Below, one piece after another: positions 1 to 38,804 of a stretch of DNA of 38,804 nt. Position numbers and translations under genes: made by a program. Under the pieces are notes generated by a model, which did no database searches, was not told the DNA's origin, and saw only the letters and a program-made list of their open reading frames with translations. The stretch's first letter is position 1. The number at the start of each line of letters is the position of its first letter. The DNA lies in contig CANRJA010000018.1 of the NCBI GenBank assembly GCA_947630825.1, positions 1 through 38,804 on the forward strand. The letters run 5' to 3'. Source of the DNA: an uncultured Clostridia bacterium (lineage in GTDB: Bacteria > Bacillota > Clostridia > Oscillospirales > Ruminococcaceae).

Positions 1-282
1 AGCAAAACTAAGAAGAAGATCAATGTAACTTGGAAAAAGGTGTCGAAAGCAAAGGGCTATCAAGTTCAGGTTTCAACGACAAAGAAATTCAAGAAGAGCA
101 AGATCATCTTCAATAAGTTTACAAAGAAGAAGACTTTAAAGATCTCAAGCAAGAAGATCAAGAGCAAAAAGACTTACTATGTCAGAGTGAGGGCGTACAC
201 AACGTACAATGATATTAATGGAAAACCTCAAAAAGTATATAGCAAGTGGAACAAGAAGCTCAGAACCGTTAAGGTTAAATAA
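1..282 (+). CDS. C-terminal end of an Fn3-like domain protein (5' end outside window)
   Basis: The frame is open from base 1 to a TAA at 280-282, so this is the 3' end of a longer gene. The visible part encodes about 93 residues of a Lys-rich beta-sandwich repeat. It has the W-K-K-V-x-x-A-x-G-Y-Q-V-Q start and the YYVRVRAY strand typical of Fn3-like domains in secreted clostridial proteins, and it ends with KW(N)KK-x-R-x-V-K-V-K. The same module recurs in the genes at 7603-8496 and 34874-35758 and, more divergently, 3846-4877. It is probably the C-terminal domain of an exported or surface protein; the catalytic or binding part lies outside the window. A GTG at 40 is an internal codon, not a start. 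Confidence 0.75.
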   Translation, partial: SKTKKKINVTWKKVSKAKGYQVQVSTTKKFKKSKIIFNKFTKKKTLKISSKKIKSKKTYYVRVRAYTTYNDINGKPQKVYSKWNKKLRTVKVK

Positions 283-329
283 GCCTTCTAAATATTCTTA
301 AATATAGCCCATAGGGCTAAGTCCAAACG

Positions 330-385
330 ACAGTATAACTCAATGGCTGCTTCTCATATTAATGCAGAAGCAGCGGTTGAACTGT
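330..385 (+). other. Imperfect long hairpin in the 3' intergenic region
   Basis: The 354-base gap between the Fn3 gene and the leftward operon holds no gene. It has a small perfect hairpin (TAGCCC/GGGCTA, 305-319). It also has a larger one whose inner arms are GCTGCTTCT (346-354) and AGAAGCAGC (365-373), extended outward by ACAGT (330-334) and ACTGT (381-385). No U-run follows, so it is not an intrinsic terminator by itself. It could be a 3' UTR structure or a decayed repeat. Confidence 0.4.
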
Positions 386-437
386 CAGTTGATTATGACA
401 ATAGTTGTAATCAAATAAACTGAATAATGTTAAGTAA

Positions 438-475
438 AATCCCGGTAGACATTTAAAGTCTGCCGGGATTTTTTA
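438..475 (+). terminator. Intrinsic terminator of the Fn3 gene
   Basis: The arms AATCCCGGTAGAC and GTCTGCCGGGATT pair over 13 bases with one G-U, and TTTTTT follows. It is about 155 bases after the Fn3-gene stop. Confidence 0.85.
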
Positions 476-636
476 TGAAAAAAGCAACCGCTTTATGCGA
501 TTGCCAGATAATTGTGTATTATTTTTCATTCAGCTTATAACAGTTAACGCTTTATAAATTTTTAAGTTGTGTTTGATTATATAAATTAAGTATCTAATCA
601 AATTTCACAAAAGGAAAGAGTAACAAGCAAGAATTA

Positions 637-1785
637 TTACTCCAATAGCCATAAGTGGCTGTCCTGCATAAACTTTTCTTCGTTAAATAATACCACTACA
701 GAATCAATCTGCTCCATTTCGTTCAATGTATCAAATATGCTGGAATTTAAATATCTTAAATCCACCATAACAATATTTTCATAATTATAAGTAAGATATG
801 GTATCATGCAATTTGCAAAAGAATCTTTTATTAAGACGAGACTCTTTCCATTCGTACATCCGGTGTGTATTTTTATAACGCCGTAGTTTCCGCCTAAAAA
901 ATAATTATACTTATCTTCCGTATCAAGGGCAGATTCGTCATAAATGTTATCCCTAAGCTCTTTATCTCCTGAAATATCATATTCTAATTCGCAGTTTTCC
1001 GCTGTGCTGACGTCATACTTTGTAATGATATCTTTTTGCGGAGCATAATGTATTTTATTAAATGTTGTTCCCCTAAAGTTCGTGCTCACATCAGTTTTAG
1101 AAGAAACTGTACACATCTCCAAATCCATAGATTTCATAAGTGCCTGATATCCATACAAAGCGCCAAGACCTGTCCAGTGATGGTCTGTTTTATAATAAAT
1201 GTATTCGTCGCTATGCTCTTTTAAAGTATCGCCTAAATCAATAAGAACCTCTTGATTCTTTAGTTTGCTTTTCAGCATATCCTTCATATACTCATTCATT
1301 TTAGAAGTGGAAGCGTATAACGGCAGCTTACTTTCAAGTGCATTCACTTTGCTAGGAATTAAAGCTATTTTCACATTTTTACTACCTATACTGTCTGCCG
1401 CCATATTTACAAATCTGGTTAGACAACGTACATTTTCTTTGATTTCTTTTTTGTCAAAATCCTTATCCTCATATTTTTCAATAAGATATCCGTCGTCACA
1501 CATATAGACGCCGTTTTGTTCTTTTTTTCCTATCATTTTATTTGCCAATGAGCTTACCGTAACACACTGATCTCTAAAAACAACATGGTCGTTCAAAAAG
1601 TCGTCAAGACCTTTTTGAAATTCTCCTTTTAAAACTGTATCCTTTGTAACCTTTGGAAATGCAGCAAGTTTTCTTTTTTCAAATTCAGAGTATGTTTTTC
1701 TTCCTCCCAGTATCGTAAAAATACCGACAGCGAAAAGAATAACAAGAAATATAATAATTGTTAATACTTTCACCTTTTTTTCCAT
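637..1785 (-). CDS. DHHW-family (AlgX/AlgJ-like) polysaccharide O-acetylation protein
   Basis: The 382-residue protein has an N-terminal membrane anchor (about residues 8-27) and an extracytoplasmic domain. A D-H-H-W motif (201-204, preceded by YYKT) and a later K-D-S-F-A-N segment together resemble the Asp/His and Ser positions of SGNH-like AlgX/AlgJ acetyltransferases. This matches the DHHW family, usually encoded beside an MBOAT gene, as here (80-base gap). The inferred role is final transfer of an acyl group to an exported glycan. It is the last gene of a leftward four-gene operon. ATG start with AGGAG 7 bases upstream. No clear terminator was found downstream; only an AT-rich dyad (TTTGATTA/TAATCAAA, about 573-603) is visible. 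Confidence 0.8.
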   Translation of the reverse strand: MEKKVKVLTIIIFLVILFAVGIFTILGGRKTYSEFEKRKLAAFPKVTKDTVLKGEFQKGLDDFLNDHVVFRDQCVTVSSLANKMIGKKEQNGVYMCDDGYLIEKYEDKDFDKKEIKENVRCLTRFVNMAADSIGSKNVKIALIPSKVNALESKLPLYASTSKMNEYMKDMLKSKLKNQEVLIDLGDTLKEHSDEYIYYKTDHHWTGLGALYGYQALMKSMDLEMCTVSSKTDVSTNFRGTTFNKIHYAPQKDIITKYDVSTAENCELEYDISGDKELRDNIYDESALDTEDKYNYFLGGNYGVIKIHTGCTNGKSLVLIKDSFANCMIPYLTYNYENIVMVDLRYLNSSIFDTLNEMEQIDSVVVLFNEEKFMQDSHLWLLE

Positions 1786-1865
1786 ATGTTATCTCCTAAT
1801 GCTTTAAGTAAAAGAAACTGTACTTCTGTTTACGGCGCATTGAGTTTGCGTCAATTGCCTCTGAA

Positions 1866-3275
1866 TTAAAATCTAAAATATAAGAACGGATTATAAGAAT
1901 CAGAAACAATAAATGCAATAGAAACAGTCATAACTACGGCTACAAACAAAAGCTCAAAAACTCTTCTTAAAGTTGGTTTTTTGCTTAATAAAAGCTCGCT
2001 TAATCTTTTCGGTATAGATGTAGAGCCGATTATTGCAATAACTATGAGTACGCCGAAGCTTATCAATAAATATGCAGTGTGTTTGTCCAAAATCCCTTGC
2101 TTTGCCTGAAACAGCAGGGCTTTAACAAAACCTGTTCTGTAGCTTATATCATCAAGAGCAAAAATTGCCCAGCCAATCACAAAAGCTATAATTGTATATA
2201 AGCGCCCGAATATATTTGGAATTTTATCTAACACTTTCTTCAAAAACAGCTTTTCAAGAATTAAAATTACCGCGTAATAAAAGCCCCACAGAACAAAGTT
2301 CCAAGATGCGCCGTGCCATAGTCCTGTCAGCGTCCATACGATAAGTATGTTGATAAGCTGTCTTTTAATACCCTTTCTGTTTCCGCCCAGCGGGTAATAA
2401 ACGTACTCTCTAAACCATGTGCTGAGACTGATATGCCATCTTCTCCAAAACTCTGTTATGGATTTAGATTCATAAGGATAGTCGAAGTTTTCAAGAAAAT
2501 GAAATCCCAGCATTCTGCCCATACCGATAGCCATATCGGAGTATCCTGAAAAGTCGAAATAAATTTGCAGTGTAAAAGCCAATACTGCCAGCCATGCCAT
2601 TGAAGTTGACAGCTTGTCCGGCGATGTCCCTGCAATTTCCTTGAAGATAACAGCTATATTATTTGCGATCAAAACCTTTTTGCCTAAACCTACGGTAAAT
2701 CTTATAATGCCCTGATAAAAGTCATCAAGTGTACATTTTCTTTCCCGCAGTTCGCTTTCTACAGTTTTATAACGAACTATAGGTCCTGCGATCAATTGCG
2801 GAAACATAGTAATATATGCCGCAAAATTAATGATGTTCTTGTTTCCTTTTACCTCTTTGCGATAGACGTCAATTACATATGACATTGCCTGAAAGGTATA
2901 AAAGCTGATACCAATAGGCAATGCGATATTTAAAAGCTCTATATGCTTTCCGAATAGTAGATTGTATGTTCCAATAGTGAAGTCTGCATACTTGAAAACA
3001 AATAACAACCCTACGTTGATAACAACTGCGGCAATTAATAGGGCTCTTCTTTTTGCCGTTGACTGCGGATCTGTTCGGGTAATAAGTATGCCCGAAATAT
3101 AGTTAAGAAGAATGGAGAACAGCATTAGCAGAATATATATTGGCTCTCCCCAGCTATAGAAAATTAGGCTGACTGCCAACAAACACAGATTTCTAAACCT
3201 GTCAGGCAGAATATAGTATATCAGTAGTGTAGCAGGTAAGAATACTACTAAAAAAATCAAACTGCTAAAAACCAT
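1866..3275 (-). CDS. MBOAT-family membrane-bound O-acyltransferase (AlgI/DltB-like)
   Basis: A polytopic membrane protein of 469 residues, the normal length for AlgI-type MBOATs. It carries the family signatures F-W-R-R-W-H-I-S-L-S-T-W (about 276-287) and L-W-H-G-A-S-W-N (about 319-326), with H321 the expected catalytic histidine and H281 the second conserved histidine. AlgI/DltB proteins move acyl groups across the membrane for esterification of cell-surface polymers. The DHHW gene downstream and the SGNH-like and DUF4358-like genes upstream suggest a complete O-acylation module. The polymer cannot be told from sequence. AAAGGA ribosome site before the ATG. Confidence 0.9.
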   Translation of the reverse strand: MVFSSLIFLVVFLPATLLIYYILPDRFRNLCLLAVSLIFYSWGEPIYILLMLFSILLNYISGILITRTDPQSTAKRRALLIAAVVINVGLLFVFKYADFTIGTYNLLFGKHIELLNIALPIGISFYTFQAMSYVIDVYRKEVKGNKNIINFAAYITMFPQLIAGPIVRYKTVESELRERKCTLDDFYQGIIRFTVGLGKKVLIANNIAVIFKEIAGTSPDKLSTSMAWLAVLAFTLQIYFDFSGYSDMAIGMGRMLGFHFLENFDYPYESKSITEFWRRWHISLSTWFREYVYYPLGGNRKGIKRQLINILIVWTLTGLWHGASWNFVLWGFYYAVILILEKLFLKKVLDKIPNIFGRLYTIIAFVIGWAIFALDDISYRTGFVKALLFQAKQGILDKHTAYLLISFGVLIVIAIIGSTSIPKRLSELLLSKKPTLRRVFELLFVAVVMTVSIAFIVSDSYNPFLYFRF

Positions 3276-3327
3276 AATTTATGTCCTTTGTCAAATAAAT
3301 TAATTTTAATATAGCTAATAAGTAATC

Positions 3328-3834
3328 TTACACATTCTTTTTAAATGCCTTGACCGCCTTACTGTTTTTTGAAGTGTCTAAAATGAACAGATAAACATAT
3401 TTTCCTTTTGAACCTACTTTTGCATTATTTAAAAGCAGCTTTCCATAGGAAGAAAAATAATTTGCGTTGCTTGATTTTTCTTTTCTTACAAATTTCTTTA
3501 AAGCCTTTTTGATTTTTTTAACTTTATTTTTACTGGTTGCCTTAAATATTGCACTTACAAATTCCTGACTGCTGTCGGATTTTCTTGCTGCCTTGTAGTA
3601 TTTAAAATTCTTTGCTGACACGCCCAAAACCTTTGAATACTTTCCGAAAATATTTTTTCTTGCGGTATTTATTTCATTGCTGGAGTTCAAAGGGTATGAG
3701 CTTCCATACGCCCTTTGTACCGCCGAAAAAGCCGATGCCTCAGATGCATATACATTCATACCTACCTGAATAAGCATCTGCATAACAAATGTGAATACTA
3801 TTGCGATTGATAAAATTCTTTTTACTTGTTTCAT
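3328..3834 (-). CDS. Exported DUF4358-like protein
   Basis: 168 residues with an N-terminal signal-like hydrophobic stretch (about 8-28) followed by a small basic domain. The pattern F-x-A-V-Q-x-A-Y-G, then a Lys-rich helix (K-K-I-K-K-A-L-K-K-F), then a final beta strand ending Y-V-Y-L-F-I-L-D resembles the DUF4358 family, which often sits beside MBOAT/DHHW genes in clostridia. It lies 11 bases after the SGNH-like gene and 52 bases before the MBOAT gene, so it is clearly in the operon. Function unknown; an accessory role in O-acylation is inferred from context only. Confidence 0.6.
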   Translation of the reverse strand: MKQVKRILSIAIVFTFVMQMLIQVGMNVYASEASAFSAVQRAYGSSYPLNSSNEINTARKNIFGKYSKVLGVSAKNFKYYKAARKSDSSQEFVSAIFKATSKNKVKKIKKALKKFVRKEKSSNANYFSSYGKLLLNNAKVGSKGKYVYLFILDTSKNSKAVKAFKKNV

Positions 3835-3845
3835 TTAATTTTCCT

Positions 3846-4877
3846 CTACTTTCCTTTTGTTAGTTTATTTGAATACTTCTTAATATCATTTACAACATCA
3901 ACAGTCGCCTGATAACTCCAGTGTCCGCCGTCGCCGCCATTTGCATATGACTTTAAATATCCGTTTTTATCAGTTATCAACTTGCGGTATCCGGAATAAT
4001 AATATACGTTTTCTGTATGATCAGCTAAATATTTATAAGCCTTATTATAATGATTGATATTCTTGTTGCCAGCAAATCCCGAAACGTGATTTGCAGCTAC
4101 CGGAGGTAACGCAAGCAGAACAATTTCGACATTGGGATTTGCCTTTTTCAAAAGCTGAATCATTTTCTTATAATTATTTATTGTGTTGTTAGTATTCCAA
4201 TTTCCTGCCTCGTTCATTCCATCAAGAAAAATGACTCTGTCCGGGCGATAATAGGCGATTCGCTCAACAGCCGTAAGCGTCATACCCTTATAGTTTATGT
4301 AATTGGTATTTAAAAGACCATAGGTGCTTATTCCAACTTTATAAACTAATCGGTAGTTATCCGGTACATAAGATTTAGCATATATGCCCATTCCTTCTAC
4401 AAAACACTCGCCGCATATTATTGTCAACGGCTTTTTAGGTCTAACATATACCTTCTTAACTTTAGACGCTTTACTTTTATATTCTGCATTTAAAGTCTTT
4501 GCAGCGGCAACTACTTTGTATTTATAGGTTTTCCTTTTCTTAGCTTTTTTGTCTACAAAGCTGGTCTTTTTTGTTTCTTTTATCTTTATGTATTTATTCT
4601 TTTTTGCTCGATATACTATGTAATACTTTGCGTTTTCTACCTTTTTCCATGATAGCTTTACGTTCTTTTCATATCTTGTTTTAATCTCTACCTTTGGTTT
4701 TTCCAAATGCAATACAGATGAATTAGCTTCTATCTCTTTATTAGCTGTTTGAGTGTCATAAGCTTTTATCACGGCTTGATTTATTCCCACTGCGAATAAG
4801 CTATAGATAATCAAAAAGAATAATATTATTAATGTTTTAAATCTATTGGTCATTTTAAATGTTTTTGTATTTATCAT
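3846..4877 (-). CDS. Fn3 plus SGNH/GDSL-like hydrolase with Cys at the nucleophile position
   Basis: 343 residues: N-terminal membrane/signal segment (about 14-36), an Fn3-like domain (about 60-147) and an SGNH-like domain (about 150-338). The blocks are G156-E-C158-F-V-E-G162 in place of GDSxxxG, G220-M-N222-E in place of GxND, and D316-G-G-H319 in place of DxxH. The oxyanion Asn and the Asp/His pair are therefore present, while the catalytic Ser is replaced by Cys (codon TGT). It may be a Cys-dependent esterase/acyltransferase or a non-catalytic acyl-glycan binder. It is the first gene of the O-acylation operon, with an AAAGGA ribosome site and a promoter at 4930-4958. Confidence 0.75.
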   Translation of the reverse strand: MINTKTFKMTNRFKTLIILFFLIIYSLFAVGINQAVIKAYDTQTANKEIEANSSVLHLEKPKVEIKTRYEKNVKLSWKKVENAKYYIVYRAKKNKYIKIKETKKTSFVDKKAKKRKTYKYKVVAAAKTLNAEYKSKASKVKKVYVRPKKPLTIICGECFVEGMGIYAKSYVPDNYRLVYKVGISTYGLLNTNYINYKGMTLTAVERIAYYRPDRVIFLDGMNEAGNWNTNNTINNYKKMIQLLKKANPNVEIVLLALPPVAANHVSGFAGNKNINHYNKAYKYLADHTENVYYYSGYRKLITDKNGYLKSYANGGDGGHWSYQATVDVVNDIKKYSNKLTKGK

Positions 4878-4929
4878 AAAAATTCCTTTCCTTTAATTAA
4901 ATTAGTTTATTTGCAAAAAAGATACTGTT

Positions 4930-4958
4930 AGTATAACATAAAAAGAATAATTTGTAAA
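4930..4958 (-). promoter_or_regulatory. Sigma-A-type promoter of the O-acylation operon
   Basis: Read on the minus strand: TTTACA (4958-4953), 17-base spacer, TATACT (4935-4930). It lies about 50 bases upstream of the SGNH-like gene start. Confidence 0.7.
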
Positions 4959-5112
4959 GAAGATAATGCTTGTTATATTTTAAAAGAATTAAAAGTATAT
5001 TATGTCGATTCAGCAATTTCAGAACTTAATATGTCACGGTATCAAATTTTATACTTCAAAACCAGAATAGTCCAAACTTTTTAAGTAATATTATTGATTA
5101 AGAGGTGTTTTT

Positions 5113-5313
5113 ATGGCAAATAAAAAAGATAATCCATTGACTGTAGTTTATCATTATCCCGACGGAACTGTATCTGATACTCTTGATCCTGAGTTTGGCA
5201 AGCAATTGGCAAAAAAAGTTGGCGAGGCAGCCTCAAGGTTAATGAGCGAGGAAAGTTACATAAGGCTTGTTAAATCAATAGAAGCTGATGAAGCAGAAAA
5301 ATCAAAAAGCTAA
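5113..5313 (+). CDS. Small acidic hypothetical protein (66 aa)
   Basis: ATG start after AGAGGTG at normal spacing. The stop runs straight into a terminator hairpin, which supports a real monocistronic gene. The product is soluble-looking, with a short beta segment (T-V-V-Y-H-Y-P-D-G-T) followed by a charged helix. No family is recognised. No convincing promoter was found in the 235-base gap upstream. Confidence 0.6.
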   Translation: MANKKDNPLTVVYHYPDGTVSDTLDPEFGKQLAKKVGEAASRLMSEESYIRLVKSIEADEAEKSKS

Positions 5314-5345
5314 GCACTTATGGCTTAGCTTTATTACTTTTTTAA
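5307..5345. terminator. Bidirectional intrinsic terminator between convergent genes
   Basis: The arms AAGCTAAGC and GCTTAGCTT flank a 7-base loop. A T-rich tail follows on the plus strand, and TTTTTGATTTTT follows on the minus strand. It serves the 66-aa gene and the leftward lipid-kinase operon. Confidence 0.75.
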
Positions 5346-5359
5346 ATTCACCTATACAT

Positions 5360-5707
5360 TTACTTATTTTTAACAGGTAAAGCAATAAGTATAATAGTTG
5401 CTAACCAATATAAAGCATAAATAATATATGCTGCAATGTTGTGCCAAAACCAACTGAATAAAGGCTGTGATATTGCAAATAAAATAAATACAACCGCCAT
5501 TATTGCCATAACTATACCTATTCCTCTAGCGGTTTTCAAATCAGGTGAAACAAGTAAGGATATTGTAATTACTTCATAAGCAATGTAAAAAATATACGTT
5601 ACTTCAAGGCTCCATGACCAACTCCATTCCGGATGTTGAAGTGCAATTGAAACAAATATAACTGCAATAATTGCCATAATAATGCCTGCTATTCTGGTTT
5701 TTTTCAA
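5360..5707 (-). CDS. Small four-helix membrane protein with internal duplication
   Basis: 115 residues, nearly all hydrophobic, with four predicted transmembrane helices. It is two copies of one 50-residue unit offset by 56 residues (about 5-53 and 61-109). Each reads R-x-x-G-I-x-M-A-I-x-A-V-x-F, then P-x-x-S-W-x-W, then Y-I-x-Y-x-x-Y-x-x-x-T-I. The likely start is TTG at 5707, with GAGGAG about 10 bases upstream overlapping the end of the lipid-kinase gene (14-base gap), so translation may be coupled. Function unknown. Confidence 0.65.
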   Translation of the reverse strand: MKKTRIAGIIMAIIAVIFVSIALQHPEWSWSWSLEVTYIFYIAYEVITISLLVSPDLKTARGIGIVMAIMAVVFILFAISQPLFSWFWHNIAAYIIYALYWLATIILIALPVKNK

Positions 5708-5721
5708 CCTAAGTCAACTCC

Positions 5722-6714
5722 TCACTGATTATCAATGTAAGCGCTTTTAACCGCTTCAATTTCGCTTTCTTCAGTATTGTTTGCAGCACTTTCTTCAAGA
5801 ATATCGCTCTGAGGTATAATTATATTTATTGCCCGCTTGTGATTTACTATGTTCATCTCACTATAAGAACCGCCGTTTTCGCCGTCTATTGTCCATGCGA
5901 CATTTTCATCGCAAGTGATTTTAAGGTTTGCGGTTTTGAATTTCATAAAGTATTTTGGATTTAGCTGTGCTTTAGGCGAGCCGGCAGCAGGAAGATTTGT
6001 TATCAGAGACGTCCATTCTATTGGGTTGTTAGGCTTTTTAACGAGGTTTACTTCAAAAAGTCCGTCGTCAAAAAGAACGCCCTCTTTTTTGAGATTAAGA
6101 ATACCTCCGACAGATGTTGTGTTGGTAACCATACCTAGGATAAAGGTATCTTCTATTGTGTTTCCGTCGAATTCAATTTTTAAATCATAAGCTTTAATTT
6201 TACCAAGACTTTTAGCTCCTTCAAGAACATAAGCCAGATGTCCCAGCAAATTCTTAGAGGTCTGAGGAGTTTCGTAAGAAACGGCTGTGAAAGCACCGAA
6301 AGCGGCAACATAACAGAAATGCTTGTCATTAAGCGAGCCAACATCGTATGCAAACGGAGTGCCGTGAATAACATTCTCAGCGGCTTGAACCATTTTTCTT
6401 GGGATTTTAAGGCTGTTTGCGAAGTCATTAGTTGTTCCTGCCGGTATGTAGCCCAGATTAGGACGGTTTTCACACTTCATAAGACCTGTTATAGATTCCG
6501 ATAATGTACCGTCGCCGCCGGAGCATACTATAAGGTCATATCCCTCGTTATTGCTTTTTTCTATCACCTTTAAAGCGTCGCACTTTTTCTGTGTAGGATA
6601 TGCTGTGACAAAGTAATTATCCTTTGTAAAAAGGTCAATAATATCAGAAAGGCTGGATTTCAGCAAGCCTTTTCCGGCATTCGGATTATAAACAAAAAGC
6701 AGTTTCTTTTTCAC
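5722..6714 (-). CDS. Diacylglycerol kinase/YegS-family lipid kinase
   Basis: The protein shows the DAGK catalytic signatures: Y-N-P-N-A-G-K-G near the N terminus, S-G-G-D-G-T-L-S-E-S for nucleotide binding, and P-A-G-T-T-N-D-F-A. Its length of about 330 residues fits YegS/DgkB-like kinases, which phosphorylate diacylglycerol or related lipids at the membrane. The frame extends upstream to a TTG at 6735. The GTG at 6714 is preferred because AAAGGA lies 7 bases before it and the family start (KKKLLFVYNP) follows at once. Own promoter at 6755-6783; co-transcribed with the duplicated membrane protein. Confidence 0.85.
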   Translation of the reverse strand: MKKKLLFVYNPNAGKGLLKSSLSDIIDLFTKDNYFVTAYPTQKKCDALKVIEKSNNEGYDLIVCSGGDGTLSESITGLMKCENRPNLGYIPAGTTNDFANSLKIPRKMVQAAENVIHGTPFAYDVGSLNDKHFCYVAAFGAFTAVSYETPQTSKNLLGHLAYVLEGAKSLGKIKAYDLKIEFDGNTIEDTFILGMVTNTTSVGGILNLKKEGVLFDDGLFEVNLVKKPNNPIEWTSLITNLPAAGSPKAQLNPKYFMKFKTANLKITCDENVAWTIDGENGGSYSEMNIVNHKRAINIIIPQSDILEESAANNTEESEIEAVKSAYIDNQ

Positions 6715-6754
6715 TACAATTTCCTTTCTCAGCAATAATAGTTAATTCAGTAAT

Positions 6755-6783
6755 ATTTTATCTCATATTAGCAAAAAAGTCAA
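6755..6783 (-). promoter_or_regulatory. Promoter of the lipid-kinase operon
   Basis: Minus strand: TTGACT (6783-6778), 17-base spacer, TAAAAT (6760-6755). Confidence 0.7.
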
Positions 6784-6799
6784 ATAAGCAATACATTCC

Positions 6800-6828
6800 T
6801 TTACAAAAAGAAGGCTTTGTGTTATCAT
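6800..6828 (+). promoter_or_regulatory. Promoter of the HAD phosphatase gene
   Basis: TTTACA (6800-6805), 17-base spacer, TATCAT (6823-6828). Divergent from and back-to-back with the lipid-kinase promoter. Confidence 0.6.
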
Positions 6829-6874
6829 TTTTCAGTAAGACGATTTTATGAAACATTGAAAGGATATTCATTAG

Positions 6875-7528
6875 ATGAATTTAGATAATTTCGACGGATA
6901 TATTTTCGATTTGGACGGAACACTTATTGATTCGTCAAACGCATGGCACAGAGTAGATGATATTTTTCTTTCGTCGTATGGAATTGATACGCCCGATGAC
7001 TACGACAGGGAAATAGCGGGAATGGGCTTTGAGATGGCGGCAGAATATACTATAGACAGGTTTCATTTAAACCGCACTGTGAATGAAGTCATTAAAGAGT
7101 GGAATGATATTGTAAGGGATATTTTTGCGACGGAGATATCTTTGTTTGAGGGTGCGGAGGAGTATCTGAGGTATTTAAAAAGCAAAGGCAAAAGGCTTAG
7201 CGTTGCAACTGTAAACAATCTGGAGCTTACAATACCTGTTTTGGAAAACAATAAAGTTCTTGATTTGTTTGATGATATTACCACATCTGCAGAGGTGACA
7301 CGCCCTAAGGGATTTCCCGATATATATCTTAAAGCCGCGAAAAAGCTTAGGCTTTCTGTATCAAAATGCGTTGTGTTTGAGGATATTCTTCAGGGGATAA
7401 AGGGGGCTAAAAAAGGCGGTTTTAAAACTGTTGCTGTTATGTGTAAAAAGAATATTCATTACCGTGATGAGATAATTTCGCTATGCGATAGGTATATAAC
7501 AAATTATAAAGAGCTTATTATAGATTGA
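6875..7528 (+). CDS. HAD-superfamily hydrolase (phosphoglycolate phosphatase/beta-phosphoglucomutase-like)
   Basis: 217 residues, the usual size for subclass I HAD phosphatases. Motif I is F-D-L-D-G-T-L (D12 nucleophile, D14 acid/base). The insert after it is the small helical cap. The motif II region reads S-V-A-T-V-N-N, the motif III Lys lies in R-P-K-G-F-P-D, and motif IV is V-F-E-D-I-L-Q-G. The substrate cannot be assigned. Monocistronic, with AAAGGA about 10 bases before the ATG and a terminator right after the stop. Confidence 0.85.
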   Translation: MNLDNFDGYIFDLDGTLIDSSNAWHRVDDIFLSSYGIDTPDDYDREIAGMGFEMAAEYTIDRFHLNRTVNEVIKEWNDIVRDIFATEISLFEGAEEYLRYLKSKGKRLSVATVNNLELTIPVLENNKVLDLFDDITTSAEVTRPKGFPDIYLKAAKKLRLSVSKCVVFEDILQGIKGAKKGGFKTVAVMCKKNIHYRDEIISLCDRYITNYKELIID

Positions 7529-7530
7529 TT

Positions 7531-7556
7531 AGAGGCGCATTGTGCGTCTTTTTTTG
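7531..7556 (+). terminator. Intrinsic terminator of the HAD gene
   Basis: The arms AGGCGCA and TGCGTCT are followed by seven T. Confidence 0.8.
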
Positions 7557-7562
7557 TACATA

Positions 7563-7594
7563 AAAACAGACACCGATTATACGATGTCTGTTTT
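7563..7594. terminator. Intrinsic terminator of the Fn3 lipoprotein gene
   Basis: The arms AAAACAGACACCG and CGATGTCTGTTTT flank a 6-base loop, with T-rich tails on both strands. The arms resemble those of the ackA terminator at 8585-8612. Confidence 0.75.
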
Positions 7595-7602
7595 CATTAC
7601 TT

Positions 7603-8496
7603 TTATTTTACAGTTTTGACCTTTGACCACTTACCATAATACTTCTTTGAACCGACTTTTACATACGATCTGATTTTTATAAAATACTGTTTGTTTGATT
7701 TTAAGCCATTGATACTGGTTTTAGAGGTATTCTTTTTAACATTAACAGTCTTTTTGTCTTGAGAAAGACCTCTGTTTGTACCCAGTTTTATTTGATAACC
7801 TGAAACCTTATATGCTTTCTGCCATTTAACAGAAATTGTTTGCCCGTTGTTCTTGGCATTTAATCCGGAAACCGGACTTGATTTAATATCTTTTTTATTT
7901 GTGTATGCACATATTGATGCTCCGCTGACTAACTTTAATAAGTTCCACGTTGTGGTCTTTTTGTCTTTTGAAAGTTTTCCGTTTGTGTACACTATTTTTT
8001 GAGGGAATGTAATGCTGAAAGTAAGTTTTATCATATCTTGCATTGCTTTCATATCGCTTTTTGAAATGCTCATAGATTCGTTTAATATTTCGTCTGTAGA
8101 GGAATCAAACGCACCTAATTCAGCAACAAACTTTTTCTTTGTAATAGTACCTGAATTAAAAATACCTATATCACCGCTAATTAATTCTTTTTTTAATTTT
8201 TTAATGCTAGAGTAAGGCTCACTTATATTAAAACATTTATATGTTTCACCTTTTATTGTTTCTTCATACTCTTTAACTGTTGCATTAGGCGATTCCCGCT
8301 TTAATTCACTAGACAGTTCATTACCTTCCATACCCATTTGATTCTCATAATATTCTTTTTGAATTTTAATAACTCCGTTTAGTGTTACAGAACCGTTTGA
8401 GTTTATCGTTACGTTTACTTTTTCCTGCATACAGCCTGCTAATGCAGTAACAGCCATCATTGCTGACAATAAAACAGCAAATATTCTTTTTTTCAT
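7603..8496 (-). CDS. Exported lipoprotein with C-terminal Fn3-like domain
   Basis: 297 residues. It has a signal peptide with lipobox L-A-G-C (C22), a middle domain of about 180 residues of unknown fold, and a C-terminal Fn3-like domain (about 205-297) with W-Q-K-A-x-x-V-S-G-Y-Q-I and Q-Y-F-I-K-I-R-S-Y. The N-terminal part starts with a valine-rich strand (V-N-V-T-I-N-S-N-G-S-V-T-L-N-G) as in small surface lipoproteins. It is probably tethered to the outer face of the membrane. Monocistronic, with a perfect consensus promoter. No enzymatic motif was seen. Confidence 0.75.
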   Translation of the reverse strand: MKKRIFAVLLSAMMAVTALAGCMQEKVNVTINSNGSVTLNGVIKIQKEYYENQMGMEGNELSSELKRESPNATVKEYEETIKGETYKCFNISEPYSSIKKLKKELISGDIGIFNSGTITKKKFVAELGAFDSSTDEILNESMSISKSDMKAMQDMIKLTFSITFPQKIVYTNGKLSKDKKTTTWNLLKLVSGASICAYTNKKDIKSSPVSGLNAKNNGQTISVKWQKAYKVSGYQIKLGTNRGLSQDKKTVNVKKNTSKTSINGLKSNKQYFIKIRSYVKVGSKKYYGKWSKVKTVK

Positions 8497-8526
8497 ACAT
8501 ATTCTCCTTTGATTTATATTAAAATC

Positions 8527-8555
8527 ATTATATAATTAATTTTTGCTTTTGTCAA
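8527..8555 (-). promoter_or_regulatory. Consensus promoter of the Fn3 lipoprotein gene
   Basis: Minus strand: TTGACA (8555-8550), 17-base spacer, TATAAT (8532-8527). It matches the sigma-A consensus at every position. Confidence 0.8.
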
Positions 8556-8584
8556 ATAATTATAACGGTTTTCATCTAAGTAAA

Positions 8585-8612
8585 AACTGACATCGAAATT
8601 GCGATGTCAGTT
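8585..8612 (-). terminator. Intrinsic terminator of ackA
   Basis: Perfect 11-base arms AACTGACATCG and CGATGTCAGTT. On the minus strand TTTTTA follows. It lies 15 bases past the ackA stop. Confidence 0.85.
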
Positions 8613-8627
8613 AAAGGTTTGACCATA

Positions 8628-9830
8628 TTACAGTTTATTTGAAATAAGCTCTAAAGTATCTCTTGCGATAAGAAGCTCTTCATTGGTAGGAACTACCCAA
8701 ACCTGAACCTTTGATTTAGGTGTTGAAAGTCTTGTAAGTACACCTCTTTTAGCGTTTGCTTCAGGGTCAATTTCAATGCCGAAGTATTCCATATTCTCGC
8801 ATACCTTTGCTCTTACATCGGTAGCGTTCTCGCCGATCCCGCCTGTGAAAATAATAGCGTCAAGACCGTTCATTACAGCGGCATATGAGCCGATGTATTT
8901 CTTTATTTGATATACGAGCATTTCACTTGCAAGCTGCGCTCTTTCGTCGCCTTTTTCAGCGGCGGCAGTAATATCTCTGTTGTCGGACGATATACCCGAA
9001 ACGCCCAGAAATCCTGATTTTTTATTCATATAGTCGCTCATTTCACTAGGCGTAAAACCGTGTTTATCCTGAACAAATGTCACAGCAGAAGGATCTACAC
9101 TTCCTGTTCTTGTTCCCATAAGAACGCCGTCAAGAGGGGTGAAGCCCATTGATGTGTCAACTGATTTTCCTCCGTCAACCGCTGTGATGGACGAGCCGTT
9201 TCCTAAGTGGCAGGAAACTATTTTTAAATCTCTGATGTCTGTATCCATTGCCTTTGCAAGAGCCGCTGTAACAAATCTGTGAGATGTTCCGTGAAAGCCG
9301 TATTTTCTTACCGAATAGTTTTTATAATCTTCATAGGGCAGTCCGAACATAAAAGCCTTAGGCGGCATTGTCTGATGAAAAGCAGTGTCGAAAACAACGA
9401 CTTGAGGCACACCTTCGGGTATGACCTTTTTGCAGGCTCTAAGCGCCAATGCGTGAGGGTGGTTGTGAACAGGCGCAAGCTCTGCAAGCGAGTCGATCTT
9501 ATCAATAACTTCGTCTGTTGCAATGCAGGTTTTATTGAAAATCTCTGCTCCCTGTACTATTCTGTGTCCGACAGCCGAGATCTCAGCCATAGAACTGATA
9601 ACTGACGCATCACCGCTTGTCAGTACCTCTACCAGCTTTTCAAAAGCCTCTGTATGAGTAGGAAAATCGCAGTCCTCATCAATAGCTCTGCCGTCGAAGG
9701 TCTTGTGAGATACATGACCGTCTATTCCAATGCGGTCGCAGTTTCCCTTTGCGATAACTTTTTCGTTTTCCATATCAAGAAGCTGATACTTAAGCGACGA
9801 GCTTCCTGCGTTTACTACTAGAATCTTCAT
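8628..9830 (-). CDS. ackA: Acetate kinase
   Basis: Acetate kinase (EC 2.7.2.1) interconverts acetyl phosphate plus ADP with acetate plus ATP, the last step of fermentative acetate formation. The 400-residue protein is full length and has both family signatures: V-N-A-G-S-S-S-L-K-Y at residues 6-15, and the G-R-x-V-Q/F-D-T-A-F-H-Q-T-M-P region in the middle. The phosphate-binding block H-L-G-N-G-S-S is also present. ATG start with AAAGGAG. No pta gene is next to it. It is divergent from tmcAL, whose product uses acetate. Confidence 0.97.
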   Translation of the reverse strand: MKILVVNAGSSSLKYQLLDMENEKVIAKGNCDRIGIDGHVSHKTFDGRAIDEDCDFPTHTEAFEKLVEVLTSGDASVISSMAEISAVGHRIVQGAEIFNKTCIATDEVIDKIDSLAELAPVHNHPHALALRACKKVIPEGVPQVVVFDTAFHQTMPPKAFMFGLPYEDYKNYSVRKYGFHGTSHRFVTAALAKAMDTDIRDLKIVSCHLGNGSSITAVDGGKSVDTSMGFTPLDGVLMGTRTGSVDPSAVTFVQDKHGFTPSEMSDYMNKKSGFLGVSGISSDNRDITAAAEKGDERAQLASEMLVYQIKKYIGSYAAVMNGLDAIIFTGGIGENATDVRAKVCENMEYFGIEIDPEANAKRGVLTRLSTPKSKVQVWVVPTNEELLIARDTLELISNKL

Positions 9831-9888
9831 AATTCGTTCTCCTTTGATATATTAAATATTTTGTATACTTGACTTATACCATTATTAT

Positions 9889-9917
9889 ATAATATAATAT
9901 ATTTATCGAAATTTCAA
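9889..9917 (-). promoter_or_regulatory. Probable ackA promoter
   Basis: Minus strand: TTGAAA (9917-9912), 17-base spacer, TATTAT (9894-9889), in a very AT-rich stretch, so other -10 choices are possible. Confidence 0.45.
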
Positions 9918-9978
9918 GGTTTTGGCAGGCTTTTTAGTAAATTTTTTTAGTATAAACTTTATCTAAGAGGAATAGATA

Positions 9979-11154
9979 ATGATAACTTCGATTATTTGTG
10001 AATACAATCCTTTTCACAATGGACATAAATACCTAATTGAAAGGGCAAGGGAAAAAGGTGCTGCTCATATAGTTTCAATTATGAGCGGAGACGCAGTTCA
10101 GCGTGGAGATGTTGCAATATATTCTAAGCATTTCAGGGCGAAGCAGGCGGTGCTTAACGGTGCCGATTTAGTAGTTGAACTTCCTGCACCGTTTTGTTTA
10201 TCATCTGCCGAGGGCTTTGCAAAAAGCGGAGTTTATATTGCAAACGCTTTGGGAAGCGACTGTTTATGCTTCGGCTGTGAGAATGATGATTTAGATATTC
10301 TAACTAAAGCGTCGGAACTTTCAAGCAGGCTTTCACAATATGGCGGAAAAAACAGTGAATCTGAGCAGTTAAAATGGCTTTTAAAAGATGGTAACTCCTA
10401 TCCTGCTGCGATATCCAATACGGTCAAGGCACTTGCAAGCGGAGAGGTTGCAGAGATTTTTAACAGTCCGAATAACACTTTGGCTGTTGAATATCTTAAA
10501 GCTATAAAGGGAACGGAAATAAAACCAATGCCTATACTAAGAAAGGGCGCAGGGCATAACGATGATTATATACACGGAGACTATGCAAGCGCTTCAAAAA
10601 TCAGAGAGCTTTTAAAAAGCGGAACGCTTGATAAGGGTCTGCTTCCGTATAAGGAAAACCACGCTGATATCAGGGATATAAGGAATATGGAAAAAGGAAT
10701 TTTGTTCAGTCTTATAAAAATGGGTAAGAAACATTTAAGAGAAATTCCCGATTGCAGCGGAGATTTGGCTGACAGAATTGCAAAGGCGTTGAAAATTTCC
10801 CAAAGCTACGACGATTTGCTGGTTAATACAAAGACAAGAGCGTTTACTTTAGCACGTATAAGGCGGGTCATTATGTATGCTGTTTTGGGGATCAAAAGCA
10901 GTGATTTTAAGCTTAAGCCGTATGCCAGAGTTCTGGCGTTCAACGACAGGGGAACAGAGATTATCTCAAGGGCAAAGAAATTGGGCAGGATTGATATTTC
11001 AACATCTCTGAAGGAGTTGGAACATAAGAATGATAACAACAAAAGACTTGCTGAGTTAGACGCTCGTACAAGCGATTTTGCAAAAATGTGCCAGAGTGTT
11101 GCGAGCAATGAGCCTAATGAATATTCGGTTAAAATAGAAAAGATAAATGTTTAG
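9979..11154 (+). CDS. tmcAL: tRNA(Met) cytidine acetate ligase (TmcAL, YlbM family)
   Basis: TmcAL makes N4-acetylcytidine at the wobble base of elongator tRNA(Met) using acetate and ATP through acetyl-AMP. The start I-I-C-E-Y-N-P-F-H-N-G-H (residues 5-16) holds the HxGH nucleotidyltransferase motif. The downstream blocks M-S-G-D-A-V-Q-R-G and V-E-L-P-A-P-F match the HIGH_NTase1 family closely. 391 residues is full length. ATG with AGAGGA upstream. First gene of a rightward group (14 bases to the next gene). Confidence 0.93.
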   Translation: MITSIICEYNPFHNGHKYLIERAREKGAAHIVSIMSGDAVQRGDVAIYSKHFRAKQAVLNGADLVVELPAPFCLSSAEGFAKSGVYIANALGSDCLCFGCENDDLDILTKASELSSRLSQYGGKNSESEQLKWLLKDGNSYPAAISNTVKALASGEVAEIFNSPNNTLAVEYLKAIKGTEIKPMPILRKGAGHNDDYIHGDYASASKIRELLKSGTLDKGLLPYKENHADIRDIRNMEKGILFSLIKMGKKHLREIPDCSGDLADRIAKALKISQSYDDLLVNTKTRAFTLARIRRVIMYAVLGIKSSDFKLKPYARVLAFNDRGTEIISRAKKLGRIDISTSLKELEHKNDNNKRLAELDARTSDFAKMCQSVASNEPNEYSVKIEKINV

Positions 11155-11168
11155 CGGAGGATAATATT

Positions 11169-12092
11169 ATGAAGTACAGAGAAATTGATTACGATTATTT
11201 CGGCAGATGCTTAGAGCTTGAGAATGATAAGTGCACAATGCTTATTATGATTGAAAAAGGACCTAGGGTAATTTCCTTCAAGCTCAATGGAAAAGAGAAT
11301 ATAATGTGCGAGGATAAGAGCGAGCAAACGATTATGACGGGCGGTAAGTTTGCAGAGATGTTCGGAGATGATAAGTGGTTTATATATGGGGGTCACAGGC
11401 TTTGGGTGTCTCCTGAGCATGACCCTAAAAGCTATTATCCTGATAATAAAAAGGTAAGCTATGAAATTGAGGGCAATAAGGTTTCTTTAACACCTCCGCC
11501 TCAGATTGAAACCGATATGCAGTTTTATCTTGAGATCGAGCTTTCAGAAACAGACGCCGCTGCGACTGTTACTCACAGAATCAAGAACATAGGAAAAACG
11601 AGTATGAAAATTGCTCCTTGGGCAATGACCGTTGTTGATAAGAATGCAGTTTCTATTATGCCTCAGTCTGAAAAGGAAACGGGGCTTCTCTCAAATAGAA
11701 ACTTTACAGTTTGGCCCTACACTGACTTAACCGACGACAGGCTGTATATAGGCAATAAGTATCTTACACTTCAGCAGGTTCCGGGGGCTGATACAAATAT
11801 CAAAATCGGTTTTAATGACGATAAGGGCTGGCTTGCAAGTCTTAATAAAGGACAGCTTTTTATAAAGAGATTTCCTTATTTAGAGGGCGTTGATTACCCT
11901 GATAACGACTGCAACTGCGAGGTTTTCACAAACTTCTTTATGATGGAAATTGAATCCTTAGGTGAGCTTAAGGAAATCGGACCTGATGAAGTTTCGACGC
12001 ATATTGAAAGCTGGGAGCTTATTCCTTGTGACGATACTTTTGACAGGCAAGATGATAATTCTATAGACGAGTTTGTGAAAAAACACATATGA
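11169..12092 (+). CDS. DUF4380-like / mutarotase-fold protein
   Basis: 307 residues, mostly beta strand. It begins with a W/Y-rich strand region and contains Y-G-G-H-R-L-W-V-S-P-E, H-R-I-K-N-I-G and A-P-W-A-M-T-V. This is the pattern of galactose-mutarotase-like beta-sandwich proteins of the DUF4380 kind. The enzyme activity, if any, is unknown; sugar binding is inferred from the fold. It follows tmcAL by 14 bases with an AGCGGAGG ribosome site and precedes hisA by 36 bases. Cytosolic; no signal peptide. Confidence 0.6.
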   Translation: MKYREIDYDYFGRCLELENDKCTMLIMIEKGPRVISFKLNGKENIMCEDKSEQTIMTGGKFAEMFGDDKWFIYGGHRLWVSPEHDPKSYYPDNKKVSYEIEGNKVSLTPPPQIETDMQFYLEIELSETDAAATVTHRIKNIGKTSMKIAPWAMTVVDKNAVSIMPQSEKETGLLSNRNFTVWPYTDLTDDRLYIGNKYLTLQQVPGADTNIKIGFNDDKGWLASLNKGQLFIKRFPYLEGVDYPDNDCNCEVFTNFFMMEIESLGELKEIGPDEVSTHIESWELIPCDDTFDRQDDNSIDEFVKKHI

Positions 12093-12128
12093 TAAATGTT
12101 ATAACTAAAAAACTACGGAGGATATAAA

Positions 12129-12953
12129 ATGAGATTTCGTCCGTGTATTGATATTCATAACGGAAAGGTAAAGCAGATAGTCGGCGGAAGTCTTTTCGAT
12201 AACGAAGCTAAGGGAGAAAACTCCTGTGCTGATGAGAATTTTATATCAAGTTACGATGCTGGTTATTATGCTGCGCTTTATAAAAGTTATAATCTTGTTG
12301 GCGGACATATAATTTTGCTTAACAAGTATGGAACTAATGAGTATAGAGAGGATATAAAGCAGGCAGAGCTTGCGCTTAGGTGCTTTCCAAATGGGCTTCA
12401 GATTGGCGGTGGGATAACACCATATAACGCTTTAGACCTTATCAAAATGGGTGCAAGCCATATTATAGTTACCTCGTATGTTTTCAAAGACGGCAAGGTG
12501 AATATTGAAAACTTAAAGTCTTTAGTTAATGCTGTGGGAAAGGACAAAATCGTGCTGGATTTGTCTTGCAGAAAACGCGAAGGCAAATACTATATTGTAA
12601 CCGATAGATGGCAGAGGTTTACTGAAACAGAGGTCACTCCAACGGCATTTTTAGACCTTTATAAATACTGCGATGAGTTTTTGGTGCACGCTGTTGACGT
12701 TGAGGGAAAATCATCAGGAATAGATATAGAACTTTTAAATATTCTTGCATATTCTGACAAACTGCTTTCTTCTAAGCATAACATAAGCAGAAATATTATA
12801 ACTTATGCCGGAGGAATTTCATCTTTTGACGATATTGCGCTTATTGAAAAAGTTGGTAAGGGGAGAATTGATTTTACTATAGGTTCTGCGCTGGATCTGT
12901 TCGGTGGAAAAATTAAATTTGAAGATGTTTTAAAATACAGCGGACATACTTGA
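12129..12953 (+). CDS. hisA: Eukaryotic-type HisA (ProFAR isomerase)
   Basis: HisA isomerises 5'-ProFAR to PRFAR in histidine synthesis. The 274-residue sequence follows the fungal/plant HIS6 type rather than the bacterial HisA type: C-I-D-I-H-N-G-K-V-K-Q-I-V-G-G near the start, L-Q-I-G-G-G-I, V-T-S-Y-V-F, I-V-L-D-L-S-C-R-K, F-L-V-H-A-V-D-V-E-G and F-T-I-G-S-A-L-D-L-F-G-G. The catalytic Asp pair is D8 in C-I-D and the Asp in H-A-V-D. No other his gene is near. CGGAGG ribosome site; likely in the same transcript as tmcAL. Confidence 0.9.
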   Translation: MRFRPCIDIHNGKVKQIVGGSLFDNEAKGENSCADENFISSYDAGYYAALYKSYNLVGGHIILLNKYGTNEYREDIKQAELALRCFPNGLQIGGGITPYNALDLIKMGASHIIVTSYVFKDGKVNIENLKSLVNAVGKDKIVLDLSCRKREGKYYIVTDRWQRFTETEVTPTAFLDLYKYCDEFLVHAVDVEGKSSGIDIELLNILAYSDKLLSSKHNISRNIITYAGGISSFDDIALIEKVGKGRIDFTIGSALDLFGGKIKFEDVLKYSGHT

Positions 12954-13061
12954 TTTTTTTCCTAATCTAATGTAAAATAAATTTTGGAAATAGAAATGGA
13001 AAGAGTATTTAATTAAACAGAAGAAAGGAAGCCTTTGAAGAGCAAAGGCAGGGTGATTAAA

Positions 13062-13958
13062 ATGAATAGTTTTCTTCAGAATGTTTGGGCTAAACGTATT
13101 ATTTCATTGATTAACTTGGCTTATGTTGCCGTTATTGCAGTTTTGACATATGCAACTTTCTTGTATGACCTTGAATTTAAACAGAATTCGCAGTTTTCGT
13201 TCTTGCTTGTATATGTGATTGCGAGCGCGGTATTTTTAACGCTTATGATTCTGACAAAAGATGAGTTTATTACCAAAATAATCGGGGTTTTATTGCCGCC
13301 GCTTGTGTTTTTATTTGTGCTGTTTAATCTCGGAGACTGGGTTTTAATTATTCCGGCATTTATTGTTGCAATCGTTATATTTTTTGCGGCTTCAAATCAC
13401 GAAACACTAAAAGTTATTTTGGGAACAGTTTATTTGCTTATCTATGTTCTGGGACTTATTATATTCTTCGTTATAAACTTCCTGTTCGGAGGCTCTAGTG
13501 TAGAAACAAGACTTGATTCTAACCTGGCAAATTCACCTGAGATATATTCGGTGTATGCAGAGCAGATCGACGATATAAACAGAGTTAACTTTAAAACAAC
13601 CGCCAACACCGGAAGTGATTCTGATTTTGAAAAAGACGCAAACGGAAACTATATTGACAATACAATTTCTCCGGACGGGAAAATGCAGTTTTATATTGCC
13701 GATGTTCAGGATAATAACGTCGGAAAGATTGCTCTTTATGTAATTCCTTACGGTCAGGATAAAAATTTCAAGTTTTTCAGCCTAAAGCAAAAGGGAGTTA
13801 AGAAAACCGTTTATAATTTTGAACGTGGTGAGGTTCCGCTTGTGGCGTGGAAGGACAATAATACGTTAGAATATCAGGCTAAGGGAAGCTCAAAGGTTGA
13901 GGAAACCTATGTTGTTCTCCCTGAAAAGAACTATTTTGAATTTTTGGGAATTAGTTAA
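13062..13958 (+). CDS. Membrane protein with C-terminal extracytoplasmic domain
   Basis: About 298 residues. Four to five transmembrane helices fill residues 10-155, followed by a soluble C-terminal half containing S-P-D-G-K-M-Q-F-Y and W-K-D-N-N-T-L-E-Y. That region faintly resembles the DUF5412 kind of domain; this is a weak call. A TTG at 13035 is an alternative start with its own AAAGGA. The ATG at 13062 has AGGGTGA and puts the first helix at the N terminus. Function unknown. Confidence 0.6.
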   Translation: MNSFLQNVWAKRIISLINLAYVAVIAVLTYATFLYDLEFKQNSQFSFLLVYVIASAVFLTLMILTKDEFITKIIGVLLPPLVFLFVLFNLGDWVLIIPAFIVAIVIFFAASNHETLKVILGTVYLLIYVLGLIIFFVINFLFGGSSVETRLDSNLANSPEIYSVYAEQIDDINRVNFKTTANTGSDSDFEKDANGNYIDNTISPDGKMQFYIADVQDNNVGKIALYVIPYGQDKNFKFFSLKQKGVKKTVYNFERGEVPLVAWKDNNTLEYQAKGSSKVEETYVVLPEKNYFEFLGIS

Positions 13959-14081
13959 TTAACGGTGACCGGGCGAACCACTGGTGGCCTTCTGCTTTGG
14001 TAAATTATCATATGAAAAATAACTCGCAAAACGGCGGACTAAAAAACAAGGCGTTCGGAATTTTTCCGAACGCTTTTCTTG
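13959..14081 (+). other. Noncoding stretch ending in a strong terminator
   Basis: The 318-base gap before spoVS starts with a G/C-rich patch (about 13965-14000, including CCAC-TG-GTGG) unlike the AT-rich flanks. It ends in a terminator with arms GGCGTTCGGAA (14050-14060) and TTCCGAACGC (14065-14074), then TTTTCTTG. The terminator probably ends the membrane-protein transcript. The GC patch may be a structured 3' UTR or small RNA. No known riboswitch class was recognised. Confidence 0.5.
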
Positions 14082-14214
14082 TGTCTTGCCATAAATTTAT
14101 AACTTATTATATGTTAATTTAAGTAAAAATAAATCATATAAAATATAAATATGGAAAAATGTTCAAATAATAAACATTATTTTGTTGATTTCTTAACAAC
14201 AAACTCAAAAATAC

Positions 14215-14242
14215 TTGATTTTTTTTATAAATAATGTATAAT
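14215..14242 (+). promoter_or_regulatory. spoVS promoter
   Basis: TTGATT (14215-14220), 16-base spacer, TATAAT (14237-14242). It looks like sigma A; no clear sigma-H box was seen. Confidence 0.6.
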
Positions 14243-14276
14243 AATATTTATAACATATATAACACGGAGGTTTGCT

Positions 14277-14537
14277 ATGGAAGTCTTAAAAGTGTCTTCA
14301 CAATCTATTCCAAATGCGGTTGCAGGTGCTATTGCCGGAGTAATTCGTGATAGAGGTTCGGTTGAAGTACAAGCAGTTGGAGCCGGTGCTACTAATCAGG
14401 CTATTAAGGCAATTGCAATTTCAAGAGGGTTTTTATCACCAATAGGCATAGAGCTTATATGTATGCCTGCATTTGCAAACGTAGATATTGACGGCGAAAA
14501 AAGAACAGCTATCAAGCTGGTATGCGAGGCCAGATAA
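14277..14537 (+). CDS. spoVS: Stage V sporulation protein S
   Basis: 86 residues, the exact family length, beginning M-E-V-L-K-V-S-S and containing V-A-G-A-I-A-G-V-I-R and A-V-G-A-G-A-T-N-Q-A-I-K-A-I-A. SpoVS is an Alba-like protein needed for normal spore coat assembly and engulfment timing in Bacillus. Its presence marks a spore-forming lineage. ACGGAGG ribosome site; monocistronic with its own promoter and terminator. Confidence 0.97.
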   Translation: MEVLKVSSQSIPNAVAGAIAGVIRDRGSVEVQAVGAGATNQAIKAIAISRGFLSPIGIELICMPAFANVDIDGEKRTAIKLVCEAR

Positions 14538-14564
14538 TTTATTTTAGAAGGATGGTTGTAAATA

Positions 14565-14592
14565 AAAAGAACGGTAGTATACCGTTCTTTTT
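14565..14592 (+). terminator. Intrinsic terminator of spoVS
   Basis: The arms AAAAGAACGGTA and TACCGTTCTTTT end in a T-rich tail. Confidence 0.8.
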
Positions 14593-14602
14593 ATTTTGCA
14601 AA

Positions 14603-14633
14603 AGAGGCTGCGGTTTTATACCGAAGCCTCTTA
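14603..14633 (-). terminator. Intrinsic terminator of glgP
   Basis: On the minus strand, AAGAGGCT-TCGGT pairs with ACCG-C-AGCCTCTT, and a short T-run follows. Confidence 0.7.
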
Positions 14634-14650
14634 TTTGATTTTTGAATTAA

Positions 14651-17131
14651 TTATTTTATAAGTCCCCAAATATCTCTTGCATAATCTTCGACTGCTCTGT
14701 CAGCAGAGAAAATGCCAGCACAAGCTATATTCTCTAAGGACATCTTCTGCCATTTGGTCTGGTCTTTGTAGCATTCAGAAGCAAAAGCCTGAGCTCTTTG
14801 ATAATCCTCAAAGTCAGCTAGCACCATATAAGGATCGCTGAATTTGAGCGAGTTTGCAATTTCTTCAAATGTGTTTCCGTTAACACCGCCGTAAAGTTTA
14901 TCAATAGAAGAACGGATAATGCCGTTTTCATTGTAGAATTTTTCGGGGTGGTATGAAGATTTTTTAGCCGTTACCTCTTCTGAACTCATACCAAAAGTTA
15001 TGATGTTTTCCTTTCCGACCTGCTCGTAAATCTCAACATTAGCGCCGTCCATAGTTCCGAGAGTAATAGCGCCGTTAAGCATAAGTTTCATATTACCTGT
15101 TCCTGATGCCTCTGTTCCCGCAAGAGAAATCTGTTCTGAGATCTCAGCGGCAGGCATAAGCATTTCAGAAAGAGTAACGCAGTAGTCTTCTAGGAATATT
15201 ACAGAAAGCTTTTCGTTAATCTGTGGATTTTTCTTTAATTCCTCGCCTATCGACCATATCAGCTTGATAATTTGCTTTGCCAGATAATATCCTGGCGCTG
15301 CCTTTGCAGCAAAAATATAAGTTTTCGGAACAAAATCGGCATTTGGATTTTCAAGCAGATAATTATACTGGGCAATGATATTCAAAGCGTTCAAATGTTG
15401 TCTCTTGTATTCGTGAAGACGCTTTACCTGAACGTCAAATATCGAATCTGTATTTAGGGTTGCGCCGTACTTGCTCTTGACGTACTTTGCAAAGTTATCC
15501 TTGTTTTGCTTTTTGATTTTCGCCAGACTTTCTAAAACCTCTTTATCGTCTTTGAAAACCTCAAGCTTTTTAAGCATAGCTCCGTTATTAAGAAAATCGC
15601 TGCCGATTTTTTCACGAAGCAGATTTGTAAGACCAGGATTAGACTGATAAAGCCACCTTCTGTATGCAATACCGTTTGTGACGTTTTTAAACTTATTTGG
15701 GCAGTCAACATATTCGTCGTGAAAAACTGTGTTTTTAACGATTTCTGAATGGATTTTTGAAACTCCGTTTACACTGTGGCAAGCGTGAACGCATAGATTT
15801 GCCATTTTAACAAGATTATTATTGATAATTGACATACGGGTAACAAGCGCTTCGTCATCGTATCTTTCCATAAGGTCTCTGCAATATCTTTCATTTATTT
15901 CTACAATGATTGAGAAAATTCTTGGTGTGACCTGTTTTAGAAGATTGCAGTCCCATTTTTCCAAAGCCTCAGCCATTACAGTGTGATTTGTGTATGCAAA
16001 CGTGTTGGTTACAATGTGCCAAGCCTTGTTCCATGAAAATCCGCAGTCGTCGAGCATAACTCTCATAAGTTCTGGAATCGCAAGGGTAGGGTGGGTATCG
16101 TTTATATGAATAGCAACCTTTTCGTGAAGATTGTCAAGGGTGCCGTAGGTTCTCATATGCCTGTCGACAATGTCTGCGATAGAAGCCGCACACATAAAAT
16201 ATTGCTGTCTCAGTCTTAGCGATTTGCCCTCTGCGTGGTTATCGTTAGGATAAAGTACCTTTGATATTGCCTGTGCAACTACGTTTTGCCCCAGAGCCTT
16301 TTCATAATCGCCGCTGTTGAACATTCCCATATCAAACGACGGACACTCGGCTTTCCATAATCTAAGCCTTGATACAGAATCACTGTCGTATCCTGAAACG
16401 TATAAGTCATATGGAACGGCTAAAACGGTAGTGTAATTTTCGTGAGTTACGCAGTGGTATTGATTATCCCAGTATTCCTTTAAATCGCCGTCAAAGTGTA
16501 TCTCGACCTGCCTGTTGCTTCTTCTTACAAGCCAGCAGTTTCCGCCCGGAAGCCAGTTGTCGGGAAGCTCTGTCTGCCAACCGTCCTCTAGCTTTTGCTT
16601 AAAAATACCGTATTCATAGCATATAGAATATCCCGTTGCCGCATATCCCTGAGTTGCAAGTCCGTCAAGATAGCAAGCTGCAAGACGTCCTAAACCGCCG
16701 TTTCCAAGACCTGCGTCTGGCTCGCAGTCAAAAAGACTGTTTATATTGACGCCGAAGTCTTTCATTACCTCTGTTGCTTCGTTGATAATATCAAGATTGT
16801 AAAGAGAAGTCTTTAAAGATCTTCCCATCAAAAACTCCATTGACAGATAATAGACTTGCTTTTTGCCGTCGGAGTTTACCTTGTTCATAAATTTTTTGTG
16901 TTTTTCCTGCATTAAATCTACAATAATTATTGAGAGAGTTTCATATAAAGCCTTGTCAGATACTTCATCAGGGGTAGTGTCAAACTCCTGATCCAGAATT
17001 TTCAGAATTCTATCTTTTAACTCGCTCTTTGAAATAATTTTGTTGTTTAACTTTTTTGAAGCCGCTGCCGTTTTTTTCTTTACAGAAGATGCTTTAGTCG
17101 TTTTATTTTCAGCCTTCTTAGTTGACGCCAT
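14651..17131 (-). CDS. glgP: Glycogen/alpha-glucan phosphorylase
   Basis: Glycogen phosphorylase (EC 2.4.1.1) releases glucose 1-phosphate from alpha-1,4-glucan with pyridoxal phosphate. The PLP block E-A-S-G-T-G-N-M-K-L-M-L-N-G is intact with Lys682. Other family blocks are present (G-L-G-R-L-A-A-C-Y-L-D-G-L-A, D-V-Q-V-K-R-L-H-E-Y-K-R-Q). 826 residues is full length. It carries an unusual extension of about 35 residues rich in Lys, Ala, Thr and Ser before the conserved core. Monocistronic, no other glg genes beside it, driven by a perfect consensus promoter. Confidence 0.97.
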   Translation of the reverse strand: MASTKKAENKTTKASSVKKKTAAASKKLNNKIISKSELKDRILKILDQEFDTTPDEVSDKALYETLSIIIVDLMQEKHKKFMNKVNSDGKKQVYYLSMEFLMGRSLKTSLYNLDIINEATEVMKDFGVNINSLFDCEPDAGLGNGGLGRLAACYLDGLATQGYAATGYSICYEYGIFKQKLEDGWQTELPDNWLPGGNCWLVRRSNRQVEIHFDGDLKEYWDNQYHCVTHENYTTVLAVPYDLYVSGYDSDSVSRLRLWKAECPSFDMGMFNSGDYEKALGQNVVAQAISKVLYPNDNHAEGKSLRLRQQYFMCAASIADIVDRHMRTYGTLDNLHEKVAIHINDTHPTLAIPELMRVMLDDCGFSWNKAWHIVTNTFAYTNHTVMAEALEKWDCNLLKQVTPRIFSIIVEINERYCRDLMERYDDEALVTRMSIINNNLVKMANLCVHACHSVNGVSKIHSEIVKNTVFHDEYVDCPNKFKNVTNGIAYRRWLYQSNPGLTNLLREKIGSDFLNNGAMLKKLEVFKDDKEVLESLAKIKKQNKDNFAKYVKSKYGATLNTDSIFDVQVKRLHEYKRQHLNALNIIAQYNYLLENPNADFVPKTYIFAAKAAPGYYLAKQIIKLIWSIGEELKKNPQINEKLSVIFLEDYCVTLSEMLMPAAEISEQISLAGTEASGTGNMKLMLNGAITLGTMDGANVEIYEQVGKENIITFGMSSEEVTAKKSSYHPEKFYNENGIIRSSIDKLYGGVNGNTFEEIANSLKFSDPYMVLADFEDYQRAQAFASECYKDQTKWQKMSLENIACAGIFSADRAVEDYARDIWGLIK

Positions 17132-17217
17132 AAATGTGACCGTCCTTTCTTTCAGAGATTAAATACTTTTATAGCTAATACTATTTTACATAGCAATTCA
17201 AAGCCAAATATAACCTG

Positions 17218-17246
17218 ATTATACAGTAATATTGCCTAATTGTCAA
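17218..17246 (-). promoter_or_regulatory. Consensus promoter of glgP
   Basis: Minus strand: TTGACA (17246-17241), 17-base spacer, TATAAT (17223-17218). This leaves a 5' leader of about 80 bases. Confidence 0.8.
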
Positions 17247-17310
17247 GGTGATTTTTTATACAATATGCCAAAAAATTATGGATTTTTATAATTTCGGTTA
17301 ATAAGTATTA

Positions 17311-17338
17311 TTGCCGATTAAAGTTTTTTTAGTATGAT
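17311..17338 (+). promoter_or_regulatory. Candidate promoter upstream of the phage-derived cassette
   Basis: TTGCCG (17311-17316), 16-base spacer, TATGAT (17333-17338). It would start a transcript near 17345, with the hairpin at 17399 downstream. No better promoter was seen between the hairpin and the first cassette gene. Confidence 0.4.
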
Positions 17339-17398
17339 ATTTGAGGGCAATTTTTACGTTGTCAAGCGTGAATTTTAAATACAAAAAAATATTTTTTT

Positions 17399-17430
17399 AA
17401 AAGTTGCATTAAAACGTGCAACTTTTTTTG
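17399..17430 (+). terminator. Intrinsic terminator in the leader of the phage-derived cassette
   Basis: The arms AAAAGTTGCA (17399-17408) and TGCAACTTTT (17417-17426) run into seven T. It lies between the candidate promoter and the first packaging gene, so it would end a leader RNA of about 85 nt unless read through. No gene precedes it on this strand. Confidence 0.7.
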
Positions 17431-17511
17431 TTTTTATGGGATAAGTGAAAGGACAATTAGTTCTTTCATTTCTCAGGTCAGGAGAAAATCATATACGAAA
17501 GGAGAACGGAT

Positions 17512-17919
17512 GTGAGAAAATTTTCGGACAGAAAAATCTGTTCAACGCCGGCGGTCGAGCTTGCAAAGCTCGCACTGGGCAGAATGCTTTTTTCTGATAA
17601 AAAAGAAGCGGTGAGACTTTCTTTGAGCAATGGTGAAAATGTGAATATAAAATCATTAAACGCAGAAAGTCTTAATGCCGTTTCTGATATCAAGAGAAAC
17701 AAGGACGGCGGTGTTGATATAAAGCTGTTTGATATGATAAAGGCTGCAGAGCTTATGTTTGAAATCGGTAAGGAGGAAAACAGCAATGAGGAAAGCGGAA
17801 CAGACTTTCTTGAAGGCTTTTTAAAGTCGGCAAGACAGCTCAGTTCCTCTCAAGGTACTGCGAAAGTAAGCGCTTATCAATGTGAAAATTCCTGTTCTGA
17901 CGGGGTGAGTGAGGATTGA
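17512..17919 (+). CDS. Candidate small terminase subunit / first cassette gene
   Basis: 135 residues, hydrophilic and helical, not recognised by sequence. Its place just before the large terminase (stop overlaps the next start by 4 bases) is the usual place of the small terminase, which recognises the packaging site. No clear helix-turn-helix was seen, so the assignment is by position. The start is GTG at 17512 with AAAGGAG; the overlapping ATG at 17510 runs into TGA at once. The C-terminal 30 residues are Ser/Gln-rich. Confidence 0.5.
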   Translation: MRKFSDRKICSTPAVELAKLALGRMLFSDKKEAVRLSLSNGENVNIKSLNAESLNAVSDIKRNKDGGVDIKLFDMIKAAELMFEIGKEENSNEESGTDFLEGFLKSARQLSSSQGTAKVSAYQCENSCSDGVSED

Positions 17920-19184
17920 TAAAAAACAAGGCTTACAAAAGGTACTCAAAAAAGCAGATGCAGGTCTTGACCTGGTGGGCGGACGACCGCTATAAGGATA
18001 AGGACGTCATTATCTGCGACGGCGCTGTTAGAAGCGGCAAGACCACCTGTATGGCATTTTCGTTTGTTATGTGGGCTATGACAGAGTTTTCCGGGCGGAC
18101 ATTCGGGTTGTGCGGAAAAACAATCACCTCCCTCAAGCGCAATCTGGCAGAACCGCTTAAGGAAATGCTCAGGCACACGGGAATGAAAATCAATGAAAAT
18201 TCAACTAAGAACTTTTTAGAGGTTTCAAACGGAAAATACAAAAACAGGTTTTACTATTTCGGCGGAAAGGACGAAAGCTCGGCGGCTCTTATTCAGGGAA
18301 TTACTTTAGCAGGTGTTTTGCTTGACGAGGTTGCGCTTATGCCGAGGTCTTTTGTTGAACAGGCGATTGCAAGATGCTCTGTAACCGACTCGAAGATTTG
18401 GTTTAACTGCAACCCTGATAATCCTTATCACTGGTTTAAGAAAGAGTGGATAGATAAGATTGAGGATAAAAACGGCTTATATTTAAAGTTCACCTTAGAC
18501 GATAATCCGTCGCTTAGCAAAAAGGTGATAAAGCGATATCACAGCCTTTACTCAGGGGCTTTCTACGAGCGTTTTGTACTGGGCAACTGGTCGAGCGTTT
18601 ACGGCTGCGTTTATCCTATGTTCAATCCTGAAATTCACACTTTTGCAGAGCCGCCCGAACACATCGAAAGGTATGCTGTTTCCTGCGACTACGGAACGGT
18701 AAATCCATCATCTTTCGGGCTGTGGGGTTATTCAGACGGTGTGTGGTACCGCTTAAAGGAATACTATTATAACTCCCGAACGGAGGGCGTTCAGCGTACG
18801 GACGAGGAGCATTACAAAGGCTTAGCCGAGCTTTGCTCGGGCTGTGAAATAAAGCCGGAGGCAGTTGTGTGCGATCCGTCGGCAGCGTCGTTTATCGAGT
18901 GTATAAGACGGCACGGGGTTTTCAATGTTATTCCTGCGAAAAATGATGTTATGAGCGGTATACGCAAGGTTAGTGACGCCATAACCGATGGGAAAATAAA
19001 AATATCAAGAACCTGCACCGACACATTACGGGAATTTACTCTTTACCGCTGGGACGAAAAAAGCGGAGCGGACTGTCCTGTTAAGGAAAACGACCACGCA
19101 ATGGACGATATAAGGTATTTTGTTTCTGCTTTTGTATATACGTCGGGTGACGATTTCTTTGTAATGTCACTTGACAGAGAGTAA
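17916..19184 (+). CDS. terL: Phage terminase large subunit (PBSX family)
   Basis: This is the DNA-packaging motor: ATPase plus nuclease. The 422-residue protein has Walker A G-A-V-R-S-G-K-T-T (36-44), Walker B V-L-L-D-E-V (134-139), the coupling block F-N-C-N-P-D-N-P (163-170), a nuclease Asp in C-D-Y-G-T (D258) and the late H-A-M-D-D block. All motor and nuclease residues therefore appear intact. The start is TTG at 17916, overlapping the previous stop, with GGGGTGAG upstream. It is the firmest evidence that the cassette derives from a DNA-packaging tailed phage. Confidence 0.95.
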   Translation: MIKNKAYKRYSKKQMQVLTWWADDRYKDKDVIICDGAVRSGKTTCMAFSFVMWAMTEFSGRTFGLCGKTITSLKRNLAEPLKEMLRHTGMKINENSTKNFLEVSNGKYKNRFYYFGGKDESSAALIQGITLAGVLLDEVALMPRSFVEQAIARCSVTDSKIWFNCNPDNPYHWFKKEWIDKIEDKNGLYLKFTLDDNPSLSKKVIKRYHSLYSGAFYERFVLGNWSSVYGCVYPMFNPEIHTFAEPPEHIERYAVSCDYGTVNPSSFGLWGYSDGVWYRLKEYYYNSRTEGVQRTDEEHYKGLAELCSGCEIKPEAVVCDPSAASFIECIRRHGVFNVIPAKNDVMSGIRKVSDAITDGKIKISRTCTDTLREFTLYRWDEKSGADCPVKENDHAMDDIRYFVSAFVYTSGDDFFVMSLDRE

Positions 19185-19236
19185 AGAGCCTTTAACCAAT
19201 AACGGTTGCTTACAAAATTAAAAAGGAAAGATTAAA

Positions 19237-20424
19237 ATGAAACTAAAATTCAAAGAAAAAGAACCAAAGGCAGTTAGGTTTGAGCCTATTGCATCTTCGG
19301 CTGAAAGGATAAACGGAAAAGAAGTTTTTCGTTTAGCGCCTACGGCGTATACCTTTGAACAGGATTTTTACGAAACGCTGAGAAGTCAGGTTCCGATACT
19401 CGACGCCTGCATAGGAAAGATAGTAAGACTTACAGGCGGATTTAAGCTTGTTTGCGAGGACGAGAGATACCAGACCGAGCTTGAGGAGTTTATGGACACT
19501 ATTCCCGTGGGGATATCAGGCTCATCATTGAATACCTTTATGGATATTCATCTTGACCAGCTTTTAACTTACGGAAAGGCAATAGGAGAAATTCTTATTG
19601 ATCCTAAAACCAAGCAGGTATGCGGTATATACAATGCTGACCCTACACATTTTGAAGTCAAAGAGGGCGAGACCCCCTGCGACAGGCGTATATACGCAAT
19701 CAGCGGAGCTAACGACAGACTTATTGAATATCCTGAAAGGATACTCTATTCGGCGCTTAATCCCAATCCCAAGAACTCAAATGGCGTTTCGATATTCAGG
19801 GGACTTCCCAGCTTAGCGGGAATACTTATGAAGGTTTACGACTGCATCGGTCAGAACTTCGACCGAATAGGAAACATAAGATATGCGGTTACCTATAAGC
19901 CTTCAAATGAAAACGATAAGGCTTTTGCCAAGGAACGTGCAATGCAGATCGCAAAGGAATGGTCGGACGGAATGAACGCCTCACGCAATGGTATAATCAA
20001 GGACTTTGTTGCAGTGGGTGATGTTGAAATAAAGGTTATCGGTGCAGATAATCAAATCATTGATACTGAGATACCGGTTAGACAGCTTTTAGAGCAGATG
20101 ATTTCTAAACTTGCAATTCCTCCGTTTCTGCTTGGGCTAAACTGGTCTACTACCGAGAGAATGAGCCAGCAGCAGTGCGACATTTTAACTAGTGAGCTTG
20201 AGTATTACCGCAGACTTTTAACACCAATCATTCGCAGAATATGTGAAACGCATCTTCATCTATTGGGTTCGGACAGCAGAGTGTTTGTAGAATGGGATAA
20301 TATCAATCTCCAGGACGAATCTGAACTGGCTAAGGCAAGGCTTTATAACGCTCAGGCAGAGGCGCTGGAAATTGAAAACGAAAGGAGAAAAACAAATGGC
20401 GGAAAAGTCAGCGAAGCTGAGTAA
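19237..20424 (+). CDS. Phage portal protein
   Basis: 395 residues in the portal position. It shows an early segment P-I-L-D-A-C-I-G-K-I-V-R typical of phage portals, a central Y-G-K-A-I-G-E-I-L stretch, and the late block P-P-F-L-L-G-L-N-W-S followed by E-R-M-S-Q-Q-Q and a long helix. Portals form the 12-mer ring through which the terminase pumps DNA. AAAGGAAAG ribosome site. The 3' end overlaps the protease gene by 29 bases. Confidence 0.88.
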   Translation: MKLKFKEKEPKAVRFEPIASSAERINGKEVFRLAPTAYTFEQDFYETLRSQVPILDACIGKIVRLTGGFKLVCEDERYQTELEEFMDTIPVGISGSSLNTFMDIHLDQLLTYGKAIGEILIDPKTKQVCGIYNADPTHFEVKEGETPCDRRIYAISGANDRLIEYPERILYSALNPNPKNSNGVSIFRGLPSLAGILMKVYDCIGQNFDRIGNIRYAVTYKPSNENDKAFAKERAMQIAKEWSDGMNASRNGIIKDFVAVGDVEIKVIGADNQIIDTEIPVRQLLEQMISKLAIPPFLLGLNWSTTERMSQQQCDILTSELEYYRRLLTPIIRRICETHLHLLGSDSRVFVEWDNINLQDESELAKARLYNAQAEALEIENERRKTNGGKVSEAE

Positions 20425-21355
20425 TTCAAATAATTTTGAAGTAAACGACGAGATTATGGCAAAAATCAACGTCTACACAAGAAAAGAGTTAACATCAGAT
20501 GAGGTTTATGCTTTTCCTATTATTCTTTGCGACAATGATATCGACAGAGATTTTGAACGCTTTTCTGTAAAGTCTTTAGAGGCTTTGGCAGAACTGTTTA
20601 TCGGGAAAACGGGTATTTTTGACCATGATCCTAAGGGCAAAAATCAGACGGCCAGAATCTTTGACGCCGAGGTTAAAATTGATAAAAGTAAAAAGGCTGC
20701 AAACGGCGATGATTATACTTATCTTCTTGCTAAGGCATATATGCTGAAAAATCAAAAAACGCAGAACTTAATATCCGAAATTGAAGCCGGAATAAAGAAA
20801 GAGGTTTCGATAAGCTGTAAAATCGACAGCGAGATATGTTCAATTTGCGGAGCGGATAAGCGTATAAAGCCGTGCGCGCATATAAAGGGAAGAACCTACG
20901 GTAATAAGGTTTGTCATACGGTTTTGGAGCGTCCGTCTGACGCTTATGAATGGTCATTTGTTGCAATTCCGGCACAGCCTAATGCGGGGGTTTCAAAAGG
21001 CTTTTCAAAAGAGCCAAGCCGTTCTGATTTTACAAGAAAAACAATTTTAAAATCAAAGGAAACGCTTATAAAGGAGATTAAGCAGAAGGACGATATAATC
21101 TCAATGCTTTATGACGATTTAAGGCGTGACATTGTATCAATGAAATTTTTGTGCGACCCTTTTACAGTTAGGGAAGATTTCGAAAAAACAATTTCTGAGC
21201 TTGACTGCGAAAAGCTGTTGGATTTGAAGAAAACGCTTTTTGAAAAAGCTCAGAACAGAAGTCTTTTTACGCCTCAGCTTTGGACGAAAAAAGACAATTT
21301 ATATTCACAAAGCAAACTAAAAGAAAAAAACAATCAATTTAAGCTAGGAAAATAG
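20396..21355 (+). CDS. Prohead protease-like protein with Cys cluster
   Basis: 319 residues. The start is ATG 20396 because AAAGGAG precedes it; an in-frame ATG 24 bases upstream lacks a site. The N-terminal 200 residues look like an HK97-type prohead protease: His in F-D-H-D-P-K-G (H77), Ser in K-E-V-S-I-S-C (S138/S140), and the closing block A-Y-E-W-S-F-V-A-I-P-A-Q-P-N-A-G-V. Inserted there is a possible metal-binding cluster C148-x2-C151-x8-C160-x-H162 with C173. The remaining helical part may act as scaffold. Confidence 0.75.
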   Translation: MAEKSAKLSNSNNFEVNDEIMAKINVYTRKELTSDEVYAFPIILCDNDIDRDFERFSVKSLEALAELFIGKTGIFDHDPKGKNQTARIFDAEVKIDKSKKAANGDDYTYLLAKAYMLKNQKTQNLISEIEAGIKKEVSISCKIDSEICSICGADKRIKPCAHIKGRTYGNKVCHTVLERPSDAYEWSFVAIPAQPNAGVSKGFSKEPSRSDFTRKTILKSKETLIKEIKQKDDIISMLYDDLRRDIVSMKFLCDPFTVREDFEKTISELDCEKLLDLKKTLFEKAQNRSLFTPQLWTKKDNLYSQSKLKEKNNQFKLGK

Positions 21356-21377
21356 CTTTAAGAAAAGGAGAAAAATT

Positions 21378-22349
21378 ATGTATAAAGATATTAAATTAGA
21401 AAAAGGACTTTACAACATCACAGGAAAGAGCTTTACAAGGGTATTATCAGAAATGGACCCTGATGAGAACTATAAGAATACCGAATTAGCAGGTCTTGAC
21501 GCTTTTGAACGTCAGCTTAAGAGATTTGATATTAAGGTTCAGGGAGAACACTGCGACCGTGTCGAAAAATTCTTCCTCTCAACCGAATCGGCAGTATTGT
21601 TCCCTGAGTTTGTAAGAAGATGTATTAAAGAGGGCATGGATAAAGCTTCTATTTTGTCTGAGGTAGTTGCTGCAACTACTTTGACAGATGAGATCACCTA
21701 CAGAGGACTTACCATTGTTAAGTCGGGAACAGATAATGCGGTTGCAGAGGGAGCTTCTCTGCCTAGCACAAACGTAAGGCTTGCAGCGTCAGGAATTAAT
21801 CTTTCTAAGTTTGCAAGAAAGCTTTCTTGCACATATGAGTCGATCAGAAAGCACAGAATAGAAACCTTTGCGGTAATTCTTAGAGATTTAGGCGCTCAGA
21901 TTTCAAGAGCGGTAAACAAGCAGGCTGCTACTGTTTTAAGTGCAGGAGTTTCACCTGTTGAACTTAGCGGAGAATCTCTTACATATGCTGATTTGGCAGA
22001 TTTCTGGGCTTCAATGGATGCCTATGATATGACAACAATGCTTTGTTCGCCTGCTGATATGGCTAAGATACTTGCATTTGAGGAAATGAAGTATTGCGTA
22101 TCTGATTATATGACAAGCGGAATGGTTAAAACTCCTTATGGCGTAACGCTAGTAAAATGTCCGGAATTAGAGGACAGTATCGCTATCGGAGTTGATAAAA
22201 ACTGCGCTCTCGAAATGATTTACGGAACAGATATTATTGTTGATTTTGATAAGCTTATTTCAACTCAGTGTGACGAGATAGCTTGCTCTATCACAGTAGG
22301 TTTTTCTAAAATCGCAAGCGGAGCTACCGCAGTTTTGGCAACTGTTTAG
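21378..22349 (+). CDS. Phage major capsid protein (HK97-fold candidate)
   Basis: 323 residues directly after the protease, with AAAAGGAG upstream. It has an N-terminal helical arm, then T-T-L-T-D-E-I-T-Y-R-G-L, a long spine helix region (R-D-L-G-A-Q-I-S-R-A-V-N-K-Q) and a C-terminal beta domain ending in T-V-G-F-S-K-I-A-S-G-A. This order fits HK97-fold shell proteins. Size, position and the Ala/Thr composition support the call; exact family membership was not tested. No frame damage. Confidence 0.82.
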   Translation: MYKDIKLEKGLYNITGKSFTRVLSEMDPDENYKNTELAGLDAFERQLKRFDIKVQGEHCDRVEKFFLSTESAVLFPEFVRRCIKEGMDKASILSEVVAATTLTDEITYRGLTIVKSGTDNAVAEGASLPSTNVRLAASGINLSKFARKLSCTYESIRKHRIETFAVILRDLGAQISRAVNKQAATVLSAGVSPVELSGESLTYADLADFWASMDAYDMTTMLCSPADMAKILAFEEMKYCVSDYMTSGMVKTPYGVTLVKCPELEDSIAIGVDKNCALEMIYGTDIIVDFDKLISTQCDEIACSITVGFSKIASGATAVLATV

Positions 22350-22393
22350 TCTGGTTTATCTATTTTTAAATTTAGTATATAGGAGTGTTTTAA

Positions 22394-22762
22394 ATGAACC
22401 TCGAGACTATTACTGATATGTTTCAGTCTATCTCCGAGCTTTCGGACAGTGATGTGCAAAATTACAGTGATACTATTGATGACGCAAAGGATTTTATTGA
22501 AAGAAGGCTTATTTCTGACCCTGCTTCATCGGAAGATATAAAAAGATGTGAATATGCAGCGGCTTGTGTAGCCTATTATGATTATACAATCCTTTCATTA
22601 ATGAAAGAAAAAAGAGGCTTAACGCTTACCGGCTCAGTAACCGAATCGTTAAATTCAGATGAAAGACTTGCAGGAGCAAGAGAGCTTAGAAATAATGCGT
22701 TATTACGCATTTCAGATCTGACTCAGGATATGGATTTTATCTTTGCTTCTGTAAGGGGATAA
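22394..22762 (+). CDS. Head-tail connector-like protein
   Basis: 122 residues, almost all helical, with C-E-Y-A-A-A-C-V-A-Y-Y-D-Y in the middle. Helical proteins of this size just after the capsid gene usually form the first connector ring (HK97 gp6 or SPP1 gp15 type). Family resemblance is by size, fold and position. TAGGAG ribosome site; 3 bases to the next gene. Confidence 0.6.
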   Translation: MNLETITDMFQSISELSDSDVQNYSDTIDDAKDFIERRLISDPASSEDIKRCEYAAACVAYYDYTILSLMKEKRGLTLTGSVTESLNSDERLAGARELRNNALLRISDLTQDMDFIFASVRG

Positions 22763-22765
22763 ATT

Positions 22766-23170
22766 ATGTTTGAAGATTTAAAAACAAATATAACATCTGT
22801 TTTATCTGATAATGATATTGAAGTATGCAACGAATATTTCGATGTGGATTTATTCAAAAAATATAATCAGAATATCGGTTTTTTGAGCGTAAAGAAAGTT
22901 GAAAAAATCAATGATTATAAAAATCTATTTGAAATAAAATCATGCGAGGTTTTTGTTACTCTTGAGTGTAAGGTTATCGCCAAAAAGGGTACGACATCTG
23001 AATTGTTTTCTCAGGCTATGAATAATTTATATGAGGATTTTTTGTTTGGCGAAGAGCTTATGCCGGTTTCACTGGATATGGAGAATCTTAAAAACAATAG
23101 TCTTTATTCACGTCTTGAAACTAATTTTACTTTAAAATTCAGGTACTTTCTGACTAATACGTCTATTTAA
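22766..23170 (+). CDS. Neck / tail-terminator-like protein
   Basis: 134 residues of mixed alpha-beta character: a helix, then strands (C-E-V-F-V-T-L-E-C-K-V), then a helix and a final strand (L-K-F-R-Y-F-L). This resembles tail-terminator or neck proteins of siphophages, which sit at this place. The ribosome site AGGGGAT overlaps the previous stop, so translation is coupled. Assignment by position and fold pattern only. Confidence 0.5.
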   Translation: MFEDLKTNITSVLSDNDIEVCNEYFDVDLFKKYNQNIGFLSVKKVEKINDYKNLFEIKSCEVFVTLECKVIAKKGTTSELFSQAMNNLYEDFLFGEELMPVSLDMENLKNNSLYSRLETNFTLKFRYFLTNTSI

Positions 23171-23190
23171 CTTGAAAGGAAGAACAGAAT

Positions 23191-23550
23191 ATGACAGAAA
23201 AAAATTCAAAACATTTGATTGCAATGACTGTGGATACTTATAAATTCTATCTTAAGGATTATAAATTATTTAGATCAGCAAAAGTTTCCGAGATATCAAC
23301 CTTTACTAAACGAAAAGAGCTTCGTTATCTAGGATATGGTTACAAACGTATCAATGCGACAGCTATTGTCGATAAGGAAAGACTAACTCAGTTGAATATG
23401 GTGCTTGATGACTTTATGATTACAGATTCGCACAGCGTTGTTGTTGAGGGATTAAATCTCGGTAATTATATAATTACAGACTATGAGATTTGCGGTTCTG
23501 ATGATGATTATATTTATGAGGTAAAGCTGAATTTGTGCAGCCTTTTATAA
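23191..23550 (+). CDS. Small phage tail-like protein, family not recognised
   Basis: 119 residues, mostly beta, ending in G-N-Y-I-I-T-D-Y-E-I-C and Y-I-Y-E-V-K-L-N-L. It could be a short tail-tube or baseplate/adaptor protein, but it is smaller than typical tube proteins. AAAGGAAG ribosome site. It lies between the neck-like gene and the hub-like gene, exactly where tube, chaperone and tape-measure genes would be in a normal siphophage. Confidence 0.5.
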   Translation: MTEKNSKHLIAMTVDTYKFYLKDYKLFRSAKVSEISTFTKRKELRYLGYGYKRINATAIVDKERLTQLNMVLDDFMITDSHSVVVEGLNLGNYIITDYEICGSDDDYIYEVKLNLCSLL

Positions 23551-23574
23551 GATGATTTTTAAAACTATTATGAA

Positions 23575-24531
23575 ATGACGGTGATTCAAATTAATAAAGT
23601 AAGTGCAGAAATAAGAGTGATGAATTTAAACGGAGCAGTAAATACAGTTATTCTGGATAAATGTATTTATTTCAGTGTGGATAAGGAAAGATATACGCCT
23701 TACACAACCTTTAAGGGATCTTTTATTTTACCTCAATACTACGAAGAAATAATTTCGATAAAGTTTATTATAGACGGTATTGACGTTCACTATGGGTCTG
23801 TTGATATGGCTAAAATGGTTTTTAAAAAAGGATATTACAGACTGGACATAAAATCTCGTTCATATACACTGGCGCTGGGAATTAATCAGCCGAAGCCCGG
23901 AATAAATTCAAATGTATCGCTGAGGAGTATATTGGTGTCGAATGTAGCGCTTAAAAATGTTACTTATCAGCTTTCTACAAAAACTATTAATTATGTATAT
24001 CTTACAGATAATTCTACTTTGTGGGACGCAGTTGTAGCGTATTCATTAAAAGCGTATGGAACTTATCCGTTTATATATAAGACAAACGAGGTAAGGGTAA
24101 CTGCGCCAACTAATATTACATCGAGGGATTATTTTGATAACAATTTAATAGAAGTGTATAACGGTTCGACCTTGTCAAATTTGATTTCAGATATTCATAT
24201 GCAGGATTCTGAGGGTAATTACGAAACCTATAATTTATCTGATAATTATGCTAGTTTAAGAGATATAGTACGGCACAAACAAATTCCGCTTGATATGCAA
24301 TGGCTTGCTGACACTAATATGGCGCTGACCAGCAGGATCAATTTTGCAAAAAGAGGAACTAAATATAATGGCATTAAGGTTTTAGGTTATTTGGGTGAAG
24401 AATTATTTGATAAATTTACATATGATATTGAAAATATGAATAAAGCAGACTGCGTTATTCATAAGCTTAACATAAGCGGAAGCAATAATGTTATTTATAC
24501 CACTATGTATCAATATACCGACGCATATTAA
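23575..24531 (+). CDS. Tail-hub-like protein (gpD/XkdQ-type candidate)
   Basis: 318 residues, beta-rich. The N-terminal domain has Y-T-T-F-K-G-S-F-I-L-P and Y-Y-R-L-D-I-K-S-R-S-Y-T-L-A, then N-Q-P-K-P-G; the C terminus has G-Y-L-G-E-E and a closing strand pair. This pattern recalls the late-control-D/baseplate hub family that caps the tail tube. The ATG at 23575 has no good ribosome site, so the start is uncertain (GTG 23581 or ATG 23620 are alternatives). Last gene of the cassette; the terminator follows after about 50 bases. Confidence 0.5.
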   Translation: MTVIQINKVSAEIRVMNLNGAVNTVILDKCIYFSVDKERYTPYTTFKGSFILPQYYEEIISIKFIIDGIDVHYGSVDMAKMVFKKGYYRLDIKSRSYTLALGINQPKPGINSNVSLRSILVSNVALKNVTYQLSTKTINYVYLTDNSTLWDAVVAYSLKAYGTYPFIYKTNEVRVTAPTNITSRDYFDNNLIEVYNGSTLSNLISDIHMQDSEGNYETYNLSDNYASLRDIVRHKQIPLDMQWLADTNMALTSRINFAKRGTKYNGIKVLGYLGEELFDKFTYDIENMNKADCVIHKLNISGSNNVIYTTMYQYTDAY

Positions 24532-24577
24532 TTAGAAAACAAATTCTTTTTTATGGACTAATAAATAATTTTGCACA

Positions 24578-24626
24578 AAAAAAGGAACAGTTTTTCCAAA
24601 CGGAAAGCTGTTCCTTTTGCTTTTTT
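24578..24626. terminator. Bidirectional terminator closing the cassette and the coaD operon
   Basis: The arms AAAAGGAACAG (24580-24590) and CTGTTCCTTTT (24608-24618) are perfect over 11 bases. T-rich tails occur on both strands. Confidence 0.85.
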
Positions 24627-24633
24627 ATATAAT

Positions 24634-25104
24634 TTATTTTGCGCTGCTTTTAGGAGCGTTCGCAGCCTTTACCGCAGTCCTTGTGCTTTTTATATTATTC
24701 AGAGTAGAAGCTAATGACTCCTCAGCAGAAGCCAACATACCGTCAATTTTTTCTGACATAGCGTTTCTTATATCTCTGTCCATAGCATAAGCCTGAGCGG
24801 TTATTTCAGCCGCCTGTTCCTTTGCCTGCTTTAAAATTTCCTCGTTGGAAACCAAAACCTTAGCCCTGTCTTCAGCCTTTTTAATGATAACCTCTGCCTT
24901 TTTGTTAGCCTCAGTCATTATAATAGCCTTGTCATTTTGAAGCTCTTTAGCTTTTTTGATATCAGATGGCAGGTTATACCGTATGCTGTCAATGTACTCT
25001 CTCAGTTTTTCAGTGTCAACAAGAGTTTTCTTGTTTGTAAAGGGAACTGTAACCGCTTTGTCCAGTAACTCATCCATCAGGTCTAAAATCTCGTCGATCT
25101 TCAT
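24634..25104 (-). CDS. Coiled-coil protein (V-ATPase subunit H / DivIVA-like annotation type)
   Basis: 156 residues, almost entirely charged helix, with Ala/Glu/Lys heptads between about 45 and 140 and a low-complexity Ala/Ser/Lys end. Proteins like this downstream of coaD in clostridia are usually labelled ATPase or DivIVA-like without proof. It may be structural or membrane-peripheral; no catalytic motif. AGGAGAG ribosome site; 117 bases after coaD, so it may have its own promoter, but none is clear. Confidence 0.6.
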   Translation of the reverse strand: MKIDEILDLMDELLDKAVTVPFTNKKTLVDTEKLREYIDSIRYNLPSDIKKAKELQNDKAIIMTEANKKAEVIIKKAEDRAKVLVSNEEILKQAKEQAAEITAQAYAMDRDIRNAMSEKIDGMLASAEESLASTLNNIKSTRTAVKAANAPKSSAK

Positions 25105-25221
25105 TTTTATCTCTCCTTACTTTTTAGGCTTATGCCTTATTTGATTTTCTTTGATTTACAATAAGCATTTTACATAACACATAACACACAAATCATTAAG
25201 CAAAATGCTGTATATACATTT

Positions 25222-25707
25222 TTATTTTGCGATTCTGCTGCTTATAATATTAAGCACTTCGGATGGTACAAATTCGCTTATGTCACCGCCGTAGCTCGCT
25301 ATTTCCTTTACAACGCTTGAACTGAGATACATATTTTCAGCCCTTGTCGTAAGAAAAATAGTGTCAGCCTTTTCATAAAGCTTTTTGTTAGCAAGCGCCT
25401 GCTGAAATTCATACTCAAAGTCGGTAACAGCCCTCAGTCCTTTTACAATGGCTATAGCGCCTTTTTCCTTGCAGTATTCGGCTAATAGACCGTCGCACTT
25501 ATCAACTGTTACATTAGACAAATGCTTAGAAACTGATTTTATCATATCCATACGCTCTTCTGCTGTAAAGCTGTACGCTTTTTGCGAATTGATAGATACA
25601 GCCACGATAACTTCATCAAACAGCTCGGAAGCACGTTCGATTATATCAAGATGCCCCAGTGTTACAGGATCAAAGCTGCCCGGGCATACCGCTATTTTTT
25701 TATTCAT
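25222..25707 (-). CDS. coaD: Pantetheine-phosphate adenylyltransferase
   Basis: CoaD (EC 2.7.7.3) joins 4'-phosphopantetheine and ATP to dephospho-CoA, the penultimate CoA step. 161 residues is the family length. The N terminus C-P-G-S-F-D-P-V-T-L-G-H holds the nucleotidyltransferase TxGH motif. V-K-G-L-R-A-V-T-D-F-E-Y-E and Y-L-S-S-S-V-V-K-E are the other conserved blocks. It follows rsmD by 32 bases, the arrangement common in Firmicutes. Confidence 0.97.
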   Translation of the reverse strand: MNKKIAVCPGSFDPVTLGHLDIIERASELFDEVIVAVSINSQKAYSFTAEERMDMIKSVSKHLSNVTVDKCDGLLAEYCKEKGAIAIVKGLRAVTDFEYEFQQALANKKLYEKADTIFLTTRAENMYLSSSVVKEIASYGGDISEFVPSEVLNIISSRIAK

Positions 25708-25739
25708 CTAAAGTCCAATCCTTAATTGTAAATAAATAA

Positions 25740-26288
25740 TTACATTTCATCATTATTTACGGAAAAATAGGTAAGAGAAATCTTTCCGTACCTTTTAGTT
25801 TTAGTTTTTTTAAGTCTGCCGTAGCAGTCGTCGAGAGTAAGCTCGTTTTCGTGTTCGCATATAACTGTAGAATTATCTGACATTATTCTGTCAAGAAGCG
25901 GAAGAGCCTTTATAATCAATCCCTGACGGTAGGGAGGATCTAAAAGAGCAATATCAATGCCTGTTTTAGCAACAGACAGATATTCAATGCTGTCCATATT
26001 CAAAACCCTTGCCTGAGAATTAAATCCGCAGGCTTCTATATTCTTTTTTATTATATCAACGGAGCTTTTACTCTTATCTACAAAAACACAGTGCTTTGCA
26101 CCGCGACTTATGGCTTCAATACCAAGCTGACCTGAGCCTGCAAAAAGATCAAGTACCGACGCTTCCGGCAAATCAAAATGTATGCTTGAGAAAATAGCCT
26201 CCTTGACCATTTCAGTTGTAGGTCTTACGTCAAGACCCTCAAGAGTGATAAGCTTTTTTCCTCTTGCAATACCTGTAATAACTCTCAT
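25740..26288 (-). CDS. rsmD: 16S rRNA (guanine(966)-N2)-methyltransferase
   Basis: RsmD methylates G966 of 16S rRNA with S-adenosylmethionine during 30S assembly. In the 182 residues the SAM site is L-D-L-F-A-G-S-G-Q-L-G (46-56), and the N6/N2 methyltransferase catalytic block is L-D-P-P-Y (116-120). The leading R-V-I-T-G-I-A-R-G-K-K-L is also typical. First gene of the rsmD-coaD operon. Confidence 0.95.
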   Translation of the reverse strand: MRVITGIARGKKLITLEGLDVRPTTEMVKEAIFSSIHFDLPEASVLDLFAGSGQLGIEAISRGAKHCVFVDKSKSSVDIIKKNIEACGFNSQARVLNMDSIEYLSVAKTGIDIALLDPPYRQGLIIKALPLLDRIMSDNSTVICEHENELTLDDCYGRLKKTKTKRYGKISLTYFSVNNDEM

Positions 26289-26364
26289 TACTAAACCTCT
26301 ATTTTCTCATAAGCTTACAAATCAAAAACATTACACTGTATTTTGTCAGCTTTTGAATATTTTT

Positions 26365-26393
26365 ATTATAATATAAATATTTCGTTTTGTCTA
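26365..26393 (-). promoter_or_regulatory. Promoter of the rsmD-coaD operon
   Basis: Minus strand: TAGACA (26393-26388), 17-base spacer, TATAAT (26370-26365). Confidence 0.6.
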
Positions 26394-26520
26394 TATAAAT
26401 ATTGCCCAAATTTGTCATAGTTTTGTTTTTTATTCTATAAAATTAAAAGCAAAAATATGTCTTTAGAAAAAATCAATATACAATATATTGTGTTTCAAAA
26501 ATTTTTTTATATAACAAAGA
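26394..26520. other. AT-rich spacer between rsmD and nifU
   Basis: The 342-base gap contains the rsmD promoter and the nifU terminator. The middle part is very AT-rich, with short palindromes such as ACAATATATTGT near 26480-26491. No gene or known RNA element was recognised. Confidence 0.4.
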
Positions 26521-26546
26521 GGACGGTAAAATGCCTTTCCGTCCCC
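26519..26546 (-). terminator. Intrinsic terminator of nifS-nifU
   Basis: Minus strand: GGACGG (26544-26539) pairs with CCGTCC (26526-26521) and TCTTTGTT follows. About 85 bases past the nifU stop. Confidence 0.55.
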
Positions 26547-26630
26547 ATATAACTGCATTTTTAAAATTGTATTGTCATTTTGCACAAAAGAATTTGAAAA
26601 TAATCCCTGTGATTTCTGCAAATTTTATCC

Positions 26631-27062
26631 TTAGTGACAGCCGTGACAGTCCTCGCAATCGCCAATATCGCCTATAATAGGAGTAGGATCAACGCCCTGT
26701 CTTTTATAATAGTCTGCAATAGCGGATTTCATCGCCTGTTCAGCAAGTACCGAGCAGTGAAGCTTTGCAGGAGGAAGTCCCTCAAGAGCCTCGACAACGG
26801 CTCTGTTCGTAAGCTTTAATGCCTCGTCTATAGTTTTTCCCTTTATAAGCTCGGTTGCCATTGAAGACGTTGCTATTGCGGCTCCGCAGCCGAATGTCTT
26901 AAACTTAACGTCGCTTATAACTCCATCGTCGACCTTGATATACATTTTCATTATGTCTCCGCATTTTGCGTTTCCTACCTCTCCTACACCGTCAGCGTCG
27001 GCGATCTCGCCTACGTTTCTTGGGTTGGTGAAGTGATCCATAACCTTTTCTGAATATATCAT
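26631..27062 (-). CDS. nifU: Fe-S cluster scaffold NifU/IscU with C-terminal Cys tail
   Basis: An IscU-type scaffold on which Fe-S clusters are built from sulfur delivered by NifS. The three ligand cysteines are C34 (A-K-C-G-D, with D36), C59 (F-G-C-G-A-A) and C103 (L-H-C-S-V-L-A). 143 residues. The last eight residues, C-E-D-C-H-G-C-H (C136, C139, C142), form an extra Cys/His tail beyond the IscU core, perhaps metal-binding. It follows nifS by 18 bases with GAAAGGAG. Confidence 0.95.
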   Translation of the reverse strand: MIYSEKVMDHFTNPRNVGEIADADGVGEVGNAKCGDIMKMYIKVDDGVISDVKFKTFGCGAAIATSSMATELIKGKTIDEALKLTNRAVVEALEGLPPAKLHCSVLAEQAMKSAIADYYKRQGVDPTPIIGDIGDCEDCHGCH

Positions 27063-27080
27063 TATAAATTACTCCTTTCA

Positions 27081-28280
27081 CTAAATAGTACCTGTTATTC
27101 CTTCGTTTTTGCATATGCGCTCCCACAATGGCGACATTGAACGCAGTCTGTCTACAACCTTTGGAATAGTCTCCAAAATGTAGTCTATGTCCTCGTCGGT
27201 AGTTTCTTCCGAAATTGAAAGACGGAGCGAGCCGTGAGCTGTTTCGTGAGGTAAACCTATCGCCAGCAGAACATGGGACGGGTCGAGACTGCCGGACGTA
27301 CAGGCTGAACCGCTGGACGCTAAAATGCCGTACATATCAAGCATCAAAAGCAGGCTTTCGCCCTCAACGCCTCTTATTGAAATATTTACGTTTCCGCAAA
27401 GACGTTTTTCTCTGTCGCCGTTAAGTCTTGTTTCCTGTATTTTTAAAATTCCGTCGATAAGTCTGTCACGCCGCTTTGAGACTTTCTCCTGCTTTTCTTT
27501 TATGTTCTGAACAGAGTCGGTGATAGCCTGTGCTAACCCGACAATTGACGGTAGATTTTCAGTTCCCGCTCTTTTATTTTTCTCCTGAGCGCCGCCATGA
27601 ATAAGGTTGGGAAGCGATATCCCGCCCCTTACAAATAATGCTCCCACTCCCTTTGGAGCGTGAATTTTATGTCCGGATAAAGAAAGCATATCTATATTTA
27701 ATGCTTTTACGTCTATTTCAACATTTCCGACAGCCTGAACAGCATCTGTATGGAAAGGAACTTTTTTCTCTTTGCAAATCTCTCCGATTTCTTTGATAGG
27801 CTGAATGGTTCCTATCTCGTTGTTTGCAAACATTATGGTAACTAAGCAGGTGTCCTCACGAATTGCATTTTTGACGTCGTTCGGGTTTATAAGACCCTTT
27901 TCGTCAACAGGGAGGTATGTTACCTCATACCCTTGCTTTTCTAAAAATTCGCAGGTGTGAAGCACAGCATGGTGTTCAAATGCTGATGTTATTATATGCT
28001 TTTTTCCAGATTTTGCACCGTTTAAAGCCATACCCTTTATTGCCCAGTTGTCTGCTTCAGAACCGCCCGATGTAAAGAATATCTCATGCGTTTTTGCGCC
28101 TATTGCTTTTGCGACGGTTTCTCTTGCTTTTAAAAGAGCCTTTGCAGCGCTCTGACCGAGCATATAAATGCTTGACGCATTTCCGTATTCCTCAGTGAAA
28201 TAGGGGAGCATAGCGTCTAAAACCTTTTTTGAAACCTTAGTTGTTGCGGCATTGTCGCAATAAATAAGTTTTTTATCCAA
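27081..28280 (-). CDS. nifS: Cysteine desulfurase NifS/IscS
   Basis: A PLP enzyme that takes sulfur from cysteine and passes it to NifU. 399 residues: the N-terminal Y-C-D-N-A-A-T-T, H104 in E-H-H-A-V, PLP lysine K205 in S-L-S-G-H-K, and catalytic C327 in the long flexible loop [10 protein letters not shown]. That loop marks the IscS/NifS group I type. The start is TTG (28280), with AAAGGAC about 11 bases upstream. Two-gene operon with nifU; no iscR regulator beside it. Confidence 0.96.
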
Positions 28281-28355
28281 TTTATATCAAGTCCTTTCAG
28301 CATCAAAGAAATATATTAGAAAATAATTCATATAGAAATACTATATTTTATTTAT

Positions 28356-28384
28356 ATTATATAACACTATTAATGAACTTACAA
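28356..28384 (-). promoter_or_regulatory. nifS-nifU promoter
   Basis: Minus strand: TTGTAA (28384-28379), 17-base spacer, TATAAT (28361-28356). About 75 bases upstream of nifS. Confidence 0.6.
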
Positions 28385-28449
28385 GTGTTGATGTATTAAC
28401 AAACTTTTAAAGTTAGCACAGAGTAACTTAAAATATTAATAAAATCATA

Positions 28450-28884
28450 TCAGAATTTCTGAGATTCCATAACTGCAAGCTTGTCGCAGCGTTCGTTTTC
28501 AGGGTGTCCTGCGTGACCTTTTACCCAAATAAACTTAACCTTGTGCTTATCTAAGAGGAATAAAAGAGTTTCCCACAGATCGGGATTCAAAGCCTTTTTT
28601 CTGTCGGATTTTATCCAGTTGTTTGCTTTCCACTTTTTTGCCCAGCCTTTTTCAACAGCATCGACTATATATTTGCTGTCGGTGGTTATTGTTACCTCAC
28701 AAGGCTCTTTTAATGCAGATAAACCTGCGATTACTGCGGAAAGCTCCATTCTGTTGTTTGTTGTATTAGGGTGTCCGCCTGAAAGCTCTTTTTCTATGCC
28801 CTTATATCTAAGTATAGTTCCGTAACCGCCTGGACCGGGATTGCCTGAGCAGGCGCCGTCTGTAAACATTTCAACTTTCTTCAT
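28450..28884 (-). CDS. rnhA: Ribonuclease HI
   Basis: RNase HI cuts the RNA of RNA-DNA hybrids. The trimmed protein has 144 residues with the full active site D9-E47-D69-D134 and H124, and the start [18 protein letters not shown]. The frame is open 75 bases further up to 28959. The ATG at 28884 is chosen because ACGGAG precedes it and the promoter -10 (28932-28927) lies inside the longer version. Confidence 0.95.
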
Positions 28885-28926
28885 AAAAACTCCGTTCTTA
28901 AACATTAAAAAACAAATGTACATAGT

Positions 28927-28955
28927 ATTATACAATAGATTAACTAAAAGTTCAA
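28927..28955 (-). promoter_or_regulatory. rnhA promoter
   Basis: Minus strand: TTGAAC (28955-28950), 17-base spacer, TATAAT (28932-28927). It fixes the rnhA start at 28884. Confidence 0.7.
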
Positions 28956-29087
28956 GCAATTTTACTTGAATTTGGGTGTTGGTTTACTGCGTTTGTTTTT
29001 GTCTCTAAAATTCAATGCAGTTTTATAATTTAATAATTTTTAGCAAATTGCACAAAATATATTTGGAAAATTAGAGAATTTACACGG

Positions 29088-29116
29088 TTGATTTAAAAAG
29101 TCAACTCGTTTATAAT
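29088..29116 (+). promoter_or_regulatory. Promoter of the solute-binding lipoprotein gene
   Basis: TTGATT (29088-29093), 17-base spacer, TATAAT (29111-29116). Confidence 0.7.
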
Positions 29117-29182
29117 AATATAAGGTATTAGGTTTAGTTATTAATTCGGCTTAAAACCAAAATAAAAAGGAGGAGTTATACA

Positions 29183-30592
29183 TTGAAAAATGCAAAAAGA
29201 ATCGGTTCTGCTGTACTTGCCTTTATAATGTGTATGGCTGTATCGGGCTGTACTAAGGGCGGCAATGAAAACAGCTCTCACGTTGATAAGGTAAAGGTAA
29301 ATTCAACAGAGGCAGCGAAAGCTATTGAATCTATCCCTGACGGCGCTCAAAAAGAGCTTATCTGGATGGGAACTTATGATTTGAATCCGGCAAAGGAGGA
29401 GGATGAAAAATCCGTTGAATTGACTTTGTTTGAGAAAAAGGGCGGTTCAATCAAGTGGATCGAGGTTTGGGACGACCAAAAGTTTGACAAACTTGCAACA
29501 GCTATTACGTCAGGAAAGGATATTCCTGATATATTCAAATATGAGTGGCTTGCTTTCCCGTCTCAGGTGGTAACGGGAATGTACCAGCCGATTGACGATA
29601 TCGTTGATTTTAATGCTGACATTTGGTCAGACGTTAAACCTACCGCAGAACAGTTCTCGCTTAAGGGTAAGCACTATGTTGCTCCTATCAGCTTTAGCGT
29701 GGGAACTCTTATGATGTATAATAAGGATATTATTGATAATGAAGGTCTTGAAGATCCTTATGAGCTTTATACAAAAGGTGAATGGAACTGGGATACATGG
29801 TATGATATAATGTCTTCATTCAAAGCAAATGCTTCCGGAGAAGAGGAAAGATACGGTATTGCAGCCCGTTGGTTTGCACCTCAGCTTGTTCAGCAGACAG
29901 GTCAGACCATAGTTACTTATGAGGACGGTGTGTTTAAAAATAATTTAAACAATCCCGATCTTGAGAGAGCGGAGAATCTTCTTTACAATCTTGGTAAAGA
30001 AGGCTTGGTCGATATGGCTTATTACGGCTCAGCAAAAAGCTGTTTTACAGCAGGAACTACATTGTTTTATAATATGGGAACTTGGGCAATGTCAGGAACC
30101 AATGGACCTACAGAAAGTGACAACTGGAAGGTAGTTCCTATTCCGGCTGATCCTCAGAGTGATGAAAAATATATGAGTTCAGATATGCTGGCTTATATGT
30201 GGGTAAAAGGTTCAACCGCTAAAGAGGCAGTTAAGTGCTGGTTTGAATGTTCAAGGGTAGCCAACTTTGATGAAAACTATCAACAAACTACAAAAGAAAA
30301 GTTTTTGTCTGATAATCCGGGTTGGGATGAAGAAATGTATCAAGTTAAGGTAGATGCAAGTTCAAGCGAATACAAGCCTGTTTTTGACTTTGGATACGGA
30401 ATATCATCTATACTTGCACAGGATGATTCTAAAACCGGAACAAACGCACCTATGTCTGCACTATATGAGGATATTTTCAAGCTTGATGAAAACGGTTCAC
30501 AGAGAACGTGGTCGGCTATGAAAAATAAATATACAGGTACAATAGATTCTGAACTGAAAAAGATAAATGATAAGATAAAGGATTTTAAATAG
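29183..30592 (+). CDS. ABC-transporter extracellular solute-binding lipoprotein, orphan
   Basis: 469 residues with signal peptide and lipobox V-S-G-C (C23), followed by a family-1 (sugar-type) binding-protein fold. It shows A-T-A-I-T-S-G-K-D-I-P-D-I-F near 110, Y-N-K-D-I-I-D-N-E-G-L, and G-E-W-N-W-D-T-W as in carbohydrate-binding proteins. The ligand is unknown. No permease or ATPase gene is adjacent, so it must work with a transporter elsewhere or serve as a stand-alone receptor. The start is TTG with AAAGGAGGAG upstream. Monocistronic. Confidence 0.88.
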   Translation: MKNAKRIGSAVLAFIMCMAVSGCTKGGNENSSHVDKVKVNSTEAAKAIESIPDGAQKELIWMGTYDLNPAKEEDEKSVELTLFEKKGGSIKWIEVWDDQKFDKLATAITSGKDIPDIFKYEWLAFPSQVVTGMYQPIDDIVDFNADIWSDVKPTAEQFSLKGKHYVAPISFSVGTLMMYNKDIIDNEGLEDPYELYTKGEWNWDTWYDIMSSFKANASGEEERYGIAARWFAPQLVQQTGQTIVTYEDGVFKNNLNNPDLERAENLLYNLGKEGLVDMAYYGSAKSCFTAGTTLFYNMGTWAMSGTNGPTESDNWKVVPIPADPQSDEKYMSSDMLAYMWVKGSTAKEAVKCWFECSRVANFDENYQQTTKEKFLSDNPGWDEEMYQVKVDASSSEYKPVFDFGYGISSILAQDDSKTGTNAPMSALYEDIFKLDENGSQRTWSAMKNKYTGTIDSELKKINDKIKDFK

Positions 30593-30612
30593 ATACCTTG
30601 TAAAAGAAATTA

Positions 30613-30645
30613 AGAGCAGTTCCTGCAAAGGAACTGCTCTTTTTG
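30613..30645. terminator. Terminator between the binding-protein gene and the asparaginase-like gene
   Basis: Perfect arms AGAGCAGTTCC and GGAACTGCTCT, then five T on the plus strand. It can serve both convergent genes. Confidence 0.85.
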
Positions 30646-30667
30646 TATTTAAAATAGCTTATATTTA

Positions 30668-31549
30668 TTAAATCAAACTGCAAAGCTCTTCAGCATATGC
30701 GGTTTCAATGGTTTTTTTGTAGATTATTTTTGCCCCGTGCTTTTGCAAATTAACTGTTGAGGAGTATTGCTTTTCATTTTCCAGACAGTTTACTGAAGCA
30801 AGCAGTATCTTAGGCGAGCCACGCTCAAACAGCTTGATAATTTCTTTTTGATTTGTTGTTCCGCCGTGATATGCTGTGATTATTACAGACGATACTTTTT
30901 GAAAATCAATAACCGACAGATCCATTCCGGTATAGCTGTTAAGAAGAAGAACTCCTCTTTTAAATTCTTTGAAGTTTTTAAGGCTTTTATGCTCGGGAGG
31001 AAGAGAATCTAAAGAATAAAAATCGTTTGACAAAATTCCCGACTGGGTAATTTGATAGCCCTTATGAACAGTCATTTTGCCGTCGCCGTTTCGGTAGGGA
31101 ACAAGCACTCCGTGCTTGTTTATTCCGTTCACGATTTCCCTAACGGCGCAGGCAAAGTTTTCAACCCCGTTTGCCGAATTATCGCTAAGGACCTTATCGC
31201 TTGAAACTATATAAACAGGCGGCAAGTCGTTCTCAAAAACTGAAAGCATATTTGCAAAAAATGCAAGGGTATCCGTTCCGTAGGCTATTATGATTCCGTC
31301 GAACTCATCAAAACTGTTTGACTTGAGATAGTGCAAAATCTGTTCCCAGTCAGAAAGCTCCATATTTTCAGACAGCTTGTTCATCAAAAAAGTACAGTCA
31401 AACTGAACCTTGTCTTTTAAATCTCTGTAATCACGCTCAAATCTTCCGAGAAGCATCGGTTTTTCCTCTGAAAGGCTTGGGAGAATACCGTTTTTTGTTG
31501 TAACTGAGGCTATTGTTCCGCCTGTAAATATAAGTTTTATTTTATACAT
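30668..31549 (-). CDS. L-asparaginase-like protein (type I family)
   Basis: Asparaginases hydrolyse Asn to Asp and ammonia. Motif one, F-T-G-G-T-I-A-S (8-15), supplies the nucleophile Thr. Motif two, I-I-A-Y-G-T-D-T-L, has the T-D pair but Tyr where His is usual. The region V-Y-I-V-S-S-D-K-V-L-S-D-N-S-A-N-G replaces the common V-I-L-T-G-S-M. At 293 residues it is shorter than the usual 325-350, so substrate specificity may differ. No signal peptide, hence cytosolic. Monocistronic with a good promoter. Confidence 0.78.
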   Translation of the reverse strand: MYKIKLIFTGGTIASVTTKNGILPSLSEEKPMLLGRFERDYRDLKDKVQFDCTFLMNKLSENMELSDWEQILHYLKSNSFDEFDGIIIAYGTDTLAFFANMLSVFENDLPPVYIVSSDKVLSDNSANGVENFACAVREIVNGINKHGVLVPYRNGDGKMTVHKGYQITQSGILSNDFYSLDSLPPEHKSLKNFKEFKRGVLLLNSYTGMDLSVIDFQKVSSVIITAYHGGTTNQKEIIKLFERGSPKILLASVNCLENEKQYSSTVNLQKHGAKIIYKKTIETAYAEELCSLI

Positions 31550-31571
31550 TTCACTGCTCCTTTATAGCTTT

Positions 31572-31600
31572 ATTTTATAATGTTTAAAGCGTAATGTCAA
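31572..31600 (-). promoter_or_regulatory. Promoter of the asparaginase-like gene
   Basis: Minus strand: TTGACA (31600-31595), 17-base spacer, TAAAAT (31577-31572). Confidence 0.75.
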
Positions 31601-31672
31601 ATTGAGAGGCTTTAACAGAATACGTCTGCGAAAAAGCCCGTCAATAGGCGTACTCCAATTATTCAACGCTAG

Positions 31673-31712
31673 AAAAAACAGTGTGACAAAGCACATTTGC
31701 ACCTGTTTTTTT
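31673..31712. terminator. Orphan terminator-like hairpin between divergent genes
   Basis: AAAAAACAG (31673-31681) pairs with CTGTTTTTTT (31703-31712). Inside, GTG/CAC and CAAA/TTTG pairs extend the stem. It has U-runs in both directions. It lies in the 312-base gap between two divergently transcribed genes, where no terminator is expected, so it may end a small RNA or be a relic. Confidence 0.55.
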
Positions 31713-31786
31713 GCTTAGCTAACGTTCTTATAACAAAAAATACACAAACATTTTACTTCGATTCTGGAAAAAGAATTAGTTGACAC

Positions 31787-31815
31787 TTGCCAAAGCCGGT
31801 TTAATGTTGTATAAT
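31787..31815 (+). promoter_or_regulatory. Promoter of the IscU-like/GGGtGRT operon
   Basis: TTGCCA (31787-31792), 17-base spacer, TATAAT (31810-31815). A TTGACA at 31780 is 24 bases from the -10, so it is less likely. Confidence 0.65.
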
Positions 31816-31861
31816 ATGTTTGTATTTTTAATACTAAAAATTGAGAGGAGTAATCGAACTT

Positions 31862-32554
31862 ATGATTTATTCTAAAGAAGTTGAAACAATGTGTCCGGTT
31901 GCACAGGGCGTTGAACATGGCGCCGCTCCCATACCGGAGGAAGCGAAATGGGTAAAGGCTAAAGAAATCAAGGATATTTCCGGCTTTACTCACGGTATAG
32001 GCTGGTGCGCTCCGCAGCAGGGTACTTGTAAGCTTACATTAAACGTAAAAGAGGGTGTTATTCAAGAGGCTCTTGTAGAGACGATTGGCTGTTCGGGTAT
32101 GACTCATTCTGCAGCTATGGCGTCTGAAATTCTCCCGGGAAGAACAATACTTGAGGCTTTGAATACAGACTTGGTTTGCGACGCTATCAACACTGCAATG
32201 AGAGAGCTGTTTTTGCAAATCGTTTACGGAAGAACACAAAGTGCGTTTTCAGAGGACGGACTGACTATAGGCGCAGGTCTTGAGGACTTGGGAAAAGGAC
32301 TTCGCTCACAGGTTGGTACAATGTACGGAACTCTGAAGAAAGGTCCTCGCTATCTTGAGATGACCGACGGTTATGTTACGGGAATTGCTTTGAATGAGGA
32401 TAATGAAATTATCGGTTATAAATTTGTAAACTTCGGCAAGATGATGGATTACATAAAGGGCGGAGACGACGCAAACACAGCTTTTGAAAAGGCTCAGGGA
32501 CAATATGGAAGAGTAGACGATGCTGTAAAGATCGTTGATCCGAGAAAAGAATAG
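31862..32554 (+). CDS. IscU-like scaffold partner of the GGGtGRT protein
   Basis: 230 residues. The start ATG 31862 follows AGGAG at 9 bases; the earlier in-frame TTG overlaps that site. A central segment, E-T-I-G-C-S-G-M-T-H-S-A-A-M-A-S-E-I, is clearly related to the second Cys block of the NifU at 26631-27062. The set C11, C49, C56, C77, C106 replaces the IscU ligand pattern, and the L-H-C-S block is missing. Likely binds an Fe-S cluster; a separate role from NifU is inferred. Operon with the next gene, 15 bases apart. Confidence 0.8.
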   Translation: MIYSKEVETMCPVAQGVEHGAAPIPEEAKWVKAKEIKDISGFTHGIGWCAPQQGTCKLTLNVKEGVIQEALVETIGCSGMTHSAAMASEILPGRTILEALNTDLVCDAINTAMRELFLQIVYGRTQSAFSEDGLTIGAGLEDLGKGLRSQVGTMYGTLKKGPRYLEMTDGYVTGIALNEDNEIIGYKFVNFGKMMDYIKGGDDANTAFEKAQGQYGRVDDAVKIVDPRKE

Positions 32555-32569
32555 GGAGGATTTTGAACA

Positions 32570-33571
32570 ATGGCTTTATTTGAATCATATGATAGAAGAG
32601 AAAAACAAATCCTTGCTGTATTAGAGCAGTACGGAATCAAGTCGATAGAAGAATGTGCTGAAATCACAAAGGCAAAGGGCTTGGATATATACAAGCAGGT
32701 TGAGAGTATTCAGCCAATTTGCTTTGAAAACGCTAAATGGGCATACACGGTCGGTTGTGCTATTGCAATTAAAAAAGGCTGCAAAAGAGCTGCCGACGCT
32801 GCCGCTGCAATCGGAGAGGGACTTCAGGCATTTTGCATTCCTGGCTCTGTTGCTGATCAGAGAAAGGTTGGCTTAGGACACGGAAACTTAGGTAAAATGC
32901 TTTTGGAAGAGGACACAAAGTGCTTTGCATTTCTTGCGGGACACGAATCTTTCGCCGCTGCCGAGGGAGCTATTGGTATTGCAGAAAAGGCAAACAAGGT
33001 AAGAAAAGAGCCTTTGAGAGTAATTCTCAACGGCTTGGGAAAAGACGCAGCACAGATTATAGCCAGAATCAACGGCTTTACATATGTTGAAACTGAAATG
33101 GATTACTATACAGGAGAAGTTAAGGAGGTATTCCGTAAGGCTTACTCAACCGGACTTCGTGCTAAGGTAAACTGCTACGGAGCAAACGATGTTACTGAGG
33201 GAGTTGCTATTATGCACAAGGAGGGTGTTGATGTTTCCATCACAGGTAACTCAACCAATCCGACCCGTTTCCAGCACCCTGTTGCAGGTACATATAAGAA
33301 AGAGTGTATCGACCAGGGCAAAAAATACTTCTCTGTTGCGTCGGGCGGAGGTACAGGAAGAACGCTTCACCCTGATAATATGGCTGCCGGTCCTGCATCA
33401 TATGGTATGACCGACACAATGGGAAGAATGCACTCTGACGCGCAATTTGCAGGTTCATCGTCTGTTCCGGCACACGTTGAAATGATGGGACTTATCGGCA
33501 TGGGTAACAATCCTATGGTCGGAGCAACAGTGGCTTGCGCCGTTGCGGTTGAAGAGGCGATGAAAGGTTAA
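32570..33571 (+). CDS. GGGtGRT-family protein
   Basis: 333 residues with the name-giving block S-G-G-G-T-G-R-T-L-H-P-D-N (258-270) in the last third, and conserved Cys at 51, 63, 71, 89, 118 and 202. This family is always seen beside an Fe-S scaffold-like gene, as here. Its biochemical role is not established. The protein is cytosolic and Ala/Gly-rich. Ribosome site AGGGAGG, overlapping the previous stop. Followed by a strong terminator. Confidence 0.88.
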   Translation: MALFESYDRREKQILAVLEQYGIKSIEECAEITKAKGLDIYKQVESIQPICFENAKWAYTVGCAIAIKKGCKRAADAAAAIGEGLQAFCIPGSVADQRKVGLGHGNLGKMLLEEDTKCFAFLAGHESFAAAEGAIGIAEKANKVRKEPLRVILNGLGKDAAQIIARINGFTYVETEMDYYTGEVKEVFRKAYSTGLRAKVNCYGANDVTEGVAIMHKEGVDVSITGNSTNPTRFQHPVAGTYKKECIDQGKKYFSVASGGGTGRTLHPDNMAAGPASYGMTDTMGRMHSDAQFAGSSSVPAHVEMMGLIGMGNNPMVGATVACAVAVEEAMKG

Positions 33572-33597
33572 TTTGACTTAAAAAGTAATAAAAATTC

Positions 33598-33638
33598 AAC
33601 CCCGATTTTGCGGAAATACCGTAATTTCGGGGTTTTTC
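33598..33638 (+). terminator. Terminator of the GGGtGRT operon
   Basis: The arms AACCCCGA and TCGGGGTT carry an inner GCGG/CCGT pairing, and TTTTT follows. Confidence 0.85.
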
Positions 33639-33691
33639 TCTTTTTATGTTGTTTTGTATAATTTGTACAAATAACCTTTAGTTTTGAGGTC

Positions 33692-33722
33692 ATTGGTAAC
33701 ATAATGGTAGCGTATTGGTAAC
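33692..33722. repeat. Three 9-bp iterons with 11-bp period: probable attL arm-type integrase sites
   Basis: ATTGGTAAC (33692), AATGGTAGC (33703) and ATTGGTAAC (33714) stand in the same orientation at exactly one helical turn. They end 4 bases before the integrase stop codon. The palindrome ATTTGTACAAAT at 33661-33672, on the host side, could be part of the core crossover site. Confidence 0.6.
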
Positions 33723-33726
33723 ACTT

Positions 33727-34743
33727 TTATATAGCATTAACAGCTTCTTTAAGCTGTTCTATGGTTTTGTGAATATAAACCTTTTCTGTTACATCTGTGC
33801 TTGAGTGACCTAAAAGAAGTTTTTTTACTTTTCTATTCGTCCCAGCATTATCAAGAAGTGTCGCAAAAGTATGGCGGCACTCATGAGGCATATGTTTAAT
33901 ATTTATGGAATCTAAGTATTCTTTAAAATCTCTGTAATATTTACTGTAGTTAATTGCTTCTCCATTTTCTCTGCAGACAAGATGTGTTGACATTTGGCTA
34001 AGTTCTAGTACAAACGGCTTAATTTTATCACAAAAAGGAACAATGCGATTTTTTCCTGCCTGTGTTTTATTACCACCTTTTGCTGTCATTTCATCAAGAT
34101 CTATGTTGTTTTTAAAACTTAGTTCGCACAGTTCATCAGGTCGCCATCCGGTATAAATATGAATGAGTATAATCTTTGCCATATGATCGTTTTTGTGTTT
34201 CCAAAGTGTTTCTATTTCGCTTTCAGAAAATGGAACACGAGGCTTTTCAACAACGACCTCAGGACGCTTAATATACTTTGCATAATTTTTAACAATATAA
34301 TCGTGTGCAACAGCATATTCAAAAACAAGCTTTAACATACTTTGAATCCGAGCCCTTGTAGTAGCTCCAACATCTGCCGTATCAACAATATGCTGCATTT
34401 TTTCTGTTCTTATTTCAGATATATTGTCTTTGTAAATAGAAGTGCAGTAATTATATGCAGCTTTATATGTTCTCTGTGCAGATGGCGCAATTTGAGCATA
34501 TTTTTCTTTGCTCCAAAGTTCAAAAAGTTCTTCAAAAGTCATATTGCTTCCATCAATATCATATGGATTTTTATTATAGTCCGCAAGTGCTAAACTGGCT
34601 TTTTTATAATTCTCATAATACCCAAGTACCTTTCTTATTAACTCACAATCATCGCCGTAACCGCAGCTTACTCTAACCATATATGGTTTGCGCCTTTTGC
34701 CGGACAACTTAGTTATAGAACCGTAACCATTTGGTAATCTCAT
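33727..34743 (-). CDS. int: Tyrosine recombinase / phage integrase
   Basis: Catalyses site-specific integration and excision. The trimmed 338-residue protein has an N-terminal arm-binding domain (G-Y-G-S-I-T-K-L-x-G-K-R-R-K-P-Y), a SAM-like core-binding domain (about 65-160) and the catalytic domain. The catalytic residues are R201 (T-G-W-R-P-D-E-L), K231 probable, H287-x-x-R290 (H-E-C-R-H-T-F), H313 (L-G-H-S-S) and nucleophile Y323. The ATG at 34743 is chosen over 34767 because AGGAGG lies 7 bases before it. All catalytic residues are present, so it should be active. Confidence 0.95.
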   Translation of the reverse strand: MRLPNGYGSITKLSGKRRKPYMVRVSCGYGDDCELIRKVLGYYENYKKASLALADYNKNPYDIDGSNMTFEELFELWSKEKYAQIAPSAQRTYKAAYNYCTSIYKDNISEIRTEKMQHIVDTADVGATTRARIQSMLKLVFEYAVAHDYIVKNYAKYIKRPEVVVEKPRVPFSESEIETLWKHKNDHMAKIILIHIYTGWRPDELCELSFKNNIDLDEMTAKGGNKTQAGKNRIVPFCDKIKPFVLELSQMSTHLVCRENGEAINYSKYYRDFKEYLDSINIKHMPHECRHTFATLLDNAGTNRKVKKLLLGHSSTDVTEKVYIHKTIEQLKEAVNAI

Positions 34744-34760
34744 AAATTTTCCTCCTATTC

Positions 34761-34789
34761 TTGACATACAAAAAATGTTATGCTAAAAT
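34761..34789 (+). promoter_or_regulatory. Plus-strand promoter divergent from int
   Basis: TTGACA (34761-34766), 17-base spacer, TAAAAT (34784-34789). It sits just upstream of int and points away from it; no ORF follows. The dyad AAAGGGC/GCCCTTT (34791-34811) covers the expected +1. Confidence 0.6.
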
Positions 34790-34790
34790 A

Positions 34791-34811
34791 AAAGGGCAGA
34801 ATTAGCCCTTT
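34791..34811 (-). terminator. Minus-strand terminator between the BspA/Fn3 gene and int
   Basis: Minus strand: AAAGGGC, 7-base loop, GCCCTTT, then TATTTT. It can separate the leftward cargo genes from int. On the plus strand the same dyad overlaps the start of the candidate small RNA. Confidence 0.5.
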
Positions 34812-34871
34812 ATTCAGACTGGGATTAATTCGTTAGCCTCTGTTGAGTTGCAGCTCAGCAGGGGCGTTTTT
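34796..34871 (+). ncRNA. Candidate small RNA between int and the BspA/Fn3 gene
   Basis: A transcript from the promoter above would end at a strong intrinsic terminator: GCCTCTGTTGAG (34836-34847) and CTCAGCAGGGGC (34854-34865) pair over 12 bases with two G-U pairs, then GTTTTT. No gene precedes that terminator on the plus strand. The RNA of about 76 nt would be antisense to any int leader or to the 3' UTR of the BspA/Fn3 message. No known RNA family recognised. Confidence 0.45.
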
Positions 34872-34873
34872 AT

Positions 34874-35758
34874 TTACTTAATCTTTTTGCTTATTCTAAT
34901 AATAGACCAAGGTCCATTTGCAGTAACAGTATATCCGTCTACTTTAACTTTTTTGTAAGCTCTGAGCTTAACATAGTATCGCTTGCCGCTCTTTAGCTTC
35001 CTGATAACCTTACTTGTAGAAGTACCCTTTTTAACTTTAAATGTACTTTTATTTTTAGTGAACTTTCTGTTAGTAGCTAGCTTTATTTCATAACCCTTTG
35101 CTCCACTTACTTTTTTCCAAGTGATTTTTAAAGTCATTTTCTTAGTTGTTATAACCTTTTTTATTACAGCTTTTTTAGTTTTAATTGTAGGTGTAGTTTT
35201 TGTTGTAGGTGTATGAGTTGGGTTTATTGTTTTGTTAGGCGTTTTTGTAGTAGGAGAAGTAGTAGGCTCAGTATAAACGCCGATACTTTCAAAAGGTATA
35301 TTGTTTTCTTTAGCGTATGTTTCTGCTGCAGTATTGGTATAACCGTAAATAGTCAGCTTATCACAGCCTCTGAAAGCAAATTCCCTTATTTCCTTTACAG
35401 ATGGGGAAATAGTGATTTTTTCTAAATTCGGGCAATATTCAAATGCACTTATATCAATTAATTCAGTGGTTTTCGGTATTGTTATGTTTATTAGAAAATC
35501 ACGGTCATGAAAGCTTCTATACCCTATTTCACGAACTGTTCCCGAAATAAGTCCACTGCTGATTACTTCTGGTATTTCAAGATATGATTCATTCCCTAAG
35601 TAAGACGTTATGATGCAATCTCCAATACGGCCACCATTAATGATTTCTATTTCATAATCTCCGCAATTATATGTGGATACTGCTTGTGCCGGAATAATGA
35701 GTGTAGATAGGCTTATTAATATAATTATTGATGTTATAATACTTAATGTGTTTTTCAT
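34874..35758 (-). CDS. Secreted BspA-like LRR plus Fn3 protein, element cargo
   Basis: 294 residues. Signal peptide (1-26), then about two BspA-type leucine-rich repeats (I-G-Y-R-S-F-H-D-R-D-F-L-I-N-I-T-I-P and I-R-E-F-A-F-R-G-C-D-K-L-T-I). A Thr/Pro-rich linker (about 165-190) follows, then a C-terminal Lys-rich Fn3-like domain (about 195-294) with R-Y-Y-V-K-L-R-A-Y. The Fn3 part is of the same type as the host proteins at 1-282 and 7603-8496. It is probably cell-surface or secreted. It lies 18 bases after the lipoprotein gene and between the int and repressor genes: a lysogenic-conversion position. Confidence 0.75.
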   Translation of the reverse strand: MKNTLSIITSIIILISLSTLIIPAQAVSTYNCGDYEIEIINGGRIGDCIITSYLGNESYLEIPEVISSGLISGTVREIGYRSFHDRDFLINITIPKTTELIDISAFEYCPNLEKITISPSVKEIREFAFRGCDKLTIYGYTNTAAETYAKENNIPFESIGVYTEPTTSPTTKTPNKTINPTHTPTTKTTPTIKTKKAVIKKVITTKKMTLKITWKKVSGAKGYEIKLATNRKFTKNKSTFKVKKGTSTSKVIRKLKSGKRYYVKLRAYKKVKVDGYTVTANGPWSIIRISKKIK

Positions 35759-35776
35759 ACTTGTACCTTCTTATTG

Positions 35777-36391
35777 TTATTTTATATCGTCTATATTTGC
35801 AGAAAAATGATATTCAAATAAAGAACTGTCATAATTACTTCCTAACTTTTCATTTAGCTTATCTGCAATAGCAATACCTTTTTGTGATGATTTTGCATCT
35901 TTAACATTTGTTCTTTCGTATTTAGTAAATATTTTTTTCCATTTCTTTTTGGTTCCTGCATAATAAATATTAATCATTTCTCCATCATCAGGGTGTAAAT
36001 ATGATAACGTATAATCATAAACATTTTTCATACTGTTAGGGAAATATATGTGTTTGACACTGCAACTATTAAAAATTGCAGTATAAACTTCTGTAAATCC
36101 TTCATCAATTATAAGAGTTTCAACACATCTCGAACTTACTTGAAAATCAGAAATATCAGTCTTATACTTCTTATTTTCAATTTTATATGTATTTTTTATT
36201 TCTAGAATCTTTGCATCGCCATTGTATCTGTTTAATAAAACTTTATCTCCAGATAATTTGTAAGAGAAATCTTCGATAGAGCCATAATTAGTTTCTTTAA
36301 TGCTACTGGATGTTTTCTTGCTTTCACCACAAGCAGTTAATCCTGATAATGTTAGGGTAAAACCTATTAATAGTACCAGCATTCTTTTCAT
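35777..36391 (-). CDS. Lipoprotein with BspA-like repeat, element cargo
   Basis: 204 residues, signal peptide with lipobox L-T-A-C (C21). The middle part has V-E-T-L-I-I-D-E-G-F-T-E-V and V-K-H-I-Y-F-P-N-S-M-K-N-V, which resemble BspA-type leucine-rich repeats, followed by I-Y-Y-A-G-T-K-K-K-W-K-K-I. It is predicted to be membrane-anchored outside the cell. GGAGG ribosome site. With the next gene it forms a two-gene cargo operon, likely expressed in the lysogen along with the repressor strand. Confidence 0.7.
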   Translation of the reverse strand: MKRMLVLLIGFTLTLSGLTACGESKKTSSSIKETNYGSIEDFSYKLSGDKVLLNRYNGDAKILEIKNTYKIENKKYKTDISDFQVSSRCVETLIIDEGFTEVYTAIFNSCSVKHIYFPNSMKNVYDYTLSYLHPDDGEMINIYYAGTKKKWKKIFTKYERTNVKDAKSSQKGIAIADKLNEKLGSNYDSSLFEYHFSANIDDIK

Positions 36392-36403
36392 TTAAATTCC
36401 TCC

Positions 36404-36432
36404 TTGACATTTACTAAATAATGTAATATAAT
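36404..36432 (+). promoter_or_regulatory. Perfect consensus plus-strand promoter divergent from the lipoprotein gene
   Basis: TTGACA (36404-36409), 17-base spacer, TATAAT (36427-36432). It overlaps the upstream edge of the lipoprotein ribosome site on the other strand. No ORF lies downstream before the terminator. Confidence 0.7.
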
Positions 36433-36438
36433 AAATTT

Positions 36439-36519
36439 GTAGAAATATAGTCTGTATTTCTACAATCCATAAATTTCCTTAATCCCTGTCAGTATTATGG
36501 TACTGGCAGGGATTTTTTT
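36439..36519 (+). ncRNA. Candidate small RNA downstream of the repressor gene
   Basis: About 81 nt from the expected +1 to the end of a U-run. The first dyad is perfect over 11 bases, TTGTAGAAATA (36437-36447) and TATTTCTACAA (36455-36465); it covers +1 and could instead be an operator. The second is a terminator with 14-base arms AATCCCTGTCAGTA (36481-36494) and TACTGGCAGGGATT (36501-36514), then TTTTTTT. It is convergent with the repressor gene, whose stop lies at 36521, so it would be antisense to repressor read-through RNA and to the lipoprotein leader. Confidence 0.55.
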
Positions 36520-36520
36520 A

Positions 36521-37234
36521 TTATACCTTTCCAATAACTTTGCCTACACATTTTAATTCAGTATAATTGTTTATAGGTATATTTTCAAATTCAGGATTTG
36601 TAGAGATTAATTCACCTTTACCCATTTTTTTGATAAAGCCCGAACCATTGACAATGAATATACCTATTTCGTTTTCAAATATACTCGGCTGTAGTCTTAC
36701 AAAAACCTTATCGCCATTTGCATATTCAGGTAACATACTATCTCCATCGACTTCAATGACAATATCGGCTTTTCTGGCCTCTGGTTTATCTTGTACTGAA
36801 ATAGTATCAAACAGTTCATCATCAAGCCAATCTCCTGAACCAGCTGAAGCCTTTAAAAGAGAAAATGGTAATTCTATTACCGATGGTTTTTCTATATATC
36901 TACAACGTTCATATTCTTCATTTAAAGTAAGATTAACAATTTTTTGACCGTGCTCATCTAGAGCGCGGTATTTATTTATAAGTTGTTCTTCCTTATTAGT
37001 AAAATTATTTTCTTTTCTAATGTTCTCTTGTCTTTTGTCACAATGGTAATCCAATAAGTAGTCAAGCGTTACGCCAAAGTATTTTCCCAATTTTATAAGC
37101 ACTGTAGAATTTGGTTCACGCTCATTATTTTCATAGTTTCTATAAGTATTTACTTTTAAACCTAGCGCATCTGCCGTTTCTTGCTGAGATAGGCCACGTG
37201 CTAATCGAAGTTTTTTTAGACGATCTTCAAACAT
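36521..37234 (-). CDS. LexA/CI-type (S24) temperate repressor
   Basis: 237 residues. N-terminal XRE helix-turn-helix (S-Q-Q-E-T-A-D-A-L-G-L-K-V-N-T-Y-R-N-Y-E, 16-35) and a C-terminal S24 autoprotease: cleavage pair A131-G132, S166 in D-G-D-S-M-L-P-E-Y, and Lys at 202/203 in G-F-I-K-K-M. Such repressors hold lysogeny and cleave themselves when RecA is active. Divergent from the Cro-like gene over a 220-base control region. Ribosome site AGAGGTGAT. Confidence 0.92.
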   Translation of the reverse strand: MFEDRLKKLRLARGLSQQETADALGLKVNTYRNYENNEREPNSTVLIKLGKYFGVTLDYLLDYHCDKRQENIRKENNFTNKEEQLINKYRALDEHGQKIVNLTLNEEYERCRYIEKPSVIELPFSLLKASAGSGDWLDDELFDTISVQDKPEARKADIVIEVDGDSMLPEYANGDKVFVRLQPSIFENEIGIFIVNGSGFIKKMGKGELISTNPEFENIPINNYTELKCVGKVIGKV

Positions 37235-37255
37235 ATTATCACCTCTTTTTTTATA

Positions 37256-37284
37256 AGTTTACACTCATAATGGGAAGATGTCAA
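37256..37284 (-). promoter_or_regulatory. Repressor promoter
   Basis: Minus strand: TTGACA (37284-37279), 17-base spacer, TAAACT (37261-37256). The operator-like ACTCATAATGGGA (37263-37275) lies in the spacer. Confidence 0.7.
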
Positions 37285-37420
37285 TACAATTTAAGTAAAA
37301 ATCCCCCACTTTGGCGAAATTGCACAAACTTTTACCACTCATTTTGTGCTATTTTATTCTAAAAAACTGTTGACAATAACACGAATTGGGTGTATTATAT
37401 AGACACCACCCAAAATGGGT
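37263..37420. promoter_or_regulatory. Operator-like palindromes of the genetic switch
   Basis: Three related imperfect palindromes: ACTCATAATGGGA (37263-37275) in the repressor-promoter spacer, ACACGAATTGGGTGT (37379-37393) across the cro-promoter spacer and the first base of its -10, and ACCCAAAATGGGT (37408-37420) just after that -10. The shared outer half is TGGGT/ACCCA. They are likely binding sites for the repressor and the Cro-like protein. Confidence 0.55.
37370..37398 (+). promoter_or_regulatory. Early rightward promoter (cro promoter)
   Basis: TTGACA (37370-37375), 17-base spacer, TATTAT (37393-37398), flanked by the operator-like sites. Confidence 0.75.
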
Positions 37421-37454
37421 TGCAAAGTAGTACGAAACAAAAGGGGGTGAAAAT

Positions 37455-37670
37455 ATGAGTAAAAGCAAAATGACAATCCTTGATAATATTAATGGAGAAA
37501 TACGCAGGCGTGGAATGTCAAAAGATGAATTTTGTAAACTTCTTGGTGTAGAAAGAAGAACTTATACTCATTGGCAGTCAAAAGGAGAACTTCCTAGCAC
37601 TAAATTATTGAAGTGTGCAGAAATATTAAATTGCACTTTAGATTATCTTGCTAGAGATGTTTCTGCATAA
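37455..37670 (+). CDS. Cro-like helix-turn-helix regulator
   Basis: 71 residues, essentially one XRE-type DNA-binding domain: S-K-D-E-F-C-K-L-L-G-V-E-R-R-T-Y-T-H-W-Q as the helix-turn-helix, followed by a third-helix region C-A-E-I-L-N-C-T-L-D-Y-L. It is the first gene rightward from the switch, the usual place of Cro, which opposes the repressor. AGGGGGTG ribosome site. Confidence 0.85.
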   Translation: MSKSKMTILDNINGEIRRRGMSKDEFCKLLGVERRTYTHWQSKGELPSTKLLKCAEILNCTLDYLARDVSA

Positions 37671-37709
37671 AGAAAACAAGAAATCAATGAGCAGAGGGGG
37701 TGATAGAAA

Positions 37710-37865
37710 ATGAAGAAGAAACACAAAAAATACATTGAATACTTAAATCTAAAAATCAATGAGTATCAAAGTCGATATCGTTTTTGGAGGGTAATAGCAG
37801 CTATATCAATATTCTTGAATAGTTTTCTAATAGGATTTTGGATAGGAAAGACTATTTTTCAATAA
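37710..37865 (+). CDS. 51-aa small membrane protein
   Basis: ATG 37710 to TAA 37865, preceded by GAGGGGGTGAT. The product starts with a very basic helix (M-K-K-K-H-K-K-Y) and ends with one transmembrane helix (about 28-46, A-A-I-S-I-F-L-N-S-F-L-I-G-F-W). Its end overlaps the end of the opposite-strand gene at 37852-38049 by 14 bases. Second gene after cro; function unknown. Confidence 0.55.
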   Translation: MKKKHKKYIEYLNLKINEYQSRYRFWRVIAAISIFLNSFLIGFWIGKTIFQ

Positions 37866-38049
37866 GCCAAAATATCAAAGATGCAAGAAAGCCAAATATT
37901 GCACCACTTATTGCACTAACGGTTGCAATTATCCAATCGTGACGAAATTGACGTTTACGCTCGTATTCTTCTTTTCGTTGTTTAAATTCAGATTCGAGAA
38001 TGGGGATGCTTTTACCTTGTGCAAGCTTTGGTGGTTTAAAATATTTCAA
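37852..38049 (-). CDS. 65-aa membrane protein transcribed against the early genes
   Basis: The frame is open up to 38193, but the TTG at 38049 is chosen because AAAGGAG lies 8 bases before it and a promoter (38083-38111) stands just upstream. The product has a charged helix (E-S-E-F-K-Q-R-K-E-E-Y-E-R-K-R-Q-F-R-H) and one C-terminal transmembrane segment (about 42-62). Opposite orientation within an early lytic region suggests expression in the lysogen, for example a superinfection-exclusion or toxin-type role; this is inference. Confidence 0.6.
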   Translation of the reverse strand: MKYFKPPKLAQGKSIPILESEFKQRKEEYERKRQFRHDWIIATVSAISGAIFGFLASLIFWLIEK

Positions 38050-38082
38050 GGATAATTCTCCTTTCGTATATAGTGTTTCTAA

Positions 38083-38111
38083 ATAATACCACAAAATATG
38101 AGGAAATACAA
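38083..38111 (-). promoter_or_regulatory. Promoter of the 65-aa membrane protein gene
   Basis: Minus strand: TTGTAT (38111-38106), 17-base spacer, TATTAT (38088-38083). Confidence 0.55.
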
Positions 38112-38140
38112 GAAAAACAAAAGAGCAGGGAGGTGAGAAA

Positions 38141-38383
38141 ATGGAAACAAAGACAAATAAAATATTACCTGAGACATTTGCAAAAATTATCAATCATTCT
38201 GCAACTTGGGTAAGGGTTTCAATGCAAAGAGGACTATTACCAATAGGTGTGGCAATGAAAGTGAATCAGCAAAGCAAGCGTTGGAGCTATGATATTAGAC
38301 CTAACCTTGCGGCTAATTATCTTGGTATAAGCGTAGAAGAATTGCTTAATCTTGTGCAAAAGTATGAAGAAAGAGAAACATAA
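38141..38383 (+). CDS. Small phage early protein, probable DNA-binding
   Basis: 80 residues. L-P-E-T-F-A-K-I-I-N-H-S-A-T-W-V-R looks like a winged-helix or helix-turn-helix start. The remainder (K-R-W-S-Y-D-I-R-P-N-L-A-A-N-Y-L-G-I-S-V-E) is the kind of small regulator or excisionase-like protein common after cro in clostridial prophages. Strong AGGAGGTGAG-like ribosome site (GGGAGGTGAG). Confidence 0.6.
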   Translation: METKTNKILPETFAKIINHSATWVRVSMQRGLLPIGVAMKVNQQSKRWSYDIRPNLAANYLGISVEELLNLVQKYEERET

Positions 38384-38395
38384 GGAGTTGAAAAA

Positions 38396-38605
38396 ATGAA
38401 AACAAAGATGGTACTAGGAGTAATAGGCTTTTTTGCTTTGTTCATAATAGCAGGAATAACAAGAAGCACATTTTTGATGTGTATGGTAATAGCAGTAATA
38501 TCATACTTTACAGGAGCATTACTACAAGAGCCATACAAGGTTATTACGGTTAAGCCGAAAGAGCAAAAGAGCATCGAAGTAAAAGGAATGGAGGTAGAGA
38601 AATGA
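38396..38605 (+). CDS. 69-aa two-helix membrane protein
   Basis: Two transmembrane segments (about 5-22 and 27-43) followed by a polar, Lys-rich tail. Ribosome site AAGGAG at the right spacing, 12 bases after the previous gene, and a 4-base stop/start overlap with the AbrB-like gene: clearly co-translated. No family recognised. Confidence 0.6.
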   Translation: MKTKMVLGVIGFFALFIIAGITRSTFLMCMVIAVISYFTGALLQEPYKVITVKPKEQKSIEVKGMEVEK

Positions 38606-38804
38606 AATCAACAGGAATAGTAAGAAGAATTGATGATCTTGGAAGAGTAGTAATCCCAATGGAGTTAAGAAAGGTTTTTGATATGCCTACAGGAACTCCA
38701 ATAGAGATTTATACTGAAGGTGATTCTATTATTCTGCATAAGTATCAGAACAAGTGCGAGTTCTGTGGCAGTACAGAAAATGTTGCCGAGTTCAAAGACA
38801 AGAT
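38602..38804 (+). CDS. AbrB/SpoVT-type transcription regulator with zinc-ribbon tail (3' end outside window)
   Basis: The first 67 codons are visible. The N terminus is an AbrB/MazE swapped-hairpin domain: S-T-G-I-V-R-R-I-D-D-L-G-R-V-V-I-P-M-E-L-R-K. A C-x2-C pair (C-E-F-C-G-S) then starts what looks like a zinc ribbon, as in SpoVT/AbrB-like regulators that clostridial phages carry. ATG overlaps the previous stop (ATGA). The gene continues past the window. Confidence 0.85.
   Translation, partial: MKSTGIVRRIDDLGRVVIPMELRKVFDMPTGTPIEIYTEGDSIILHKYQNKCEFCGSTENVAEFKDK

Follow-up and report, generated by a model that had tools for sequence, protein, structure and literature searches.

The gene transfer agent (GTA) of Rhodobacter capsulatus, RcGTA, has a siphovirus-like tail, and capsid-forming phage-inducible satellites carry head genes without a full tail. 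The locus described here shares domesticated head genes with RcGTA and differs from it in gene content and family; it differs from the satellites in lacking an integrase, in being present in one copy and in a descent congruent with that of the host. A closer system is the GTA published for Faecalibacterium in 2026, FpGTA (Nat Commun, PMC12946183). FpGTA particles are described as 40 nm in size with no identifiable tails (PMC12946183), much like the nearly tailless particle predicted here. FpGTA operon I was present in 12/12 Faecalibacterium genomes and absent from the Gemmiger and Subdoligranulum genomes examined, and operon II encodes a baseplate, a tail fibre and a receptor-binding protein (PMC12946183), which were not found here. 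Both systems occur in gut anaerobes that are Gram-positive and belong to the Ruminococcaceae/Oscillospiraceae area. Like the cassette, FpGTA operon I comprises about ten ORFs for head and packaging, among them a TerS devoid of an obvious DNA-binding domain, and it is 10.5 kb long compared to 7.0 kb here; holin and endolysin lie in a separate operon elsewhere (PMC12946183), to which the unlinked holin operon described below would correspond. An earlier sequence-only reading of the locus, that it matched no known class exactly, was fair; set beside the cassette by its description, FpGTA appears to be a close parallel, known since January 2026. The same source relates that packaging of 4.6 kb of host DNA was reported for Ruminococcus callidus, the operon not being identified (PMC12946183).

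A related gene order is found on the Tepidibacter hydrothermalis plasmid NZ_CP120734.1, which we read as an intact phage-plasmid and with which PBSX/Mu-like contractile phages are grouped. The plasmid has the order terS-terL-portal-XkdF protease-small gene-capsid and later DUF2634-Baseplate J, and its portal is 40.5% identical to that of the cassette. It is annotated with a tape measure, baseplate J, XhlA, a holin and a metallopeptidase, whereas the cassette has none of these. We estimate at about two in three the probability that the cassette is the head and packaging operon of a vertically inherited GTA-like system, dispersed over the chromosome and specifying a nearly tailless particle.

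Gene content of the cassette

The window, a stretch of 38,804 nucleotides, carries the 7.0 kb cassette at positions 17512-24531, where glgP and the coaD operon flank it. It consists of nine rightward ORFs, all open at these coordinates, encoding in order TerS, TerL, portal, a putative protease, capsid, three connector-like proteins and a baseplate hub. Upstream, at a distance of 380 bp, is glgP (Pfam Phosphorylase); downstream are c1 and coaD (CTP_transf_like). A terminator-like hairpin identified by its fold (24580..24618, + strand) closes the cassette, with counterparts recognized by eye in the 6 other loci compared. Family searches, alignment and position revealed no integrase, repressor, replication, tape-measure, holin or endolysin gene among the nine. 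The gene count, flanks, terminator and missing functions announced by the sequence-only reading were all recovered, as were its terminase, portal and capsid; its protease is retained as putative, and its connectors are recognized by position and alignment. As in a GTA, phage-derived structural and packaging genes occur here without replication or integration genes, although for four of the nine (orfA, h1, h2 and h3) no Pfam or PHROG family matched with an E value below 0.06.

The first gene, orfA (17512..17919, + strand), was identified as terS, the small terminase gene, by its position and by alignment to 24 relatives, among them proteins with a visible HTH. Its product has no N-terminal HTH domain, and the 1.1 kb upstream, read in three frames, holds no remnant of one. 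The HTH is absent in all 14 carriers of the window genus, in agreement with N-termini read by eye. RcGTA TerS likewise has no N-terminal HTH (PMC6854486), and loss of this domain is a proposed mark of GTA terminases. Such a GTA-type TerS, devoid of a specific DNA-binding HTH, characterizes the window genus; because many relatives retain the HTH, it is not a family-wide trait. At the scale of the order, a single HTH profile gave 25 rows with the domain, 52 without and 12 changes; this profile proved unreliable, and we therefore turned to the length left open before the TerS core, which gave 48 with room, 29 without and 15 changes, at a 45-residue cut that counts 3/14 window-genus rows as having room while none shows an HTH. 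Labels assigned by hand per genus gave 53 with, 44 without and 8 changes, rows of genera that could not be judged staying unlabelled.

The terL gene (17916..19184, + strand), encoding the large terminase, matches Pfam Terminase_6N (1.4e-16) and Terminase_6C (1.1e-5) and PHROG 2 (2.6e-51). Residues D137, E138, D258, D320, D393 and D397 are invariant in 25 aligned sequences, and S40, G41 and K42 of the Walker A motif are nearly so (row L050 begins after the motif); we take the conserved positions to be the Walker and nuclease residues. The portal gene (19237..20424, + strand) matches PHROG 30703 (2.7e-144) and Pfam PF04860, and the major capsid protein gene (21378..22349, + strand) matches PHROG 3922 (1.6e-74) and PF25209. 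Between them, the fourth gene (20372..21355, + strand) matches PHROG 16951, a family of unknown function (3.5e-97), and has a conserved core across 25 aligned sequences. As its positional counterpart in the Tepidibacter plasmid is annotated as an XkdF-like serine protease, it is listed as a putative XkdF-type head maturation protease; a search for Peptidase_S78 gave no match in the window genome.

Connectors, baseplate hub and tail reduction

The position of h1 (22394..22762, + strand) after the capsid gene and a 21-row alignment suggest a head-tail connector, and position and an 18-row alignment suggest a neck or tail-completion protein for h2 (22766..23170, + strand), which is fused to h3 in L029, L030 and L032. 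A comparison of h2 with the 117-aa gene came out negative. The h3 product (23191..23550, + strand) is a small beta-rich protein (AF2 model, pLDDT 83) and a candidate hub adaptor. At profile level it resembles, weakly, the N-terminal region of the LysM protein that full-form relatives encode (E 0.0019, probability 14%), which makes it a candidate for that protein minus its LysM; compared with tail-tube proteins as possible homologues, it gave a negative result. The last gene (23575..24531, + strand) encodes a baseplate hub with the Mu gp44/T4 gp27/VgrG fold, confirming by structure the hub-like gene noticed earlier: its AF2 model has a pLDDT of 91.6 and Foldseek returned PDB 3d37 (6e-16) and 1wru (3e-15), and its counterpart in L219 matches the PHROG 177 baseplate hub (6.6e-14).

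Related cassettes hold more of a contractile tail, of which the Mu gp44/T4 gp27-like hub is the sole remainder here. The window cassette gave no profile matches to the sheath, baseplate J or associated tail genes that full-form cassettes among its relatives carry. Genome-wide, Baseplate_J is absent from the window genome and from 13/14 other genomes of the genus, the exception being G003, at locus L202. No receptor-binding or tail-fibre gene was found, the genome-wide searches covering Baseplate_J and one holin family. Tail counts were made from six-frame segments, leaving out 7/80 genomes with loci under 12.7 kb; the gene lists of the ORF caller are rough because antisense ORFs were picked in some loci.

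Retention of the hub while other tail parts vanish would also suit a particle kept by the host for antibacterial or structural use, as a killer of the PBSX or tailocin type or as a capsid for other cargo, and not for DNA transfer. PBSX, as described in the FpGTA paper, packages DNA without injecting it and acts as a tailocin (PMC12946183), and the inheritance and selection data presented below fit such a particle equally. However, what vanished is the machinery with which tailocins kill, namely sheath and baseplate, and the best-kept parts are the DNA-packaging motor and portal. We therefore regard this explanation as rather unlikely.

The leader and an unlinked holin operon

A conserved leader, missed by the sequence-only reading, lies just upstream of terS. 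It comprises a site (17403..17448, + strand) formed by a GTTGCA/TGCAAC hairpin with a T-run and a GGGATAAGTGA box, and a second inverted repeat, TGAAAGGAC/GTTCTTTCA (17446..17468, + strand). Both the hairpin and the second repeat are kept in 10/10 aligned window-clade leaders; with both stems the leader folds at -32.8 kcal/mol, and the composite pattern begins 109 bp before terS. The exact sequence GAACNNNNGTTC, which we take to be a LexA-like site, is found in none of the ten.

The window genome contains exactly 2 matches to the leader pattern, one at terS and one at an unlinked two-gene holin operon (Holin_SPP1, 3.9e-25); the reversed pattern gave 0 matches in 15 genomes. Across the genus, 8 of the 28 matches precede the head cassette and another 8 precede the holin operon's 76-aa gene. 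A further 6 stand before a phage-type gene that itself lies upstream of a 606-aa GTPase-like gene, one of them placed there only by its flank; 3 are followed by a CHAP-type gene, 2 by a SocA/Panacea-type gene, and 1 has no assignment. The CHAP-type gene behind the leader in sister genomes matches CHAP at 1.3e-13; no such site with the leader pattern was found in the window genome, a MAG that is 94% complete. The leader match and the 76-aa gene are both absent from the four sister-clade genomes and from G008, a genome of the same genus that has neither portal nor TerL.

Other phage genes of the genome and genus were also considered. Contig C16 holds a separate siphoprophage that appears complete, having a tape measure, a CHAP-like protein, a holin and an integrase. 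Its tail and holin region was rejected as an operon II since it belongs to this prophage with its own terminase and integrase, and the holin PF05105, present in 6/15 genomes of the genus and mostly near contig ends, was rejected as a lysis partner. The presence of such a prophage in the genome, and of head genes that have no tail genes, speaks for a helper-dependent satellite borrowing tails, for instance from C16. Nevertheless, the cassette has no integrase, each carrier has one copy with a descent that follows host taxa, the C16 TerL is its own and distant (44 bits to the profile), and the C16 holin family is in only 6/15 genomes of the genus; we consider a satellite very unlikely.

Descent, selection and proposed function

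The portal is present in exactly one copy in each of 62/297 genomes of the order, in 37/146 genera and under five GTDB family codes. In the same genus it is found in 14/15 genomes including that of the window, so that the locus is not empty in all sisters. The cassette is dispensable, since 235/297 genomes of the order have no portal and G008 and G274 lack it inside carrier genera. When the same cassette was sought at the glgP/coaD locus of relatives, glgP and/or coaD-operon genes adjoined it in 10/10 window-clade loci, and in none of these loci was a full prophage seen at this spot. glgP also neighbours the cassette in L032 and L053, and in L189, L192 and L193 it is two genes away; coaD-operon genes are near L029.

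In a tree of portal and TerL from 80 genomes, which leaves out G021 and G093 of the 82 carriers, families f1 (30), f24 (30) and f14 (19) each form one side of a branch. The families require 3 changes, the minimum, and 0/500 shuffles were as low per family; the 13 genera with at least 2 members require 12 changes, also the minimum, which does not make every genus a clade, as g137 is split around g106 and g129. In a larger tree f24 is divided over two branches where the fork is open, and a TerL-only tree sets two f1 rows (G018, G238) apart, again at a fork that is open; family-level forks are thus open in larger or single-gene trees. Against ten other TerLs, the cassette TerLs form one side of a branch (77/77, SH-aLRT 93).

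Median dN/dS is 0.043 for terL, 0.034 for portal, 0.094 for mcp and 0.32 for h3; medians by gene span 0.03-0.32 over the cassette, with tail-proximal genes faster. The terL and portal values resemble those of the flanking glgP (0.034) and coaD (0.035). Decay of a prophage left at a conserved insertion site would account for the derivation of the cassette from a larger phage-type module and for the single in-frame stop in each of 6/62 portals. However, terL and portal are as constrained as housekeeping genes, descent with the host is deep, and neither dN/dS near 1 nor frequent frameshifts were seen. The recent remnant considered in the sequence-only reading is contradicted by these data, and decay is the least probable of the explanations weighed here.

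Between the window and L021, dS is 0.07-0.15 in terS-mcp and 0.41-1.15 in h1-hub, and segments were therefore swapped or evolve at different rates. This contrast is consistent with an old element that recombines between close relatives and is kept by repeated transfer and not by host benefit. Yet the portal and TerL tree calls for no more than the minimum of transfer between families or genera, and the neighbourhood is inherited too; such an element is improbable, slightly more so than a satellite. Of the two possibilities raised by the sequence-only reading, domestication is supported because of the single copy, host-matching descent, purifying selection, lack of a mobility gene in the cassette and GTA-type TerS; a helper-dependent particle is not, because a satellite should move and these genes track the host phylogeny. 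Combined, the data point to inheritance with the host under purifying selection, as in a GTA, with family forks open in two further trees.

In the GTA-like system that we favor, the process would start when the shared leader or promoter is switched on. TerS and TerL would then load host DNA, without selection, into a small capsid until it holds a headful, the connectors and hub would seal it with a very short tail or none, and the unlinked holin genes, together with a CHAP endolysin as found in sister genomes, would lyse the cell and free the particles. Of these steps, delivery of the DNA to other cells is the least secure. The particle, the packaging of host DNA and its transfer are predictions from gene content in this lineage.

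A broader scenario, to which we give even odds, is a single domestication at or near the base of the whole gut-bacterial order. The resulting GTA lineage would have had its contractile tail dismantled in parallel in several host lineages and the TerS recognition domain lost repeatedly. In this genus a nearly tailless, hub-plugged capsid would remain, with head, holin, endolysin and a phage-type replication or regulatory gene in separate chromosomal operons tied by one hairpin leader, and the system would be the missing machinery of the 4.6 kb host-DNA particles of Ruminococcus. We found no order-wide GTA lineage of this kind in the literature that we searched. The related loci would form a natural series that leads from a contractile tail to a capsid almost devoid of one, and the leader would be a testable cis-element linking head with lysis genes. 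If the scenario holds, the Ruminococcus packaging seen in faecal viromes would have a named candidate machine, and host-run DNA packaging would be an old inherited trait of an order of abundant gut bacteria, extending beyond one genus.

Gene content and genomic setting of the cassette

All frames of the nine rightward genes at 17512-24531 (terS, terL, portal, protease, capsid, h1, h2, h3 and hub) are open and in the order described by the sequence-only reading, and its calls of terminase, portal and capsid were borne out when TerL, portal and capsid were assigned with Pfam and PHROGs. The proposed protease stands as putative: gene 4 belongs to PHROG 16951, which gives no function, and its position is that of the XkdF-like protease in a collinear Tepidibacter plasmid. 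The hub-like gene gained firmer ground from structure comparison, as the model of gene 9 (pLDDT 91.6) has a baseplate-hub fold and matches contractile-phage hubs (Neisseria Mu-like 3d37, Mu gp44 1wru, diffocin and T4 gp27), with VgrG also among the matches. By alignment, orfA is TerS, sharing its C-terminal core with relatives in which this core follows a recognisable N-terminal HTH. The HTH is present in 14 of 25 aligned TerS proteins; a three-frame search of the 1.1 kb upstream of terL gave none in any of the 14 carriers of the window genus, and it is likewise absent in L038, L043, L044, L050 and other genera. With hand labels, the HTH state changes 8 times on the tree. The alignments and the upstream search indicate that the DNA-binding domain of TerS is lost in the window genus.

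The own genome is a 1.82 Mb draft (94% complete), of which the window is the entire contig C18; the closest relatives with a name are MAGs of uncultured Clostridia that bear the label 'Lapin', which we take to mean rabbit gut. Contig C16 of the own genome (L204, L205, L188) carries a separate siphoprophage that, as read from ORFs, seems complete and has TerS, TerL, capsid, a 1038-aa tape measure, a CHAP-like protein, holin and integrase. The placement at glgP/coaD recurs in relatives: glgP and/or the coaD operon adjoin the cassette in 10/10 loci of the window clade, glgP is also upstream in L032 and L053, and it lies two genes upstream in the sister-clade loci L189, L192 and L193, all three of which have a 1011-aa gene after hub. 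In L028, cassette and coaD operon form one block inverted relative to glgP and c7/c8. The window has the protease gene before the capsid gene, the reverse of most loci of the Ruminococcus group (L031, L033-L045, L047, L050, L052, L054), and h2 and h3 are fused into one gene in L029, L030 and L032.

Selection and descent

Selection was estimated as median pairwise dN/dS (Nei-Gojobori) over pairs with dS of 0.05-1.5, using 7 to 10 loci depending on the gene. Values were 0.043 for terL, 0.034 for portal, 0.094 for mcp (capsid), 0.145 for protease and 0.17 for terS, and, among tail-proximal genes, 0.10 for h1, 0.15 for hub, 0.19 for h2 and 0.32 for h3; comparison genes gave 0.034 (glgP), 0.035 (coaD) and 0.021 (spoVS). 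The cassette is under selection, and with medians of 0.034-0.32 across its nine genes it is no remnant in decay. When the window is compared with L021, its nearest relative, dS amounts to 0.07-0.15 for the genes terS to capsid and to 0.41-1.15 for the h1-hub segment (22394-24531 in the window); the tail-proximal part has therefore been exchanged or turns over faster.

The portal is single-copy in 14/15 genomes of the genus, the own genome included, and absent in G008; overall it was found in 24 of 61 genomes searched, with two matches on two contigs in G021. Across the order, 62 of 297 genomes in five family codes have exactly one portal (E < 1e-99), six of the 62 with one in-frame stop. The genomes compared are mostly MAGs, their families and genera are given as codes, and the trees are quick ones. 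In the portal+TerL tree (80 genomes, IQ-TREE, LG+G4; G021 and G093 left out), each of the three families represented by at least two rows falls to one side of a branch, and the 13 genera with at least two members require 12 changes, the least possible, although g106 and g129 come between the members of g137. Once 25 more named rows are added, f24 is divided between two branches at an open fork, and a tree built from TerL alone separates two f1 rows from the rest at another; the family-level order is therefore not firmly resolved. None of the trees contains a supported jump of the cassette between host families. The window's family group includes Ruminococcus spp., R. flavefaciens and Clostridium methylpentosum, and the Acetanaerobacterium elongatum locus falls among the f24 rows. 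Set against a small sample of ten other TerLs, whose loci yielded neither a portal nor a protease of the cassette type, the cassette TerLs group together. Combined, these data identify an old, single-copy, inherited cassette.

A phage collection of 50,697 records has 6 with a portal relative, namely one Microcystis phage (at 28.6%) and five contigs of uncultured faecal origin, and 1228 with a TerL match. IMG/VR holds at least 595 TerL and at least 112 portal relatives; among the 80 matches listed for each, most are on contigs below 20 kb and look like trimmed chromosomal cassettes.

Variation of the tail genes

Of two fuller cassettes that were scanned, L219 also encodes a LysM protein and Baseplate J (5e-48), together with genes resembling gp25/sheath initiators and Mu Gp48, and L242 has a sheath as well. 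Loci were long enough for tail counts in 73 of 80 genomes, the other 7 being left out; a sheath occurs in 19 of the 73, Baseplate J in 40, LysM in 47 and hub in 64, with 5, 5, 6 and 3 changes on the tree, respectively, counts that are silent on gain versus loss. The window genus retains head, connectors and hub. Ruminococcus-type loci have the same gene set, and no widely shared gene was seen 3' of their hub, where flanking genes were identified in part. A profile match (E 0.0019, probability 14%) suggests that h3 may be a hub adaptor without its former LysM part. The Tepidibacter hydrothermalis record (L286, NZ_CP120734.1) bears the label of a non-mobilizable plasmid; the replicon is collinear with the cassette, also carries tape measure, XhlA, holin and metallopeptidase, and reads to us as an intact phage-plasmid. 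Because its tail and lysis set is fuller, the tail variation more likely arose by loss from a fuller form than by gain.

A leader shared with lysis genes

In 10/10 window-clade loci, the otherwise variable intergenic region upstream of terS contains a T-run hairpin and a short box (17403-17448 in the window) as well as another inverted repeat (17446-17468). The same hairpin stem precedes terS in several more distant loci, and 16/30 other loci have a terminator-like site no more than 250 bp from terS, compared to 44/227 control ORFs. The composite pattern has two matches in the own genome, at terS and at C6:66455, the latter 91 bp before a gene of 76 aa. After this gene comes a Holin_SPP1 gene (3.9e-25), a pairing established for the own genome alone. 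The 76-aa gene (PHROG 1863, unknown function, from a scan of the G002 copy) is in our reading XhlA-like. It occurs at 88-100% identity in all ten window-clade genomes and in 0/5 others, with additional copies near 46% identity in 4/10 window-clade genomes, and by eye the alignment has the hairpin before it in all ten.

Genus-wide, the pattern matches 28 times; 8 of the matches precede the cassette and 8 the 76-aa gene. Another six share a single location upstream of a 606-aa GTPase-like gene, in front of a Lin1244_N protein (1.5e-27 in L326) or of a second kind (L329) with no Pfam match, which we read as phage replisome-organiser-like; the G005 match, whose gene lies past the contig end, was assigned via its upstream flank. 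Three precede a CHAP-type gene (assigned by scan in two, at 1.3e-13 and 2e-13, and by similarity in L307), two a SocA/Panacea-type gene (6.7e-21 in L306, the one scanned) and one, near a contig end, has no gene assigned. At the SocA/Panacea sites (L305:5056 and L306:5607, in G005 and G012) the hairpin lies 115-116 bp before the gene, the L305 counterpart of which reads as two ORFs. The reversed control pattern had 0 matches in 15 genomes, and the pattern itself 0 in the five genus genomes outside the window clade. The total of 28 is a lower bound, since some leaders, among them three of cassettes or 76-aa genes of window-clade genomes that differ slightly, narrowly miss the strict pattern. The shared leader would tie head and lysis genes together, and its hairpin may be an attenuator, an operator or a promoter edge.

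HTH loss is proposed as the mark of GTA-type small terminases, enabling non-selective packaging, by Sherlock et al. 2019 (PMC6854486). The closest published system, compared here by its published description, is the Faecalibacterium GTA (FpGTA). That description (PMC12946183) reports, as in the window system, head and lysis genes in separate operons and a TerS without obvious DNA-binding domain; FpGTA particles have no identifiable tails. The paper also reports GTA-like packaging for Ruminococcus callidus (4.6 kb), CAG-115, Onthomonas and Christensenellaceae, and an operon search of four MAGs (Onthomonas, Gemmiger and two F. prausnitzii), one of which, an F. prausnitzii MAG, gave a strong candidate. 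Among the open-licence PMC papers listed by our literature searches, none showed a shared leader, an order-wide lineage or a tail-loss series. The cassette is a candidate for the element behind at least the Ruminococcus packaging case. The simplest account is a GTA-like system, with a head operon at the cassette, a holin operon elsewhere and one switch that would stand in front of both; we infer that it is a GTA in the strict sense, packaging random host DNA and transferring it.
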